Shown here piece after piece: positions 1-64,000 of a DNA stretch of 64,000 nt. The position numbers were made by a program, and so were the translations under genes. The stretch comes from [Eubacterium] eligens ATCC 27750. Lineage in GTDB: Bacteria > Bacillota > Clostridia > Lachnospirales > Lachnospiraceae. Within the stretch, counting starts at the first letter, position 1. Every line of letters begins with the position of its first letter. The DNA lies in NCBI RefSeq assembly GCF_000146185.1, contig NC_012778.1, positions 1,681,001 through 1,745,000 on the forward strand. The letters are read 5' to 3'. The notes below the pieces were generated by a model that saw nothing but the letters and a program-made list of their open reading frames with translations, did no database searches and was not told the DNA's origin.

Positions 1-23
1 TTCTCATTATTGTCGTTATACAT
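1..23 (-). CDS. 5' end of a gene running off the left edge
   Basis: An AAAGGAG ribosome binding site (about 33-39, read on the minus strand) is followed by two in-frame ATG codons, at 29 and 23. The one at 23 has the better spacing (9 nt) and begins M-Y-N-D-N-N-E. Only about seven codons are inside the window, so the product cannot be named. It lies downstream of the phosphohexomutase gene on the same strand. Confidence 0.45.
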
Positions 24-79
24 AATCATTCTCTCCTTTTACCATTGTATTATGACAATGAAGATTCCATACATAACAA

Positions 80-131
80 ATGAACACATCTCACTGTCAA
101 TACATGTAATATAACAACGAAATGTGTTCAT
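80..131. repeat. 10-bp perfect inverted repeat
   Basis: ATGAACACAT (80-89) is repeated in inverse at 122-131, separated by 32 nt. It lies in the gap between the stop codon of the phosphohexomutase gene and the start of the next minus-strand gene. It could be an operator for the downstream gene or an RNA stem after the upstream one. There is no clear T-run, so a simple terminator is less likely. Confidence 0.45.
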
Positions 132-165
132 ATTGTGTTTTAGTTGTTAATTAAATTTGAACTGA

Positions 166-1893
166 TTATAATCCGACAATTTCTGATACTGCATCAGTAA
201 GTTCTTCTAACTTCTTATCAGCATCTTCAAGACCTGTTCCCTTAACACCCATATAGAACTTAATCTTAGGCTCTGTTCCTGAAGGTCTTGCACAGCACCA
301 TGCATGGTCATTAAGTTCAAAATAAAGTACGTTAGATTCAGGAAGTCCTGTAGGCTTCTTCTCGCCTGTAGCAATAACTGTACACTCATCCTTCTTATAA
401 TCTCTGAACTCAACAACATTCCATGCTCCGAACTTCTTAGGTGGATTATTTCTTAAATCATCCATCATCTTAGCAATCTGGACAGCACCTTCTGCACCCT
501 TCATAGTTACAGCCTTCTGTCCTTCCTTGAAGTAGCCGTACTTATCAAAGATATTAATCATCTGATCCCATAAAGTAATGCCTTTAGACTTATAGTAAGC
601 TGCTGCTTCACATAATGCCATAACAGCCACGATGGCATCCTTGTCTCTTGCATGAGTTCCAACCAAGCAGCCGTAACTCTCTTCAAAACCGAATTCATAT
701 TCGTATGTATTATTCTGCTCAAAGAACTTAATCTGCTCACCAATATACTTAAATCCTGTAAGAACTTCAATAAGCTTTAAGTTATATTCCTTAGCGATAA
801 GATCAGCTAAGTTAGTAGATACGATAGTCTTTACAAATGCACCATTCTCATGAAGAAGTCCCTTCTCCTTTCTCTGTGAAAGAAGGTATTCTGCAATAAG
901 CATACCAGACATATTACCTGTGAATGACTTGTACTCACCTGATTTAGTGTCCTTAGAATATACGCCAAGTCTGTCCGCATCAGGGTCAGTTGCAAGAATA
1001 ATATCTGCATCAACTTCCTTAGCAAGTCTTAATGCATATGTGAATGCCTTAGGGTCTTCAGGATTAGGGTACTCGAGTGTTGTAAAGTTAGGATCTGGTT
1101 TTTCCTGTTCTGGAACAACATATACATTCTTGAAACCTAACTCTCTTAAAATTCTTCTTACAGGAACATTACCTGTACCATTGAATGGAGAGTATACAAT
1201 CTTAATATCATCAGCAACCTGCTTAATGATATCTCCGTTAAGGCTCTGCTTCTTTAATGCTGCAATAAATGCATCATCCATATCATATCCAATAATGTTA
1301 TACAGGCCTCTTACTCTAGCCTCTTCTTCATCAATAGTCTTAACATCATTAAAATCAGTAACAGCCTTAACTTCATTGATAATCTGTGTATCCTTAGGTG
1401 CTGTTATCTGGCATCCGTCATCCCAGTATACCTTATATCCATTGTATTCTGGAGGATTGTGGCTTGCCGTAACCATAATACCTGCTGTACAGTGAAGTTC
1501 TCTTACTGCAAATGAAAGTTCTGGTGTTGGTCTTAATGAAGGGAATATGTATACCTTAATGCCATTAGCCGCAAGACAAAGAGCTGCTTCCTGCGCAAAT
1601 TCTCTTGACATTCTTCTATTATCATGAGAAATAGCAACACCCTTATCCTGTGTTCCTTCCTTGATAATAAAATTAGCTAACCCCTGAGTTGCCTTTCTTA
1701 CAATGTATACATTCATTCTGTTAGTACCATTGCCTATGACACCTCTCAGTCCGCCTGTTCCAAACTCAAGATCCTTATAGAATCTGTCCTCAATCTCTTT
1801 CTCATCTCCTGCAATTGATTTGAGTTCTGCACGTGTGTCTTCATCAAAATATTCATTCTCACACCATGCTTTGTAAGTTTCCATATAACCCAT
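166..1893 (-). CDS. pgcA: phosphoglucomutase/phosphomannomutase (alpha-D-phosphohexomutase)
   Basis: This 575-residue cytoplasmic enzyme interconverts hexose 1- and 6-phosphates (glucose and probably mannose), linking glycolysis to sugar-nucleotide and wall polymer synthesis. The family signatures are all present in order: the phosphoserine loop TASHNP (142-147, Ser144), the metal-binding loop DPDADR (303-308), a sugar loop GFEESYG near 400, and the C-terminal phosphate-binding loop RPSGTEP (536-542). Length fits the PgcA/PGM2-like group of Firmicutes. The first ATG has AGAGG 8 nt upstream. It is transcribed from the same strand as the CdaA-CdaR-HPr genes and begins 27 nt after the HPr stop, so it may be the last gene of that operon. 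Substrate preference cannot be read from sequence. Confidence 0.95.
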   Translation of the reverse strand: MGYMETYKAWCENEYFDEDTRAELKSIAGDEKEIEDRFYKDLEFGTGGLRGVIGNGTNRMNVYIVRKATQGLANFIIKEGTQDKGVAISHDNRRMSREFAQEAALCLAANGIKVYIFPSLRPTPELSFAVRELHCTAGIMVTASHNPPEYNGYKVYWDDGCQITAPKDTQIINEVKAVTDFNDVKTIDEEEARVRGLYNIIGYDMDDAFIAALKKQSLNGDIIKQVADDIKIVYSPFNGTGNVPVRRILRELGFKNVYVVPEQEKPDPNFTTLEYPNPEDPKAFTYALRLAKEVDADIILATDPDADRLGVYSKDTKSGEYKSFTGNMSGMLIAEYLLSQRKEKGLLHENGAFVKTIVSTNLADLIAKEYNLKLIEVLTGFKYIGEQIKFFEQNNTYEYEFGFEESYGCLVGTHARDKDAIVAVMALCEAAAYYKSKGITLWDQMINIFDKYGYFKEGQKAVTMKGAEGAVQIAKMMDDLRNNPPKKFGAWNVVEFRDYKKDECTVIATGEKKPTGLPESNVLYFELNDHAWCCARPSGTEPKIKFYMGVKGTGLEDADKKLEELTDAVSEIVGL

Positions 1894-1920
1894 ACCCTTT
1901 ACCTCTTTTCTTGATTTATA

Positions 1921-2184
1921 TTAGTCCTGTAAAGCTTTTCTAAAGCTCTCAGAAACTGCTTTCAATGCTTCTTCTTCGTCCGGACCTTCTGCTATGAGAG
2001 TTATCTCATCTCCACAGCCAACGCCTGATGCAAGAATAGATATAACACTCTTTGCATTAACAACCTTATTCTTAAATGTGAATGTAATGTGTGAATCAAA
2101 TTTAACAGCTGTATCACACATTGCTCCTGCAGGACGAAGATGTATTCCTAATGCACTTCCAACTAGTATCTTCTCACTTACCAT
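1921..2184 (-). CDS. ptsH: HPr family phosphocarrier protein
   Basis: This small cytosolic phosphocarrier passes phosphate from enzyme I to sugar-specific EIIA domains of the phosphotransferase system. I start it at the internal ATG (2184) behind GAGAGGTG rather than the upstream GTG, because this gives canonical numbering: His15 in the GIHLRPAG loop and Ser46 in the AKSVIS motif, the site of HPr kinase/Crh-type control. The result is an 87-residue protein, the normal HPr length. The loop reads HLRPAG rather than the commoner HARPA, so a specialised HPr paralogue (Crh-like or regulatory) is possible, although the presence of His15 argues for real phosphotransfer. The upstream cdaR stop codon overlaps its ribosome binding site, suggesting coupled translation. 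Confidence 0.88.
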   Translation of the reverse strand: MVSEKILVGSALGIHLRPAGAMCDTAVKFDSHITFTFKNKVVNAKSVISILASGVGCGDEITLIAEGPDEEEALKAVSESFRKALQD

Positions 2185-2189
2185 ATGAA

Positions 2190-3491
2190 TCACCTCTCTG
2201 TTGTATTAGTTGTTCCAGCTTTTGTAGCAGTCTCTTCTGCCTTTGTTTCGGAATTATTACTTTTTAACTCAGCTTTAACCGTTAAATCCTTACTCTTCAA
2301 TGTATAGCCTTCTGGTAATTTAACATCAAGCTTGACATTAACTTCTCCTGATGTTGTATAATCAGACAGACTTGCACTGACTGTTATTCTGGATGCATCC
2401 AGTGTTGCTGTATTATCAGCATTTCTTTCAACATCAATATTAATTGTCTTATCTATAAAATTATAACTCATACCTGTGTTCAAGCCAACAACTTTAATGT
2501 CTGATGTATTGAAAACTATCTTGTCTGAACTAACCGGTACAATCTTCACTGTTATTTCAACCCTTGAGTTATTCAATATATGAAGTGATTTATCAATGTA
2601 ATTATCAAGTGAAAACTTAAACACTCTGTCCTCTGACAAATCTTCCACATTAATATTGCTGGCAGGAATGACTATTTTCTCCAGATTATTCAATGCATTT
2701 TCATCACCATATACCTGTACCTGATTCTTATTATAGGTTATTGAATTTACTCTATATCCATCCTTTGGTGTTCCGGATGTCTGTGCCTCTATAGATACAT
2801 TTTTAAATCTGACAACCTGTGCTGTATAACTTACAGATGTCTGTGACATATCTATTGATTCATCCTTGATTTCATTAGCATCGTCATCATACAAATGAAT
2901 ATCTGCATCACCATGTACATCCCCTGTTGCTCCTGTGACATCATAAGAAATTCCTGCATATGATATTGTATCAATAACAGATGATGGTCCAGTCACTTTA
3001 ATTGATGCCGGATTCAGCGACTCCTTTACAACCGCATGTCCATCTGCCGGATTTCCCGTTACATTAGTAACAACATTGACAGTTTTAGTATCCCTGTTCT
3101 CTATACTCAGTTTTACAGCAGATGTCTTAGGTGTTGCTTCTACACTATTAAGCACCTGACCATTCTGCACGACAGATACATGAATATCAACATAATCTGC
3201 AAAAGCACTTATTTTACTAAGATCAGCAGTTGCTACAATATCACTTGCCTTAATATTTGTTACAACACTCTTTGGACCACTTACATATACGGAAATCTTT
3301 CCTCCCTCCACAACCTCATAACTGTAATTCTTATCAGTAAGGCTTTCGGTATTAATTAACTGAACCGTAACATTACTGAATGTATAGCTTGTGGTAGGGT
3401 CATATATATTAACGATAATAGTCCAGAGAACAACTGCAAATACAGCAGACAATATTTTCAGACTAAGATTTTTAAACATCTTTTCCTTCAT
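2190..3491 (-). CDS. cdaR: YbbR-domain protein, CdaA regulator
   Basis: This is a membrane-anchored extracellular protein of 433 residues with one N-terminal transmembrane helix (about 9-28), then several repeated YbbR beta-domains, and a Thr/Glu-rich tail after about 410. In Bacillus and Listeria, CdaR/YbbR proteins bind and tune the diadenylate cyclase CdaA, and the gene follows cdaA as it does here. Its start overlaps the end of cdaA by 20 nt, and GGAAGG sits 7 nt before the ATG, so the two are translationally coupled. The usual third member of the operon, glmM, is not next in line. HPr and a phosphohexomutase follow instead. Confidence 0.9.
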   Translation of the reverse strand: MKEKMFKNLSLKILSAVFAVVLWTIIVNIYDPTTSYTFSNVTVQLINTESLTDKNYSYEVVEGGKISVYVSGPKSVVTNIKASDIVATADLSKISAFADYVDIHVSVVQNGQVLNSVEATPKTSAVKLSIENRDTKTVNVVTNVTGNPADGHAVVKESLNPASIKVTGPSSVIDTISYAGISYDVTGATGDVHGDADIHLYDDDANEIKDESIDMSQTSVSYTAQVVRFKNVSIEAQTSGTPKDGYRVNSITYNKNQVQVYGDENALNNLEKIVIPASNINVEDLSEDRVFKFSLDNYIDKSLHILNNSRVEITVKIVPVSSDKIVFNTSDIKVVGLNTGMSYNFIDKTINIDVERNADNTATLDASRITVSASLSDYTTSGEVNVKLDVKLPEGYTLKSKDLTVKAELKSNNSETKAEETATKAGTTNTTER

Positions 3492-4341
3492 GCTTCAGCC
3501 TTCCTCTCCATATTCTGAACGACTTCACATCTATGGTCCTTCTGCGAAGATATTCTAATTTATTTCTAAGAGAATCTGCATCAATATCATGAATAAGCTC
3601 TCCGCCGACAGCAACTGAAACCTTGCCTGTTTCTTCTGATACAATTATCGTCATACTGTCTGTAACTTCACTTATTCCTACCCCTGCACGATGTCTTGTT
3701 CCCAAAGATTTATTAAGATTACCATTGTCAGAAAGTGGAAGATAACAAGTTGCAGCAACAACCCTGTCTCCTCTTATGATAACTGCTCCATCATGCAACG
3801 GAGTGTTATGCTCAAATATATTAACAAGAAGCTGGCTTGTAACAATACCATCCACCGCAATTCCCGTCTTTTCATATTCTTCAAGAATCATATCCTGTTC
3901 AACAACGATAAGTGCTCCTGTGTAAGCAGCACCCATGTCATAACATGCTCTTACAATCTCTTCAGCAGTCTTACTACTGAACCGTTCACCTTTATCCCTT
4001 CCATCACTGAACCTGAACAATCCAAAAACGATTTTTTTACGTCCAAGCTGTTCCAAGGCTCTTCTTAATTCAGGCTGAAAAATAATAACAAGCGCAATAA
4101 TTCCAACACTTATTGTCTTACCAGCAATCCATAAAATAGTCTTAAGATTAAGAATATAAGCAAATATTGCAAATAAAGCAACAACTATAATTCCTCTTAG
4201 CAAAACCCATGCCTTAGTTTTCTTAATCCAAACCATTACATTATATAAAACAAAGGCAATTATAATTATTTCTATAATATCAGTCCATGTAATATGCGGA
4301 ATATATAATTTAACCAGATAATCCTGTATGAAATTATTCAA
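3472..4341 (-). CDS. cdaA: diadenylate cyclase CdaA (DacA), membrane bound
   Basis: The enzyme makes cyclic di-AMP from two ATP and sits in the membrane. Three hydrophobic helices (about 22-38, 45-65, 69-88) precede a DAC domain with the catalytic DGA motif (184-186) and the RHR motif (216-218, in LGTRHRAG). The start is a TTG codon preceded by a strong GGAGG. No ATG is available before the transmembrane region, so TTG is required to keep the first helix. Length (289 residues) matches the CdaA family. Cyclic di-AMP normally controls potassium and osmolyte transport and wall homeostasis. The downstream partner is cdaR. Confidence 0.94.
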   Translation of the reverse strand: MNNFIQDYLVKLYIPHITWTDIIEIIIIAFVLYNVMVWIKKTKAWVLLRGIIVVALFAIFAYILNLKTILWIAGKTISVGIIALVIIFQPELRRALEQLGRKKIVFGLFRFSDGRDKGERFSSKTAEEIVRACYDMGAAYTGALIVVEQDMILEEYEKTGIAVDGIVTSQLLVNIFEHNTPLHDGAVIIRGDRVVAATCYLPLSDNGNLNKSLGTRHRAGVGISEVTDSMTIIVSEETGKVSVAVGGELIHDIDADSLRNKLEYLRRRTIDVKSFRIWRGRLKHEGKDV

Positions 4342-4391
4342 TATTATCTCGCCTCCATTTTATAATCTGTACAGCAATATATTGCCATTTA

Positions 4392-5444
4392 TTATTTATC
4401 ATCATTATCATAGAAAAGAATATCATCATCTTCTTCAGCTGATGCTGCCTGATATCCTGATTCTGCCCTATGTGAAGAAGTTTTCTTCATATCTCTTATA
4501 TCTGAAGTTTTCTTTGTTTTCTTTGCATTTATGTGTTTAATTCTTACATCCTCACTTGCAACATTAAGTTTAGGTACAGCCTTAACATAGTAATAATATT
4601 CATCATCTTCATACTGTACATATTCCGTTCTCTTATAATCCAGAGCAAAGAACACAACATTGCATACATAGGCTACAGCAGCACCAAGTACAACACCAAG
4701 TATCATAAGAATAATACTAAAATCAGACTTAAATGCTATCTGCAACACAACAAGCATAAGAAATTCTGTAACGCTGCCAGCAACTATTGCAATTTCCCAT
4801 GCATGATTAATCTTCTGTCTTCTTATGATGTAAACAACAAGAATTGTTATTACAGCTGCTATTACCATTACCAGCATCTGCCTGTTCTTAAGAAGACTTT
4901 CAACAAGATAAGTTATCTGCTTCATACTTTCTGTTATTGACTGATTAGATATAGCTGCCTCATAATCACTTGCAGTTCTTATAATATAATAAATAATTAT
5001 TCCAAAACCTACCGGTATAACTGAAAGTGCTGTTGTGCATAATCCAATAACAACTGGTATTGCAAATGGAATTTTCATCCAGCATAAAATAGCTGTTATA
5101 ATAAGTATATATGCTGTCTTTGGTGTAAATCTGAAATACAGCAGATACATAAGCAATACTATACATAATGTAAGCAATGCAAACTCCGCTGAGATAGCAT
5201 ATAAATGAAACAACATAAACATTGAAAGTATTACAAGAGTAAACCCTCCTGGCAAAAATGCACATACAACAGAAAGTAATATTGCAAATATAGGATTTTT
5301 TAATTTATCCATATATCCAATACTTGCATTAATCATCAAAAATGATATAAGTGCAATAATAAACCTTGCTGCTGGTACAATATATGTATTGTATTTGTTA
5401 TAAAATGTTTTAAATCTTTCCTTGAATTCTAATAAAAATGCCAT
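4392..5444 (-). CDS. polytopic membrane protein of unknown function
   Basis: The 350-residue protein has about nine hydrophobic stretches between residues 20 and 270 and a charged cytoplasmic tail rich in Lys, Asp and Glu (about 270-350), including an acidic run near the C terminus. I recognise no catalytic motif. The ATG is preceded by AGGAGG at ideal spacing. It lies 50 nt upstream of cdaA and directly follows a second small membrane protein, so it is probably cotranscribed with cdaA and cdaR. An envelope or osmotic role would fit this context, but that is inference only. Confidence 0.75.
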   Translation of the reverse strand: MAFLLEFKERFKTFYNKYNTYIVPAARFIIALISFLMINASIGYMDKLKNPIFAILLSVVCAFLPGGFTLVILSMFMLFHLYAISAEFALLTLCIVLLMYLLYFRFTPKTAYILIITAILCWMKIPFAIPVVIGLCTTALSVIPVGFGIIIYYIIRTASDYEAAISNQSITESMKQITYLVESLLKNRQMLVMVIAAVITILVVYIIRRQKINHAWEIAIVAGSVTEFLMLVVLQIAFKSDFSIILMILGVVLGAAVAYVCNVVFFALDYKRTEYVQYEDDEYYYYVKAVPKLNVASEDVRIKHINAKKTKKTSDIRDMKKTSSHRAESGYQAASAEEDDDILFYDNDDK

Positions 5445-5460
5445 TGGAGCCTCCTACTAA

Positions 5461-5859
5461 TTATTTCTTTTTCTGTCCTGTATAAAATCTTTCCAGCTTA
5501 TTAAGCCTTGAAAAATATCTCTTAAGTCCCTTTCTTGTATGTTCATATCTGTAATAATACACAATACCAGAAATGATACTGAATACTATAAGCATAAGCA
5601 CATAATATAATGATATCTTCTTGGCAAGGCCTACATAATCCAGATTATTTATCTGCTGTATCATTCCTTCTGCATTACACAGGAAATACATTGTCAGAAG
5701 TATTATAGCCGCAAATGTTGTTGCAATAACAGTCTTAAGAATTCCAAAAGCAATATAGTCGCCCTTGAAATATCTGGCTGTCTTTAACATACTTTTTCCT
5801 TCATTCTTTTCATATATTGCCATTTTGGTCATCATCTTAATTTTATTCTCATTAAGCAA
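5461..5859 (-). CDS. small membrane protein of unknown function
   Basis: A protein of about 130 residues has two transmembrane segments (roughly 30-55 and 75-95 in this frame) and a basic Arg/Lys-rich C terminus. The start is uncertain. A GTG at 5868 lies inside GAGGTG itself, while a TTG at 5859 has that GAGGTG six bases upstream and is my choice. An ATG at 5835 has no good ribosome binding site. It is the first gene of the membrane-protein/cdaA/cdaR series, with 16 nt to the next gene. No family recognised. Confidence 0.6.
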   Translation of the reverse strand: MLNENKIKMMTKMAIYEKNEGKSMLKTARYFKGDYIAFGILKTVIATTFAAIILLTMYFLCNAEGMIQQINNLDYVGLAKKISLYYVLMLIVFSIISGIVYYYRYEHTRKGLKRYFSRLNKLERFYTGQKKK

Positions 5860-5921
5860 TTGTTTCACCTCGCAAGTTTAATGTTTTTAATTACATATGG
5901 TTAAATATAACATATTTTCTC

Positions 5922-6956
5922 TTAATTGTATATTACAATTTGAGAGTGTCCCCCACCTGTTGCAACAACAATACGTACCATTCTGTTATCTACAGTAAAC
6001 GTTCTGTCTGTTGATGCAGATACATAACTATTCCATACATAAGAAGAATTTCCTGGTAATAAATTCTCAATTACACTTTGAATTCTGTTATCAAACGCAG
6101 CACTTCTCTGCTTTATATATATAATGGTTACATTACTCTGTGTAACAATCTCACCATAGTAAATTCCATCCTGTCTGCATACATACACATTTGATACAGT
6201 CTGCTCAAATCCATTACCAGAAAGCATACTTCCTATATCATCAGAACTATTTCCACCTTTCTGGCTGTTATCAGTATTGCCCGGAACTGACTGGTTATTT
6301 TCTGATGTAACACCACCTGTCTGACTATTTTCTGATGAAGAACTGCCTGTCTGTCCGTTTTCTGATGAAGAACTGCCTGTCTGTCCGTTTTCCTGCTGTC
6401 CATGACCTAAACCTGTACCGATACCTACCTGTTGTCCATGTTCACCTGAACTATCATATGTATTACCTTTTCCATTATTATTATTTCCTGTATACACAAC
6501 AAATCCATTAGAAGAACCTTGCGACACTTTTGTGATTCCTTCTACAACCACGGCGTCAGATACACTTCCTACTGTAGCAGTAAGAGTTGCTGTTCCAACT
6601 CCGTTAATTGTTATTACACCATCCTTATCCACAGAAAACACCTGTTCATTACTGCTTGTCCATATAAGTGATTTCTCATTATCATCAGGAGATACTATTG
6701 CTGTAACCTTAAGGCTTGTTCCTACAGGAATAGCTGTATTTTCAAAAAGAATATCAATCTGTGTTCCTTCTTTAACTTCATATTCATCCTGAGCCTGTGA
6801 TGGTTTAAGATTAATTTTACTTACATTAACATCTGCCTGCTGTTCATTTCCATCTGATTTATTAAATGATATTATTAAAACAACAGCCAGTACTACCGCA
6901 AGAATTATTCCCATTAATATAATAACTGTTGTACGCTTTATTTTTATATTTCTCAT
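5922..6956 (-). CDS. membrane-anchored protein with Ig-like (Big_2) domain
   Basis: I place the start at the ATG at 6956, which has AGGA five bases upstream. The longer open frame up to 7085 overlaps the kinase gene and has no ribosome binding site. The resulting protein of about 344 residues has an N-terminal transmembrane helix (7-25), an Ig-like domain of the bacterial Big_2 type (about 60-140, with the LIWTSSNEQVFSV core and GTATLTATVG), a low-complexity Gly/Ser/Asn/Gln linker with 10-residue repeats, and a C-terminal region of about 100 residues rich in aromatic and Thr residues. It is probably exposed outside the membrane. It follows the phosphate-type sensor kinase gene. Function unknown. 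Confidence 0.72.
   Translation of the reverse strand: MRNIKIKRTTVIILMGIILAVVLAVVLIISFNKSDGNEQQADVNVSKINLKPSQAQDEYEVKEGTQIDILFENTAIPVGTSLKVTAIVSPDDNEKSLIWTSSNEQVFSVDKDGVITINGVGTATLTATVGSVSDAVVVEGITKVSQGSSNGFVVYTGNNNNGKGNTYDSSGEHGQQVGIGTGLGHGQQENGQTGSSSSENGQTGSSSSENSQTGGVTSENNQSVPGNTDNSQKGGNSSDDIGSMLSGNGFEQTVSNVYVCRQDGIYYGEIVTQSNVTIIYIKQRSAAFDNRIQSVIENLLPGNSSYVWNSYVSASTDRTFTVDNRMVRIVVATGGGHSQIVIYN
6301..6390. repeat. 30-bp in-frame tandem repeat
   Basis: Positions 6331-6360 and 6361-6390 are identical 30-mers, and 6301-6330 is a diverged third copy. They encode successive 10-residue units of the S-S-E-N-G-Q-T-G-S-S type in the low-complexity linker of the Ig-like protein. Because the period is a multiple of three, copy-number change would lengthen the linker without breaking the frame. 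Confidence 0.85.
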
Positions 6957-7074
6957 AATTTTCCTCATAAAAATATTATATTCAATACACATTATAATAT
7001 AACAATTCATTCCACTTGTAAAAGAAAAAATGGATGATATACAATTTAATAATCTGTATATCATCCGTATTATG

Positions 7075-8391
7075 TCAGAATTCAATCCGTATTACAGTTC
7101 CCTTATTAATTTCACTGTCAAGATAAATTCTTGCATCATGAAGTTCAACAATATGCTTTACAATAGCAAGACCGAGTCCTGTTCCACCAGTTTCCTTTGA
7201 TCGGCTCTTGTCAACTCTGTAAAATCTTTCAAACACCCTGTCCTGCTGATCCTTAGGAATTCCTATTCCATCATCAGTTACCTCTAGCCTTGGCTTCCCA
7301 TCTACCATTCCCGCAAACACTTCCACATGTCCACCTTCTTTATTGTATCTTATTGCATTCTGTACAAGATTATCAATAAGCTCTCTTATCATATCCTTAT
7401 TGCCGCGGATCATGCAGGCTGAACCTCTATATGAAAAATATATTCCTTGTTTCTGTGCATTAACCTGCAGAGACTCTGCACAATCCTTAACAAACTCATA
7501 TAAATCAAAATTCTCATACTGTCTTGGCATTTCGCTGTGGTCTAATTCTGAAAGCCTTATAATATCATTAATTAATGATAATAATCTTTCTGAATTACGC
7601 TTAATCTCATGTGCAAAATGTATCCCCTGTTCATGACTTACCATCTCATTCTCAATAAGCTCTGCATAGCCTGAGATTGCGGTAAGAGGAGTCTTTAATT
7701 CATGTGATACATTTGCAGTAAAATCCTGTCGGCTTCTTGCAGCAGCAAGAATATTCTCATGCTGTGTCCTGATTTTCTCTGCAAAAGGGGCTATTTCTTT
7801 ATATACAGGCTTCTCCTGTACGGAATCCATATTCTTAGCCATTCTTTCAATAGGCTCAATAAGTGTCCTTGTAAGTAATTGTGAAAGAACGATACACACT
7901 ACTATAATTACTGCAAGTATTCCTGTTACAGCCGGAAATACATTGCCAAACACACTTAATAAACTGCTTGCATCACAGGATACTCTTATAACAGTCCCAT
8001 CCTTCTGTTTTAGAGCATAATAAAAGGTATTCATATCCATCGTGTCAGAATTTCTTACACACTGACCATGTCCGGTATGAAATGCGTCCTGTATCTCAGG
8101 TCTGTCTTTATGATTAGGCATTACATTAATATCATTATCATTATCAAAAAGCACCACCCCATCTGAATCTATCCAAGTAACCCTGAGATTATTAATTGGA
8201 AGCTTTACATCTGCATATTGCGCTGACTTTTCAAAAACTCCCGTTTCCATGAGTACTTCTGCATTAGTTCTCAATCCGGCCTGGACCTGTTTCTTAAACA
8301 ACCCATAATATATAAAAGTTATTCCAATAGCTGTAGCAAGAACTGCTATAACTGCTATTCCAATAAGCCTTAAATTAATCTTCTGCTTCAT
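7075..8391 (-). CDS. sensor histidine kinase, PhoR-like
   Basis: A membrane sensor kinase of 438 residues has a transmembrane helix at about 8-30, an extracytoplasmic sensing region to about 150, a second helix at about 152-172, a HAMP-like linker, a HisKA domain with the phospho-accepting His230 (VSHELKTPL), and a HATPase domain ending in the G2 motif GTGLGLAIVKHIVELH. AGGGTGG precedes the ATG. It is downstream of its response regulator (35 nt gap) and of a Na/phosphate symporter gene. This order suggests a PhoPR-type system responding to phosphate or envelope state. The ligand is inferred only from this context. Confidence 0.9.
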   Translation of the reverse strand: MKQKINLRLIGIAVIAVLATAIGITFIYYGLFKKQVQAGLRTNAEVLMETGVFEKSAQYADVKLPINNLRVTWIDSDGVVLFDNDNDINVMPNHKDRPEIQDAFHTGHGQCVRNSDTMDMNTFYYALKQKDGTVIRVSCDASSLLSVFGNVFPAVTGILAVIIVVCIVLSQLLTRTLIEPIERMAKNMDSVQEKPVYKEIAPFAEKIRTQHENILAAARSRQDFTANVSHELKTPLTAISGYAELIENEMVSHEQGIHFAHEIKRNSERLLSLINDIIRLSELDHSEMPRQYENFDLYEFVKDCAESLQVNAQKQGIYFSYRGSACMIRGNKDMIRELIDNLVQNAIRYNKEGGHVEVFAGMVDGKPRLEVTDDGIGIPKDQQDRVFERFYRVDKSRSKETGGTGLGLAIVKHIVELHDARIYLDSEINKGTVIRIEF

Positions 8392-8426
8392 ATATCCACC
8401 CTGTTCTGTCTGTTAATTATATCAGG

Positions 8427-9095
8427 CTACTCTATAACATATCCTACATTACGCACGGTTCTTATACGCGAGCCTGCATCACCCAACTTCTGTCTTAAAG
8501 TCTTAATATGCATATCCACAGTTCTTGACTCACCTTCAAACTCTGTTCCCCATACCTTAAGTACAATAGAATCTCTTGAAAGCACTATATTCTTGTTAGC
8601 CATAAGATATCTTAACAATTCATATTCTTTAAATGTAAGTTCAACCTGCTTTCCTGAGACCGTAACCACATGCCTTTCATGATTAAGTTCAATCTCTCCT
8701 ACATCAAGCACGCCTGCCTCGTCTGTTTCTGTTCTTCTAAGAAGTGCTTTAACTCTTGTAATAAGCTCCATTACAGAAAACGGCTTCTTAATATAATCGT
8801 CAGCACCATCCTCAAGTCCCTTTATCATATCAAGCTCTGTAGACTTTGCCGTCACCATAATAACCGGCAGTCTCTTAGTTGCAGAATTCAGTCTTAACTT
8901 CTTAATGATGTCATAACCACTTTCATCAGGAAGCATAACATCAAGCAACACAAGGTCCGGAAGAATCTCATCAAGCTTCTTAAAAAACTCTTTGGAACTT
9001 CCAAATGCACCTACCATATGTCCACTGTTCTTAAGTGCAATTGTCTCTATTTCCCTTATGCTTTCATCATCCTCAACTATGTATATAAGAGCCAT
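8427..9095 (-). CDS. response regulator, OmpR/PhoB family
   Basis: The 222-residue two-domain regulator has an N-terminal receiver with acidic residues DD (9-10), phospho-acceptor Asp52 (LVLLDVMLPD) and the Lys of IKKPFS, and a C-terminal winged helix (about 130-222) with the usual WGTEFEGESRTVDMHI segment. AGGAG lies 8 nt before the ATG. It sits between the Na/phosphate symporter (16 nt upstream) and its partner kinase (35 nt downstream), so the three probably form one operon, with the regulator controlling phosphate uptake genes in a PhoB-like way. Confidence 0.92.
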   Translation of the reverse strand: MALIYIVEDDESIREIETIALKNSGHMVGAFGSSKEFFKKLDEILPDLVLLDVMLPDESGYDIIKKLRLNSATKRLPVIMVTAKSTELDMIKGLEDGADDYIKKPFSVMELITRVKALLRRTETDEAGVLDVGEIELNHERHVVTVSGKQVELTFKEYELLRYLMANKNIVLSRDSIVLKVWGTEFEGESRTVDMHIKTLRQKLGDAGSRIRTVRNVGYVIE

Positions 9096-9111
9096 ATTCT
9101 CATCTCCTGTT

Positions 9112-10902
9112 CTAGTCAGCTTTCTTTAATTCCGGAAGCTGATACTGTTTATAATACTGTCTGCATTCTTTTGCAAACTGAGGATTATCCTCATTAGTAA
9201 GATGCTCCAGATATCCATGTGTTTCAAAACCATTATCTCTTACTTCAATCATACATACAGCAACATTAGAGCAATGGTCTGATACTCTCTCAAAATTCGT
9301 CATAATATCTTCGAGTATAAGTCCTGTCTCAATTGTACATCTGCCTTTTCTTAATCTGTTGATATGACGCTGCTTAATTTCTAAGTTCAGACCGTCAATA
9401 ACCTGTTCTAACGGCTCAATATGCTTTGCTGCCTCAATATCCTGATTTTCAAAAACCTGTACTGTGTTACTAACTATATCATGTACCGCTTTTGCAAATG
9501 TTTCAAGTTCTTTTCTTGCATTCTGTGAAAAAGATGACTCCTTGCTGTTCATCTCTTTTGCAGATTTTGCAATATTAATCGCATGGTCAGATATTCTTTC
9601 AAAATCACTCATGCAGTGAAGAAGTATTGAAAATGTATGATTATCATGTCTTGATAAATCGCAGTTACCAACCTTTACAAGATATGAACCAAGCTTATCC
9701 TCATACTTATCGACATCTTCTTCCATTACCACAACCTCATCATATGCAGCATCTGAATAATTATTAATAATGTCCAGTGCCTTATCTAACGCTCTCTGTG
9801 ACAGATGTGCCATCTTCACGGCAGTATTCCTGCATAACTCCATCGCAACTGCAGGAGTCTCTAAAAATCTTTCATCAAGTGCTGCAAGATCTGCTGCCAC
9901 ACCTGTCTGAATAACTTCCTCATGTTTTCCATCCGGAATAGAAAGAGTTGCAAGCTTCACAAGCAGATTAGAAAATGGGAAAAGTATAATTACACATCCA
10001 ATATTAAAGAGACTGTGAATCACTGCTATTCCTGCTGCATTTGCCGGTGTTGATAAAAATTCAAAATGAACAAACATATTCAGGCTGTAAAATATAACCA
10101 TAAATATAACTGTACCAATCATGTTGAAATAAAGGTGTATCATTGATGCTCTCTTGGCATTCTTCTTTGCACCTACAGAAGATATAAGTGCTGTTACACA
10201 TGTACCTATATTCTGTCCCATAATAATAGGAATTGCTGTTGCATAGTTAACCGCACCTGTTACACATAACGCCTGCAGTATACCAACCGATGCAGATGAT
10301 GACTGTATAACTGCTGTAAGCACTGTACCTGCAAGAAGTCCGAATAACGGATTAGAAAACAGTGTAAGCATACCCGTAAACTTCTCATTGTCAGCCAGCG
10401 GTGCAACTGCGCCACTCATAGTTTCCATACCGAACATAAGAATTGCAAATCCAAGAAGAATATTACCTATATCCTTTTTCTTAGAATTATCCTTGCAGGT
10501 CATAGTCATAATTATGCCAATAACAGCAAGCACAGGTGAGAATGATGATGGTTTTAAAAGATTAATCCATCCTGCTCCACTTATACCTGTAAGTGATAAC
10601 ATCCATGAAGTCACTGTTGTACCAATATTGGCACCCATAATAATACCTACAGCCTGTGAAAGCTGCATAATACCTGAATTAACAAAGCCTACAACCATTA
10701 CCGTAGTTGCAGATGATGACTGTATAACTGCTGTTACAGCCATACCAAGCAATACTGCCATAATTCTTTTAGAAGTAAGTTTTTCAAGTATCTGTTCTAA
10801 TTTACCTCCGGACAGCTTTGCTAAGGAATCTCCCATGACATTCATTCCATATAAGAACAAAGCCAGTCCGCCTGCCATCGTAAGTACACCAAAAATATTC
10901 AT
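9112..10902 (-). CDS. Na+/phosphate symporter with C-terminal PhoU domain
   Basis: This membrane transporter of 596 residues belongs to the NptA/YjbB-type Na/Pi cotransporter family. Two inverted-topology repeats each carry the substrate motif QSSSAT or QSSSAS (about 62 and 202) within eight to ten hydrophobic segments over residues 1-315. A soluble PhoU-like helical domain (about 340-560) follows, a common fusion that ties transport to phosphate signalling. It is the first gene of an apparent operon with the PhoP/PhoR-like pair. AAGGAG lies 11 nt before the ATG, a rather long spacing. Phosphate is the likely substrate by family. Confidence 0.92.
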   Translation of the reverse strand: MNIFGVLTMAGGLALFLYGMNVMGDSLAKLSGGKLEQILEKLTSKRIMAVLLGMAVTAVIQSSSATTVMVVGFVNSGIMQLSQAVGIIMGANIGTTVTSWMLSLTGISGAGWINLLKPSSFSPVLAVIGIIMTMTCKDNSKKKDIGNILLGFAILMFGMETMSGAVAPLADNEKFTGMLTLFSNPLFGLLAGTVLTAVIQSSSASVGILQALCVTGAVNYATAIPIIMGQNIGTCVTALISSVGAKKNAKRASMIHLYFNMIGTVIFMVIFYSLNMFVHFEFLSTPANAAGIAVIHSLFNIGCVIILFPFSNLLVKLATLSIPDGKHEEVIQTGVAADLAALDERFLETPAVAMELCRNTAVKMAHLSQRALDKALDIINNYSDAAYDEVVVMEEDVDKYEDKLGSYLVKVGNCDLSRHDNHTFSILLHCMSDFERISDHAINIAKSAKEMNSKESSFSQNARKELETFAKAVHDIVSNTVQVFENQDIEAAKHIEPLEQVIDGLNLEIKQRHINRLRKGRCTIETGLILEDIMTNFERVSDHCSNVAVCMIEVRDNGFETHGYLEHLTNEDNPQFAKECRQYYKQYQLPELKKAD

Positions 10903-10993
10903 TTTACATAAGCTCCTTTTTGAACGACTTTTTCACATATCATGTGTATTCTAAATGAGCATTGTAAAATGTATTATGTAAGTTATGTAAAAT

Positions 10994-13531
10994 TTATGTA
11001 AAATTTGCAGCCACGTTTCTTATGCGCTCTGCATCAACAGGTTTTGATATATGTGCATTCATTCCAGCATCAAAAGCTGCCTTTACATCATTTGAAAATG
11101 CATCTGCTGTCATTGCAACAATCGGTATATCCTTTGCATCAGGATGCTTGAGCTGTCTTATGGCTTTTGTTGCCTCATATCCATCCATATTAGGCATTTG
11201 GACATCCATAAATATCAAGTCATACTGACCTTTTACCGAATGACTAAATGCATTCACGGCTGCCATTCCATCCTTTGCAATGTCACATAATGCCCCCTCG
11301 GACTTTAAAAATTCTCTCATCATCTCCGCATTAATAACATTGTCCTCTGCCACAAGGAATTTCTTTCCCTCAAGCACCCTGCTCTGTTTAATATCTTCTT
11401 GTGTCATATTGGCTGCATACCCTGTACCACTCTGAATATTTGTTTTCTTTTCAGAAATCATGAATTCCATTGTAACTTCAAATGTACTTCCTTCACCTTT
11501 CTTGCTTTTAACCTTTATAGTTCCTCCCATAAGGTCAATAAGGTTCTTTGTTATAGGCATTCCAAGTCCTGTTCCCTGCACATTATCAGTCACATTATTA
11601 TCTTCCCTTGTAAAAGGTTTAAATATCTCTTTAATATAACCATCGCTCATTCCTATTCCGTTATCAGATATTTTAAACTTATACTTTGCAAACTGACTTC
11701 CTGTATGATTCATCCCTCTTATTTCAAATGTTATCATCCCATACTCTGGCGTATATTTTACGGCATTTGATAAGATATTCAGGAGTATCTGGTTTAAACG
11801 CAGTTTATCTGTTTTAATCCAGCCATATTCTACATTATCTGAGCTGATTATAAGTGTCTGCTTTTTCTGTTTTGCCTGTGGTCTTATAATGTTATCTATT
11901 TCCTGAACAATATCAGCAATATTTACATCACTTAAATTAAGAGTAGTATTCCCTGATTCTATTTTACTCATATCGAGAACATCATTTATAAGGTTTAACA
12001 AGTGCTGGCTTGATATCACTATCTTCTCAGCATATTTTTTTACTTTATCAGGGTTCTTTTCATGTCTTAATAATAACTGCGAAAATCCCACAATGGCATT
12101 CATTGGTGTCCTTATATCATGGCTCATATTAGCAAGAAACTGGCTTTTAGCAAGATTTGCAGCTTCTGCTGTATGAAGTGCATCCTCCATATGTCCTCTT
12201 ATCTGCTGCTCATAGGTTCTATCAGAAATAATTACGACAAGGACATCATCCCCATCCTTATCCATATGATAACAGCCCTGTTTAAATAATCTGTACTCAT
12301 TTGAATCAGCAGGCTTTATCCAGTATTCATTGACTACAGATTCTCCTATATCTAGTCCGGTAATATCATTCCAATCCGGGATTTCCCCCTTCTTATCAAG
12401 TTTCTTAAACTCATCTGTAAGTTCTGAATATTCATCATTTTTTAATCCCAGAACTCTCTCAATATTTCTGCTGACATAAAGTTTACGCCAATCGCCCCAT
12501 GAAAGCATAATATATACATCATCAAGATTTTTTGCCATAATAGAAAATAAAATATCCCGCCTTGATATTTCGTGATTCTTTTCACTGATATATCTTCTGT
12601 AGTATGTATACAATACAACAACAGCCACTATAAAAAACAATCCACCTATCTGCATAGCCATCCACACTGTTCTCTGTTGTACTGCAACAATGCTTGAATT
12701 TGCAATTCTTATAGGAACCATTGATATAAGTCCCCAGTTATCAAAACCAACAGGAACATACACAAGGTAATACTGGCGGTTATCCAATGTAAATTCCATC
12801 TCACCAGACTCGCCAGCCTTAACGTCCTGCATGAATCCTTCAAGCGACTTTCCGTAAAAATCCGCATTTTTCAAATGATAAAATATATTCCCCCCTGTAT
12901 CCATGCTTCCTTCTGACTTCAAAACTATATCGCCATTAGCATATACTATGTAACTGCTTGTATCCTTAGCAAATGCCTTGATTCCCAATTCTCTGTTAAT
13001 ACTGTCTGTATTGTACGAAACAGCTATTGAACTATAAGAAAAACCATTAATATATGCCGGATCTACAGGTATGGCAAAAAACATAACTTCATCACTGCCA
13101 GGATTTGAGCCGTCAACTATAACACTCTCCCTGTTTATAACAAGGCTCTTCCATGTATTTCCAAGCTCAAGATATCCCCTCCTGCCTGCCGATGACAAAT
13201 AGTTACAGTCATCATCTACAAAATAAAATTCTGTATAATGCCACTCATTTTTCCATTCATTCAGAAAAGATCTGATATCTTCTTCATTTCCATCAGCCTC
13301 ATTTATAAAATCGCCTGTCATTCGCAGCAGCTTCCATTGCTGCCCGGTTATCTGAAGGAATTTCTCACTTACCTGTTTATATACTTCATTAAGATTTCTC
13401 GAACTTGTCTCATATAATTCCTTTTTCACATTAACTGAGTAATTAAATAATATAATACCGACACACATAAATACAGCTATTGCCACTCCAACTGCTGCAA
13501 AAAAATATATGCCATTCTCATTTTTCTTCAT
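10994..13531 (-). CDS. hybrid histidine kinase with extracellular sensor and receiver
   Basis: A large membrane sensor of about 845 residues. A transmembrane helix (about 8-30) is followed by an extracellular Cache-like region to about 285, a second helix (about 290-315), a PAS-like segment (about 335-450), HisKA with FLANMSHDIRTP, an HATPase domain (GLGMPITKNLIDLMGG), and a C-terminal receiver with LIFMDVQMPNMDGYEAT. There is no DNA-binding output domain, so it would signal through a phosphorelay or partner regulator. I start it at the ATG at 13531, with AGGAAAGG upstream. The open frame extends to a TTG at 13558. It follows a binding-protein gene that is frameshifted in this sequence, and the pair is probably one sensory unit. 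Confidence 0.88.
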   Translation of the reverse strand: MKKNENGIYFFAAVGVAIAVFMCVGIILFNYSVNVKKELYETSSRNLNEVYKQVSEKFLQITGQQWKLLRMTGDFINEADGNEEDIRSFLNEWKNEWHYTEFYFVDDDCNYLSSAGRRGYLELGNTWKSLVINRESVIVDGSNPGSDEVMFFAIPVDPAYINGFSYSSIAVSYNTDSINRELGIKAFAKDTSSYIVYANGDIVLKSEGSMDTGGNIFYHLKNADFYGKSLEGFMQDVKAGESGEMEFTLDNRQYYLVYVPVGFDNWGLISMVPIRIANSSIVAVQQRTVWMAMQIGGLFFIVAVVVLYTYYRRYISEKNHEISRRDILFSIMAKNLDDVYIMLSWGDWRKLYVSRNIERVLGLKNDEYSELTDEFKKLDKKGEIPDWNDITGLDIGESVVNEYWIKPADSNEYRLFKQGCYHMDKDGDDVLVVIISDRTYEQQIRGHMEDALHTAEAANLAKSQFLANMSHDIRTPMNAIVGFSQLLLRHEKNPDKVKKYAEKIVISSQHLLNLINDVLDMSKIESGNTTLNLSDVNIADIVQEIDNIIRPQAKQKKQTLIISSDNVEYGWIKTDKLRLNQILLNILSNAVKYTPEYGMITFEIRGMNHTGSQFAKYKFKISDNGIGMSDGYIKEIFKPFTREDNNVTDNVQGTGLGMPITKNLIDLMGGTIKVKSKKGEGSTFEVTMEFMISEKKTNIQSGTGYAANMTQEDIKQSRVLEGKKFLVAEDNVINAEMMREFLKSEGALCDIAKDGMAAVNAFSHSVKGQYDLIFMDVQMPNMDGYEATKAIRQLKHPDAKDIPIVAMTADAFSNDVKAAFDAGMNAHISKPVDAERIRNVAANFT

Positions 13532-13558
13532 CTGGCTTATTTCCTTTCCTCTGGTCAA

Positions 13559-14098
13559 TCAGCTCTTTTCTATATATGCCTGTGGTTTTGGTAGTTTACC
13601 GCCATCTATAAAATACTTCAGCCATTGCTCTGACACACCAGTTGTATGAACTATATATCCGTCATATTTTCCCCCTTCTTTTATGTCAGTATCCTGCTTG
13701 TACATATGTACTCCACCATGTTCTGACATATCATAATTATATGCGCGTTCCAGCAAAGTATGACCAGAAACATCAACATAACAAAAAGAATATGTTTTTT
13801 CGTCAGCAATTGACTCTCCATCAGCAATAATATCCAGAAGGTGCATTTTTCCATCATCATCTCTTGATATCTTCATTGTAAATCCGCTCGATGCAGGGAG
13901 CATGTCCCATGATATCGGGTCATCATCACGCCCGCAGCCTTCCACAAGGCAACGCACAACATTTTTTATCTCAGCTCCCGTTGCGTCCTTTGTATAAAAC
14001 TTTACTCCTCCACCCATAATAAGTGCCTGAAGCTGTGCCGCTGTATAATCCCCCTTATATATGTCACCTGCATTCATTGCTGCAGGCGCAATAAGCAT
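13559..14098 (-). CDS. 5'-nucleotidase C-terminal-like domain, 3' part of a frameshifted gene
   Basis: The 179 residues resemble the C-terminal domain of the 5'-nucleotidase family: ADMLIAPAAMNAGDI, a TAAQLQALI segment, then LPASSGFTMKISRDDDGK and a DGESIADEKTYSF core. There is no metallophosphatase domain. The frame stays open upstream of the first ATG through 14150-14270 and joins, by a one-base shift near 14248-14275, the solute-binding gene upstream. It is therefore most likely the C-terminal half of a single lipoprotein of about 580 residues, not a separate gene. It ends at a TGA lying directly against the hybrid kinase gene. Confidence 0.6.
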   Translation of the reverse strand: MLIAPAAMNAGDIYKGDYTAAQLQALIMGGGVKFYTKDATGAEIKNVVRCLVEGCGRDDDPISWDMLPASSGFTMKISRDDDGKMHLLDIIADGESIADEKTYSFCYVDVSGHTLLERAYNYDMSEHGGVHMYKQDTDIKEGGKYDGYIVHTTGVSEQWLKYFIDGGKLPKPQAYIEKS

Positions 14099-14247
14099 GT
14101 CTGCACCACATATTTCCCGCAGAATATTAACTCTTACTGAAAATGACTCACTTCCTGTATCCGTAGATTTCCATGTATATTCTCTGTCAAATGTGGTTAC
14201 AATATTTCCTTTTTCTTTAACATAATTATAATTATCATTAAATATTT

Positions 14248-15294
14248 TTACCGCCTGTCTGGCATCGCATTCATCACTTCACTGCTAAAAAAATATCTTA
14301 CTATATCAAGTGCCAGTTCTTCACGCTTTCCTGCCCCCTTTAGTTTTCCGTTCATGGCTACTGAATATCCTGGTGTACTGAAATACCAGTCATCATTTTC
14401 TGTCTCCCCAAAATATGGCAGCAGCATAAGACTGGTCATTCCTTCAGCCTGATATTCAGCAATATTGGTGCTCTGGCGTATCATTGCCACCCTGCCTGAC
14501 ACAAAATCTTCGAATGTAACTGAATATCCTCTACTGACATCTTCTACCTGCACACCCGTATCTTTAAATACCTGTTCAAGTCTTGAAAACAACTGCGTTC
14601 CCAATTCATCAGGCAGATAATCAACATTTCCTTCTGATGCATCGTTGCGCCAAATTCTTCCTTTTGAACTCTGAAGCAATGGTATCGACCATGCCTGAAG
14701 CATATATGAATCTGTGCAATCATATTTGTAATCTGTTGCAAATCCCCTTATACCATATTCTCCAAACTTGTTGCACGCTTCAACAAATGTATCATAATTG
14801 TAAGGAAGCTGTATTCCATACTCATCAAAAAGTTCAGTATTAGCCAGTATTCCCTCAACACTTGCCGAACCAGGAAGCCAGTTTACTGAACCATCTTCAT
14901 TGGTAAACCCATCAAGATATACTTTGTAAAACATATTTGTAATATCTGTCCATGAAAAATCATATAGATATTCTTCTGGATTAATATCATAGTCATCATC
15001 AAGTGTTGAAGTCTGTGTCCATGACGATGCATCTATTATTATATCTGCAAGGTCATCATTTACTGCTGCATCATTAAGATACTGTGCCCCTCCCCTGCTT
15101 ATTACAAAATCAAATTCGACATCCGGGAAGTGTTCTTTCAACATTCTTCCTACACTTGCAAGCCAGTAATCCTGGTCAAGCTGTACAACAATTCTTTGTT
15201 TTACTTCCTTACTGTTCTTTAATGGCATACTGCATGACATCAAAAAAGCTCCGCAGAATACTATCATCAGCAAAACACACATTACCCTTTTCAT
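14248..15294 (-). CDS. solute-binding lipoprotein, 5' part of a frameshifted gene
   Basis: The protein starts at the ATG at 15294 behind GGAGG and has a lipoprotein signal (FLMSC lipobox, Cys about 21). It then reads as a family 1 extracellular solute-binding protein, with features such as ANTELFDEYGIQLPYNYDTF and GRVAMIRQSTN. The last codons overlap a shifted frame that is open into the 5'-nucleotidase-like domain, so the TAA at 14248 looks premature. The deletion must lie in the roughly 30-nt window where both frames are open. A run of seven A at 14287-14293 is close by, but changing that run alone gives stops. The intact product would be a surface sensor or binder feeding the adjacent hybrid kinase. 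Confidence 0.7.
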   Translation of the reverse strand: MKRVMCVLLMIVFCGAFLMSCSMPLKNSKEVKQRIVVQLDQDYWLASVGRMLKEHFPDVEFDFVISRGGAQYLNDAAVNDDLADIIIDASSWTQTSTLDDDYDINPEEYLYDFSWTDITNMFYKVYLDGFTNEDGSVNWLPGSASVEGILANTELFDEYGIQLPYNYDTFVEACNKFGEYGIRGFATDYKYDCTDSYMLQAWSIPLLQSSKGRIWRNDASEGNVDYLPDELGTQLFSRLEQVFKDTGVQVEDVSRGYSVTFEDFVSGRVAMIRQSTNIAEYQAEGMTSLMLLPYFGETENDDWYFSTPGYSVAMNGKLKGAGKREELALDIVRYFFSSEVMNAMPDRR

Positions 15295-15454
15295 TATATC
15301 CTCCAAAATGTTCTAATCCTATGTTGCTTAATAATAATACTCTTTATTTTTGTCGAAATATGTCGAATATAGTTATAACTATTATTACATCCAAACTATT
15401 ACTTAAAAAAATATATCAACCGCACTTATACACATCAGCTTAAAATAATTTATT

Positions 15455-15481
15455 TTGTCAGAATTGCCCGCAGAATATAAT
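15455..15481 (+). promoter_or_regulatory. candidate promoter for the bile salt hydrolase gene
   Basis: TTGTCA (15455-15460) and TATAAT (15476-15481) lie upstream of the plus-strand gene with a 15-nt spacer. Reading the -35 as TTTTGT, starting two bases earlier, gives 17. This leaves a leader of about 55 nt with GGAGG before the ATG. Confidence 0.4.
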
Positions 15482-15545
15482 TGGTGTATTATTTTATAAA
15501 AAGATATCAGAATATTATTATAACTTAAAAAATACAGGAGGGCTT

Positions 15546-16541
15546 ATGTGTACAGCAGCTACTTATAAAACTAAAGATTTCTATATGGGAAGAACACTAG
15601 ATTATGAATTTTCTTATGGTGATGAGGTGACTGTAACACCTAGAAATTATCCTATTAATTTCAGATTTATGGGTGTAAGGAATAACCACTTTGCGATGAT
15701 TGGAATGGCACATGTGGCTGACGATTATCCTTTATATTATGAAGCATTTAACGAAAAAGGGCTTGGCATGGCCGGTCTTAACTTTGTTGACAATGCAGCT
15801 TACAGCGAACCGGACCTAAGAGGTCTTAACGGAGAGAGTAATATTGAAAATGTTGCCGTATTCGAATTCATTCCGTGGATATTATCGCAGTGTGCGACAG
15901 TTGACGAAGCGAAAGAAAGACTGCAGTTTATTAATCTTACCAACACTCAGTTTAATGAAATGTTTCCATGTGCTAATCTTCACTGGATTATCGCTGACAA
16001 GGAAAGCTGCATAACTGTTGAATCCATGTCAGACGGACTTCATATATATGATAACCCTGTTGGCGTGCTTACTAATAATCCGCCATTTAACATACAGATG
16101 TTTAATCTTAACAATTACATGGGATTATCTGCAAAACAGCCTGAGAGCAATTTCTCGGACAGACTTGATTTCAACAGATACAGCCGTGGTATGGGTGCAC
16201 TCGGACTTCCTGGGGATCTGTCATCTCAGTCAAGATTCGTAAAGGTGGCTTTTACTAAGATGAATTCTGTTTCAGGTGACGATGAGAAATCAAGCGTAAG
16301 CCAGTTCTTTCATATATTAGGCAGCGTAGACCAGCAGCGTGGCTGCTGTCAGCTAGACGATGACAAATACGAGATAACAATATATACCTGCTGCTGCAAT
16401 ACAACTAAAGGCATATATTATTACACATCATATGACAACCATCAGATATGTGCTGTTGATATGCATAAGGAGAACCTTGACGGTGATAAACTGGTTCGCT
16501 ATCCACTTATTACTGATGGCGAGATAAGGGCTGTTAATTAA
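15546..16541 (+). CDS. bsh: choloylglycine hydrolase family enzyme (bile salt hydrolase/penicillin V acylase)
   Basis: This Ntn-hydrolase of 331 residues is expected to cleave the amide bond of conjugated bile salts (or of penicillin V and N-acyl-homoserine lactones in relatives). After Met removal the nucleophile is Cys2 (MCTAATYKTK). The other expected active-site residues are visible: Arg16 and Asp19 in GRTLDY, Asn79 in GLNF, Asn177 in GVLTNNPPF and Arg230 in SSQSRF. Length is typical of cytosolic bile salt hydrolases, and there is no signal peptide. It is a single plus-strand gene with its own promoter and a strong terminator. Bile salt activity rather than penicillin acylase activity is an inference from likely gut origin and residue pattern. 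Confidence 0.9.
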   Translation: MCTAATYKTKDFYMGRTLDYEFSYGDEVTVTPRNYPINFRFMGVRNNHFAMIGMAHVADDYPLYYEAFNEKGLGMAGLNFVDNAAYSEPDLRGLNGESNIENVAVFEFIPWILSQCATVDEAKERLQFINLTNTQFNEMFPCANLHWIIADKESCITVESMSDGLHIYDNPVGVLTNNPPFNIQMFNLNNYMGLSAKQPESNFSDRLDFNRYSRGMGALGLPGDLSSQSRFVKVAFTKMNSVSGDDEKSSVSQFFHILGSVDQQRGCCQLDDDKYEITIYTCCCNTTKGIYYYTSYDNHQICAVDMHKENLDGDKLVRYPLITDGEIRAVN

Positions 16542-16555
16542 TATATATACCTGAC

Positions 16556-16595
16556 AAAACGAGCTGGACGTTTAATTACCATCCAGCTCGTTTTT
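16556..16595. terminator. bidirectional rho-independent terminator
   Basis: A 13-bp stem (AAAACGAGCTGGA with TCCAGCTCGTTTT) encloses a 13-nt loop, followed by T on the plus strand and by a T-run on the minus strand. It separates the convergent bile salt hydrolase and hipA genes, and it overlaps the last codons and stop of hipA (stop at 16572). Confidence 0.9.
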
Positions 16596-17699
16596 AACAC
16601 ATTTTTCTATGTCGTACGCAATCTCAGTGCATATATCTTTTCCTATTCCTGCTGCTGTTCCAACAGCAGCCAGCTCCTTAATTCCTGGATTTCTTCCATT
16701 GCCGTCTACTGTAGTAGTATGTTCCCCATAATATGTCGTACTATAAGTCAGGTCATATGCCGGGCTTAGTCTCCAGCCATCATTATTTTCATCATATATA
16801 AATGTAAAATTCTTTGAATGATCATCTCTGTTATGTGCAAACACATTAAAACACATTCGTCGGTACATATTCTCTATATCATGCTTATTGTCCCTTGTTA
16901 ATATTTTTGTTAATTTCATAAGTTGGTGATAATCCATATTGGGCTGCCTGAAATCCAGTTCAAGAAGCGCTGCTGCTGTAAGCATATGGATTCTGTGTTC
17001 TCCAAATGAATCATTCTTACGATCAAATCTTTTAGTTCCAAAATATCCATCACATATATCAGATGGAAAAAGTCTGGTCTCTTCCATATCAATTCCACAC
17101 TGCTTTGCACACTGTGAATATCGGTATTCCATCAGCCCCGCATTCTTTCCATCAACATGAGCAGGAAACTTGATAATCCAATCCTCGCCATCTATCTTAG
17201 TCATAATTTTAGGTCTTGCTCCACCACTTGTTCCACCAAGCCTGTATAATTCATCAAGCTTGTCAGAATATTCAGTATTAAGAATTTTCTGACACTGTTC
17301 AGATAATTCATCAAGACTGCTGAGTTTTTCCTGCTTTGGCATATCCAATTCCGGTCTGTATGTTAATGCTCCCATTCCTGATTCTCCAACAATTGCAAGC
17401 CTGTCAAGCATACTCACATTGTCTATATTACATCCCTTTTCTTTTAACATCCTGTCAAGCAGCAGCTGTCCCCATGCATCAGGCAGACTGTCTGCAAATA
17501 CTCCCCATAAACCATTAAAATATTCTTTAACAGGGACACATACTTTCTTTTCAAGGGGCAATGAAAACGGACTTATTGAAAATCCGTTCTCCAGCCATTC
17601 ATCTGCATATTCAAATGCAGCCTTTCTTTCGTTCGTCATAGCAAGAGTTCCAACAAGCCTGTCATGATAAAAAACATTTATAACTCTATCTTCTCTCAT
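16572..17699 (-). CDS. hipA: HipA-family serine/threonine kinase toxin
   Basis: A 375-residue HipA-like kinase. It has an N-terminal subdomain (about 6-110), a Gly/Ser loop GGTSGGARPK (155-164, Ser158 matching the autophosphorylated loop serine of HipA), the catalytic segment HNRDDHSKNF (289-298) and the metal-binding AYDLTYS (Asp316). In E. coli, HipA phosphorylates glutamyl-tRNA synthetase and induces dormancy. This protein is shorter than the E. coli enzyme (about 440), but no key motif is missing. Its start overlaps hipB by 14 nt, with GGAGG inside the hipB 3' end, so the toxin is coupled to its antitoxin. The target kinase substrate is unknown here. Confidence 0.9.
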   Translation of the reverse strand: MREDRVINVFYHDRLVGTLAMTNERKAAFEYADEWLENGFSISPFSLPLEKKVCVPVKEYFNGLWGVFADSLPDAWGQLLLDRMLKEKGCNIDNVSMLDRLAIVGESGMGALTYRPELDMPKQEKLSSLDELSEQCQKILNTEYSDKLDELYRLGGTSGGARPKIMTKIDGEDWIIKFPAHVDGKNAGLMEYRYSQCAKQCGIDMEETRLFPSDICDGYFGTKRFDRKNDSFGEHRIHMLTAAALLELDFRQPNMDYHQLMKLTKILTRDNKHDIENMYRRMCFNVFAHNRDDHSKNFTFIYDENNDGWRLSPAYDLTYSTTYYGEHTTTVDGNGRNPGIKELAAVGTAAGIGKDICTEIAYDIEKCVKNELDGN

Positions 17700-17964
17700 T
17701 AATTACCTCCTCAATACTGTTATAAGGAATCTCCGTAAAAATGTTTCTTAAATCATCAGCGATATTAAGTGCTACAGCTATCTTAGTCAGCGATAACAGT
17801 GAAATCTGTCCTGTTGTTTCAAATCTTTTTATCGAGCCAAGACTGACATTGCTAATCTTAGAAAGCTTCTCCTGTGAAATGGAGCGTCTTTTTCTTATTA
17901 GTCTTACCCTGTCAGCTATTTTTTTATCCAGTTCTTCACATGTCTCCCAGACATATTCATTCAT
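17686..17964 (-). CDS. hipB: HipB-type HTH antitoxin
   Basis: I choose the ATG at 17964, which has AAGGAGA upstream, over the TTG at 17988. The 92-residue product carries an XRE-type helix-turn-helix (RLIRKRRSISQEKLSK, then VSLGSIKRFETTG). HipB proteins bind and neutralise HipA and repress their own operon. The A/T-rich upstream region contains short inverted motifs such as TTATAG/CTATAA (about 18031-18054) that may serve as operators. The gene order antitoxin then toxin is standard. The Lon-like AAA gene lies divergently upstream. Confidence 0.88.
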   Translation of the reverse strand: MNEYVWETCEELDKKIADRVRLIRKRRSISQEKLSKISNVSLGSIKRFETTGQISLLSLTKIAVALNIADDLRNIFTEIPYNSIEEVINERR

Positions 17965-18093
17965 ATATTGATCTCTCCTTATGTGCAAACATATATATAA
18001 TATATTAGCCGGTTTTCTGATATATATGCATTTATAGCTAATATTTTATCTATAATTATTATAGCACATAACTTAATATATTCAATCCTCTCC

Positions 18094-18121
18094 TTGCCAA
18101 CTTCCCAGAATATGTTATTAT
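18094..18121 (+). promoter_or_regulatory. candidate promoter of the Lon-like AAA gene
   Basis: TTGCCA (18094-18099) and TATTAT (18116-18121) are separated by 16 nt, and a TG one base before the -10 gives an extended -10. It would place the transcript start near 18128, about 38 nt before the ATG at 18166. Confidence 0.45.
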
Positions 18122-18165
18122 ATGATAGATTATTATAAGTGTTTAAAGCACAGAAAGAGGAATAT

Positions 18166-19644
18166 ATGTTAGTTTATGACGCTAATGCCAATTCTGGCAG
18201 CAATGCCGGTTTTGAGTGTACCTATACAACTTTTAAATCTGACAATTCTACAGCTTCACCAGAGAACCCAATCCTTGTTCTGGATAATTCTGAGAAAAAG
18301 TGGGATGAGACATCTTATGGTTTATTCACTAACCCTTATAAAAAGACTGCATTTGATTTCCAGATTAACGGTGAATCTTTTACAAGCAATATCTTAAAGA
18401 TTGATTCAAGATTTACAAGCCTTATCAAATGGCTTGGTGAGAACAGAGTTAAAGTAAAGCTTACAGGTGCTAACTCATCTGAAGGATATAATGTATACAA
18501 GATTCAGGAAGTTGCATTTGGCAATGGTAACAAGTTATCCGCTGAAGACGGTTTTCTTCAGTTTATGATTGAAAGATTATTAGAGAGCAGTGCCGTTGCA
18601 GAAGACAATAGTGAAGAGCCTGATGAATCTGCTGATGATATGAAGCTTACAAGCCTTACAAGCATATCAGATTTTCTTAACTGTGCAGGAAGCACGCTTC
18701 CTGAGAATATCCGTTTATGGGCAAGACGCAATCTTGTTGTTGCCCGTTCAAGCGAGGTAACTCCTGAGGAGAAAAGACATGCACAGAGAGCACTTTCTAT
18801 CATGCTTAATATTAAGTGGAAGAGCAATTACTTCGAATCAATTGACCCTGTGGAAGCAAGAAGAATTCTTGACGAAGAGCTTTTTGGTATGGAAAGTGTT
18901 AAACAAAGAATAATTGAGACAGTTATTCAGATTAACAGAACACACACTCTTCCTGCATATGGTATCCTTCTTGTTGGTCCTGCCGGAACAGGTAAATCAC
19001 AGATTGCCTACCTTGTTGCCAAGATTCTTAAAATGCCTTGGACAACTCTTGATATGAGTTCAATCAATGACGCAGAACAGCTTACAGGAAGTTCAAGAAT
19101 ATACTCCAATGCAAAGCCTGGTATTATCATGGAAGCATTCAACATGGCTGGTGAATCTAACCTTGTATTCATTATCAACGAGCTTGATAAGGCAACTTCA
19201 AGTAATGGTAACGCCAACCCTGCGGATGTACTCCTTACACTCCTTGATAATCTTGGATTCACTGATAATTACATGGAGTGTCTCATCCCAACTTCAGGCG
19301 TATATCCTATCGCCACAGCTAATGATAAGGATAAGATAAGTGCACCGCTTCTTTCAAGATTTGCAGTAATTGATATTCCTGATTACACAAGAGAAGAGAA
19401 AAAGACAATTTTCCTTAAATATTCACTCCCAAAGGTTCTTAAAAGAATCGGACTTCACGAGGATGAGTGCCTGGTGTTTGATGACGGACTTGACGCTGTT
19501 CTTGATTACTGCAAGGATACTACAGGTATCAGAGACCTTGAACAGGCAGCAGAACATTTAGCAGCACATGCTCTTTATATGATCGAGGTTGAGCATGCCA
19601 CAAGCGTTTCATACACAGCAGACATGGTAAATGAACTCTTTTAA
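18166..19644 (+). CDS. Lon-like AAA+ ATPase without protease domain
   Basis: The ATG at 18166 has AGAGG upstream; the frame is open from a GTG at 18139. The 492-residue protein has an N-terminal region of about 235 residues with no family I recognise, followed by an AAA+ module closest to Lon: LFGMESVKQRIIETV, Walker A GPAGTGKS (271-278), a Walker B reading VFIINELDK where Lon has LLDEIDK, sensor 1 IATAND, arginine finger LLSRFAVI and a C-terminal small domain with TGIRDLEQ. The Ser-Lys peptidase domain of Lon is absent. It may act as an unfoldase or remodelling factor. It stands alone between hipBA and a chemoreceptor gene. Confidence 0.8.
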   Translation: MLVYDANANSGSNAGFECTYTTFKSDNSTASPENPILVLDNSEKKWDETSYGLFTNPYKKTAFDFQINGESFTSNILKIDSRFTSLIKWLGENRVKVKLTGANSSEGYNVYKIQEVAFGNGNKLSAEDGFLQFMIERLLESSAVAEDNSEEPDESADDMKLTSLTSISDFLNCAGSTLPENIRLWARRNLVVARSSEVTPEEKRHAQRALSIMLNIKWKSNYFESIDPVEARRILDEELFGMESVKQRIIETVIQINRTHTLPAYGILLVGPAGTGKSQIAYLVAKILKMPWTTLDMSSINDAEQLTGSSRIYSNAKPGIIMEAFNMAGESNLVFIINELDKATSSNGNANPADVLLTLLDNLGFTDNYMECLIPTSGVYPIATANDKDKISAPLLSRFAVIDIPDYTREEKKTIFLKYSLPKVLKRIGLHEDECLVFDDGLDAVLDYCKDTTGIRDLEQAAEHLAAHALYMIEVEHATSVSYTADMVNELF

Positions 19645-19685
19645 TTAAATTATTCAAACCCGATAACAAATACATGATATACAAT

Positions 19686-19719
19686 AAGGAGCTGATATCA
19701 CTACGATAACAGCTCCTTA
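19686..19719. terminator. stem-loop between convergent genes
   Basis: AAGGAGCTG and CAGCTCCTT form a 9-bp stem with a 15-nt loop between the convergent AAA and chemoreceptor genes. The flanking T-runs are weak, so termination efficiency is uncertain. Confidence 0.55.
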
Positions 19720-19748
19720 AATAATCTTTACATATGTAATTGTAATTA

Positions 19749-21458
19749 TCAGTCATTTCTTAACTTAAACTGTGCAACCATCTCACTAAGAGTTGTAGCC
19801 TGTGCTGTAAGCTCTTCACTTGTAGCTGATGTCTCCTGTGATGTTGCTGAATTAGCCTGTACAACTTCTGCAATTCTTGCAATTGCAACATCCGCCTGCT
19901 CCATACCTGCAGCCTGACTTGTAGATACATCTCTCATCTTCTTGGCACTCTCTGCGATAGACTGAACACCATCAACAACTTCCTTAAGTGAATCAGATGC
20001 CTTAGTAGCAATCTTATTCCCCTCTCCAACCTCGTAGATAGAAGCTTCTATAAGATTTCTTGAATCTACCGCTGACTTAGCACTCTGCTCTGCAAGTGTA
20101 CGAATCTGGTCAGCAACTACTGCAAATCCTCTGCCTGCATCACCTGCTCTTGCAGCCTCAATGGAAGCATTAAGTGAAAGAAGGTTAGTCTGGCTTGCAA
20201 TACTTTCAATCTCTGAAATGATATTGCCAATCTTCTCAGAAGCCTCACTGATACGAGCCATTGCCCCCATAAGAGCTTCCATGCTTTCTCTGCTGTTTTC
20301 TGCTGTATCAGCATATCTCTCTGCTTCTTTATATGAATTTTCCAGCTGTTCTGCTGTCTTCTGTATACCTTCATTAAGATCATTAATGGTTGCCTGCATC
20401 TCTTCGACTGTTGCAGCCTGATCTGTTGCACCTTCTGCAAGCGACTGTGCAGCATCTGAAAGATTAGCAGAACCTTCTGCCACCTGTTTAGAAGCATCTT
20501 CAACACCCTTTAATGTTGAATTCATCTGACGGTTCATGTTACGAATTCCAAGTAACAATGCATTGAATGCACCTGTATACTGATCTTCATGTTCGGTTGC
20601 GATAGCGAAATTACCATCTGCCATCTCTCCCATAAGTTTTCCGGCATCACTGATAATATTATGTAATCTTTCTGCCATAGCATGTGCACTATCTATGAGA
20701 TCGGATATCTCATCTTTAGTCTCAACTTCAGGGAATGGTGAATCCAGATCTCCCTGTGCAAATGTCTCGAATCTGGCCATCATTCCATCTAACGGCTCTT
20801 CTATACTCTTTGCAATCGCATGTGCTGCTTTAGAAGCAACAACAACTACCGCAGCTATAATTCCAATTGCAGCAACAATCGCTATTATAAGAAATATTTC
20901 AAGCTTTAATTTTTCTGCATCACCTTTAGCAACATTAGTGTCCATAAGTTCATTAAGTGCATTATCAAGTGCCTCATACTTAGGTGCCGTCTCATTCAGC
21001 ATCATCGACTGAGCCTTCAGTGACTGATTAGAATCTGTCGTAGCTCCCAGCTTTATAACTTTCTCATCAATTTCCTTATATTCAGCCCACGCCTTATCAA
21101 TCTTATCCATACATTCCTTGCCAGCCTTACTAGACATTATAGGTCTTATCTGTTCAAGCTTGGCTTCAAATGCTTCGACATGCTCATCATGCTGCTTTTT
21201 CATTGAGCTGATAAGACTTACTGAATCATATCCTACAACTCCCCTTGAAGCTCCTCTTATCTCTGCTGCCTCAGACATAGCTGTAGCAATATCTCCCTGA
21301 GGGAATGCGTAACGCTTCAGCACCCTGCGGTAATCCATAGACATATAAATCATCATTGCACTTATAACAACTGCAACTACGGAGAACGCTATGATTATCA
21401 GTCTAAATACATAATTCAAACGCCCCTTTATATTCATATTATTCATTTTCTTTAACAT
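19749..21458 (-). CDS. methyl-accepting chemotaxis protein
   Basis: A 569-residue chemoreceptor with a transmembrane helix (about 15-38), a helical extracytoplasmic ligand region (about 40-185), a second helix (about 186-212), a HAMP domain, and a long coiled-coil signalling domain. The conserved hairpin tip is visible as [38 protein letters not shown] in overlapping pieces near residues 420-455. No CheW-binding pentapeptide (xWxxF) is seen at the C terminus, which ends FKLRND. It passes attractant or repellent signals to CheA. No other chemotaxis genes are in the window, and the ligand is unknown. Confidence 0.93.
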
Positions 21459-21568
21459 CTTATAACTACCTGCCTTTCCATATGCATCATTTGTACAATG
21501 TATTTAATTGTTCCCTATTTCATTCAATTAACATATTATTCCTAATTTTAATTTTTTTCAAGGTATTT

Positions 21569-22282
21569 TCACAAAATACTCATATGTAATTGTCTGAGTC
21601 CGTCTATTTCATCACACAATTCCCTGCTTGAGCAAGTTGAACAATCCATTGTAAGACCGTTAAATATGTTGTTTAAGGAGTCAGTTATCTGTTCACATCT
21701 GTGTGCTTCACTTTTTAAAAATATGTAATCAATATCCTGCTCCGTGACAAAATATATGCTTACAGCCTCAACCTCAGGACGCTTCCTGTAGGCATTGATA
21801 AGCCCCTGTCCTACCGCTGCAAAATTAATCCCATGCGAAACTGCTTCCTTACTCACTCTCACAGGTTCTCTTTCCCTGACTGCTGATATTCTCATCATAT
21901 ATCCTTTAGGAAATGCATGGTATCTTACATAATCAGTTGCCCTCATTGAAGCATACAGTGCATTATCATCATGATTCTTAATATATTCACCATCCAGCCT
22001 GATTACAGTAATTCTTGCATATGAAATATCATTCTTAATATCACACAGGTCATCACCCACAAGATACACAGCATCTTCCGGCACAAGTTCCTCATCCTGT
22101 GTAAATGCAATGGCACTTACCGCTGCATTGCTCCCACCGCCAAGCTCATAAACCATCTCACTTTTAAGGATAAGATTCTCTTTATCAGTCATCTCCCACA
22201 CTCTCTGTAATGGAAGTCTCTTTGCTCCATGATTTTCAAGCATTGATGTCAGCTTCTTTATCTCACCATCATATAAATCCAT
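21569..22282 (-). CDS. small protein possibly related to CO dehydrogenase/acetyl-CoA synthase beta subunit
   Basis: A soluble 237-residue protein, last gene of the CooC/HgdB/HgdC operon. It has no transmembrane helix. Near the C terminus lies a cysteine cluster, MDCSTCSSRELCDEI (Cys214, Cys217, Cys223), suitable for a metal or Fe-S site, preceded by a region with FVTEQDIDYIFLKS. I recall similar proteins being annotated as CdhC/AcsB-like, and the CooC-type ATPase in the operon fits a nickel or Fe-S maturation theme, but the match from reading alone is weak. It lacks the size of a real acetyl-CoA synthase (about 700 residues). It could be a specialised carrier or electron-transfer subunit. Confidence 0.5.
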   Translation of the reverse strand: MDLYDGEIKKLTSMLENHGAKRLPLQRVWEMTDKENLILKSEMVYELGGGSNAAVSAIAFTQDEELVPEDAVYLVGDDLCDIKNDISYARITVIRLDGEYIKNHDDNALYASMRATDYVRYHAFPKGYMMRISAVREREPVRVSKEAVSHGINFAAVGQGLINAYRKRPEVEAVSIYFVTEQDIDYIFLKSEAHRCEQITDSLNNIFNGLTMDCSTCSSRELCDEIDGLRQLHMSIL

Positions 22283-22330
22283 CGGCTGTTTCTGCCCTTC
22301 CTGTCATTCTTTCTGATACTGCCTCTGTTG

Positions 22331-22525
22331 TCACTCTTTCTGCTCTTCCTGCTTATGCTTCTTCGCCTCGCGCCTGTTCTTTGACCAGTTATAATATGCT
22401 GTAAGCGGCTTGATTAAAGATGCCGCAAACTTCATATCAAGATTAAAGAAATATATAACAAGAGTGAGAAAAAAAAGCACAACAAGCACGATTGCTATAA
22501 TTGCCAGCACTTTTAATACTATCAT
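22331..22525 (-). CDS. 64-residue single-span membrane protein
   Basis: One N-terminal transmembrane helix (about 2-27) is followed by a basic Lys/Arg/Glu-rich cytoplasmic tail. Its ATG overlaps the stop codon of the activase gene as ATGA, and AAGGGAAG precedes it, so it is translationally coupled and clearly part of the operon. It may anchor the dehydratase-like complex to the membrane, which is inference. No family recognised. Confidence 0.7.
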   Translation of the reverse strand: MIVLKVLAIIAIVLVVLFFLTLVIYFFNLDMKFAASLIKPLTAYYNWSKNRREAKKHKQEEQKE

Positions 22526-23316
22526 ACATTACTTCCCTTCTGTCTTGCATATTCTGCAGCACCTAATGCTCCCATAAGCTGTGGGTCTGTCGGCAGATCC
22601 ACTACATTTATCTTAAGAACCTTCTCTATTGCTTTCTTCAAGCCTTCATTCTTGGCACATCCACCTGTAAGTGTAACGCTGTCAGCCGCACCTGCTTTCT
22701 TAGCCATGACAAAGCATCTCTTAGCAACCGATAACTGTATTCCTGCCGCTATCTCCTCCATAGGCTTACCCTCACCTACTAACGAGATAACCTCACTCTC
22801 TGCAAATACCGCGCACTGTGCTGTTATTGGAATCACGTTCTTCGCCGTAAGTGACAGATTAGAAAATTCATCTAAAGACATCTCAAATGCTCTTGCCATA
22901 GATTCAAAAAATCTTCCCGTTCCTGCTGCACATTTGTCATTCATCGCAAAATTAAGCACAGTTCCATCTGTGTCAATCGCAATTCCCTTAACATCCTGAC
23001 CGCCGATATCAATAATCGCCTTAACCGATGGGTCAGTCACATGAACTCCCATAGCATGACAGCTTATCTCTGATATATTCTCATCTGCAAACGGTACTTT
23101 GTTTCTTCCGTAACCCGTACCAATCAGATATGTAAGCTCCTCTGCGCTGTTTAAACCGTCAACCTGGCTTACAGCCTCGTCAAGTGCATCCTTCGCACTA
23201 AGTACAGGATTAATCCTGCTTCTCTTAGTAACCGCAGCTGCGATTTTTCCATTCTCATCTATAATTACGCATTTGGTATATGTACTTCCTGCGTCACAAC
23301 CACCGAAATATTTCAT
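22522..23316 (-). CDS. 2-hydroxyacyl-CoA dehydratase activase (HgdC-like, BadF/BadG family)
   Basis: I start this at the ATG at 23316 (GGAAAGG upstream), giving 264 residues. It is an ASKHA-fold ATPase: phosphate loop GGCDAGSTYTK at the N terminus, IIDIGGQDVKG (101-111), and the two cysteines that bridge the [4Fe-4S] cluster of the HgdC homodimer, Cys129 (NDKCAAGTGRF) and Cys168 (TAQCAVFAESE). Such activases use ATP to inject a low-potential electron into a partner dehydratase or reductase. The partners here are most likely the two HgdB-like proteins encoded just upstream. Confidence 0.92.
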   Translation of the reverse strand: MKYFGGCDAGSTYTKCVIIDENGKIAAAVTKRSRINPVLSAKDALDEAVSQVDGLNSAEELTYLIGTGYGRNKVPFADENISEISCHAMGVHVTDPSVKAIIDIGGQDVKGIAIDTDGTVLNFAMNDKCAAGTGRFFESMARAFEMSLDEFSNLSLTAKNVIPITAQCAVFAESEVISLVGEGKPMEEIAAGIQLSVAKRCFVMAKKAGAADSVTLTGGCAKNEGLKKAIEKVLKINVVDLPTDPQLMGALGAAEYARQKGSNV

Positions 23317-23357
23317 TCTGCTATCCTTTCCTGCCACGTATGCAGCATACACACTTC

Positions 23358-24896
23358 TTACCAGCTCTTAGAATCGTCAAAATCCTCAAGTGATGGGTCA
23401 AGCGGTTCTTCCCTGAAAACAGTTCTCATATATCTGTTAATCTCCGTTCTCATGTCTCTTCTTGTTCCATCCTCAGGACACATAAGATTGTGCGTTACCC
23501 ATATTAAATGAATTCCATGTTTTCTCGCTTCTTCCTCAAATAGACCATGATATCCTGACATTGATTTGCAGCCCATATGAACATACATGATTACTATATC
23601 AATATTAAACATTTCGCAGAAACGCCAGAGTGCCTCTACACCTGTCTCATAACCGCCGTTAGAGCGGTTTCTCATAATCATGTTCTCATACAGATATGCA
23701 AGGTCTAACATTGCCTGGTGCTTATCCTCTGTGTTGACCATCTCTGTAGACACCATACTTAACATATCTGCAATAGTTACAACACCCCAGCAGTTAAGAA
23801 GCCAGATTGGGAGTGCCGTATAATATGCAGCCTGAACGCCCCATGTCATGGCTCTGTGGCGGTACTCCTTCGCCGCCATCTCTTTACTCTTATATGCATC
23901 AAGTGCCATCTTAGTAAGCTTCTTATCCATATCAAGGAATGCCTGATTTCTTCCACCGGCAGCCTGATATACACCATATCTGTAGAGTGCAAGCGTTACG
24001 CCCATAACCTGCGGATAATCTGTCTTGGAAATCTCCATCCACTCTAAGAATTCCTCTGTCTCTGCATTAAACCGCTTCATACTCTTAAAGAATGCATCCC
24101 AGTCGAACTTCTCTCCAGTCTGTTCCTCTATGAAATGGATTGCATTGACAACCTCTTCTGCCGCATACTCCTGTACGCTTTCCTGCCTGTGTCTTATTGG
24201 CACAGCAAGCTGAAATGTAGGAATCTTAAATGACCTTGCTTCAATCCCGTTACCCATAAGGCTTCCGTCACATGTCGTATTACACTGCACGGCACAGCAG
24301 CCTATAAGCGGGAAATCATCAGCCAATGCAACACCAAGCTCAGCTGCCGGCATAGGACAGACATCTGATGGCACACCATACTGGTGTGTAACGTCAACAT
24401 AATAGCTTACTCCGTCCTGTGACATCATCGAGCTTGTATACACTGCAGGAACTTCCACTGACAACCATGTAAGGTTAGGAAAACCTCCCATCAGGGTACT
24501 CATCATATTTTCATCAAAAAGGACAATCTTGCTGTTTAGCTTCTTATCATTGCCGATAGCCGGGTCTGCCTTAAATATCTGTCCAAGCATCCCGCATATA
24601 TCAGTAACGATAAGTCCCAGTGCCTGATGCGCCATTCTAAGCTGAGTTCCTCTCATGCCCTCGGTATGCCTGTCCATGAAATCAGGCAATGCAAGATAAT
24701 TAATCATCCAGCGGTATCTGAAGAATCCCTTCATGTTATTAGGTTTTATTATAAATGTAATTAAAGTCTTCCAGTATCCAAGCCACCTTACATAGTCGTA
24801 CCATGTATCCTTCAATCCGCGCCATTCTCTTCTTCTCTTCGGCTTTTTGCCTGTATAGAATCTGCCGAGTGGCTCGCTTCCTATATTCTTAGACAT
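23358..24896 (-). CDS. 2-hydroxyacyl-CoA dehydratase/double-cubane family subunit (HgdB-like, large)
   Basis: A 512-residue soluble protein of the HgdB/BcrB family. It is longer than classical subunits (about 380-430), with a basic N-terminal extension (1-65). Cysteines are grouped as Cys180 (VCPMPAAELG) and Cys200, 201, 205, 209 (IGCCAVQCNTTCDGS). Further cysteines appear in MGCKSMSGYHG and HNLMCPEDGTRRDM in the last quarter. In this family Cys ligands hold a [4Fe-4S] or a double-cubane cluster that receives electrons from the activase. The gene is three bases from the other subunit gene and followed by the activase. The substrate is unknown. Confidence 0.85.
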   Translation of the reverse strand: MSKNIGSEPLGRFYTGKKPKRRREWRGLKDTWYDYVRWLGYWKTLITFIIKPNNMKGFFRYRWMINYLALPDFMDRHTEGMRGTQLRMAHQALGLIVTDICGMLGQIFKADPAIGNDKKLNSKIVLFDENMMSTLMGGFPNLTWLSVEVPAVYTSSMMSQDGVSYYVDVTHQYGVPSDVCPMPAAELGVALADDFPLIGCCAVQCNTTCDGSLMGNGIEARSFKIPTFQLAVPIRHRQESVQEYAAEEVVNAIHFIEEQTGEKFDWDAFFKSMKRFNAETEEFLEWMEISKTDYPQVMGVTLALYRYGVYQAAGGRNQAFLDMDKKLTKMALDAYKSKEMAAKEYRHRAMTWGVQAAYYTALPIWLLNCWGVVTIADMLSMVSTEMVNTEDKHQAMLDLAYLYENMIMRNRSNGGYETGVEALWRFCEMFNIDIVIMYVHMGCKSMSGYHGLFEEEARKHGIHLIWVTHNLMCPEDGTRRDMRTEINRYMRTVFREEPLDPSLEDFDDSKSW

Positions 24897-24898
24897 AT

Positions 24899-26092
24899 TT
24901 ATAATTTCCTTCCTGCATTGATACGCTTAATCTCAAGGCTCTCAACAAATGCCTGTATTCTTGTTCTTAACTGTCCAGAAGTTCCGACAGCATAAGGTCT
25001 GTCAATTGAAAGAACAGGATAGCCGTATTTTTCTTTCATGACATGGAATGCCGAAGCCCTCTCATAGCCCCAGTAATCACAGAATTTAATCTGCTGATAT
25101 ATAAGGCCATCCGCCTTATACTCTTTAGCTATTGCGTCAACATACTCCTGTCTCTCGATAATCTTTTCTGTATTCATGAATCTTGGACACTGTCCCCACT
25201 TCATATACTGTCTGCATATCTGTGTAAGAACATCCTCTGTATCGTTAAGAATAATCTCATCTCTTCCCGGAAGTGAACCAAAACAGAATCTGTCAGCCAC
25301 AACCAGTGCACCTGCCTCCTCAGCAAGCTTTATAAGCTCAGGGTTATCAATCTCTGAACCAACCATTACGACCCTTGCCCTGTAATTACATTTTTTATCA
25401 GGTTCACGCGTCTTAAGCTCCTCAAGTGTTTCTTCGAGCTTTTCTATAAGTGCCTCTTTCGGGCAACAGTAGGTTGCAAGACACAGAACCGCGAATTCAT
25501 ACCCAGTAATTCTTGGATTTTCTTCTTTTCTGTAATCACCGATGCTTCTTATAAGCCGGCTTATCTTATTCTGCAATTCTACTGACTTTCTAAGTGCATC
25601 ATCTGATATGTCTATTCCATATATATTATTAAGCGGTTCAAGCACATGAAGTCTCATCTGCTTAACAAAATGTCTTAACGCCGTCTCATCATTCTTCATC
25701 GGAACATCTGAATATTCCACGAAGAATTTTTCTTTCTCTATAAGGTGCTGTCTCTCAATATTCTCTACGCACCTGTTCATCTGCGCACATGCATCCGGCG
25801 CAATTATACAGTCAAGAAAGTTAAATCCGCCCTCAATTGCTCTCTCTAATATCGCACGACATCCCTCGCATAGCATACTGCTCATGTAATATGTACCCAT
25901 CTCAATAGAACCTGTACGGGGTGCACGCAGTCTTACCGAAAAGCTGCCCGGAAGATTAATAAGCGGCTCCGGTATCTGGAAACAGACTGCACCGATTGCA
26001 ATATCACCTTTTGCCTGCGCCTGCCTTACAAGATCGTTATTAACTTCCTCCAACAGCTTCTCAAAATAATACAGATTAGCTAAATCCTTCAC
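24899..26092 (-). CDS. 2-hydroxyacyl-CoA dehydratase/double-cubane family subunit (HgdB-like, small)
   Basis: A 397-residue HgdB-family protein that starts with GTG behind an excellent AGAGGAGG. The N-terminal third holds Cys37, Cys75 and Cys78 (SSMLCEGCRA), Cys95, Cys102 and Cys108, and the C-terminal part has GQCPRFM and FCDYWGYERASA, which resembles the second-domain motif that binds the cluster in double-cubane proteins. The pair of dissimilar subunits, both cysteine rich, suggests a heterodimer. It follows the CooC-like gene by 12 nt. Typical reactions of the family are 2-hydroxyacyl-CoA dehydration, benzoyl-CoA reduction or small-molecule reductions such as acetylene. None can be chosen from sequence. 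Confidence 0.86.
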   Translation of the reverse strand: MKDLANLYYFEKLLEEVNNDLVRQAQAKGDIAIGAVCFQIPEPLINLPGSFSVRLRAPRTGSIEMGTYYMSSMLCEGCRAILERAIEGGFNFLDCIIAPDACAQMNRCVENIERQHLIEKEKFFVEYSDVPMKNDETALRHFVKQMRLHVLEPLNNIYGIDISDDALRKSVELQNKISRLIRSIGDYRKEENPRITGYEFAVLCLATYCCPKEALIEKLEETLEELKTREPDKKCNYRARVVMVGSEIDNPELIKLAEEAGALVVADRFCFGSLPGRDEIILNDTEDVLTQICRQYMKWGQCPRFMNTEKIIERQEYVDAIAKEYKADGLIYQQIKFCDYWGYERASAFHVMKEKYGYPVLSIDRPYAVGTSGQLRTRIQAFVESLEIKRINAGRKL

Positions 26093-26104
26093 ATTTACCT
26101 CCTC

Positions 26105-26869
26105 TTACAATATTCCCATATTAACAAGTGCTTTCTTTGCACCCTCGACAATAATCGCATCATCAGGGAGATTGAATACATTTTCACCAAGCACATCTGC
26201 CTGCGCAAGCTTGGAATCGCTCTGTATTACTGAAAGCAGCTCAAGGCCGCCGATATCCATAAGCTTCGCAACCTCCATATCCGGTATTCTGTTAGCGATA
26301 ACTCCGATTCTGTCATACATTACAAGCTCATCTGCAACTTTCTTGATTGTCTGCACAACCTGGCATCCCTTCTTGCTCGCGTCAGTAACAAGCAGCAGAT
26401 GTGTTACCTTCTCCATAACTCTTCTGTTAATCTGCTCTATTCCTGCTTCTCCATCAATTACAACATAATCAAACTTATCTGAAAGCATTGTGATAACTTC
26501 TTTAAGATATGAATTAATCTTGCAGTAACAGCCTGCTGTCTCAGGTCTTCCTATTGCGATAAATGCATATCCGTCCTGTTCAACAACTGCATCCATTATC
26601 TCGTATTTGGCTTCTCCAAGTAACTCCACAGCAGTCTTGGTATCTCCGTCTTCAACATTCTTGATTACTTCTTTTCTTATATCATCTATAGTCTTTTCCA
26701 CTTCAACATTAAGCACTGTAGAAAGTCCGACCGCAGGGTCAGCGTCAATCGCAAGTATCTTCTTGTCAGGATATGCCTCAACAAGAAGTTTTACAATAAC
26801 TCCCGCTAAAGAAGTCTTACCAACTCCGCCTTTTCCTGCTACTGCTATAATCTGTGTTTTCTTATCCAT
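26105..26869 (-). CDS. cooC: CooC-like P-loop ATPase (nickel/Fe-S enzyme maturation)
   Basis: A 254-residue MinD/NifH-fold ATPase. The deviant Walker A GKGGVGKT (12-19) is present, the CxC motif Cys114-Tyr-Cys116 (ETAGCYCKIN) corresponds to the metal-binding CxC of CooC, and VVIDGEAGIEQINRR is the Walker B/switch region. CooC proteins load nickel into carbon monoxide dehydrogenase, yet no CO dehydrogenase catalytic subunit is present in this window. It is the first gene of the operon with the two HgdB-like proteins, an activase, a small membrane protein and a cysteine-cluster protein, so here it may assemble the metal centre of the HgdB-like enzyme. Confidence 0.88.
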   Translation of the reverse strand: MDKKTQIIAVAGKGGVGKTSLAGVIVKLLVEAYPDKKILAIDADPAVGLSTVLNVEVEKTIDDIRKEVIKNVEDGDTKTAVELLGEAKYEIMDAVVEQDGYAFIAIGRPETAGCYCKINSYLKEVITMLSDKFDYVVIDGEAGIEQINRRVMEKVTHLLLVTDASKKGCQVVQTIKKVADELVMYDRIGVIANRIPDMEVAKLMDIGGLELLSVIQSDSKLAQADVLGENVFNLPDDAIIVEGAKKALVNMGIL

Positions 26870-26910
26870 TATTGTTCTCCTTAAAATATTTCGAATTTAA
26901 TTCTTAATTA

Positions 26911-28008
26911 TCAGTATCCAAAAAATGCACCAACGCCATTCACAAGTCCATTGGCAAGCATTTCTAATGTTTCATCACTATGGTCTGAGCTTGCATTCCC
27001 AAGTTCCATATCAACTGACGGAACTGTACTGTATGATGTCTGTGTCAGATCTATCGCCATGCTTCCAGAACCATGAATCTTTGCACCTTGTCCACGAAGT
27101 CCTTCAACAAGTGATGCCCCAAGTGAATCATGCTGCTGCCAGTGGTCTGCCACAGGACTCATATTCTTAATTGCATCGGGAACTGCTATATAAAAGCATC
27201 CCTTATCGTATGAAAGTCCATCACCATCCCAGTGCAATGATATATGACAGTCTGCAACATTGTTACATATTACAGTTCTTGCCACATTATCAAGCTGTAC
27301 ATCTGATGAATCCCTTATCATCAGCACATCATATCCTTCTAACAGAAGTTTATCTCTTAAAATCTCTGCCATCTTAAGTGTTACTTCGCTCTCTGGTGTC
27401 CCGTCATAAAATGTCATTCCGCCTGACACCGCCGTTGCTGTCGCAGCGCCAGCCGCCGTACTGCCTCCTGTACTCTTAAGAGAACCATCCGGATGGCACA
27501 ATGTTCTGACCGCCGAACCTCCTGCCGTTCCATGCCCGGCATTAACTCCGACAACAATGTTCTTTCTCTGACCTGACGCTTTATAAAGAACAGCATAGCC
27601 ATCACTTATAGCAGAATGGTCCGCATATTCCCATGTTGTATTCATATAAATGTGTTCCAGATTCTCATATACAGGGACTCCGGTATATGGTTCTTTCTGT
27701 CTTATATATGGATTCTGCGTCTCCTCCTGCCCTGCATCTGTTTCAATCTGTTCTGTATTCTCTTCAAAATCGCTTTCTGTCTGCTCTGTGCTTTCTGTTT
27801 CTGCTGTCTCCTCAGCAGACTGACTGCCTACATCTGAATCCTCGATTCCGCTTCCAGTCATATCCTGACTTGTTTCTTCAATGTCCGATTTATTCAATTC
27901 TGATGAAACATCAGTATTATTCTTTTTACAGCCTGACACCATCGTCACAGTAACTATCAGCGACATTATAATAGCTGCATATTTAGCAGCATTTGTCAAT
28001 CTATTCAT
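26911..28008 (-). CDS. N-acetylmuramoyl-L-alanine amidase lipoprotein
   Basis: The ATG at 28008 has a perfect GGAGG, so I reject the longer frame starting at a TTG at 28041. The protein of about 365 residues has a lipoprotein signal (VTMVSGCKKN), an acidic Ser/Thr/Glu-rich spacer to about 115, and an Amidase_3 zinc hydrolase domain: VVGVNAGHG (zinc His), SEVTLKMAEILRDKL (Glu), CHISLHWDG (His) and DMELGNASS (catalytic Glu). It would cleave the bond between muramic acid and the stem peptide outside the cell. Its start overlaps the upstream 63-residue gene by 8 nt. Confidence 0.92.
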   Translation of the reverse strand: MNRLTNAAKYAAIIMSLIVTVTMVSGCKKNNTDVSSELNKSDIEETSQDMTGSGIEDSDVGSQSAEETAETESTEQTESDFEENTEQIETDAGQEETQNPYIRQKEPYTGVPVYENLEHIYMNTTWEYADHSAISDGYAVLYKASGQRKNIVVGVNAGHGTAGGSAVRTLCHPDGSLKSTGGSTAAGAATATAVSGGMTFYDGTPESEVTLKMAEILRDKLLLEGYDVLMIRDSSDVQLDNVARTVICNNVADCHISLHWDGDGLSYDKGCFYIAVPDAIKNMSPVADHWQQHDSLGASLVEGLRGQGAKIHGSGSMAIDLTQTSYSTVPSVDMELGNASSDHSDETLEMLANGLVNGVGAFFGY

Positions 28009-28192
28009 CTGTATCCTCCGGCCACACTGAACCTTCATCAAGTCCGTTATCAGTAAGCCATTTATCTTCTACTGTAATATATTTCTTAGCGCCAGCTTCA
28101 TCAACAAGCATAACAGAAACCCTGGGTGTCTGCCCTTCTGCAAGTTCTTCACACCCATAATCTCCGTCAAATATCTGTTTTATCTTCCACAT
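28001..28192 (-). CDS. 63-residue acidic protein, unknown
   Basis: A small, soluble, acidic protein (MWKIKQIFDGDYGCEELAEG to the end EDTDE). CGGAGA lies upstream of the ATG, and the gene overlaps the amidase start by 8 nt, so it is likely real and cotranslated. The fold looks like a compact beta protein with a central VSVMLVDEAG strand. No function recognised. Confidence 0.72.
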   Translation of the reverse strand: MWKIKQIFDGDYGCEELAEGQTPRVSVMLVDEAGAKKYITVEDKWLTDNGLDEGSVWPEDTDE

Positions 28193-28251
28193 AACAATCT
28201 CCGTTTCAAATACTTAATGTTTTTATTATAAAACATTTTTACAAAATATGC

Positions 28252-28257
28252 TATAAT
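28252..28257 (+). promoter_or_regulatory. extended -10 promoter element
   Basis: TGCTATAAT (28249-28257) is a perfect extended -10 box on the plus strand, just before the decayed micro-gene. A convincing -35 is lacking (TAAAAC at 28229-28234 at 17 nt). Confidence 0.45.
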
Positions 28258-28266
28258 ATATCCATT

Positions 28267-28455
28267 ATGAAAGTACGGCGGACATGATGGTGTAAGCTAT
28301 GGTGTTGTATGTAACCGGGACGAGACATGTGGTGGATAAGTCCTGTCACTGGCGTAAAAAGTCACATTGGCAAATGCTCCGCCGATTCATTCACTGCTAA
28401 GAAATTTGCTAAAGTTGAGGGTGATGATACCGACAGGGTGCTGGTGATAAAGTAA
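28267..28455 (+). pseudogene. decayed small gene (two apparent frameshifts)
   Basis: An ATG at 28267 is followed after a one-base shift by a protein-like frame (28271-28336) reading K-Y-G-G-H-D-G-V-S-Y-G-V-V-C-N-R-D-E-T-C, then after a second shift by a frame reading WWISPVTGVKSHIGK and continuing to DRVLVIK, stop at 28453. Together they give one plausible product of about 60 residues. No single frame covers it; the last part alone (from ATG 28327) is 42 codons. It has an extended -10 promoter upstream and a strong terminator right after, so the unit is still transcription-ready. A structured RNA is the alternative: GGCGGA at 28277 can pair with TCCGCC at 28378. Confidence 0.4.
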
Positions 28456-28460
28456 TAATA

Positions 28461-28503
28461 AAATGGACTTTCCCACGGATTTACCGTGCAGAAAGTCCAT
28501 TTT
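28461..28503. terminator. bidirectional terminator
   Basis: AAATGGACTTTC pairs with GAAAGTCCATTT around an inner small hairpin (CACGG/CCGTG), followed by T on the plus strand and by a T-rich stretch on the minus strand. It serves the plus-strand decayed micro-gene and the minus-strand gene ending at 28523 from opposite sides. Confidence 0.88.
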
Positions 28504-28522
28504 GCTTTTATTTCAGTTTATC

Positions 28523-29743
28523 TTACCCCCAGATAAGCTTCTCCCAGAATTCCTTATCCCTGGCATACTTTAATATATCCTCTTCTTTTTCGTTATCGAG
28601 GTAATCCATAACCTTGTTGTAATCTGTCGGATTTTTAAAATCAATCTGCCACAAAAGTGTGCCTACTCCGTCCTTAAATTCCTTACATATAATTCCCTGC
28701 TCGGTATATGCAGTAACTGTCCACACTTTTTCTCCTGATTCATCATCACATGATGCACTTTCTGTTGCACCTTCTGTCTTGCTTACACCTTCTGTTGTGT
28801 CTCCTGTAAGCATAAGCTCCTGAGACTTGCTAAGGCTGTCCTGTGCTTTTTCATTGGCAATAGCTGCTTTATGAAGAATTGTCTGATTCTCTGTTTTCAT
28901 GTCATATGTCCAACTGTTTTCTTCTATCCATTCTTCATCCTCAGTCTTTACATCCGATGCAAATCCATTGGCTGCTGCACTCTGCGCTGCGCTCGAAGCT
29001 GCATTTGCCTTCTGCCCTGCCGGTGCATTAGCTGCTGCCTTAGAAGCTGCTTCATTCTGAACTTCCTTAAGCTTTCTGATTTTATCCTTGATTGCATCAA
29101 TATTCTGGTCAAAACTGTTTAAAAGCTTTTCCCATTCTTTGTCTGACATATCCCGCCAGTCCTTTTCCTCAAGATCGTCTGCTGTAAGCTCATACTGCTG
29201 TTTGAGCATTTCAATGAGATCCGCTACAGAATATCTTTCACCCGTTGCCTCATTTTCAAGTTCAATACCTGAACCAGCCAGTGCAGCATTCCAGTTTTTC
29301 TTTTCAGTTAAAGCTTCATCCAGTGAATTGTATGAATATGCCATATCATCTGTCAAATGTTTTAAGGCATTCCAGCTTCCCCATTTGTATGAACCTTCAC
29401 TGGTTGAATCTGCATACTGGCAATATGCAAACATTTCCACAGCACTTGCATTGGATGGATCTATCTCGGAAAGATTAACATCATAATCCCTGAATTCATT
29501 TCCACCCAGTGCAATGCTTACTCTTACAATCGTGTCCTCACTGTCCGGATTAATAATCTGGGTTGCCCTCATTCCGTAGCCGGTATCACCCACATTTAAG
29601 AAGCCCATTCCTAATGATTTGTACTGGATATTATTGTCCGGCTTCATAGATTCTTCAAAACCGGTGTCACCTTTGCCAGTTTTGGTTGTTCTGAAACTGT
29701 ACTCTGAATAAGCACCATACCTCATTTGTATGTTAATATTCAT
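28523..29743 (-). CDS. uncharacterised 406-residue protein
   Basis: Start at the ATG at 29743 with AGGAG upstream; the longer frame from 29812 has no ribosome binding site. No signal peptide or membrane helix is visible. The first 120 residues look folded (VSIALGGNEFRDYDVNLSEIDP), followed by an alpha-helical, Ala/Gln-rich coiled-coil-like stretch (about 195-290), then a C-terminal part with GEKVWTVTAYTEQG and WQIDFKNPTDYNKVMDYL. It looks like a family common in Lachnospiraceae, but I cannot give it a function. Its neighbours, the amidase and an alkyltransferase-like gene, give no strong hint. Confidence 0.75.
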   Translation of the reverse strand: MNINIQMRYGAYSEYSFRTTKTGKGDTGFEESMKPDNNIQYKSLGMGFLNVGDTGYGMRATQIINPDSEDTIVRVSIALGGNEFRDYDVNLSEIDPSNASAVEMFAYCQYADSTSEGSYKWGSWNALKHLTDDMAYSYNSLDEALTEKKNWNAALAGSGIELENEATGERYSVADLIEMLKQQYELTADDLEEKDWRDMSDKEWEKLLNSFDQNIDAIKDKIRKLKEVQNEAASKAAANAPAGQKANAASSAAQSAAANGFASDVKTEDEEWIEENSWTYDMKTENQTILHKAAIANEKAQDSLSKSQELMLTGDTTEGVSKTEGATESASCDDESGEKVWTVTAYTEQGIICKEFKDGVGTLLWQIDFKNPTDYNKVMDYLDNEKEEDILKYARDKEFWEKLIWG

Positions 29744-30057
29744 GTATTCTCCTTTCTGCAGCCGCTCAGTCAGTCGCAGCCGCGCCACTTTCCAGAAAGG
29801 TCCAAGTGGCAAATTATCATCGCTACTCGCGCAAGCAGCTCATACGCCAGAACTTTGTTCCGGCGTTGTCGCGGTGCTCCTCGAATATGCACAAAAAGCC
29901 AGCAGCCCGTGCAAGCACAGCCGCTATCTTTTTATGCATATTCTCATCGCTACTCGCGCAAAAAAGGCACATCCATCCAACAGCTTCAATCCATTGAATA
30001 AATGCGCCTTCCATGCCTAATATATATCGACATTATTTCATATATCATTATAGTAAT
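29744..30057. repeat. intergenic region with direct and inverted repeats
   Basis: This gap of about 310 nt has no credible gene but holds an 18-bp exact direct repeat (TCATCGCTACTCGCGCAA at 29817-29834 and 29944-29961), a near-perfect 16-bp inverted repeat (GAATATGCACAAAAAG at 29883-29898 against 29928-29943, one mismatch) and a hairpin CGCC-GAAC/GTTC-GGCG (29845-29865). It is more GC-rich than its neighbours. It may be a decayed mobile element or a structured RNA. Confidence 0.55.
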
Positions 30058-30684
30058 TCAGAATTTCATTCCATATTTTTTCAGGTCAACCCTGCCATTA
30101 ACAACCTCTATTCCGTCTGCCATAAGAAGTGCCGCCTGCTTTCCGGCTCCTCCAAATGCGAATTCCCCGGCAAGCTCTCCCTTCGAATTAACTACTCTGT
30201 AGCACGGAATATGTAACGGATCCGGGTTCTTATGAAGTGCATTGCCAACTGCACGCGCCATCTTTCTGTCGCCTGCAAGCTCTGCAATCTGTCCATATGT
30301 TGCAACCTGTCCTCTAGGAATCTTCTTAACAGCTTCATATATCCTCTTGGTCGGGCTGTAAGATACAAGGTCATAGCTTTCCGCAATCATGCGTCTGATA
30401 TCTTCATCAGGAACAGTTCCATCAAGAATAATAGTATTCCAGTGTTCCTTATTCTGATGCCAGCCCGCAATTACAGAAGAATATGTACTCCTCCACAAAT
30501 CCCGCCATTCAGGTGAAACTTTCACATTAAGATTAATATATCCGTCACGCTCGTATGTCCATAAAAATGCTTTCTTGCATCCTTTAACTCTTACCAGCTG
30601 CCAGTTCTGATCATGAAACGGTGCTTCCTGATAAGTATCTGGAAAAGAAAGTCCATATTCGAGTGCTTCTTCCCTAGTCGTCAT
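30058..30684 (-). CDS. YjbR/MmcQ domain fused to alkyltransferase-like (MGMT/ATL) domain
   Basis: The 208-residue protein joins an N-terminal MmcQ/YjbR domain (1-105, with EYGLSFPDTYQEAPF and NKEHWNTIILDG) to a C-terminal DNA-binding domain of the O6-methylguanine methyltransferase family (about 110-208). The active-site motif reads IPCYRV (Cys161) where repair enzymes have IPCHRV. Cys is kept but the His of the catalytic relay is Tyr, so it may bind alkylated DNA without efficient transfer, or use a modified mechanism. It follows the hydroxyacyl-CoA dehydrogenase gene by 11 nt. Probably DNA damage recognition. Confidence 0.85.
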   Translation of the reverse strand: MTTREEALEYGLSFPDTYQEAPFHDQNWQLVRVKGCKKAFLWTYERDGYINLNVKVSPEWRDLWRSTYSSVIAGWHQNKEHWNTIILDGTVPDEDIRRMIAESYDLVSYSPTKRIYEAVKKIPRGQVATYGQIAELAGDRKMARAVGNALHKNPDPLHIPCYRVVNSKGELAGEFAFGGAGKQAALLMADGIEVVNGRVDLKKYGMKF

Positions 30685-30695
30685 ATCATCAGTCC

Positions 30696-31655
30696 TTAAT
30701 TATATTTGTAAAAGCCTTCGCCAGAAGACATTCCAAGCTTGCCCTCATCAATATATTTCTTAAGGATTGCTTCCATCTTCTTGAAATTATATGGCATCAT
30801 CATCTTCTTAAGAAGTGGTGAGAAAATTCCCGGAACGCTCTGGTACTGGTGAACAATATTGTAGGCAGTATTAAGTCCTACTGTGTCAAATATCTGGAAT
30901 GGTCCTTTAGGTGCTCCAGTTCCTCTTGTCCATGCAATATCAATACTTTCAGGATCAGATATTCCTGCTGCGTACAAATCAAGCCCGCTTAAAAGGAATG
31001 GAACAAGCATAGAATTAAGCAGATATCCGCTCTTTTCCTTTCTTACAGGAAGTCCGATCATTCGTATGTCGTTGGCAAACTGCATAACCTCGTTAAAATA
31101 TTTTTCATCAGTCTGTGCCTGTGTCATAATTTCTGCAGTATTATTCTTCCATATAGAATTAGCAAAATGTAATGACAAATATTTGTCTGGTCTGCCAGTA
31201 TATTTTGCAAACATTGATGGAAGAAGTGTCGATGAATTAGTTACAATCACAGTCTTTTCTGGAAGAAGTGGTGAAAGCTTTTCATAGAAAGCAATCTTAT
31301 CCTTTTCGTTCTCAGCCATAGACTCAATCACAAGGTCTGCATCAGCAACAGCCTTAGCCATATCAAGTTCAAGCTTAAGATTAGCGTATGCATTTTCAAC
31401 CTTCTTAAGACACTCTTCCTTGTCAAATGTATCTTCATCCGCAAGTCCTGCACACCACGCATTCTTATCCTCTGCCATCTTCTCAATAGCTTCAATATAA
31501 GTCTGCTTAAGATGGTCAATCTTAGGCTGTGTTCTTCCAATAGACCCCTCGCTTCTTAACCAGATAGTTACATTAAATCCACAATATGCTGCCTGAAAAG
31601 CAATCTGGCTTCCAAGCACTCCGCCTCCGGCAACAACAACATTTGAATATTTCAT
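30696..31655 (-). CDS. 3-hydroxyacyl-CoA dehydrogenase
   Basis: Start at the ATG at 31655 (AAGGGG upstream), giving 319 residues. The N-terminal Rossmann domain has the NAD motif VVVAGGGVLGSQIA, then DADLVIESMAENEKDK and TVIVTNSSTLLPSMFA, with catalytic His in YLSLHFANSIWKNNTAEI and the substrate Asn in LLNSMLVPFLLSG. The C-terminal helical domain ends in MSSGEGFYKYN. It oxidises 3-hydroxyacyl-CoA (possibly 3-hydroxybutyryl-CoA) with NAD(P). Whether it belongs to butyrate formation is unclear, since no crotonase or thiolase is nearby. Confidence 0.9.
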   Translation of the reverse strand: MKYSNVVVAGGGVLGSQIAFQAAYCGFNVTIWLRSEGSIGRTQPKIDHLKQTYIEAIEKMAEDKNAWCAGLADEDTFDKEECLKKVENAYANLKLELDMAKAVADADLVIESMAENEKDKIAFYEKLSPLLPEKTVIVTNSSTLLPSMFAKYTGRPDKYLSLHFANSIWKNNTAEIMTQAQTDEKYFNEVMQFANDIRMIGLPVRKEKSGYLLNSMLVPFLLSGLDLYAAGISDPESIDIAWTRGTGAPKGPFQIFDTVGLNTAYNIVHQYQSVPGIFSPLLKKMMMPYNFKKMEAILKKYIDEGKLGMSSGEGFYKYN

Positions 31656-31682
31656 ACTTATCCCCTTTCTCATGAATACTCA

Positions 31683-33740
31683 CTACGCCATAAGACTTCT
31701 AAATGTATCAAGCACATCATTTCGTCCAATCATTATGTCATAATCAGGCTTTTCTGGCTCTCTTCTCAATGCCGGTTCCGGTGGAATAACCGGTTCTTTA
31801 GGCATTATTGGTTCTTTAGGCAATGCCAGCCGTGATAATTCGATCCTTACATTCATTATTTCCTTATCCTTCTTGGCTGCTTTTGCCCCAGCCATAAAAC
31901 CTTCTATAAATCCTTTATCTTCCTGAAGTCTCTTTAACTCATATTCAAGTTTCTGCTTGTTGTCATTATATTCTTTCTTCTTGGCATTCCATTCTTCAAT
32001 AGCTGCACCATTTACAGCCAGCCACTCATCATGTTCCTTCTGCTTCTCTTCAACATCCTTAACCCACTGCTGTCTGGCTTCCTCAAGATTATCTCTCTCA
32101 TACTCCCACGAATCATGGTCTTTCTGATATTCTGCTTCACTGTTGGAAAGATTAGCATTTGCCATATCGTCTGCCTTCTTAAATGCATCCTCAAGCTTTG
32201 AAAAATATGCTGTTTCCTGCTGTCTGGCTGCCTCTATCTCTTGTTGTTCCTGTTCTGTTACATTCTTTAATATCTCGTCAAGATGCCTGTTTACATTAGC
32301 AACAAATTCTTCTATTCCGGCTGCCACCTCAGCATCGGCATTCTGCTTTGCCCTCTTGAAAAGCTCATTATCACTTAATATGTAATGCTCATTATTAGCT
32401 GCAATGGCACTCTTTGTATTCTCAACACCTGACTGATAGTTAAAATGTACATCAAACAGATTCGCATACTCTTCTTCTGAGAACAGATTAGCAACAGGAT
32501 ACTTGTCCTTTATCTCCTGACGCCTGTCTCTGATTTCCAGTTCATATGTATTATCTGATGTATTTCCAATTACCTGAAGATACAAATTATCTGCCATTTC
32601 TCTTGCATTAGTGCATTCCTGCTGCACAAGAAGCTGTCCCCAGTATGCCTTTGAATTATCAGGTTCTTCATCAAGGACCTGAAAGAAAAGCTTATTGGCT
32701 TTTTTCCAGTTCTTATCTGAAATTGCAGAAAATCCTTCATCAAGCAGCTTATTGATATTCACTGGTTCGATGATTTCTATTTCTTCAAGTTCAATCTCTT
32801 CCGCTGGTTCAGCCTTTTCTGGTTCTGGTGCTGGCTGGTTAACTGATTCCGGCTTCACCACATTTGCAATCTCAGCCATTATATTATTAAATGTATCATC
32901 GTTTCCAAGCTGGCACACCTTCAGACCTGCAAATTCTTTAGGAATATCATATTCATCAACATCTTTATAACATGGAATAAGACATTTGTTCTTATTCTTT
33001 TCTGCTATCTCAAGATATCTGTTCCATTCATTCTTAACCCAGACATCGTTATAATCATCATATGATGTACCAAGTGCAAGCATAACATTTGCTGAATTAA
33101 GAGCTGAATATATGTATGGTTCACATTCTGATCGCTTTTTTCCTTTAAGTGCGGCTTCTGATAAAAATACCCTGTATCCGGCTGATGTCAGCTTGTTATA
33201 TAAATGTCCTGCTATTTCACTAACAGCCGTCTTATCTCCATTATCATCTTTTGCCCTGTAGCTTATATATATATCGTATGGCTGTTCACTTTCAGCAATC
33301 TGAATATATTTCTTACGATTTTCCTCTATGATCTTCGCTTCTTCCCTGAATATTGCTCTTGACTCTGAATCTGAATTCTCCATAACAAGTTCAAAATCTT
33401 CATCATCCATTACACTATCATAAGAGATTCTGTGACAAACAGGTACCTTTTTTCCACTCGCATTATCCGCATATTCAATACCATATTTGCAAAGGACTAA
33501 TCCCCAGTATCCTTCTGCTTCCTCTGGGTAACTGTCAGTTATTGTATTATATATTCCTGCTGCTTTATCAAAATCGCAGTTAAAACGCAGTCTCCCGGCA
33601 CGCTCAAACAGCTTAAGTTCTTTATCGTCCTCTATATCCGGAACTGTCTGGCTCGTTCCACATTTTTCGCATTTACAGACAGTAATCGAATCCTCTATCT
33701 CCAGATTACTTCCGCACATTTTGCACTTTAAGGCCCCCAT
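31683..33740 (-). CDS. zinc ribbon / TIR / coiled-coil protein
   Basis: I choose the ATG at 33740 (AAGGAG, 8 nt) over two earlier ones, giving 685 residues. The order of parts is a zinc ribbon with CxxC pairs (Cys6/9 and Cys24/27), a TPR-like helical part (about 40-90), a TIR domain (about 154-275: YDIYISYRAKDD, GYRVFLSEAALKGKKRSECE, SALNSANVMLALGTS, WVKNEWNRY) with a likely catalytic Glu205 or Glu207, an acidic Pro/Glu linker, a second TPR-like region, and a long charged coiled coil (about 470-640) with a Pro-rich end. Bacterial TIR domains often hydrolyse NAD or make cyclic ADP-ribose signals in phage defence. It may instead be a scaffold. It is followed by the dehydrogenase and alkyltransferase-like genes. 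Confidence 0.85.
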   Translation of the reverse strand: MGALKCKMCGSNLEIEDSITVCKCEKCGTSQTVPDIEDDKELKLFERAGRLRFNCDFDKAAGIYNTITDSYPEEAEGYWGLVLCKYGIEYADNASGKKVPVCHRISYDSVMDDEDFELVMENSDSESRAIFREEAKIIEENRKKYIQIAESEQPYDIYISYRAKDDNGDKTAVSEIAGHLYNKLTSAGYRVFLSEAALKGKKRSECEPYIYSALNSANVMLALGTSYDDYNDVWVKNEWNRYLEIAEKNKNKCLIPCYKDVDEYDIPKEFAGLKVCQLGNDDTFNNIMAEIANVVKPESVNQPAPEPEKAEPAEEIELEEIEIIEPVNINKLLDEGFSAISDKNWKKANKLFFQVLDEEPDNSKAYWGQLLVQQECTNAREMADNLYLQVIGNTSDNTYELEIRDRRQEIKDKYPVANLFSEEEYANLFDVHFNYQSGVENTKSAIAANNEHYILSDNELFKRAKQNADAEVAAGIEEFVANVNRHLDEILKNVTEQEQQEIEAARQQETAYFSKLEDAFKKADDMANANLSNSEAEYQKDHDSWEYERDNLEEARQQWVKDVEEKQKEHDEWLAVNGAAIEEWNAKKKEYNDNKQKLEYELKRLQEDKGFIEGFMAGAKAAKKDKEIMNVRIELSRLALPKEPIMPKEPVIPPEPALRREPEKPDYDIMIGRNDVLDTFRSLMA

Positions 33741-33757
33741 TTGCATTCTCCTTATCA

Positions 33758-33961
33758 TTAACGTATTTCACTTAATCGCGCATATAATACAATACTATTA
33801 AAGCCGTATAGAATATTATAGTATTTAGTTATTGGGGTGTCAATTTCGGATTTCGTTTCAGGCAGCCATGTAAATTCATCAATTCCTAGTACATCGTTTT
33901 CGAAATAACTACTCCATCCTCTGACTAAAGTGCTGTGTAAGTTTATTATTAATTTTCTCAG
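33758..33961 (-). pseudogene. start-less reading frame, C-terminal gene remnant
   Basis: A 67-codon open frame ends at a TAA at 33758 just before the ribosome binding site of the TIR gene. It has no ATG and no ribosome binding site, and is closed upstream by a TGA at 33962. The translation is strikingly protein-like (VRGWSSYFENDVLGIDEF, then ILYGFNSIVLYARLSEIR). It looks like the C terminus of a gene whose 5' part was lost, perhaps when the arsC segment arrived. No family recognised. Confidence 0.4.
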
Positions 33962-33978
33962 TCAGACAAAAAAGTTTA

Positions 33979-34389
33979 TTAAATCTCATTATGGTTCAAT
34001 CGACTTTTTAACTCCAAAATATCATGCTTTATTTGTTCAATGACTATCTTAAATTCCTCATCGCTTTTCCCAGTTGGATCTTCAAGTCCCCAATTATCAT
34101 CAAATGGTCTGCCTATAAATGGACACCCTACATTGCATCCCATTGATATTGCAATATCCGGTTCTGGAATATCACTAACCAGCTTACTGAACTGTCCTTC
34201 TGCTTCCATATCTATATTATATAATTCCTTCATAATACGGACAGCATCCTGATTAATCCGTGGTTTTGTTTCTGTCCCCGCCGAATAACTTTGAAACACA
34301 TCTGATGCCATATGTCTTCCAAAAGCCTCAGCAATCTGACTTCGGCAGGAATTATGGACACAAATAAAAGCTACTTTTATCTTACTCAT
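33979..34389 (-). CDS. arsC: arsenate reductase, LMW phosphatase type
   Basis: A 136-residue low-molecular-weight phosphatase-fold protein. It has the nucleophile loop CVHNSCR (Cys10-x5-Arg16), the redox cysteines in SMGCNVGCP (about 84 and 88) and the Asp of LEDPTGKSDE, as in thioredoxin-coupled ArsC. It would reduce arsenate to arsenite for export. No arsB/acr3 or arsR gene is adjacent. Instead the start overlaps the DUF5714 gene by 8 nt (ATGAGTAA), a pairing that suggests another thiol-phosphatase use or a partial arsenic operon. Confidence 0.88.
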   Translation of the reverse strand: MSKIKVAFICVHNSCRSQIAEAFGRHMASDVFQSYSAGTETKPRINQDAVRIMKELYNIDMEAEGQFSKLVSDIPEPDIAISMGCNVGCPFIGRPFDDNWGLEDPTGKSDEEFKIVIEQIKHDILELKSRLNHNEI

Positions 34390-34836
34390 AAAATGGACAC
34401 CTCTCCTTTATACATTGCTCATTAAAATCTGTGAATCCGCATTGCATTTGTTCGTATTGCAATGTTACTCCATAATGAGCATTTACATAATCAATACCAT
34501 TCTTAAATGCTATCATTGCATCTCTCTTACAGCATCTTGGTCCGTTTATGGTTCCTAATTCTCCAATTGCTTTCGAGGTAAACTGCATATGATTTCCCCA
34601 TGTTCCATCCGTTGAAAGCGGACCTGTTCCGTCGATGATTGCTAGTGCAGCACCTATAGATGTGATTGCTCCGCATATTCCCCATAAACCGCACATTGCC
34701 CCCGGCATCCTAAGGCCCTCTGCCATAAGCCTGTCCAACGCCTGTTCTAAGTCTATCTCTCCACCTGCGTTTTTGTAGGCTACAAGCAAACTTGCACCAT
34801 CTAATATATGGTGTTCCGGTCCATGAATACTGACAT
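34382..34836 (-). pseudogene. DUF5714-type protein with frameshifted start
   Basis: The main frame encodes IHGPEHHILDGAS, MPGAMCGLWGICGA, GTGPLST and NGPRCCKRDA, ending in ERCPFYE. These are cysteine- and His-rich motifs I associate with the DUF5714 family. The frame is open upstream of the first internal start to a TAA near 34865, but there is no start codon in it. An ATG at 34836 is one base out of frame: reading ATG-T.C-AGT with one extra base would give the expected M-C-S-I-H-G start. Either a one-base deletion inactivated it, or the sequence has an error. The 3' end overlaps arsC by 8 nt. Confidence 0.6.
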
Positions 34837-34881
34837 TGAAACGGATGAATAAAAGACCAATTTTTTAGGCAGGATAAGACA

Positions 34882-34907
34882 CCGCAGACACATTTAATGT
34901 CTGCGGC
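34882..34907. terminator. stem-loop after the GH43 gene
   Basis: CCGCAGACA and TGTCTGCGG form a 9-bp GC-rich stem with an 8-nt loop, 27 nt beyond the GH43 stop codon on the minus strand. The T-run after it is poor, so this may be a transcript-protecting stem rather than a strong terminator. Confidence 0.6.
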
Positions 34908-34933
34908 GGAAGTAATTCAATATGTTTAGCGGA

Positions 34934-36556
34934 TTACAGTTTGTAATCAACATCAGGGTTTATGGTGAGTGCAACACCGGTTTCAAATGTACCGTTACCG
35001 TTTTCGGCAAAAAGTGAAAATAATGTTCCTGTAAAAGTCATTGTACGTGTACCCTCCGTGCTGAGTCCGGCATTAAGTCCTGAACCGATTTCATGGCAGG
35101 CAATTTTTGCATCAAGATTCGTTGTATCAGCAAGGGCATAAGAAAAAGTATATTTTTCACGGTCAGTATCTATTTTTACAAGAAGATTGAGATTTTCATC
35201 TTCTTTAGATATAGGAATATGTGCAAGTTCTGCACCCATGTCGTGTATATGTTTATAAAATCCGACATATTTTCCGCTTTCATCGCTGCCAACATATATT
35301 TCATAGTGATAATCGTTGTTATAATAGGCAGCAACACCAAATCGTTTTGCTGTACTGTCTTTTATTTTTAATACAGCTTTAAGTGATGTTGTAAATTCCG
35401 GCTGCTTAAATGAAAGAACAGTCGGGGATTTACCTGGTTCATTCAATGTGATATCAGTACCTCTAAGCGTGAGACATCCGTTTTTACTGTCATAAATATA
35501 ATGAGACATATCAGGATTTCTTGTGAACTGCAGGCGTTTGTCAATGGCATCGCGGTGGAAGTCAATATTGACGCTATGGTCTGCATGTAAAAATGGCCTG
35601 CCTGTTGCATCGTCTGTTATTGTATTAGCAATTGTCTCCGGCTCGTTCATGCCCGGAAGAGGTGCATCCATTACAAGTTCAATAGTCCCATTTCCGTTGT
35701 ATCCGACAACAGGCCATCCGTCTTCATTCCATGTGACAGGTGCAAGAAAGGTTTCACGACCGAGATTGTGAAGAAGTGCATGGCTGAAGCGTCTTATTCC
35801 GAGGAATACAAGCCACCAGTTTCCGTTTGCATCTTCAACAAGGTCAGCATGTCCCGTAGCCTGAATTTCGGATTTTTTATACTCTTTATGAGAAATAATA
35901 GGATTGTGTGGACATGGTGTATAAGGACCGAATACATTTTTTGAACGCTGTATTGTTTCGCGGTGAGCATATTCTGTTCCGCCTTCCGCAATCATCAGGT
36001 AATACCAGCCGTCTTTTTTGTAGATATGTGGACCTTCTGCACATTGACCGCCGCAACCAGTGCTTATAAGGTGTTTGTCGGAAAGAATTTCGCCTGTCAT
36101 TGGATTAATTTTAAATGCAACAATACCTCTTACACCGTCAAGATTACCGGTTGAACAGTAATAACAGCAGTCATCATCATCCCAGAAAAGTGATGGGTCT
36201 ATACCACCTTGGTCAATCCATGCAGGGTCGGACCATTCTTTGTTTATATTGTCTGTATGGACAACAAAGTTTCCTTTATCGGTAACATTAGTTGTTATCA
36301 TATAAAACATTCCTTTGTGGTGCCTTATTGTAGGTGCATATATACCACCGGAATTTCGGCAGCCTTCAAGTTCAAGCTGCGAACGTCTGTTAAGGCAGTA
36401 TCCGGTAAGTTCCCAGTTTACAAGATTGCGGCTGTGATATATTGGTACACCGGGGAAGAATTCAAATGTAGAATTAACAAGATAAAAATCATCGCCAACG
36501 CGGCAGATGCTTGGGTCGGGATTGTATCCCGGAATAACAGGGTTTTTAAAAAGCAT
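34934..36556 (-). CDS. GH43 beta-xylosidase/alpha-L-arabinofuranosidase
   Basis: A 540-residue cytoplasmic glycoside hydrolase without signal peptide. The five-bladed propeller catalytic domain has Asp14 (GYNPDPS, general base), Asp120 (QGGIDPSLFWDDDD, pKa modulator) and Glu174 (CAEGPHIYK, general acid). The second half (about 340-540) is the beta-sandwich accessory domain usual in this GH43 group (NPDMSHYIY, FGVAAYYNNDYHYEIYVGSDE). It would release xylose or arabinose from xylo-oligosaccharides. GAGGTG lies before the ATG. It is a lone gene with no transporter or sugar regulator beside it, and its synonymous usage is richer in G and C than that of neighbours, which suggests transfer. Confidence 0.9.
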   Translation of the reverse strand: MLFKNPVIPGYNPDPSICRVGDDFYLVNSTFEFFPGVPIYHSRNLVNWELTGYCLNRRSQLELEGCRNSGGIYAPTIRHHKGMFYMITTNVTDKGNFVVHTDNINKEWSDPAWIDQGGIDPSLFWDDDDCCYYCSTGNLDGVRGIVAFKINPMTGEILSDKHLISTGCGGQCAEGPHIYKKDGWYYLMIAEGGTEYAHRETIQRSKNVFGPYTPCPHNPIISHKEYKKSEIQATGHADLVEDANGNWWLVFLGIRRFSHALLHNLGRETFLAPVTWNEDGWPVVGYNGNGTIELVMDAPLPGMNEPETIANTITDDATGRPFLHADHSVNIDFHRDAIDKRLQFTRNPDMSHYIYDSKNGCLTLRGTDITLNEPGKSPTVLSFKQPEFTTSLKAVLKIKDSTAKRFGVAAYYNNDYHYEIYVGSDESGKYVGFYKHIHDMGAELAHIPISKEDENLNLLVKIDTDREKYTFSYALADTTNLDAKIACHEIGSGLNAGLSTEGTRTMTFTGTLFSLFAENGNGTFETGVALTINPDVDYKL

Positions 36557-36936
36557 AATCTTATCACCTCAGAAAAAATATTGCATATAAAATAAAAATT
36601 AAAGTGCAGTTATATAAAATTCATTTAATAATTTATCTATAGAATATATTTATTAAAAGATAAATTCAAGGTAAAAGTGTGTCACAAATTATTTAATTTA
36701 CAGAAAAACTTTTGACAAATCTGACACATAAATTTTGTATGTAACGTATATGGCGCTTGTTTTTAATCAGAAATAATTTAATATATGAAGTGCATGGCGG
36801 CAAAGTAGTTTACTTGAAATATGCCTCCTTCTTCCATGAGATTACAGCAAACGTAGTAGTAATGTCTGTCAAAAGGCTTTTACATATTAGATAAAAGCAT
36901 GTAAAATTTCTTTTACATAGCTTAATTGCGGTCTAT
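36557..36936. other. AT-rich intergenic region upstream of GH43
   Basis: About 380 nt without a confirmed gene. The left part is very AT-rich and probably holds the GH43 promoter. The right part (about 36785-36875) has a short minus-strand frame starting M-E-E-G-G-I-F-Q-V-N-Y-F (19 codons) preceded by open sequence. It looks like the end of a lost gene, a common sight beside mobile elements. Direct repeats of CTTTTACAT occur at about 36875 and 36912, downstream of the kinase stop. Confidence 0.4.
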
Positions 36937-38313
36937 TTAGCTTGTTTCTTGACTACTCAGGAAAAATATTTCTACCCTCGCCCCACCTGTATTTTCAGAA
37001 TTTGAAAGTTTAATACCTCCACCATATTTTTCAGCCACGGTTTTTGCAAAAAATAGTCCCATCCCATAATGGGCTTCGCCATTTCTACTTGTGTCATCCA
37101 TAAAAAACTGCTCTGTGCCATGCAATAATGCTTCTTTTGTAAATCCTGATCCGCTATCCTCCACAATGAATGTCAGCCGGCCATCCTGCTCCTTTGCGTC
37201 AATATAAATGATTCCATTTTCTTTTGTATGCTCCACTGCATTCTGAATCATATTCATTACGGCCCGGAACATTGGATCATAAGCAATCGTTACCTTTTTA
37301 TCACTTTGTCCCGCCTTCCAATCTATTTTCTGGTGATAGATTTCTACCAGTCTGAGTGCCTGTTCCTTTATATCTGCGAAAAAATCTTCTAACCTCACCG
37401 TTGTATAGGTAACATCACTGCAATTCCATGATTTTGTGACATCTATCAACTGTTTTACATAACTTTGTATCTGTGTTGTGCCGTTCAAAACATAAGTGAT
37501 ATTATTCCTCTGTTCTGTGGTCAGTTCAGTCTCTGAAAGTAGTTCTGCATTTCCCCGTACAATCGTAAGAGGTGTTTTAATATCATGCGCCAAAGCAGAC
37601 ATCTGTTGTTTCTTTTCCTGCTCTGTTTTCCACTGCTTTTCTAAAGATTCTCGCAATGCATCTCGCATATCATCGATTGCCGATAAACAGTCATCAAACT
37701 CTTTGATACCGGAACAGGATGTCTCATATTCCAGATTTTGATCCTTTATTTGTCCGATTGCGTCTAATACAGGCTGCATCTGCTTTTTGATTCTTTTTCC
37801 AAAACGTATGGACGGAATGATGATAATCGCTACCGCTCCAATCACAGACATAATACTCATCACATTCTGTGGTCCTATAAAATGCTCCCTCAAAAAAGCT
37901 GAATGATATTGAGGTGTCAGGCGATATTGCAATACAACATATTCATTTTCCCTTACAATTACTTTATAAAAATATTTCCCGGATGCGTTTCCGTACTTTG
38001 CAACATTCCATGCTATCTGTTCGTATTGTTCTGACAGATCTCCACCTATTTTCTCTCCATTCTCTGAAAAGATTACATAATCACAAGGTGCGGGAATCAT
38101 CTCAGCAGTCACTTTATCTGCACATAGAATCGTATCATATGCTTCATTAATCTTTTGCTCTGCATAATTTGCCGGATAAATACAGCCCACACTAATCAAA
38201 AGGGACAGCAGCAGCCAAGCAACAATCACCAAACCTACTAATGATCCAAGCATGACCAGTACATATCTCATAAAAATCCAGCTGAGTGCATTGCTTCTCT
38301 TTACTCTTCCCAT
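36937..38313 (-). CDS. sensor histidine kinase of a LanFEG-type resistance operon
   Basis: A 458-residue membrane kinase with two helices (about 18-42 and 152-170) around an extracytoplasmic loop of about 100 residues, HisKA with His243 (LAHDIKTPLT), an HATPase N box (FRAVMNMIQNAVEH) and a G2 box (GEAHYGMGLFFAKTVAEKYGG). The medium-length sensor loop fits a kinase that detects antimicrobial peptides. It is the last gene of the ABC-RR-HK operon and overlaps the regulator gene by 13 nt. It resembles the CprK/SpaK group by context. Confidence 0.88.
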   Translation of the reverse strand: MGRVKRSNALSWIFMRYVLVMLGSLVGLVIVAWLLLSLLISVGCIYPANYAEQKINEAYDTILCADKVTAEMIPAPCDYVIFSENGEKIGGDLSEQYEQIAWNVAKYGNASGKYFYKVIVRENEYVVLQYRLTPQYHSAFLREHFIGPQNVMSIMSVIGAVAIIIIPSIRFGKRIKKQMQPVLDAIGQIKDQNLEYETSCSGIKEFDDCLSAIDDMRDALRESLEKQWKTEQEKKQQMSALAHDIKTPLTIVRGNAELLSETELTTEQRNNITYVLNGTTQIQSYVKQLIDVTKSWNCSDVTYTTVRLEDFFADIKEQALRLVEIYHQKIDWKAGQSDKKVTIAYDPMFRAVMNMIQNAVEHTKENGIIYIDAKEQDGRLTFIVEDSGSGFTKEALLHGTEQFFMDDTSRNGEAHYGMGLFFAKTVAEKYGGGIKLSNSENTGGARVEIFFLSSQETS

Positions 38314-38963
38314 TTATATCCAATCCCCCAGACTGTTTTTATTGGCATATAATCATAATCCGCAAATTTTGCTCTTATATTTTTGATATGCGTGATTATA
38401 GTACTGTCATTACTCTCATTGTCAAAGCCAAAGACCGCTTCCAATATCTGTTCCTTCGAGAAAACCTGTCCTCTGTTTTTAGCCAGAAATTCACAGATTT
38501 CGTACTCTGCTTTCGTAAACGGAAGTTCTTTATCATCCATCAACAGTTTCTTTTGAGACATCTGAATGCAGACTCTCCCTAAAACCATCCGGACAGAATG
38601 TTCCCTGTGCTCTCTCCGTAGATGCGCGTTGATCCTTGCCCGAAGTTCCATCACTCCAAATGGCTTTGAAATATAATCATCTGCTCCTAAAGAAAGTCCG
38701 TTTACCAGACTGTTTTCCTCCGTTTTTGCCGTAAGAAACAAAATCGGACAATCCACAAGTGCCCTGATTCTTTTGCATAATTCAAAGCCGTCCATTCCAG
38801 GCATCATAATGTCAAGTAAAATCAGGTCATAACGATGTAATTCTTCCATATTAAGTTTCAGCGGATTACTTACTTTGGTAACCAGATGTCCATCCTTATT
38901 CAAAATGCTTTCTATCATTTCCAGAATTGCCGGTTCATCATCAACTGCCAGTATTTTTGCCAT
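38301..38963 (-). CDS. response regulator of the peptide-resistance operon
   Basis: A 220-residue OmpR-family regulator. The receiver has Asp51 (LILLDIMMPGMDG) and the switch Lys in YISKPFG. The winged-helix domain (about 130-220) contains the ITHIKNIRAKFADYDY recognition helix region. GAGGG lies before the ATG. It stands 14 nt after the second permease gene. By analogy with NisR/SpaR/CprR, it should bind TCT-N8-TCT type boxes. One such box lies upstream of the ATPase gene at 41221-41234. Confidence 0.9.
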   Translation of the reverse strand: MAKILAVDDEPAILEMIESILNKDGHLVTKVSNPLKLNMEELHRYDLILLDIMMPGMDGFELCKRIRALVDCPILFLTAKTEENSLVNGLSLGADDYISKPFGVMELRARINAHLRREHREHSVRMVLGRVCIQMSQKKLLMDDKELPFTKAEYEICEFLAKNRGQVFSKEQILEAVFGFDNESNDSTIITHIKNIRAKFADYDYMPIKTVWGIGYKWEE

Positions 38964-38977
38964 AGTTTCCCTCGATT

Positions 38978-39718
38978 CTATTCCGATATTCTATTTCCTT
39001 CCCAGTGGTTTACCCACCAAAAATAGTATACCATACTAATCCCTGTAAATATTAAGCAACCTGGTATGAATGACAACCATTCACCTACACTAGTTTCTCC
39101 CAATACAGATTGCAGATAAGTATATGGTACTCTACCCGTCCAGCAGACAAATACATATTTCCACACATAATCTCCAAGTCCGGTAAGCATCAATGCACTA
39201 ATTAGTCCTGATATAATCCCTGCTCCAATGGATACCCCTTTTCCAAACTGAAAAGCCAGAATCAGCTGCCACAGATAAAGTGGAACACTGCTTCCCCACA
39301 GCAGCAATGCTGCAAATATACATCCTTTCATGATTTCGATATCGCTTGATGCGATTCTTCCAAATCCAATTCCGAATATGATTGCTGTCAATAGGATAGA
39401 GCACAGACACAAAACCAGTAGCATCAACAGTTTCGATAAAAATGCTGCAGGTTTATCCGGTAAAGACAACAGATTTTGAAAATCACCTGCATTTTGTTCC
39501 TGTTCCATCACACTTGCTGTAAAAATTCCAATAAGTACCGGAAGTCCTGCTCCTATTGCCTGATAAAATGCAATCACTTTCATATTTTCATTCCATGGTG
39601 AAAAAAAGTAATATATTAAAAATATAACGCTGGTTATAATCGGAATCAGTAAGTGTGCCAGAATCACAGATGTTCCTTTCATCTTTCGCAAGTCTGCATT
39701 AAGAGATCTTCCAATCAT
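38978..39718 (-). CDS. lantibiotic-protection ABC permease, MutG/SpaG type
   Basis: A 246-residue permease with six hydrophobic segments. The start (LNADLRKMKGTSV) and the VMEQEQNAGDFQNLLSLP segment are characteristic of LanG/LanE immunity permeases. It pairs with the next permease and the ATPase to expel cationic or lanthionine peptides from the membrane. AGAGGTG precedes the ATG, only one base after the stop of the upstream permease gene. Confidence 0.85.
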   Translation of the reverse strand: MIGRSLNADLRKMKGTSVILAHLLIPIITSVIFLIYYFFSPWNENMKVIAFYQAIGAGLPVLIGIFTASVMEQEQNAGDFQNLLSLPDKPAAFLSKLLMLLVLCLCSILLTAIIFGIGFGRIASSDIEIMKGCIFAALLLWGSSVPLYLWQLILAFQFGKGVSIGAGIISGLISALMLTGLGDYVWKYVFVCWTGRVPYTYLQSVLGETSVGEWLSFIPGCLIFTGISMVYYFWWVNHWEGNRISE

Positions 39719-39719
39719 C

Positions 39720-40451
39720 TTATTTCACCTCTCTTCTCTCAAACCATTTCAAAAACAGAACCGTTACAAAAACAAACCAGATGATTGAGAGACACATTCC
39801 CGGAACAATGACTCCCGTATCCAAAAGAGGATTCCCTGCTTCTGCGGCAAGTCCATTTGGTAAAACATGAAGCAACGGGCACATCATTCGCATAGGGATT
39901 GCAGAAACAAGTACATACCAGATTCTGGTTTGTGATATTACCACACCGCTGACGGTAATAAATAGGCAGACGAACAGGTTTACAATCATTCCAAATCGTT
40001 CACTTAAAAATAAAGCTACCGGAATCTCCCATAACTCAGAAACCGTCAGAAACAATACTGCAATCAACGCTCCTCCAACTGGAACATGTGTCGTTAGAAG
40101 AAAGCCTCCAAGCGTTGCTCCTGCAAACACAATCACATTAGAAAACAAAATCATGTACCCAATATAAATAATTTTCCCCAGCAACAATTTTCTTCTGTCT
40201 GTGGGAATAGTCATTAAATGATAGTATTTTATCTTTTTCTCCTGCGCCACAGAAAGATAACAAAATAGAGCAATCATCCCCGGCAGCAAAAGTGTATACC
40301 ACCAGTTCCAAACACTTTCTGCATAAGCATTTGTCATCCCAAGAGTAAATATAAATGCCATGACAAATGTAAGAAGAGGAAATCCCCAGATAAACTTTTT
40401 TCGCATGGTTCTTTTGGCTTTTTGATGTTCTGCTTTTATAATATTAACCAT
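39720..40451 (-). CDS. lantibiotic-protection ABC permease, MutE/EpiE type
   Basis: A 243-residue permease with six hydrophobic segments. Family-typical parts are AEHQKAKRTMRKKF near the N terminus and SVAQEKKIKYYHLMTIPTDRRKLLLGK. I place the start at the ATG at 40451, with AGGTG six bases upstream; a GTG at 40460 is also possible. It overlaps the end of the ATPase gene, so the subunits are made together. Confidence 0.85.
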   Translation of the reverse strand: MVNIIKAEHQKAKRTMRKKFIWGFPLLTFVMAFIFTLGMTNAYAESVWNWWYTLLLPGMIALFCYLSVAQEKKIKYYHLMTIPTDRRKLLLGKIIYIGYMILFSNVIVFAGATLGGFLLTTHVPVGGALIAVLFLTVSELWEIPVALFLSERFGMIVNLFVCLFITVSGVVISQTRIWYVLVSAIPMRMMCPLLHVLPNGLAAEAGNPLLDTGVIVPGMCLSIIWFVFVTVLFLKWFERREVK

Positions 40452-41157
40452 GGATTTCACCTGCTTTCTGGTTTTTTCTTACCACATTCATAAACAAATC
40501 TTCAAGATTATCTCCCTGCTTTAATGCTCCTTCGTATCCTAAGATTCCACATGAAATAATCCCGACTTTATCTGCAAGTAACTGTACCTCTGAGAGAATA
40601 TGACTGGAGAGAATTACAGTGATTCCCTGTTCCGGAAAAGACCGGATCAGCTCTCGTAATTCCTCGATGCCTATTGGATCTAATCCATTCGTAGGTTCAT
40701 CCAATATCAAAAGTTCCGGTGCTCCAAGCAATGCCATTGCAATGCCTAGTCTTTGCTTCATCCCCAAAGAAAACTGTCCTGCTTTCTTCTTTCCGGTGTT
40801 TGTAAGTGATACAATCTGCAAGACCTCATCAATTCTGTTTTCATCTGTACCAAGCAATAATTGTCTTACCTTCAAATTCTCTCTGGCGGAAAGATTTTCA
40901 TAAATAGGCGGATTTTCAATTAACGCTCCTATTTTTGATAAATCTTTCCTATCCAAAAGTTTTCCATCAAAGTAAATCTTTCCTGCAGTTGGTTTCATCA
41001 TACCGGTCAGCATTTTCAATGTGGTAGATTTACCAGCGCCATTCGGTCCAAGCAGTCCATAAATCTGTCCCTTTTCGATATTAAGTGAAACATTATTTAC
41101 CGCTTTCTGTTTTCTAAAATATTTACATAGATTTTGTGTCTGTAACATCATTTCCAT
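40444..41157 (-). CDS. lantibiotic-protection ABC ATPase, MutF/SpaF/BcrA type
   Basis: A 237-residue ABC ATPase with Walker A GPNGAGKS (37-44), signature FSLGMKQRLGIAMAL, Walker B LLILDEPTNGLDP and the switch His in LSSHILSEVQ. With the two permeases it forms a LanFEG exporter. No lanthipeptide precursor or synthetase gene is in the window, so it is a stand-alone resistance system like CprABC of Clostridioides difficile. It is the first gene of the operon, and AAGGAAGG precedes the ATG. Confidence 0.88.
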   Translation of the reverse strand: MEMMLQTQNLCKYFRKQKAVNNVSLNIEKGQIYGLLGPNGAGKSTTLKMLTGMMKPTAGKIYFDGKLLDRKDLSKIGALIENPPIYENLSARENLKVRQLLLGTDENRIDEVLQIVSLTNTGKKKAGQFSLGMKQRLGIAMALLGAPELLILDEPTNGLDPIGIEELRELIRSFPEQGITVILSSHILSEVQLLADKVGIISCGILGYEGALKQGDNLEDLFMNVVRKNQKAGEIHG

Positions 41158-41195
41158 CTTTACTATCCTTCCTTCTATATTTCATTTCTTACTGA

Positions 41196-41255
41196 AATAT
41201 AACCTAACAGAAAAAAATAAAGATTTGATGAAGATTTATTCCCGTATGGAATAAA
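41196..41255 (-). promoter_or_regulatory. LanR-like box and operator upstream of the peptide-resistance operon
   Basis: On the minus strand TCT-N8-TCT (41221-41234) matches the NisR/SpaR box layout. TATATT (41196-41201) could be the -10, about 40 nt before the ATG at 41157. Just upstream is a perfect 8-bp inverted repeat, TTTATTCC/GGAATAAA (41235-41255), with a 5-nt centre. These are the only ordered sites in the leader of this operon. Confidence 0.45.
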
Positions 41256-41273
41256 CCATCAATTGAATATCAC

Positions 41274-41369
41274 CTACTTATAAAACTCAGAATCTGTAAT
41301 ATGAAAAGTTTCAAGATACTTATCCAATATTTCTGTATTAACAAGTACAAGCTGACCAATTTTATAAGC
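41274..41369 (-). pseudogene. 3' remnant of a DUF6462-type gene
   Basis: Thirty-one codons ending in the stop at 41274 read YKIGQLVLVNTEILDKY then LETFHITDSEFYK. This aligns almost residue for residue with the end of the intact DUF6462-type protein at 49141-49368 (YKLGQLVLVNLKIFDEY, then IETFHIVDDEFYK). The 5' part is gone, and the homology stops at the junction with the S24 remnant on the other strand. Confidence 0.7.
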
Positions 41370-41370
41370 C

Positions 41371-41529
41371 TATATTAAGAAATTACAAAACGATAAAGAC
41401 GGAATTTTCCTTATCTCACTCAATGAAAAGTATGCACCTATCAAGGTTAGTGAAAATGACCGCTTAGACATATTTGGAAAAGTTCTTGGAAAATCTGATG
41501 CTTCTGCTATTACAGGACATTGCCGATAA
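41371..41529 (+). pseudogene. 3' remnant of an S24 (LexA/CI-like) repressor gene
   Basis: Fifty-two codons on the plus strand read KKLQNDKDGIFLISLNEKY, APIKVSENDRLDIFGKVLG and end at TAA 41527. The DGIFLISLN and IFGKVLG blocks are typical of the C-terminal S24 peptidase domain of CI-like repressors. There is no start and no N-terminal HTH. It abuts the DUF6462 remnant head to head, so two broken mobile-element genes meet at 41370. Confidence 0.6.
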
Positions 41530-41612
41530 AATTGCAAGTCCTTTTTATCGGACACATTATTTTGCATAATGACAATAAGAAAATATCTATAGAACTGAAA
41601 GAAGGGATTTTT

Positions 41613-41813
41613 ATGGCCGTTACCAATAATATCAGAGAAATCCGGGAGCAGCGTGGCATTTACCAGAACGACCTTGCCGCTGCTATCGGATACAGCACCA
41701 AAACTGTCGACAGGATAGAGCGTGGGGACAGTACCCCATCTGCCGAATTTATGCTGCAGATATCAAAGTACTTTAATATGCTGGTGGAAGATGTATTCCA
41801 TGTGGAAGATTGA
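41613..41813 (+). CDS. small XRE-family transcriptional regulator
   Basis: A 66-residue protein that is nearly all helix-turn-helix: IREIREQRGIYQNDLAAA, then YSTKTVDRIERGDSTPSAEF and a C-terminal EDVFHVED. AGAAGGG precedes the ATG at 41613, and the open frame extends upstream without a start signal. Such mini-regulators are usual on integrative elements. It stands beside the remnants at 41274-41529 and converges on the M64 peptidase gene. Target unknown. Confidence 0.85.
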   Translation: MAVTNNIREIREQRGIYQNDLAAAIGYSTKTVDRIERGDSTPSAEFMLQISKYFNMLVEDVFHVED

Positions 41814-42110
41814 GTCGGAGCAGCAATTTTTTTGATTCTCCTCGTATGCCTTGTAATTCTTTTTGCGTGTTTCTGCTACTCTCATTCTGACACAGATAGA
41901 AGATGCCATATCCAAGAAGCCCCGCCACAGAAAAAACAAATATCACCGCTAATAAAAGTTGCAGAGTCAGGCATTTCCATTTCCATTCCCATACACGCCT
42001 TCTGCTTTGATTCCGTCTGTGTCTTTTCTTTCGCCTCTTCCGCAGCGTACACTCCCTGTTGTGTTTTCTTTGAAGAAAAGACGGACATACATGCCCGCCT
42101 TCTCCATGGT
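41773..42110 (-). pseudogene. possible remnant of a membrane protein (sortase-like N terminus)
   Basis: In this 330-nt gap one minus-strand frame stays open from about 42110 to a TAA at 41773 without a usable start. It reads a run of basic residues, then a transmembrane stretch LQLLLAVIFVFSVAGLLGYG and NESSRNTQKELQGI. A basic stretch plus one helix plus a TQKELQ-type segment is how class B sortases begin, which would suit the neighbouring sortase substrates, but the frame is lost on entering the XRE gene. Low certainty. Confidence 0.3.
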
Positions 42111-42142
42111 TATTTTCTCGTTTTATTTTTTAACTATCGTTT

Positions 42143-45100
42143 CTATGAATTCAAATTTTCTCTGCGTTTCTTTACGGTAATAATCAATCCCGTTCCGGAA
42201 AGAATTGATAGTATAAACAGCCATACACTCGGTGTGTTGTCTCCGGTTTTAGGTGCAGTCACATCCTTCTTATCAGTTCCACTCGATGGCTTGTCATCAG
42301 AGGAATTGCTATTGTTATTACTGTTATCAGAGATATTTGCTTTGGTGGTAAATGTGGTGCTTGCAGAACCATCCGTCCAAAGGATTTCAACTGTATGGTT
42401 TCCTGCCGAAAGTGTATTCAGGTAGGAAGCTTTCAGTGTGATAATGGTAGAGCCTTCCTTTGCAGTGTAGTTGCTCTTGTCTATCAAATTTCCGTCCACC
42501 TTAACTCCGGTAAACTTGGAGAAGTCTCCGTTACCCCGGATGGTGATATTACCATCACTGTCATGCGTCCAACTACTGTTTGCTCCATCAATAATCTGAT
42601 AGGTGTTATTCGGTGTGTCAGGATTATCGGAACCGCCCGCATCCTGTACGGTCAATGTTGCAGAATTACTCTCTACGTTTCCTGCGCTGTTTGAAACAAC
42701 ACACTTATACTTAAATCCGTTGCAGCTTATATTGACTGTGGATGTGGTATAGCTCGTTGCCGTTGCACCGTCAATGTTTACCCATCCTTTCCCATCATTT
42801 CTGTATATCTGCCACTGATAGGTAAGATCTGTACCGCTTGCTGCTATGGTAAAGGACGCAGTCTCACCTACCTTCACTGTCGCATTTCCAGGCTGTGTGG
42901 TTATGCTTGGTGCAATCACATCCGGCACATCCGGTGTCTGGCTTTCCTGTTTAAAGGTAACTTCTATGGTGTGATCAGTATTCACATCACTAAAGGTGTA
43001 GCTTGTGGTTGCTGTCACTTCCGAACCATCCACCTTTACGTCCGCAATATAATATCCTTCGTTCGCCTTGATTGTATATGTAAGCTGACCTGCGGCAGAT
43101 ACCGTTGTCGTGCCACCGGGAGAGATTGTTCCACCGATACCTGCCGTTGCGGTAATCTTGTAGCTTGCTGTACCGCTCGGAGGCGTTATCGGCGCTGTAT
43201 CCGCCGTAAAACTCCAACTTCCACGGAATACCACGGTTGTGCCGTTTAGGTTGCCGGCATCCCAGCCCGAAAAAGCCCATGTGCCGTTTTTACCATCCTT
43301 TTGTGCCTGAATGCGTGTTGTGGAGGTATATTTCTTATCCACAGCCGCCTTCGCCTGTTGCACACTCGAATAGGAGCTGCTATTTAGCGGCAGCGTTGCG
43401 CCTGTCGGGAATACAGAGCCCCAATTGTATTGCACCGTATAATTTTTTGTCACCGGCGGCTCGGGGCGTTCCTCAGACCTTTTATAAATATAACGAATCG
43501 TCATACCACTGTTCGGGACAGCATTTTCCATCCCCTCCGCTTTAACAAAAGTGTAGCCGTGCAGTTCCTGCGGCGGCTGCCAATCAACCTTTTTGCCTAC
43601 CGGAACAGTAAAGGTAGTCGGCATGGTGTTTGGAACATCTGTGCCATCCTCCAGCTGATATTGGATGGTGACATTGACATAGCGCTGCTGCTCCGTATCA
43701 TCATCAGCCAATACCTCGCCTGTCGCATGATCTACAATCTCAAAGCCGATGGTATCGCCGGATTGCAGAATGGCATTCTCCGGAATCGTGTAAACCAGAG
43801 AGCAGTTGACAAGGCCGGAATTAAAGTCGCTGCCCTCGTAATCCAACGCACCCTTTGTCCAGAATTTGCTTTTCTCTTTCCAAACAGGGATGTCAAACTC
43901 CTGCGTAGTGAAAACCTGCTCCCCATCTGTCGTGACCGCTTTTTCGCCGTTGGAATGTTCCACCCACAGGCGCAGGGTCACAGTCTTCGCTTGGGTATTC
44001 GAAAGATTTTGTATAATGGTGCGCAGCTCAACCTGCTGCCCCTTCATGCTGCTATAATCAAAGCTGTTTTTACTGCCGCCGCTTAATAGACGGCTATTCC
44101 TGTCATTTTGATAGCTCGCATATGCGGAGGAATTCGCTGCCTCAAAGGCAGAAGGATCTTTTGTGGGATTTCTGTAACCGCCGATATACTTTTTCACCTC
44201 AGGAACAGCCACATAAAGCGCAGGGGGATTTGTAATGAGCTGACTCATGACCTTTATGCCCTGTAGCTTGCACACATCGCAAAAATCATTCTGAAAGGTC
44301 TCTCGCATCAGACAATCCCTGCTGGAATTATAGGTATAAGGATAGTAGTCAAGATGCGGGCAGGTATAGGTATTACGGAAGCCAAGCAGCTGCTTCCACT
44401 TCACTTTCGTGGGATCTTTTGTTGCAGTCATATTCAGTGATGTAGTGTAATTCCACTCATCTACAGGAACAGTGCTATAATTATATTCATCTCCCAGATG
44501 GAACAGACCGTGTCCCAGTTCATGCCGCTGGGTAAACGCAGAATATGCGTTTCTCGCTGACGCAACAATATAGTGAATACCATATTGTTTATTATCATGA
44601 GAGCCACCGAAATACTCACCGCTATTCGCCAACACAACGAATTGGTTGATATTTTCATACACATAATCATACTGTCTATAATTATGATCCATCGTGTTTT
44701 CGTTTGGATGCGTTTCATTAGGAATATGTGCGTCATGAATCTTCTCGATAAACGCAGGGCCTATGATGCGCTCCAAAACATGGTTGCGCCAGTTCCCTTT
44801 GTTAGTAGAAATTCCTCCTTTGGCGGTCGCAGCAAAAAATGTGCTGGTACCGCCATAGCCATCCACCGATGCCGTGCAGAGTGCATAGACATTAAAGCGA
44901 TCCGCCATGCTGCGATATGGCTCTATCTGCAATACCTCCCCCCACAGCTTTTTTACATCCTCGACAAACTGCTTTTGCTGGCTTTTGGTGTAGCCCTCGG
45001 CGCAGTACACAATCACCATGTTCTCCTTATCGCTGCGAGGCTTCTGGATTGTATACACCGGTACGGTTACATTTGCATATGCAGGATCCTCAGTGTAGAG

Positions 45101-46153
45101 GGTACTCATCTCCAGCTGTAGATACTCATCCGTGTTCACATTCCAGTCACCATTCACATCCTCTCGCACAGCGCCGGATATGCCAATGCTGTCATCCGGC
45201 GCATCCGGTGCGGAAACAACATAGGGGTCCTGTGCGCTCTGTCCTGTGCCGGATGATACGGTGTAATTTTCCGTATTCAGATAGAAGGCAGGACGAACGC
45301 CGTAATATCCCTTATAGGGTGCGTCACGCAAAATATTCCCTTGAGGGGTCACAAATCGCATATCATGGTTACAGGTTGTAATCGGTGTACGCAGCCAATA
45401 GTTCCATGCTACACCGCTTCTGTTTTTTGCGATATGGTAGCCGTTCAGGTTATCATTAACCGTTTTGAGCTGCTGAACATCCAGCAGAAAAACTCTATCC
45501 CAAATATATTCATAATGGGCACTGTCATACCCATCCGCTACCGTATCAATTGTGGTGTTATAGGGAAGATCAACACCGGCTGCGTCGATATAACCTGCCG
45601 TATACTCCGGATGGGAAACGATAGAACGCTGCTTCACCGTTCGAATCGCTCCCAGCTCATCCGAACGAAAGCTGCGAAGGAAGCCCTCCTTTTGGTCATA
45701 TGCTGCCGTTTTAGGATAGACAGAATCCTCTGTTGGCGGATTTCCGCAAAGCCATTTCACTTTTCCTGCTTCAGCGTTGGAATTGAGCCAAGAACGTATG
45801 TTGCTGTCTCTCCAGTGGTTAGAACCAAAATTATCTCTCCAGCTATTGCGCCGGTGCGAGCCTGTTTCGGCATTTTTGTTGGTTTTTGCATCATAGGGCA
45901 TGTAATCACACAATACTCTATCCGAAAGCATCAATGGCCCATTGCTATCCTTCGCTACACAACGCCACACAATTGGCACTCCCCCATAAGTACCCATCTG
46001 AATGTAGTCACCAATTTCGATGGTTGGCTTGTTATCTGCCTCGATGGTTGGCTTGTTATCTGCCGCCCTAACCTGCAAAGGGCATAGCACCAAAATTACC
46101 GCAAGCAGCAGAGATACCGTTCGTTTGCCATATTTATGTTTGATAATATTCAT
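42143..46153 (-). CDS. secreted, wall-anchored M64 (IgA-protease family) metallopeptidase
   Basis: This surface protein has 1336 residues. A signal peptide (1-31) is followed by a tandem ADNKPTIE pair, a DUF6273-like domain (about 45-315), an acidic segment resembling a dockerin or EF-hand loop (EDVNGDWNVNTDEYLQLE), an M64 peptidase domain (about 360-640) with zinc motif HELGH (544-548) and LGDEY, MucBP-like and Ig-like repeats, an X2-like domain near 1200-1270, and a sorting signal APKTGD with a hydrophobic helix and basic tail. M64 enzymes include the IgA protease of Clostridium ramosum. The coding sequence is visibly richer in G and C than the flanks. AGGAGG precedes the ATG. Confidence 0.9.
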   Translation of the reverse strand: MNIIKHKYGKRTVSLLLAVILVLCPLQVRAADNKPTIEADNKPTIEIGDYIQMGTYGGVPIVWRCVAKDSNGPLMLSDRVLCDYMPYDAKTNKNAETGSHRRNSWRDNFGSNHWRDSNIRSWLNSNAEAGKVKWLCGNPPTEDSVYPKTAAYDQKEGFLRSFRSDELGAIRTVKQRSIVSHPEYTAGYIDAAGVDLPYNTTIDTVADGYDSAHYEYIWDRVFLLDVQQLKTVNDNLNGYHIAKNRSGVAWNYWLRTPITTCNHDMRFVTPQGNILRDAPYKGYYGVRPAFYLNTENYTVSSGTGQSAQDPYVVSAPDAPDDSIGISGAVREDVNGDWNVNTDEYLQLEMSTLYTEDPAYANVTVPVYTIQKPRSDKENMVIVYCAEGYTKSQQKQFVEDVKKLWGEVLQIEPYRSMADRFNVYALCTASVDGYGGTSTFFAATAKGGISTNKGNWRNHVLERIIGPAFIEKIHDAHIPNETHPNENTMDHNYRQYDYVYENINQFVVLANSGEYFGGSHDNKQYGIHYIVASARNAYSAFTQRHELGHGLFHLGDEYNYSTVPVDEWNYTTSLNMTATKDPTKVKWKQLLGFRNTYTCPHLDYYPYTYNSSRDCLMRETFQNDFCDVCKLQGIKVMSQLITNPPALYVAVPEVKKYIGGYRNPTKDPSAFEAANSSAYASYQNDRNSRLLSGGSKNSFDYSSMKGQQVELRTIIQNLSNTQAKTVTLRLWVEHSNGEKAVTTDGEQVFTTQEFDIPVWKEKSKFWTKGALDYEGSDFNSGLVNCSLVYTIPENAILQSGDTIGFEIVDHATGEVLADDDTEQQRYVNVTIQYQLEDGTDVPNTMPTTFTVPVGKKVDWQPPQELHGYTFVKAEGMENAVPNSGMTIRYIYKRSEERPEPPVTKNYTVQYNWGSVFPTGATLPLNSSSYSSVQQAKAAVDKKYTSTTRIQAQKDGKNGTWAFSGWDAGNLNGTTVVFRGSWSFTADTAPITPPSGTASYKITATAGIGGTISPGGTTTVSAAGQLTYTIKANEGYYIADVKVDGSEVTATTSYTFSDVNTDHTIEVTFKQESQTPDVPDVIAPSITTQPGNATVKVGETASFTIAASGTDLTYQWQIYRNDGKGWVNIDGATATSYTTSTVNISCNGFKYKCVVSNSAGNVESNSATLTVQDAGGSDNPDTPNNTYQIIDGANSSWTHDSDGNITIRGNGDFSKFTGVKVDGNLIDKSNYTAKEGSTIITLKASYLNTLSAGNHTVEILWTDGSASTTFTTKANISDNSNNNSNSSDDKPSSGTDKKDVTAPKTGDNTPSVWLFILSILSGTGLIITVKKRRENLNS
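46017..46064. repeat. 24-bp exact tandem duplication in the peptidase gene
   Basis: TCGATGGTTGGCTTGTTATC plus TGCC is repeated twice back to back (46017-46040, 46041-46064), encoding the doubled ADNKPTIE just after the signal peptide. It is in frame and without effect on the rest of the protein. Confidence 0.92.
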
Positions 46154-46450
46154 AAAGTCCTCCTTTTGTCATTCTCTCCTGAGCGTCATTCACGGTCAGT
46201 AGGCTTCTACCCCCCATTTTTGACATATGTCAATTTATACAATTGCTGCATCATCGATATTCACCTCATTTCTACTTGAGTTATTGCAAAAAATAGGTCT
46301 TTCTGCGATAACCCCTTGTGCCAAATGCTGAAACACCTTCATAAAGATGTAATAGCTTATTTATTTTAGAAAAGTATCCGACAAAAAACTCTACACTTCC
46401 GACAAAAAATATATATATTTCTCAAACCATATCATGGCGATGTACATTTG
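46154..46450. promoter_or_regulatory. leader of the M64 gene with a direct repeat
   Basis: About 300 nt without a gene. It contains the exact 12-mer TCCGACAAAAAA twice (46377-46388 and 46398-46409), spaced 21 nt, i.e. two helical turns. This suits a dimeric regulator binding one face of DNA. The left end supplies the AGGAGG of the M64 gene. Confidence 0.4.
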
Positions 46451-46681
46451 TCAATGATGTGACACCTCAAGATCACCACAGTCCTGATACTTCTTATACA
46501 TGTCATTGATATAAATCGTAGGCGAAATATTCCTGCCTTCCTCTCGTAAGATGATGCCATCAAGAGTCACATTCACCTTTTCCACGGGTTCTGCCACAAG
46601 CTCCATTCCTTTGAACTTCTCAGGCATATAATCCATAAACTTTTCTTTTACTACTTCCTTAAAAATCTCGTAATTCATCAT
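46451..46681 (-). pseudogene. DUF5688-type gene, truncated
   Basis: The ATG at 46681 follows AAGGAGG. About 74 residues (NYEIFKEVVKEKFMDYMP, MELVAEPVEKVNVTLDGI, PTIYINDMYKKYQDCGD) match the N terminus of DUF5688 proteins of Firmicutes integrative elements as I remember them, which are several times longer. The frame breaks off after GDLEVSHH, at the start of the peptidase leader region. The 3' part has evidently been lost. Confidence 0.65.
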
Positions 46682-46754
46682 ATTACGGTTCCTCCTTAAT
46701 CTAAAAAAGCAGGGAACATAAGTCACTGGCTTACATTCCCCGCAAGGTTAATTG

Positions 46755-48224
46755 TTACTGTTTATTCTTTTTCTTTCTTCCACGAAGTCCTACTCCAACA
46801 CCTGTAATAAGTGCAAGTGCACCAATTCCAAGATAAAGAAGCGGATTTGCATTGTCGCCTGTCTGTGGAAGCTTAGGCTCTGTCGGTACATTGATAAGCT
46901 TAAGAGTTGTTACAACAACATCCGGTGCATTGTCATCGTATCGAAGAGTTACATCGTGAGCTGTCTCATCGAGGATATATCCGTCAGCTGCTTTTGTCTC
47001 AACTACTGTATAATGGATATCTTCCTTGAATGATCCATCCTCGTTGTAAGTACAGATAGGAAGCTCCTTGCTCTCTGCATGACCATTCTTGTCAGTAGTG
47101 AGTGTGTCAAGCACCTTTCCGTCCTTATCTCTTACTTCAAATACAACACCATCGATCGGCTTTCCGGTTACTTTGTCAGTTTTCTCAATGACAATCTTTC
47201 CGACTGCCTGCTCGTCCTTCATGGATACCTTCTGGATTTCTGCTGTCTCCTTTACTTCAAAGGTTACATCACTTGCCACCTTATATCCATATGGTGCAGA
47301 TTCCTCTCTGAGTGTGTACTTTCCGACAGGAAGTCTCTCAATCATATGAGTCTTTCCTGCTTCTGATGTCCAGCTCTCAACAAGCTTTCCATCAGCATCA
47401 ATAACTGAAAGCTTTGCTCCAGGTAATTCTTTCTCGCCTGTGATATCAGTCTTTGAAATCTCTACCTTAATCGGTGCATTTTCAAATGCTGCCTCAAACT
47501 CGATAACCTTTACCTTATCTCCCTGATATGAAGCATCCACATCAAAAATCTTATCAGACTTCACATAGCCCTTTGGTGCCTCAATCTCTTTGACATAATA
47601 CTGTCCAAGTGGAAGGTCAGAGGTAAATGCTGCCTTTCCGTCCTTGCCTGTTACTGTTCTCTCAATCTGTGTATCAGCTTTTACGATTACCTTGCCATCT
47701 TTGTTCACGATATCTTCTTTCGCAAATAAGCCGAATACTGCTCCTTCAAGTGCTTCCTTAGTCTCTGAATCAGTCTTGGTTACAGTAATCTGCACTTTCT
47801 GACGCTCATTTGTCACATCCATTCCTGCAAATACAAACTTTTTGTTCTGGTCGATATAAGAAAGGTCTGCCTCAATCGGTGTATCATCTAATACAAATCC
47901 ATCAATTGTCTTTGTCTCAACAAGATAATACTTGCCAAGTGGAAGGTCATCAATTCTTGCGATACCCTTATCATTTGTCACGATGGTTGCCACCTTGTCT
48001 CCTGCCTTATGATATACAGTATCAAGTCCGTCGGCACTTACGATATCCTCTTTTGCATATACATCAAAAGTTACTCCTGCAAGGCTGTCCTTGAAGAAAT
48101 TGAAGATAAAGTCGTACCAGTAACCCTTCATAAGAGTAGTATCTGTTACAAATTCGCCGTCCTTATTGATGACAATGGAACCTGTACTAATATGATAGCT
48201 GTGACTTTCATCTTCCAGGTACAT
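46755..48224 (-). pseudogene. SpaA-type pilin/adhesin, 5'-truncated
   Basis: The frame encodes 489 residues: about four SpaA/Cna-B isopeptide-type domains (near 45-145, 150-250, 255-335, 340-445), each starting with a DVYAKED or EISKTD-like strand and containing LPLGKYYLVE or VGKYTLREESAPYGY, then a sorting signal LPQTGD (about 453), a hydrophobic helix and the tail GRKKKNKQ. There is no signal peptide, no ribosome binding site and no natural start at 48224, so the 5' part of a much longer cell-surface gene is missing. It would not be secreted as it stands. It shares the truncation pattern of the neighbouring DUF5688 gene. Confidence 0.75.
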
Positions 48225-48365
48225 GCCCCGTAAATTTACTACCTACAGATACCCTGCAGTGCAAACTACTTTGCAAATCTGTAACTGATTATTAAATTGT
48301 TCATCCCAAGTTTTTCTTGGAATGTCCATATATTACATTAGTTTCTATAATGCCGAAAGTGACAA

Positions 48366-48665
48366 TCACGGGTCTTTTTTATCAAAACAGGTACTATTGT
48401 GGCCTTTTTTATCTTCGCCTGACAATTTATTCCAAATATGTTTGGGCAATGGTCTTGTTGGTTCCTTAAATTTCTCCAAATACATTTCAAAAATATCTGT
48501 ATTAATCAATGCTGAATTTCCAACCTTATATACTGCCCCTGCTTCTGAAGCCAAAACCATAATCCTTGATTTACTTATGCCATAAATAATGGCTCCTTCA
48601 GTAGCATTTACATATTTTTTCATAATGTCTTTTGTATCTGAATAGAACTTATATGAGTTACTCAT
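48366..48665 (-). CDS. DUF6462-type mobile-element protein, copy 1
   Basis: A 99-residue small helical protein with one DUF6462-like unit: MKKYVNATEGAIIYGISK, then AGAVYKVGNSALINTDIFEMYLEKF. The unit resembles a winged-helix/excisionase-like DNA-binding fold, which is an inference. It overlaps the preceding gene by 8 nt (ATGAGTAA). It is the last of three tandem paralogues on the minus strand. The C-terminal tail (GHNSTCFDKKDP) looks unlike its relatives and may reflect a rearranged end. Confidence 0.75.
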   Translation of the reverse strand: MSNSYKFYSDTKDIMKKYVNATEGAIIYGISKSRIMVLASEAGAVYKVGNSALINTDIFEMYLEKFKEPTRPLPKHIWNKLSGEDKKGHNSTCFDKKDP

Positions 48666-49140
48666 TCAATTCACCTTCTTCCTGTCCGTATAACGGCTCT
48701 TTCAAAGGTCTTACAGGTTGTCTGAATTGCTCCATATAATTATCAAATATTTCTAAATTAATTAGCACAGTCCCCCCTGTTCCCTCATTTATTTTATATG
48801 TTGCACCTGCTGCTCTAGCCAACTCGATAAATCTATGTCTGCCAATACTGTATATAATTGAAGCTTCTCCAATTCTCGCAAACTTTTTAATTATCTGTTT
48901 ATTTGTTCCAGGCACTTTGTATATGTGTTTCATAAACTCATCAAACCTTTCCTTTTTTACTAAATGAATACGGGTAAGCTTGTATAAAGAACCTGCCGCC
49001 TTAGCAATATATTCAGTTTCTTCAACACTTAATCCATATTCCTGAGCTACCGCTTCGACCCTTATGTATCTTTTTATTACCTCTGCACCATGTAGGTAAG
49101 CCCTAACATCTGGCTGTAATTGTGTTACCATCCTTTTCAC
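48658..49140 (-). CDS. DUF6462-type mobile-element protein with two domains, copy 2
   Basis: The 160-residue protein holds two tandem units, the first diverged (VEAVAQEYGLSVEETEYI, LYKLTRIHLVKKERFDEFM) and the second canonical (IGEASIIYSIGRHRF, TYKINEGTGGTVLINLEIF). It is the middle gene of the cluster, starting where the upstream paralogue ends and overlapping the next by 8 nt. Such small proteins sit next to integrase/excisionase genes of Firmicutes integrative elements. No integrase remains here. Confidence 0.75.
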   Translation of the reverse strand: MKRMVTQLQPDVRAYLHGAEVIKRYIRVEAVAQEYGLSVEETEYIAKAAGSLYKLTRIHLVKKERFDEFMKHIYKVPGTNKQIIKKFARIGEASIIYSIGRHRFIELARAAGATYKINEGTGGTVLINLEIFDNYMEQFRQPVRPLKEPLYGQEEGELNE

Positions 49141-49368
49141 CTACTTATAAAATTCATCATCAACTATGTGGAATGTCTCAATGTACTCATCAAATATCTT
49201 CAAATTCACAAGTACTAACTGACCTAACTTATAGATTGCCTTGGCGTCCTTAGCCATTTGCATAAACTTTGATACGCTCATATGATACATTTCTGCTCCT
49301 TCGCTATACCTTACAAATTTTGTATTACCATTCTTCTTAAATTCCTGATATGTCTTTGTGTGCTCCAT
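49141..49368 (-). CDS. DUF6462-type mobile-element protein, copy 3
   Basis: A 75-residue protein consisting of a single unit (RYSEGAEMYHMSVSKFMQMA, then IYKLGQLVLVNLKIFDEY). It is the intact counterpart of the remnant at 41274. It is the first gene of the three-gene cluster and starts downstream of a strong hairpin that isolates the cluster from lysS. Confidence 0.75.
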   Translation of the reverse strand: MEHTKTYQEFKKNGNTKFVRYSEGAEMYHMSVSKFMQMAKDAKAIYKLGQLVLVNLKIFDEYIETFHIVDDEFYK

Positions 49369-49411
49369 ATTAATCTCCTTTCGCTATTTCAGTTGCTCCT
49401 ATAACGCAAAA

Positions 49412-49450
49412 AGAGGACATCTTCTAAATTTCTTTAGAAAATGTCCTCTA
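49412..49450. terminator. strong hairpin between lysS and the DUF6462 cluster
   Basis: AGAGGACAT...TTCTAAA pairs with TTTAGAA.ATGTCCTCT, and on the minus strand it is followed by TTTTT. It sits about 160 nt downstream of lysS and would stop lysS transcription before the DUF6462 genes. Confidence 0.8.
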
Positions 49451-49532
49451 AGTAATACAATCTTTAATTTTTCAGACTAAGCAATCTGTACTAACCTGTA
49501 CTAATCTTTTTTTGACTATGCCAAAAATTGGT

Positions 49533-49611
49533 CAAATCTTGGTCAAAACCCCTTGACCAACTATATATTTTAGTACATCCAAGTGCTGAAACCCTTGATT
49601 TTCCTGCATTC
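49533..49611. other. candidate att-site region beside lysS
   Basis: An inverted repeat TTGGTCAA/TTGACCAA (about 49541-49562, with a further partial TTGGTCAAA just before) is followed by TGCTGAAACCCTTGATTTTC, a sequence style seen at tyrosine-recombinase attachment cores. It lies between the mobile-element cluster and the lysS stop at 49612. No second copy was found in the window by eye. Confidence 0.3.
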
Positions 49612-51216
49612 TTACTTATCAATAGACTTCATTGTCGGGAAGAGCAGAACATCTCTAATTGCAGGTGAATCTGTAAGCAGCATAACAAGTCTGTCAATAC
49701 CGTAACCGATACCGCCTGTTGGTGGCATACCTACTGCAAGTGCGTTAAGGAAGTCCTCATCTGTGTGCTGTGCTTCCTCGTCGCCGTTCTCTGCGTTCTT
49801 ATCCTGCTGTGCGAAACGCTCTCTCTGGTCGATTGGGTCGTTAAGCTCTGAGTATGCATTACACATTTCCCATGTGTTAATGAAAAGCTCGAAACGTTCA
49901 ACCTTCTCTGGATCAGATGGCTTCTTCTTAGTAAGTGGAGATATTGCAAGAGGATGATCCATAATGAATGTAGGCTGGATTAAATTCTCCTCGCAGTACT
50001 CCTCAAAGAAGAGATTGATGATGTCGCCCTTAGTGTGACGCTCCTCGAACTCAATTCCTCTCTCCTTAGCAAGAGCCTTAGCTTCTTCGTCAGTCTTAAT
50101 TGTATCAAAATCAACACCGGCGTATTCCTTAATTGCGTCATTCATAGTAAGTCTTCTGAATGGCTTTCCAAGGTCAATCTCAGTGCCGTTGTAAGTAATC
50201 TTAGTTGTACCGCATACAGTCTCGGCAAGGTGTCTGAACATGCTCTCAGTAAGTTCCATCATTCCTTCGTAATCTGTGTATGCCTGGTAAAGTTCCATAA
50301 GTGTGAACTCAGGGTTGTGTCTTGTATCAACACCCTCGTTACGGTATACTCGTCCGATTTCGTAAACTCTCTCAAGACCACCAACGATAAGTCTCTTAAG
50401 ATAAAGCTCTAATGAAATACGAAGCTTAACGTCCTCGTCAAGTGCGTTGTAATGAGTCTCGAATGGTCTTGCGGCAGCACCACCAGCATTAGATACAAGT
50501 GTTGGTGTCTCAACTTCCATGAAGTCTCTGCCATCAAGGAACTTTCTGATTTCCTTGATAATCTTAGATCTCTTTACAAATGTTTCCTTAACCTCAGGAT
50601 TCATTATTAAATCAACATATCTCTGACGGTATCTCATATCAGTATCTGTGATTCCGTGGAACTTCTCTGGAAGTACCTGTAAACTCTTAGAAAGAAGAGT
50701 AATCTCCTCAGCGTGAACTGAAATCTCTCCTGTCTTAGTTCTGAAGATAAATCCCTTAATTCCGAAGATATCACCGATATCAGACTTCTTGAAGTCTGCA
50801 TATGCTTCTTCGCCAATTGCATCTCTTGAAATATATGCCTGCATTCTGCCCTTAAGATCAGCAATGTTACAGAAAGATGCCTTTCCCATTACTCTCTTGA
50901 ACATCATACGTCCGGCAAAGCTTACATTAATTGGAGAAGCGTCCATAATGGCTCTTCTCTCATTGTAATCGGCATTAACTGCTTCTCTTGCCTGCTGCTC
51001 ATCTAAACCTTCAGTATTAACTGCTGGTCTGTCACCAAGAAGTTCCTTCTCATGTGCTTCATAGATGGCTCTGATTTCATCTGTGTGATGTGTTACATCA
51101 TACTTTGTTATCTGGAATGGATCCTTACCTGCGTCCTGAAGGTTCTTTAACTTTTCCATACGAACCTTAATCTGCTCGTTAACGTCAGGCTGCTGTGCAG
51201 ATTTATTATCTCCCAT
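49612..51216 (-). CDS. lysS: lysyl-tRNA synthetase, class II
   Basis: A 534-residue enzyme that charges tRNA-Lys. It has an N-terminal OB-fold anticodon domain (about 65-180, [19 protein letters not shown]), the class II motif 1/2 region ([41 protein letters not shown]) and motif 3 [13 protein letters not shown] near the C terminus, ending in LFPTMKS. A short extra N-terminal part (about 20 residues) and a small insertion explain the length over the usual 490-500. AGGAG precedes the ATG. It follows greA by 35 nt. Confidence 0.96.
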
Positions 51217-51251
51217 GAATGAGTATCTCCTTTTCTATATGTTACTGAAAA

Positions 51252-51728
51252 TTAGTCGTTCTTTACAGATACAACTGTATATTCAATCTCTCCAACAGGT
51301 GCTTCTACCTTAACAGTGTCACCCTTCTTCTTTCCAATAAGAGCTGCACCAAGTGGTGACTCATTAGAAATCTTGTTATTAAGGCTGTCTGCCTCTGATG
51401 AACCAACGATTGTGTACTCAATATCCTCATCGATTTCTACATCGTGAAGTACAACAACGCTCTCCATCTTAACTACATCTTTATTCTTATCGTTATCCTG
51501 AATAACCTCACAGTTAGCAAGAATTGCTTCAAGCTCTGCGATTTCTGTTTCGATATCTCTCTGCTCATCCTTAGCTGCATCGTACTCAGCGTTCTCTGAT
51601 AAATCGCCCTGTTCTCTTGCTTCCTTTAACTTCTGGGCAACTTCCTTTCTTCTGACAACCTTAAGCTCCTCAAGTCTTGCTACTCTTTCGTCATACCCCT
51701 TTTTAGTAAGAAACTGTTTCTCTGCCAT
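51252..51728 (-). CDS. greA: transcription elongation factor GreA
   Basis: A 158-residue factor with an N-terminal coiled coil (LTKKGYDERVARLEELK, EAREQGDLSENAEYDAAKDEQ) whose acidic tip rescues backtracked RNA polymerase, and a C-terminal FKBP-like domain (SPLGAALIGKKKGDTVKVEAP). All expected residues including the Asp/Glu tip are present. AGGTG lies before the ATG. It is in the usual greA-lysS order. Confidence 0.96.
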   Translation of the reverse strand: MAEKQFLTKKGYDERVARLEELKVVRRKEVAQKLKEAREQGDLSENAEYDAAKDEQRDIETEIAELEAILANCEVIQDNDKNKDVVKMESVVVLHDVEIDEDIEYTIVGSSEADSLNNKISNESPLGAALIGKKKGDTVKVEAPVGEIEYTVVSVKND

Positions 51729-51834
51729 GTTCTTATCACCTTTCTATATATATGCTACACTAATATGCTTCTGCTCTACTAGAGAATAAAACCCCACAAG
51801 CGTCACAATATTATAAACTATCAGTTCCTGTCTG

Positions 51835-52800
51835 TCAATGCAGCCCTTCCAGTATCATGTCCACAAGCCCATCAAACTGCTCCAGATTAGTAACCTGGTT
51901 AGCTTCATTTCTTAATGCTGCTGCATGCTTGATTCCTGCTGTATACCATGCAAAATGTTTTCTCATCTCGCGGATTCCTGTAAACTCGCCTTTTATCTCA
52001 CACAGTCCTTTGGCATGTCTCTTAATCATCTGGCATATTTCTTCAACGGATGGTGGTTCAATTATTGTACCATTATTCATATATTCAGAAACCTGTCTGA
52101 ATATCCATGGATTTCCTCTTGCTGCCCTTCCAATCATTATTCCGTCACAGCCTGTCTGCTTCATCATATTAACAGCATCTTCGCCGCTTTTAATATCGCC
52201 ATTACCAATAACTGGAATCGATACTGCTTCTTTGACCTGTCTTATTATATCCCAGTCTGCATGTCCTGAATAATACTGCTGCCTTGTTCTTGCATGGACT
52301 GCAACGGCAGCCCCGCCAGACTCCTCAATAACATGTGCTATCTCAGGCGCATTTATACTATTCTCATCAAATCCTGCCCTTATCTTGATTGTAAGCGGCT
52401 TATCAAGTGCATCAGCCATCTTCTCGACTATTCTTCCGACAAGCACAGGGTCCTTCATAAGTGCCGAACCTTCGCCATTATTGACTACCTTTGGAACAGG
52501 ACATCCCATATTGACATCAATTATATCGAACTCTCTTTCAGAAAGTCTCTTCGCTATATCTGCCATGATATCAGGGTCTGAACCGAAAAGCTGCAATGCA
52601 AGCGGACGCTCCCCTGGCACCGTCTTCATCAGGTCTTCTGTATTCTTATTGTTATACAGCACTGCTTTGGCGCTGACCATCTCTGTACACATAAGCCCAC
52701 AGCCCTGCTCCTTGCATAAAAGTCGAAATGGCAGGTCTGTTACTCCTGCCATCGGTGCCAATGCAATATTGTTCTTTATCTCAACATTTCCAATTCTCAT
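51835..52800 (-). CDS. dusB: tRNA-dihydrouridine synthase (DusB family)
   Basis: A 321-residue FMN enzyme that reduces uridines in the D-loop of tRNA. It has a TIM-barrel start with NNIALAPMAGVTDLPFR, catalytic Cys100 in VNMGCPVPK, IRAGFDENSINA, VHARTRQQYYSG, IGNGDIKSGEDA and the FMN-phosphate loop GIMIGRAARGNPWIF. A C-terminal helical domain binds tRNA. GGAG lies five bases before the ATG and overlaps the end of the upstream DUF6145-type gene. It belongs to the greA-lysS operon on gene order grounds. Confidence 0.94.
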   Translation of the reverse strand: MRIGNVEIKNNIALAPMAGVTDLPFRLLCKEQGCGLMCTEMVSAKAVLYNNKNTEDLMKTVPGERPLALQLFGSDPDIMADIAKRLSEREFDIIDVNMGCPVPKVVNNGEGSALMKDPVLVGRIVEKMADALDKPLTIKIRAGFDENSINAPEIAHVIEESGGAAVAVHARTRQQYYSGHADWDIIRQVKEAVSIPVIGNGDIKSGEDAVNMMKQTGCDGIMIGRAARGNPWIFRQVSEYMNNGTIIEPPSVEEICQMIKRHAKGLCEIKGEFTGIREMRKHFAWYTAGIKHAAALRNEANQVTNLEQFDGLVDMILEGLH

Positions 52801-52802
52801 AA

Positions 52803-53135
52803 TTACTCCATGCCTAAGAAGAATACCTTGAAGAACATCTCAAGTGATTCAAGAAGCTCTCTCTTCTCATACTGATACTTCTTGACGAGCATACCGCATG
52901 CTATCTCGTCATACAGTAAATCACCCTCGTCTGCTGATGATTTGAACAAAAGATTGCCCTCCTCATCGAATTCCATATCAAGTATCCCGCCTACTTCCTC
53001 TGTGAAAAGAACGCACATAATCTTTAACTCGTTCTTTACATCATCCGGAAGCTTATCGAAATCAGGGTTAAAATAGTATTTCTTCTCATAAGAATTAGAT
53101 ACACATAAAACTACATTTTCATCAAACATATCCAT
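52803..53135 (-). CDS. DUF6145-type small acidic protein
   Basis: A 110-residue acidic, soluble protein (VVLCVSNSYEKKYYFNPDF, LFTEEVGGILDMEFDEEG, ending FFKVFFLGME). I associate it with DUF6145, a family found in this gene position in Lachnospiraceae. It overlaps birA by 14 nt and is followed directly by dusB, so it is part of the operon. No function known to me. Confidence 0.7.
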   Translation of the reverse strand: MDMFDENVVLCVSNSYEKKYYFNPDFDKLPDDVKNELKIMCVLFTEEVGGILDMEFDEEGNLLFKSSADEGDLLYDEIACGMLVKKYQYEKRELLESLEMFFKVFFLGME

Positions 53136-54135
53136 ATAATCCTCTCACAGAAACCTCTCCGGTTCTGATAATCTTCTCGCCCTCGTCTGTCTTAATGATA
53201 AGCTCACCCTCATCATTGATTCCAATTGCTTTTCCAACAATTTCCTTGTCAGCATATATTGCCTTGACGTCGCCGCCCTTATTGACAAGCATTGAATTAT
53301 AGTCTTCTTTAAGCCCAGCCAGATTCTGTGTCTTAACAAATGTATCATAGTACTTTGCAAAGCTCTCTGAAAATGCGGCTACTATACGGCTTCTTTTCAG
53401 ATGGTCGCCAGTCTCAAGATACAATGAAGAAGCTGTTGCCTTGATTGAATCATCAAATTCTGTCGTATTAACATTAATTCCCATGCCGATAACCACATAA
53501 TGTATGTAATCCATCTCAGCACTCATCTCTGTTAATATTCCACATACCTTCTTCTTATTAAGAACTATATCATTAGGCCACTTTATACGGCACTCTGCGT
53601 CATGTCCGTCCTCTTTAAGAACTGTGTGGATCGCCTCCTGCACAGCCATGGCTGCCACTATTGTAAGCATTGACGCATTAACTGGTGCAATATCCGGTCT
53701 TAAAAGAAGGGACATCCATATCCCGCTTCCTGCAGGAGACACCCAATTCCTGCCACGTCTTCCGCGGCCGCCTGTCTGGCTCTCTGTTATATAAAGTGTT
53801 CCATCAGCTGCATTATCTCTTTCTGCCGCTCTCTTAGCTTCGTTGTTGGTAGAATCTGTCTCATCATAATACACTACTTCGCGGATAATCCCGGTTGTAC
53901 TGCCTGTATCCACACATGTAAGCTGACTCATTATCTCGCTTGATGTAAGAATATCAGGATACTGTGTTATATGATATCCCTTATTCTGGACTGCCTCTAT
54001 AACATAGCCTTCTTCTTTTAACTGGTTTATCACCTTCCAGACAGCCGTTCTTGAAACCCCCAGCATATTACACAGTGCCTGCCCTGACACATATCCATCT
54101 GATTTTCTCAAAACATTTAAAATCTTAGTCTTCAT
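53122..54135 (-). CDS. birA: biotin-[acetyl-CoA-carboxylase] ligase/biotin repressor
   Basis: I start this at the ATG at 54135, which overlaps the upstream stop codon as ATGA; another ATG at 54150 is possible. An N-terminal winged helix (DGYVSGQALCNMLGVSRTAVW) shows it can also repress transcription. The ligase domain has ESQTGGRGRRGRNW (biotinyl-AMP loop), RIKWPNDIVLNKKKVCG and IGMGINVNT, then a C-terminal SH3-like cap ending VRGLYGYV. It attaches biotin to carboxylase subunits. Possible biotin-gene targets lie outside the window. Confidence 0.94.
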   Translation of the reverse strand: MKTKILNVLRKSDGYVSGQALCNMLGVSRTAVWKVINQLKEEGYVIEAVQNKGYHITQYPDILTSSEIMSQLTCVDTGSTTGIIREVVYYDETDSTNNEAKRAAERDNAADGTLYITESQTGGRGRRGRNWVSPAGSGIWMSLLLRPDIAPVNASMLTIVAAMAVQEAIHTVLKEDGHDAECRIKWPNDIVLNKKKVCGILTEMSAEMDYIHYVVIGMGINVNTTEFDDSIKATASSLYLETGDHLKRSRIVAAFSESFAKYYDTFVKTQNLAGLKEDYNSMLVNKGGDVKAIYADKEIVGKAIGINDEGELIIKTDEGEKIIRTGEVSVRGLYGYV

Positions 54136-54416
54136 ACCATTACCCGCCATGCTATTACTGCCATAAGCAGAAGTCCTAACGTAACAACTGTAAGAATAAC
54201 ACCTGACACCGTTCTGTCGCTCATGAAATTCTTAGCTGCTGTAAGTCCGTTAACTAATGCTCCAAGCATGAATTCCACAGCGAATAATATTCCGCTTCCA
54301 CTGCGCAAGAAAAGTATAATTATGAATACCACTCCTATTGCAAATGTGAGTGCTATATTGGCATAGTCTATGAGCATCTTGCTCTTTCTGTACGCGCCAC
54401 TCGTTGTATAATACAT
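54132..54416 (-). CDS. small membrane protein upstream of birA
   Basis: A 94-residue protein with three transmembrane segments (about 18-38, 40-58, 70-92). GGAGG precedes the ATG at 54416. The stop overlaps the birA start (ATGA), so the two are coupled. Function unknown. Confidence 0.7.
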   Translation of the reverse strand: MYYTTSGAYRKSKMLIDYANIALTFAIGVVFIIILFLRSGSGILFAVEFMLGALVNGLTAAKNFMSDRTVSGVILTVVTLGLLLMAVIAWRVMV

Positions 54417-54471
54417 AACGCCTCCATAATAAATATCTGGTGAATTACTATTTCATGCTGTGTCGTCCTGA

Positions 54472-54700
54472 TTTTGGACTTTCACATGTCTTTCCACTGC
54501 TCTAACGTCCAATTCCGCGTGTCGGCTTCCCGATTTTGGACTTCCTCGTGCCTATTCACTGTTTTAAAGTCCAATCTGTCATTCTTTCTCGTCACTTTTG
54601 GACTTTCACATGTCTTTCCACTGCTCTAACGTCCAATTCCGCGTGTCGGCTTCCCGATTTTGGACTTCCGGCATGACACACGCCACTCTAACGTCCAATT
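54472..54700. repeat. four tandem 62-bp units
   Basis: Units begin at 54472, 54534, 54596 and 54658, exactly 62 bp apart. Each starts TTTTGGACTT and carries GTCCAA about 32-40 nt later, so each can fold as a hairpin. Units 1 and 3 are identical over the full 62 bp and on into the next unit (74 bp in all), which indicates a 124-bp duplication, while 2 and 4 are diverged. The last ends at the argF stop codon (54700), so they form its 3' untranslated region on the minus strand. Confidence 0.9.
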
Positions 54701-55695
54701 TACTTATAAGCTCCAAGTGTAGCTGCCATTACAGCCTTGATTGTATGCATTCTGTTCTCTGCCTCGTCGAATACAACTGACTGCTCTGACTCAAATACTT
54801 CATCAGTAACTTCCATCTCGTCAAGACCGAATTTGTCATGAATCTCTTTACCAATCTTAGTCTTAAGGTCATGGAATGCAGGAAGACAGTGCATAAATAT
54901 TGCGTCCTTAGAAGCATTGTCCATAACTGCCTTGTTAACCTGATATGGAAGAAGTGCCTTGATTCTTTCAGCCCATACTTCATCAGGCTCGCCCATTGAT
55001 ACCCATACATCTGTGTATAATACATCTGCGTCCTTAGTTCCTGCCTTAACATCTTCTGTAAGTGTTACAGAACCACCGCTTATCTTTGCCCATTCCTCAC
55101 ACTGTGCAACAAGTTCCTTGTCTGGGAAATATTCCTTAGCTGTGCAGGCTGTATAATGAAGTCCTAACTTAGCGCAGACAATCATAAGTGAATTACCCAT
55201 GTTGTATCTTGCATCACCCATGTATACGAACTTAACGCCCTTTAATCTGCCAAGCTTTTCCTTGATTGTAAGCATATCTGCAAGCATCTGTGTTGGATGG
55301 TATTCGTTAGTAAGTCCGTTCCATACAGGCACGCTTGAATATTTTGCAAGGTCTTCAACTATCTCCTGACCGAATCCTCTGTATTCGATTCCTTCAAACA
55401 TTGTACAGAGAACTCTTGCTGTATCAGCAATGCTCTCCTTCTTGCCAATCTGTGAACCTGTAGGGTCAAGATATGTAACACCCATACCAAGATCATGTGC
55501 TGCCACCTCAAATGAGCAACGTGTTCTTGTACTTGTCTTCTCGAATATAAGTGCAACATTCTTTCCGATAAGTGGCTGTTCTACAATGCCCTTTTTCTTC
55601 TTATCCTTAAGCTCTGCTGCTAAGTCTATCAAATATAAAATCTCCTCAGGTGTGTAATCCTTGAGTGTTAAAAAGTCGCGTCCCTTTAAATCCAT
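54700..55695 (-). CDS. argF: ornithine carbamoyltransferase
   Basis: Start at the ATG at 55695 (AGGAGG upstream), giving 331 residues; the frame up to 55719 begins with TTG and is rejected. Carbamoyl-phosphate loop STRTR (55-59), [26 protein letters not shown] and the ornithine site HCLP (about 270) are all present. The enzyme makes citrulline from ornithine and carbamoyl phosphate in arginine biosynthesis. It could work catabolically, but no arcA or arcC is adjacent and a possible ArgR site lies in the promoter, favouring biosynthesis. Confidence 0.96.
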
Positions 55696-55731
55696 GACAT
55701 CCTCCTGTCTGTATGGCAAATTCGCCTACAT

Positions 55732-55782
55732 TGAATAATTAATAACTTTGTTCATTCTATCGCAATTATAGTCCTTCGTCAA
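55732..55782 (-). promoter_or_regulatory. argF promoter with possible ARG box
   Basis: On the minus strand TTGACG (55777-55782), a 17-nt spacer and TAGAAT (55754-55759) form a good sigma-A promoter. Just after, TGAATAATTAATAA (about 55732-55745 on the plus strand) resembles an ARG box half-palindrome and covers the likely start of transcription. ArgR/AhrC repression is therefore plausible. Confidence 0.5.
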
Positions 55783-55863
55783 ATGCGTTGTTTAATTTGT
55801 GTAGTTGCAAGACGGTCGGTTGTGAGAGATAGCAGATAGCTTCCGTTAAACTTCCGTCCGCCT

Positions 55864-56088
55864 ATAAAAAAGGTGGTGTGGCTTTTCTGACTGCAAACTA
55901 TGCACATAATAAAAGCATTGAGCAAAGTCACTACCTAAGTGTACGCGCGTCCACGGACGGACGCGCGAGCTGTCTCGCACACGGATGTGCGTTGACAGCG
56001 TAACGAGAACTTAAACAGCCTTCCACGCTCAATGCTTATTATTATGTAGCGTAGTTTGTACGGAAGAAAACCACACCACCTTTTTTAT
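55864..56088. repeat. 225-bp imperfect palindrome with central hairpins
   Basis: The left arm (55864-55922) and the right arm (56027-56088) are near-perfect reverse complements over about 60 bp, starting ATAAAAAAGGTGGTGTGG and ending AAGCATTGAGC. The 104-nt centre has further GC-rich stems: GCGCGTCC/GGACGCGC (about 55945-55966), CGCACA/TGTGCG and an enclosing GCTGTC/GACAGC. The right end lies 3 nt after the stop codon of the cell wall hydrolase gene. Poly-A/poly-T ends allow it to act as a terminator either way. It may be a MITE or a structured RNA. Confidence 0.88.
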
Positions 56089-56091
56089 CCC

Positions 56092-57093
56092 TTAATGGAA
56101 TATATGATCTCCAATTATTACAAAATCTGAATAGTTGTTAACATCTACAGTATATAATGCCCTGAATGATGTATAACCACCTATATTATTAACGCCTGAT
56201 AATGCTTCAAGTGCTGCCTGCATGCATTCTGTGTTTCTTGGACCATTTGCAAGTCTTGCTGCAAATCTGTCTGATGGATTACCAGCGCCATCTGATACAC
56301 CAGAGAACTGTGATCTCTGATAAACAACACCCGAAACTGTACCCGGATAATGTCCGCTTCTTACTCTATTAAGAATAACATTTGCAACAGCGAGCTTTCC
56401 TGCATATGGCTGATATGCAGCCTCCCAGTCTATGATACATGCCATAAGCCATATATCATCATCTGATACGCTCATAGTTGGGTTATATGTTATATCTGTT
56501 CCTGATATTGTATTAGCAATTATCTTCTGTCGTCTTGCTTCCTCTGCTGCAGCTGCCGCTCTTGCAGCTTCTGCCTCTGCCTCAAGTCTTGCTTCTTCTG
56601 CAAGTCTTGCAGCCTCTTCTTCTGCTTCAATAGCTTCAATCTCTGCCATTGTATATCCTGCAAGAAGATTATCTGTTCCAATCTGTTCTGCTATAGCCTC
56701 TGCTTCTTCTCCAAAACATAAGCACTGTGTCTGTACATAACCTTCGCAGTTTCCTGAACTAACTTTAGTCCATTCCTTTCCGACCATATCAACATCTACA
56801 AGTGTGTTAGTATATAATCTTCCCACAACCTGTGCTGTCTCTTCGTCAGAAGTGTCATAAACATCAAGATAAGGATCAGTAATTGCTACTGCCTTGTTCT
56901 TGTATGTTCCTGTTTCTTCATACCCAGTCACAAGAACCTCTTCTGTATTAGCTGAATAAGATGCAACCTTAATTCCCGTGTCAGTATTCTGTGTTTTCTC
57001 ATAGGTAGTTGCCACTGCTGGAAGAACCGGTGTCATAAATAACACAATTGCAGCTCCCACATAGCAAGCAGCTTTGCTACTTCTAAGTTTCAT
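56092..57093 (-). CDS. SleB-type cell wall hydrolase
   Basis: A 333-residue exported protein. A signal peptide or N-terminal anchor (about 8-28) is followed by an SH3-like domain (about 55-130, DVYDTSDEETAQVVGRLY, EWTKVSSGNCEGYVQTQ), an Ala/Glu/Arg-rich helix (about 145-195) and a C-terminal Hydrolase_2 domain (about 210-333, IIDWEAAYQPYAGKLAVANV, ILNRVRSGHYPGTVSGVVYQ, QFSGVSDG). This domain cleaves peptidoglycan, as in the spore cortex-lytic SleB and in CwlJ. Here the Glu is in DWEA. It may act in growth or spore germination. Confidence 0.9.
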   Translation of the reverse strand: MKLRSSKAACYVGAAIVLFMTPVLPAVATTYEKTQNTDTGIKVASYSANTEEVLVTGYEETGTYKNKAVAITDPYLDVYDTSDEETAQVVGRLYTNTLVDVDMVGKEWTKVSSGNCEGYVQTQCLCFGEEAEAIAEQIGTDNLLAGYTMAEIEAIEAEEEAARLAEEARLEAEAEAARAAAAAEEARRQKIIANTISGTDITYNPTMSVSDDDIWLMACIIDWEAAYQPYAGKLAVANVILNRVRSGHYPGTVSGVVYQRSQFSGVSDGAGNPSDRFAARLANGPRNTECMQAALEALSGVNNIGGYTSFRALYTVDVNNYSDFVIIGDHIFH

Positions 57094-57208
57094 ATTATAC
57101 TTCCCTTTCCGGCGGCTTATTTAGCTTCGCCTGTAAATTGTTACAGAAATGTTACAATTTATTACGGAAATATAATAGCAAAGTTACAGTAATTTGTCAA
57201 ATATGTTA

Positions 57209-57232
57209 AAACCCGCTCTATGAGCGGGTTTG
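57209..57232 (-). terminator. terminator after the TrmH-family gene
   Basis: AACCCGCTC and GAGCGGGTT form a 9-bp stem with a 3-nt loop. It lies about 65 nt beyond the stop of the gene ending at 57296, on the minus strand, and ends in TT. On the plus strand a second GCGGGTTTG follows. Confidence 0.8.
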
Positions 57233-57295
57233 CGGGTTTGTTTATTAAATTCATTTTGCAAAATATAGTATATGACCATATATATAGTTGGTTAT

Positions 57296-58090
57296 CTACA
57301 CACTTCTCTGTCTGACAGCTTCGTATGTAAGAATTGTACATGCTATTGCCGCGTTAAGAGATTCAACCTCTCCCTGCATCGGAATTCTTATAAGTGTATC
57401 TGCCTGCTTAGTGATATCCTCTGTAAGTCCATTCCCCTCATTGCCTATTAGAAATGCGGTTCCTTCCCTGTAATCTTCACCAAGATATGTATTCTTTCCG
57501 TCAAGATGTGCAGCATATACCTTAATTCCGGCATTCTTACACTGTGAAACTGCATCGCTAAAATCCTGCACATAAACAAATGGCACTCTGAATATAGAAC
57601 CCATTGTTGACCTTATTGTCTTAGGATTATATATATCCACAGTATTAGAGCTCATAATAACTCCGGTAACGCCTGCACCTTCACCCATCCTTAATATAGT
57701 TCCCAGATTACCCGGATCCTGAAGATTCTCAACAAGAATCAGCAACGGATTGTCGGTAAGCATATCTGAAATACTGCTGTCCTTCATTCTTACAACCGCC
57801 ATAATCCCCTGTGGTGTCTGTGTCTGTGACATTCTGTCAAATACATTATCGGCGACAATCTCAATACTGTCAGAAGAAATCCCCTGCTTCTTAACCAGCT
57901 CATGCACATACTCAGGATTGTTACTATGAAATCTTTCAGACATATATATCTTCACCAGCAAATCTGCCGGCACCTCAGATACCATACGGACTCCCTCTAC
58001 AACATATTCTTTATTCTTCTTTCTTTCCCTGGCCTTAGAAAGCAATGATATAACATGCTTTACCTGTGAACTGCTCGTACTGGTTATCAT
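57296..58090 (-). CDS. TrmH/SpoU-family RNA 2'-O-methyltransferase
   Basis: I place the start at the ATG at 58090 (AAAGG upstream); the frame runs to 58135. About 264 residues: an N-terminal L30e-like substrate domain (SSQVKHVISLLSKARERKKN, EYVVEGVRMVSE) and a C-terminal SPOUT domain with the three family motifs ENLQDPGNLGTILR, FLIGNEGNGL and PMQGEVESLNAAIACTILTYE. It methylates a ribose in rRNA or tRNA using SAM. The specific target (for example 23S G2251, as RlmB) cannot be fixed. It is downstream of pfkA. Confidence 0.9.
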   Translation of the reverse strand: MITSTSSSQVKHVISLLSKARERKKNKEYVVEGVRMVSEVPADLLVKIYMSERFHSNNPEYVHELVKKQGISSDSIEIVADNVFDRMSQTQTPQGIMAVVRMKDSSISDMLTDNPLLILVENLQDPGNLGTILRMGEGAGVTGVIMSSNTVDIYNPKTIRSTMGSIFRVPFVYVQDFSDAVSQCKNAGIKVYAAHLDGKNTYLGEDYREGTAFLIGNEGNGLTEDITKQADTLIRIPMQGEVESLNAAIACTILTYEAVRQRSV

Positions 58091-58115
58091 TATGAGGTTA
58101 CCTTTCTGCCATGCA

Positions 58116-59090
58116 TTACTTAGAAAGTAATGCACTTATATTAAATTCATAATCATTAATATCCTTAGTCATGGCAAGTGCTTCATCAATATCATAATCA
58201 ACAAACTTACCATCCCTGTATGCTACAAGTCTGTTACTCTTTCCTTCAGCAAGAAGGTCAACAGCATAAGCACCCATAATAGACGCATACATTCTGTCCT
58301 TACATGTTGGTGAACCACCACGCTGCATGTATCCTAAAATAGTAGCTCTTGTCTCAATACCTGTTGCAGCTTCAATTCTTCTTGCCATTCCTGTAGAATG
58401 TCCGATACCTTCAGCATTAATAATAAGATGGTGTTTCTTGCCCTTCTTTCTTCCTTCTATAATATGATTAATAAGAGCCTGCTCATCATTATCATATCTT
58501 TCAGGAAGAAGGATATCCTCTGCACCATTGGCAATACCACACCACAATGCAATATATCCTGCATTTCTTCCCATAACCTCGATAATACTGCATCTTTCAT
58601 GTGATGTAGATGTATCTCTTATCTTATCAATAGCTTCCATTGCTGTATTAACAGCAGTATCAAATCCAATAGTATAATCTGTACATGCAATATCAAGATC
58701 AATTGTTCCCGGAAGTCCGATAGTATTAATTCCCTGTGCTGCAAGCTTCTGTGCACCTCTGAAAGAACCATCTCCACCGATTACAACTATACCGTCAATT
58801 CCATGCTTTCTGCATACTTCAGCACCTCTCTTCTGACCTTCTTCAGTCATGAATTCCATGCATCGTGCTGTATAGAGGACTGTTCCACCACGCTGGATAA
58901 TATCAGCAACGCTTCGCTTGTCCATATCAATTATCTCATCATTAAGAAGTCCGTTATAGCCCTTCTGAATACCCTTGACCTTAAGTCCCTTATTCAAAGC
59001 AGTTCTTACAACTGCACGGATAGCAGCATTCATGCCTGGAGCATCTCCACCACTTGTTAATACGCCGATTGTTTTAATTTCCTTTGCCAT
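58116..59090 (-). CDS. pfkA: ATP-dependent 6-phosphofructokinase
   Basis: A 324-residue glycolytic enzyme. The ATP site GVLTSGGDAPGMNAAIR, GGDGSFRGAQKL, the catalytic TIDLDIACTDYTIGFDTAVN (base Asp), fructose-6-phosphate residues in EVMGRNAGYIAL and RATILGYMQRGGSPTCKDR are intact. The Gly in GGDGS favours ATP over pyrophosphate as donor. AAAGGGG precedes the ATG. The gene follows dnaE by about 105 nt and is probably cotranscribed with the TrmH gene. Confidence 0.96.
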   Translation of the reverse strand: MAKEIKTIGVLTSGGDAPGMNAAIRAVVRTALNKGLKVKGIQKGYNGLLNDEIIDMDKRSVADIIQRGGTVLYTARCMEFMTEEGQKRGAEVCRKHGIDGIVVIGGDGSFRGAQKLAAQGINTIGLPGTIDLDIACTDYTIGFDTAVNTAMEAIDKIRDTSTSHERCSIIEVMGRNAGYIALWCGIANGAEDILLPERYDNDEQALINHIIEGRKKGKKHHLIINAEGIGHSTGMARRIEAATGIETRATILGYMQRGGSPTCKDRMYASIMGAYAVDLLAEGKSNRLVAYRDGKFVDYDIDEALAMTKDINDYEFNISALLSK

Positions 59091-59196
59091 AACTTCCCCT
59101 TTCTTATCTCTTAATATTATTTTCTGTTTTATGTTACCACATTATAAAAGAAAAATCTTCTTTTTTTGATAATTTTTTACCAATGTTAATTAAAAT

Positions 59197-62100
59197 TTAT
59201 GTTGTAGCAACATTTTTCTCACCATATTTACTCTTAAGAATATAAAGCAGGTCTGATGTCACCTTCACGCACTGACTCTGAGGAAGCACTATTCTCTGTT
59301 TTTCTGCCACACAATATATTGTGACTGTGTCTTTACCGTCCGATTCTTTGAAAATATCAGCAAGCTCATCCCTGTGTGTCTCATACTCAGCAAGACTGTC
59401 AAACCTAAGCCACAATCTTCTTGGAACACTGTCAAAGCTCACAACACTGTCTGCCATAAGTCTTGCTGGTTTATCGGCATCTGCCTGTATTCTTCCTGTA
59501 ATAAATACTTTGTTGGTCGTATCAAAAAATCTTTTATATTTTTCATAATTTCTTGGAAACATAATTACCTCAACGCTTCCAACAAAATCTTCTATTGTAA
59601 GGTACGCCATCTGCTGTCCTGAACCGGTAGTAATAACCTTAATATTACTTATAAGACCACCTATTGTCTGCTTTGAGCCGTTCATAAGCTTTGCCTGTCC
59701 GGTTTCCTCATCAATAAGAAAATCTGTACTTCTCGCAGAAATATGCTTCTCCCACATACCAGTATATTCATCCAGCGGATGTCCTGTTACATATACACCG
59801 AGAACTTCTTTTTCCCGTTCAAGCAGATCCTCCTTTTCAAACTCCTGAATATCAGGAACTCTCATTTCAAGACTCTGTTTATCCTCTTCACTTGCGAAAT
59901 CAAATAGTGACATTTGTCCTGAAATAGCATCTTTATTCTGCTTAACAGCACTATCAATCATTCTCTCATAGACATTCATCATGCCCCGTCTTGTATTACC
60001 AAATGTGTCAAATGCACCTGCAAGTATAAGATGTTCCACTGTTCTCTTATTAATTACCCCTGCCATCCTTGTAATAAAATCCTGCATGGAGTGAAAATCG
60101 CCATTATTGGTTCTTTCTTCAATAATCGCAGTAATTGTAGGTCTTCCCATACTCTTTACCGCATTAAATCCAAACCTTATATTCTTACCTTCAACACCGA
60201 AATCAGCAACTGATTTATTGACATCAACAGGAAGAATACTAATTCCCATCTCTCTAGCTGCAAGAATATATTCTGCGACCTTACTTGTTTTATCAGTTAC
60301 ACTTGATATCAGCCATGCCATATACTGTACAGGAAAATGTACTTTCAGATATGCTGTCTGGTATGCCACAACCGCATAGCATGCCGCATGTGATTTGTTA
60401 AATGCGTATTTTGCAAAATCCATCATCTCATCATATATCTTATTGGCAGTCTGTTCACTTATGCCATTCTTAATACAGCCTGGTACTCCGTTAGCCTCAT
60501 TACCATATACGAAATTCTGACGTTCCTGCTCCATTACATCAAGCTTTTTCTTAGCCATTGCTCTTCGCACATTATCACTACCGCCCCACGAATATCCGGC
60601 AAGGTCACGGACAATCTGCATAACCTGCTCCTGATAAACCATACAGCCATATGTCGGCTCTAAGATTGGCTCTAACTGCGGGCATTCATAGGTTATGTTT
60701 CCCGCGTTCTCTTTTCCTTTAATATACTGTGGTATGAAATCCATTGGTCCCGGTCTGTAAAGCGATATACCGGCAATTAAATCCTCTAAACAATCCGGTT
60801 TTAACTCTTTCATGAAGTTTTTCATTCCGCCACTCTCTAACTGGAATATACCTGCACATTTGCCCTGACTTATACATTCAAATACAGCCTTATCGTTATA
60901 TGGTATATTATCCACCGAAAATGCAGGGTCAATCTGCTGTTCACATTTTTCAGTCTGTTGGATTACAGTTAAGTTTCTAAGACCTAAAAAGTCGAATTTT
61001 AACAATCCCAGATGCTCCAGAGTAGGCCCCTCAAACTGAGTAACCTTGACATTATCCGCTCCAACTGCAACCGGAACATACTCTCCAACATCCTTCTGAC
61101 TGATAAGAACACCTGAGGCATGAACTGAAGCATGCCTTGGCAGTCCTTCAAGTCTCTTTGCTTTATCTATAAGATCTCTCACTGTCTCATCAGCTTCATA
61201 CAATGCCTTAAACTCAGCATTTGGCTTAATGTCCCTGTCTGCGTCACCATTCATTGCACTGTCAATCGTAACTCCAACCTTCTGTGGTATCATCTTCGCA
61301 ATGTTATCAACCATCGCATATGGAAGATCCATAACCCTTCCGACATCTTTAATAACAGCTCGTGCTGCCATTGTTCCAAATGTGATTATCTGGCACACAC
61401 ATTCTTTACCATATTTTTCTATAACATAATCAATAACCTTCTGTCTGCCTTCTGGTGCAAAGTCCACGTCAATATCGGGCATGGACACACGCTCAGGATT
61501 CAGGAATCGTTCAAATACAAGATTGTATTTAACAGGGTCAAGCGTTGTTATTCCAAGACAGTATGACACAAGACTTCCCGCCGCTGAGCCTCGTCCGGGT
61601 CCAACCGGAATATCATGTGTCTTGGCATAATTAATGTAATCCCACACAATCAGGAAATAATCGACATATCCCATTGAATAGATAACTGACAGCTCGTAAG
61701 AAAGTCTCTGGAATATATCATTCGAATCCTCTGCCCTTTTTATAACAACATCTTTTCTGTCTGCAACTATTGATGCTTTTGCCTGCTCTATAATATCTTC
61801 AATACATATATCTGCGGTCTTGTCCGGATATCTCTTCTTTAATCCCTCATAACATAAAGCATTAAGATACACCCATGAATTTTTTCCATATGCTTCAGGC
61901 ACATCAAATGCTGGCAGCTTTGTAACTCCGAATTCTATCTCAACATTACATCTTTCTGCTATCTTATGAGTGTTCTCAACTGCTTCCGGTGCGTATTTGA
62001 ACAATTCCGCCATCTCTTCCTCTGACTTTAAATAGAACTGTCCACCCTCATATCGCATCCTGTTTTCATCAGAAAGCTTCTTACCTGTCTGTATACATAA

Positions 62101-62763
62101 TAATATATCATGTGCATCTACATCATCTGCATAAGTATAATGAACATCATTCGTACATACCAGTTCAATTCCGGTCTCATTATGCATACGCATAAGCTGT
62201 GGATTGACATAGTGCTGTTCTGCTATTCCGTGATCCTGTAATTCAAGAAAGAAATTTCCCTTTCCGAATATATCCTGAAGTTCAAGGGCAGCGTCTCTTG
62301 CAGTCTCATACATGCCTCTTGACAGATATCTCTGCACCTCACCTGCAAGACACGCACTCGTAGCAATAATTCCCTCGTGATATTCCCTTAACACTTCCTT
62401 GTCTACTCTCGGCTTATAGTAAAAGCCTTCTGTAAACCCCTTTGAGACTATCTTCATAAGATTCTGATATCCGGTGTTATTCTCTGCCAGCAATACAAGG
62501 TGATTATATTTATCCTCACTCTGTCCTGCGCCTTTATCAAACCTTGACCCCGGCGCTACATACACCTCACAGCCAAGAACAGGCTTGATTCCTGCCTTCT
62601 TAGCCGCCTCGTAAAATTCAATAACACCATACATCACACCATGGTCAGTTATTGCAAGGCTGTCCATGCCAAGTTCCTTTGCCCGTTTAGTAATCTCTTT
62701 TATCTTACTGGAGCCATCCAGCAATGAATATTCAGTATGCACATGCAAATGTGTAAAACTCAT
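59197..62763 (-). CDS. dnaE: DNA polymerase III alpha subunit, DnaE
   Basis: A 1188-residue replicative polymerase of the DnaE type. An N-terminal PHP domain (TEYSLLDGSSKIKEITKRA, LAITDHGVMYGVIEF) is followed by a palm domain with GRGSAAGSLVSYCLGIT and the catalytic VSMPDIDVDFAPEGR, then a finger domain (YQEQVMQIVRDLAGYSWG, FNKSHAACYAVVAYQTAYLK), HhH and OB domains (GGLISNIKVITTGSGQ, TIEDFVGSVEVIMFPRN). It lacks the 3'-5' exonuclease domain of PolC, which low-GC Firmicutes also have. GGGAGG lies before the ATG. Confidence 0.96.
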   Translation of the reverse strand: MSFTHLHVHTEYSLLDGSSKIKEITKRAKELGMDSLAITDHGVMYGVIEFYEAAKKAGIKPVLGCEVYVAPGSRFDKGAGQSEDKYNHLVLLAENNTGYQNLMKIVSKGFTEGFYYKPRVDKEVLREYHEGIIATSACLAGEVQRYLSRGMYETARDAALELQDIFGKGNFFLELQDHGIAEQHYVNPQLMRMHNETGIELVCTNDVHYTYADDVDAHDILLCIQTGKKLSDENRMRYEGGQFYLKSEEEMAELFKYAPEAVENTHKIAERCNVEIEFGVTKLPAFDVPEAYGKNSWVYLNALCYEGLKKRYPDKTADICIEDIIEQAKASIVADRKDVVIKRAEDSNDIFQRLSYELSVIYSMGYVDYFLIVWDYINYAKTHDIPVGPGRGSAAGSLVSYCLGITTLDPVKYNLVFERFLNPERVSMPDIDVDFAPEGRQKVIDYVIEKYGKECVCQIITFGTMAARAVIKDVGRVMDLPYAMVDNIAKMIPQKVGVTIDSAMNGDADRDIKPNAEFKALYEADETVRDLIDKAKRLEGLPRHASVHASGVLISQKDVGEYVPVAVGADNVKVTQFEGPTLEHLGLLKFDFLGLRNLTVIQQTEKCEQQIDPAFSVDNIPYNDKAVFECISQGKCAGIFQLESGGMKNFMKELKPDCLEDLIAGISLYRPGPMDFIPQYIKGKENAGNITYECPQLEPILEPTYGCMVYQEQVMQIVRDLAGYSWGGSDNVRRAMAKKKLDVMEQERQNFVYGNEANGVPGCIKNGISEQTANKIYDEMMDFAKYAFNKSHAACYAVVAYQTAYLKVHFPVQYMAWLISSVTDKTSKVAEYILAAREMGISILPVDVNKSVADFGVEGKNIRFGFNAVKSMGRPTITAIIEERTNNGDFHSMQDFITRMAGVINKRTVEHLILAGAFDTFGNTRRGMMNVYERMIDSAVKQNKDAISGQMSLFDFASEEDKQSLEMRVPDIQEFEKEDLLEREKEVLGVYVTGHPLDEYTGMWEKHISARSTDFLIDEETGQAKLMNGSKQTIGGLISNIKVITTGSGQQMAYLTIEDFVGSVEVIMFPRNYEKYKRFFDTTNKVFITGRIQADADKPARLMADSVVSFDSVPRRLWLRFDSLAEYETHRDELADIFKESDGKDTVTIYCVAEKQRIVLPQSQCVKVTSDLLYILKSKYGEKNVATT

Positions 62764-62864
62764 AACATCTCCTCCCTATGTCAAAAAATATAACATATTT
62801 TCGTTTATTAATCAGCAATTTTATGATATTCTATATTTAATTATTATTGTAAGGGAGTTGTATT

Positions 62865-63635
62865 ATGTTAATATCTGATATTCCCGTAGGCGGGCCGATT
62901 TCAATTGAAATATCCATAGATAATGTCAGCTACGAAATGCCTTCCTCTGTTGTTGCATCCAAGAATGGATACATTCTCATAGCGCCTTTTACATCAAAAG
63001 GTGCTGTAATAGATTTTTCTTCTTATAAAGATATTTTATTTAATCTTTATACCATAGACCCGTCAACGCAGAACCGGGTAGTCTGGAAGAATATTAATAT
63101 AGAAACTATCGGATATAAAGCTTCTGATTTTTCATCAGCATACTATAAAATATCGACTAATGTTTTTGCAAGCATTGCATCAGAATGTGACAGACGCTTC
63201 AATCAGCGTATTTCAACGGAAGCTTCTGGAAGTATTACTCTGAATTCCGACAATGAAATTATACCAGTAACTTTAATTGATGTATGTAATAAAGGTTTGT
63301 CCTTTTCCATCAACAATAAAACAGCCCCTGACTACAATAATATATACATAACATTTTCTGATATAGCCAATGGAAAACAATTTAATTTTCATTTTAAATG
63401 TGTAATAATACGCAGCCAGATATCAGGTGAGCGGTGCATTTGTGGATGTGTTGTACCTGCGCCGTCACGCGAATATCTTACATATGTTTTTCTTAAAAAG
63501 ATTGAATATAGAATCAACGCCTCTAAAGAACAGGAACAGCAGAACGCTCTTAAAGATGCTGCCTATGTTGCTTCTCAGTCAATCGACAATACTTCATCAG
63601 GATTTCACTCACATATATCATCAAAAAGCAGATAA
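62865..63635 (+). CDS. PilZ-domain protein (putative c-di-GMP receptor)
   Basis: A 256-residue protein. The N-terminal YcgR-like beta domain (about 1-95) is followed by a PilZ domain with the RxxxR-like motif CDRRFNQRI (about 107-115) and VTLIDVCNKGLSF, where the usual D/NxSxxG has Cys for Ser. A basic helical tail follows. AAGGGAG precedes the ATG. Such proteins bind cyclic di-GMP and act as flagellar brakes or other effectors, and the window also has a chemoreceptor gene. It lies divergently from dnaE. The Ser to Cys change might weaken ligand binding. Confidence 0.78.
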   Translation: MLISDIPVGGPISIEISIDNVSYEMPSSVVASKNGYILIAPFTSKGAVIDFSSYKDILFNLYTIDPSTQNRVVWKNINIETIGYKASDFSSAYYKISTNVFASIASECDRRFNQRISTEASGSITLNSDNEIIPVTLIDVCNKGLSFSINNKTAPDYNNIYITFSDIANGKQFNFHFKCVIIRSQISGERCICGCVVPAPSREYLTYVFLKKIEYRINASKEQEQQNALKDAAYVASQSIDNTSSGFHSHISSKSR

Positions 63636-63666
63636 AAAGGGCATATCAAAACGATACGCCCTTTTT
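63634..63666. terminator. bidirectional terminator between PilZ gene and ftsH
   Basis: AAAAAGGGC and GCCCTTTTT with ATATC/GATA flanks form a strong stem that ends in T on both strands. It lies right after the PilZ stop codon and before the ftsH stop codon at 63668. Confidence 0.9.
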
Positions 63667-63667
63667 A

Positions 63668-64000
63668 TTACTCATCATCTTTAGTTGTATCATCAGATGC
63701 ATTACTATCTGAATCATCATGCTTTGTAATATTCTTCCATATATCGCTTTCCGGCTCACCACTTACTGTTGATGAATAGCTTCCATCATCATTAAATGTT
63801 ACGCTTTCTGCCACCTTCTCAGATGTTGAGAATAATGAAGTATCAACAGGTTCAGGTATACCCTTTGCTTCTCTGAATATCTTCATAAATTCCTTACCAG
63901 TGATAGTCTCATGGTCGTACAGATATCTTGCAAGCTGATCCATTACATCTCTGTTATCTCTTATAATCTGCTTAGCTTCCTCATAACATGAAGCGATAAG
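63668..64000 (-). CDS. ftsH: FtsH ATP-dependent zinc metalloprotease, C-terminal end (partial)
   Basis: The last 110 codons of a gene entering from the right edge. In-frame sequence reads LIASCYEEAKQIIRDNRDVM then DQLARYLYDHETITGKEFMK, the helical C-terminal domain of FtsH after the zinc protease. It is followed by a Ser/Asp/Thr-rich acidic tail of about 55 residues. The catalytic parts (AAA module, HEXXH) lie outside the window. FtsH degrades membrane and short-lived cytosolic proteins. Confidence 0.82.
   Translation of the reverse strand, partial: LIASCYEEAKQIIRDNRDVMDQLARYLYDHETITGKEFMKIFREAKGIPEPVDTSLFSTSEKVAESVTFNDDGSYSSTVSGEPESDIWKNITKHDDSDSNASDDTTKDDE

Follow-up and report, generated by a model that had tools for sequence, protein, structure and literature searches.

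The window analysed here, a stretch of 64,000 nucleotides from [Eubacterium] eligens ATCC 27750 (NC_012778.1, positions 1,681,001 to 1,745,000), contains a conserved operon of six minus-strand genes, which we predict to encode a double-cubane reductase that is driven by ATP and includes a nickel-dependent step, together with a partner resembling acetyl-CoA synthase (ACS) that would handle CoA or a metal. We assign this reading a probability of about 0.5. The genes are as follows:

26105..26869, minus strand: CooC-like MinD/ParA-type ATPase, 254 aa, with CxC at residues 114-116
24899..26092, minus strand: HgdB1, a BzdN-like putative double-cubane subunit, 397 aa, GTG start
23358..24896, minus strand: HgdB2, a subunit of BzdO/HadB/DCCP fold, 512 aa, with a conserved N-terminal extension of ~150 residues
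22522..23316, minus strand: HgdC-type ATP-dependent activase, 264 aa from the likely ATG start
22331..22525, minus strand: mini membrane protein, 64 aa, with a single hydrophobic helix at the N-terminus
21569..22282, minus strand: protein similar to the middle domain (A2) of ACS, 237 aa, with the motif C214-x2-C217-x5-C223-x9-H233

ATP-driven Fe-S reductases of the PF06050 superfamily catalyse radical dehydrations as well as reductions of the Birch type; ACS forms a carbon-carbon bond on nickel. Here the parts of both are encoded in one widely conserved operon, present in many gut bacteria, and its occurrence in hosts with no detected CODH or full ACS suggests that Lachnospiraceae, and some relatives outside the family, possess a nickel enzyme that has so far gone unrecognised.

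A conserved six-gene operon

All six open reading frames are found at the positions given by an earlier sequence-only reading of this DNA. The GTG start of HgdB1 is preceded by AGGAGG, as expected from the Shine-Dalgarno sequence noted there, a 12-nt gap separates CooC from HgdB1, and the activase and mini genes share an ATGA overlap; the spacing between HgdB1 and HgdB2, previously given as 3 nt, is 2 nt. Among the best-scoring 80 of at least 565 relatives, the genes for CooC, HgdB1, HgdB2, the activase and the CdhC-like protein occur together on one strand in 46 of the 80 fetched loci, and the mini gene is present in all 46. Because so many loci are full and 43 of the 46 keep the order seen in the window, the arrangement is far beyond chance; co-conservation, on which the sequence-only reading had staked its proposal, is therefore what we observe, and the six genes form one conserved operon. 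The other 34 loci comprise 20 that are interrupted by a contig end, 12 that are split (an HgdB pair whose fetched surroundings contain none of the genes for CooC, the activase and the CdhC-like protein) and two others.

Carriers of the operon belong to Lachnospiraceae and to some relatives beyond that family. Within 200 Lachnospiraceae genomes, HgdB2 (E<1e-100) and the ACS-like protein were detected in an identical set of 18. Several carriers are cultured strains, including Pseudobutyrivibrio xylanivorans DSM 14809 and Faecalicatena orotica, so the question is open to direct testing. Our searches of open-licence papers yielded no description of the operon.

The HgdB pair, its activase and the ACS-like protein

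Both HgdB proteins are confidently assigned to PF06050 (cutoff 28.4 bits), HgdB1 with 306.4 bits (E 4.5e-91) and HgdB2 with 139.8 bits (E 2.1e-40). The closest PDB match of HgdB1 is BzdN, and its residues C37/75/102/270/302/338 align with the [8Fe-9S] ligands C36/73/100/263/293/327 of that protein. As each of these positions is a cysteine in 74 or 75 of the 75 homologues, HgdB1, judged by its sequence, keeps the six cysteine ligands of the [8Fe-9S] double-cubane. HgdB2 is more distant. Its structure model is of moderate quality (mean pLDDT 77.8) and gives 20 Foldseek matches at E<=0.001, every one of them to a BCR, HAD or DCCP chain; in profile searches it matches DCCP (E 2e-9), MbdO (9e-7) and BzdO (2.1e-6). 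We read C180, C209 and C443 as probable counterparts of the BzdO [4Fe-4S] ligands C95/128/380, with HMMER setting C209 one residue off C128 and the correspondence of C443 visible against MbdO only. Four further cysteines are conserved in HgdB2 homologues, namely C201 (78/79), C205 (79/79), C369 (79/79) and C427 (74/79), of which the first two continue into one of the putative ligands with the spacing C201-x3-C205-x3-C209; these four could form a candidate site for an additional metal. Residue 427 is other than cysteine in five of the 79 sequences, and residue 201 in one.

The activase exceeds the TIGR00241 cutoff (223.2 versus 125.4 bits), and its PDB matches are headed by MbdQ (E 4.9e-60), followed by HadI and HgdC. 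Its reading frame extends upstream as far as a GTG at 23352 (276 aa), and the ATG start (264 aa) is the likely one because most homologues have ~261-272 aa. The two Fe-S cysteines recognised earlier as residues 129 and 168 correspond to C141 and C180 of the 276-aa frame; they are cysteines in 54 of 54 homologues and presumably bind the bridging [4Fe-4S] cluster. Family membership thus supports the earlier suggestion of an ATP-driven reductase: the HgdB pair belongs with BCR, HAD and DCCP and has its ATP-dependent activase. In the mini protein the hydrophobicity peaks from residue 6 (19-residue Kyte-Doolittle mean 3.5). The proposal that it serves as a membrane anchor gains indirect support from the split loci, in 7/12 of which the mini gene follows HgdB2 and so accompanies the HgdB pair.

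The relationship of the 237-aa protein to acetyl-CoA synthase, first suspected from the sequence alone, is borne out by both profile and fold: it matches Pfam CdhC with E 4.7e-9 and ACS (HMMER) with E 1.2e-8, and the match to the ACS A2 fold is clear with Foldseek and VIA-align. The HMMER, Foldseek and VIA-align matches all end before the cysteines, and when the alignment of ACS-like proteins was compared by hhalign with five true ACS, the match (probability 63.8, E 6.6e-5, 149 columns) likewise stopped short of them. In a single MAFFT alignment the CxxC...C motif shares columns with the ACS cysteines, its third cysteine falling on the last of the four which we take to hold the A-cluster, so residue-by-residue equivalence of the cysteines is likely, as far as one alignment can suggest. 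The protein ends 14 residues past C223, and H233 is replaced in 3 of 54 sequences. It has no counterpart of the CGCFEC motif found in the five true ACS, and an A3 domain complete with the CGC nickel motif and all its cysteines is lacking. According to PMC12289521, which cites the structure from C. autoethanogenum, the middle domain is where CoA interacts with ACS.

Nickel and the possible function of the complex

The best PDB match of the ATPase, which carries a P-loop in addition to the CxC motif, is CooC 3kje (E 2.8e-15), with CYC aligned on CYC. C114 and C116 are cysteines in 53 of 53 homologues, and together with HypA/HypB neighbours in relatives they corroborate the nickel link postulated in the sequence-only reading. 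HypA-family genes, defined as a BLAST cluster with one Pfam-confirmed representative, occur in 16/80 loci; HypB-like ORFs occur in 5/80, upstream of CooC in L065-L068 and after HypA in L064, where the assignment was made by NCBIfam. The operon of L050 is headed by a His-rich, metal-sensing repressor of the CsoR/RcnR family. The fetched stretch contains no HypB in 75 of the 80 loci and no HypA in 64. CobW GTPases adjoin one split pair (L150); they are found elsewhere in other genomes, and we did not count them as partners.

Another neighbour, encoded in 26 of the 80 loci, is the Fe-S flavoprotein C0, whose large chain (890-990 aa in most cases) has a GltD-like middle part. Matches with E<1e-200 are present in at least 15 of the 18 operon genomes and at least 24 of the 182 others, both counts being lower bounds, with four candidates scored per genome. 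It likely supplies electrons, in a manner unspecific to the operon. HypA and C0, sometimes joined by HypB, make up a module that is also found in operon-less genomes, and in G049 and G153 the HypB-like genes lie, by eye, within an apparent hydrogenase operon; the Hyp genes can therefore have other clients.

The host genome encodes CooC, HypA and two HypB-like GTPases; its HypA, C0 and HypB genes are distant from the operon. Profile searches of this genome detected no PF00374 hydrogenase, no PF00449 urease and no full ACS. The one PF03063 match that it encodes belongs to the hybrid cluster proteins (TIGR01703, 703.3 bits against a cutoff of 360.8) and scores 27.2 of the 478 bits demanded by TIGR01702 for CODH. 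The absence of CO dehydrogenase claimed from the window consequently extends to the whole genome, as far as PF03063 and the ACS model detect it, while the claimed absence of a CoA-transferase holds within the operon. Some other operon genomes do contain a probable CODH, hydrogenase or urease.

We thus envisage a reductase that would work at very low potential. By analogy with its family, the activase would hydrolyse ATP to drive electrons one at a time into HgdB1; the [8Fe-9S] double-cubane of that subunit would store them and, as in BzdN, pass them to HgdB2, the putative holder of the catalytic [4Fe-4S] site. CooC would bring nickel to the complex, assisted by HypA and HypB in a number of relatives. 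The 237-aa protein would act as a docking ACS middle domain that interacts with CoA and is truncated just past the A-cluster-like cysteine motif; most likely it would present HgdB2 with CoA or a CoA ester, or else with a nickel/Fe-S site. Tethering of the HgdB pair to the membrane may fall to the mini protein. As substrate, a C1 compound or a thioester of CoA would be the most likely. A bolder version, which we put forward tentatively and regard as less likely than not, is a new class of nickel-containing ATP-driven reductases, in which the double-cubane feeds a nickel/Fe-S active site between HgdB2, with its extra conserved cysteines, and a cut-down ACS subunit in which part of an A-cluster-like motif is kept. 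Such an enzyme would combine chemistry of the nitrogenase and ACS kinds, its substrate being CoA-bound or a C1 compound.

The split loci bear on a different division of labour, in which the ACS-like protein and CooC serve as a scaffold for assembling a nickel or Fe-S centre, or for inserting it into the HgdB pair, and the enzyme proper consists of HgdB1-HgdB2, the mini protein and the activase. The HgdB pair stands apart at 12/80 loci, and these arrangements require at least four changes on the HgdB2 tree (58 rows); the ACS-like protein is encoded in 21 of the 22 genomes searched (the window's own and 21 with split or cut loci), the exception being a 1.3-Mb genome record. Genome G204 combines a full set (L078) and a second, split pair (L031) with one ACS-like gene, so one gene set can serve two HgdB pairs. 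AcsF, an ATPase of the CooC family, inserts nickel in ACS. However, a genuine subunit could equally be shared in trans, and the activase, to our knowledge no maturase, is shared likewise; a maturation role is a serious possibility to which we give less than even odds.

That the operon encodes an ordinary 2-hydroxyacyl-CoA dehydratase or DCCP relative without nickel, accompanied by an incidental CooC-like ATPase, would agree with the PF06050 and TIGR00241 assignments and with the kinship of CooC to other MinD/ParA ATPases. We consider it improbable, as neither HgdB protein reaches a named NCBIfam equivalog: HgdB1 scores 155.3 of 350 bits for double_cubane, 110.2 of 453.8 for BzdN and 94.8 of 700 for HadC, and HgdB2 47.4 of 350 for double_cubane, 25.5 of 750 for HadB and 18.5 of 448.6 for BzdO. 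Moreover, as far as we know, such enzymes are not accompanied by a CooC with invariant CxC, by HypA/HypB neighbours or by a constant partner of the ACS-like kind.

According to PMC7000372, the lachnospiraceous 'Ca. Galacturonibacter soehngenii' performs acetogenesis and shows CODH activity without CODH/ACS genes. The ACS-like domain, CooC, the HypA/HypB neighbours and the low-potential electron source could suggest that the operon is the missing non-canonical CODH/ACS, converting CO2 or CO to acetyl-CoA in such Lachnospiraceae, but G144, which we identified as this organism, has no match to HgdB2 or the ACS-like protein, the latter lacks the nickel-binding part of A3, and corrinoid-protein partners are mostly absent from the 18 carriers (CdhD/CFeSP matches with E<1e-50 in 1/18, G026, versus 21/182), which makes this very improbable. 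PF12225 (DUF5981), presumably the MetV-type partner of methylene-THF reductase, likewise exceeds its cut-off in 0/18 operon genomes versus 13/182 others.

Comparison with known systems

The predicted double-cubane reductase shares with class I benzoyl-CoA reductases (BzdNOPQ/MbdONPQ) a heterodimeric PF06050 pair, in which the N-like subunit has apparent double-cubane ligands and the O-like subunit three putative [4Fe-4S] cysteines, and an ASKHA activase with MbdQ as the closest PDB entry. It differs in the distant HgdB2 with its N-terminal extension and extra conserved cysteines, in which no His lies three residues past C209, whereas BzdO has His131 after Cys128; in a single activase gene instead of two; and in the presence of CooC and the ACS-like protein. 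HadBCI, the (R)-2-hydroxyisocaproyl-CoA dehydratase, has the same fold and activase family, but here HgdB1 carries the double-cubane ligand set and the operon has no CoA-transferase gene. In contrast to AcsB/CdhC, the 237-aa protein lacks A1, most of A3 and the CGC nickel motif, and its operon includes no CODH or corrinoid partner. CooC resembles its counterparts in CODH/ACS systems by its P-loop, its CYC motif and the PDB entry that it matches best, although it resides in a genome with no detected CODH or full ACS. Finally, DCCP and DCCP-R have the double-cubane cysteines and an ATP-dependent activase in common with the operon, and DCCP, as stated in PMC11971306, reduces small molecules; DCCP is a homodimer, whereas here two unlike subunits are combined with CooC and an ACS-like partner.

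Conservation of the six-gene operon

All six close-packed minus-strand genes claimed by the sequence-only reading are present in the window (G000:C1:1681001-1745000; the genome comprises 2.83 Mb in three contigs):

21569-26869, minus strand: six-gene operon encoding a CooC-like ATPase, HgdB1, HgdB2, activase, a 64-aa membrane protein ("mini" gene) and a 237-aa protein (CdhC-like)

The operon is conserved, and from its genes we predict a reductase system of the BCR/HAD/DCCP (benzoyl-CoA reductase/2-hydroxyacyl-CoA dehydratase/double-cubane cluster protein) kind, with nickel-linked genes and a cut-down acetyl-CoA synthase (ACS) subunit. The system is apparently previously uncharacterised; no published description of the six-gene operon was found in the open-licence literature searched. 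HgdB1 and HgdB2 are unlike each other, and no further PF06050 protein was found in this genome. The flanking chemotaxis receptor and amidase look unrelated to the operon. Elsewhere in the window (16572-17988), a HipA-family protein (Pfam) is preceded by a small ORF without a Pfam match, which by eye looks like a helix-turn-helix regulator; the two are possibly a toxin-antitoxin-type pair.

An HgdB2 alignment used to scan named genomes revealed at least 565 relatives, of which the best 80 were taken; the closest named relative among these is Eubacterium sp. AF22-9 (HgdB2 identity 100%). The six genes, whose joint conservation had been in question, do stay together: CooC, HgdB1, HgdB2, activase and the CdhC-like gene occur on one strand in 46 of the 80 loci, the mini gene is present in all 46, and 43 retain the order of the window (the CdhC-like gene comes first in two, and the activase forms two ORFs in one). 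Among the other 34 loci, 20 end at a contig edge, two are of other kinds, and 12 are split, with CooC, activase and CdhC-like gene all missing around the HgdB pair within the DNA examined. In four loci (L042:10478-11665, likewise L043, L044 and L048) a DUF3829 gene sits between the activase and mini genes.

Carriers of the operon include members of the Lachnospiraceae and Oscillospiraceae, a bin labelled Solobacterium and two records with Spirochaetes names. One of these two (L025, "Treponema") is placed inside Lachnospiraceae on the HgdB2 tree, and its label may result from a binning error. Among 200 Lachnospiraceae genomes, HgdB2 (E<1e-100) and the CdhC-like protein were found in the identical 18; in six more the HgdB2 match was much weaker (E 7e-11 to 5e-5), and these were taken as general PF06050 relatives.

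Split loci and possible action in trans

The split label of the 12 loci requires at least four changes on the HgdB2 tree. The mini gene stays beside the HgdB pair in seven of them (L053-L056, L064, L092, L100), which fits a role of its product as membrane anchor of the pair. The CdhC-like protein is encoded by 21 of the 22 genomes searched (this one and 21 with split or cut loci), the exception being a 1.3-Mb genome record. Genome G204 has a full set (L078) alongside a second HgdB pair (L031), which suggests that CooC, the activase and the ACS-like protein may serve an HgdB pair in trans.

In Pseudobutyrivibrio, a split HgdB pair is followed downstream by one gene resembling nifH and two resembling nitrogenase component 1, as judged by Pfam (L040:11540-15279). 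Divergent operon copies (L140:3433-5496, L142:3777-6188) are adjoined by flavoproteins akin to bilirubin reductase/BaiCD (under the NCBIfam cutoff).

Nickel genes and CO dehydrogenase

CooC keeps its CxC motif in 53/53 sequences, and its best match is a solved CooC. HypA-family genes occur in 16 of the 80 loci (none in the DNA examined of the other 64) and HypB-like ORFs in five (L065-L068, upstream of CooC; L064, after HypA). A His-rich metal-sensing repressor precedes the operon in L050, and small His-rich proteins adjoin the HgdB pair in L141 and L143. The genome under study encodes HypA and two HypB-like GTPases; searches of it for hydrogenase, urease and full ACS gave no match. As suspected, the searches found the operon in it without CO dehydrogenase (CODH), its sole CODH-family protein being a hybrid cluster protein. 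Its HypA gene adjoins C0, a large Fe-S flavoprotein with a GltD-like middle part (L146:8241-11362, C1 ~1.33 Mb), a pair found also in genomes without the operon, and the HypB-like genes lie in tandem elsewhere (L169:8885-10265, ~0.70 Mb).

Among the 18 operon genomes, PF00374 matched in four (three weakly; in G049 and G153 the surroundings resemble a hydrogenase operon by eye) and PF00449 in two (one weakly), while six (G026, G056, G081, G148, G153, G164) possess CODH-family open frames of >620 aa, probably true CODH as judged by length alone. The remaining 11 gave no hydrogenase or urease match and no CODH-family frame of that length, and we infer that their nickel genes, where present, would need another client.

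The operon could be imagined to substitute for CODH/ACS: a lachnospiral acetogen is described in PMC7000372 as having CODH activity and 13CO2 label in the acetate carboxyl group with canonical CODH/ACS genes absent. This candidate was rejected as probably wrong, since neither HgdB2 nor the ACS-like protein was matched in G144 (the genome among the 200 taken here as that acetogen), PF12225 was not matched in any of the 18 operon genomes, and a strong CFeSP match was found in only one.

Comparison with known reductases

The predicted reductase has recognizable relatives. HgdB1 is closest to BzdN, and its C37/75/102/270/302/338, each a Cys in 74/75 or 75/75 sequences, line up with C36/73/100/263/293/327, given as [8Fe-9S] ligands of BzdN in PMC11971306. 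The activase most resembles MbdQ, HadI and HgdC. HgdB2 has the BzdO/HadB/DCCP fold (predicted model, pLDDT 77.8), and its C180, C209 and C443 are taken to correspond to the BzdO [4Fe-4S] cysteines C95/128/380; further cysteines are C201 (78/79), C205 and C369 (both 79/79) and C427 (74/79). PMC11971306 places BzdO His131 close to the cluster-bound water, whereas HgdB2 has Ser at that position (C209+3), which suggests that its chemistry should differ from that of BzdO.
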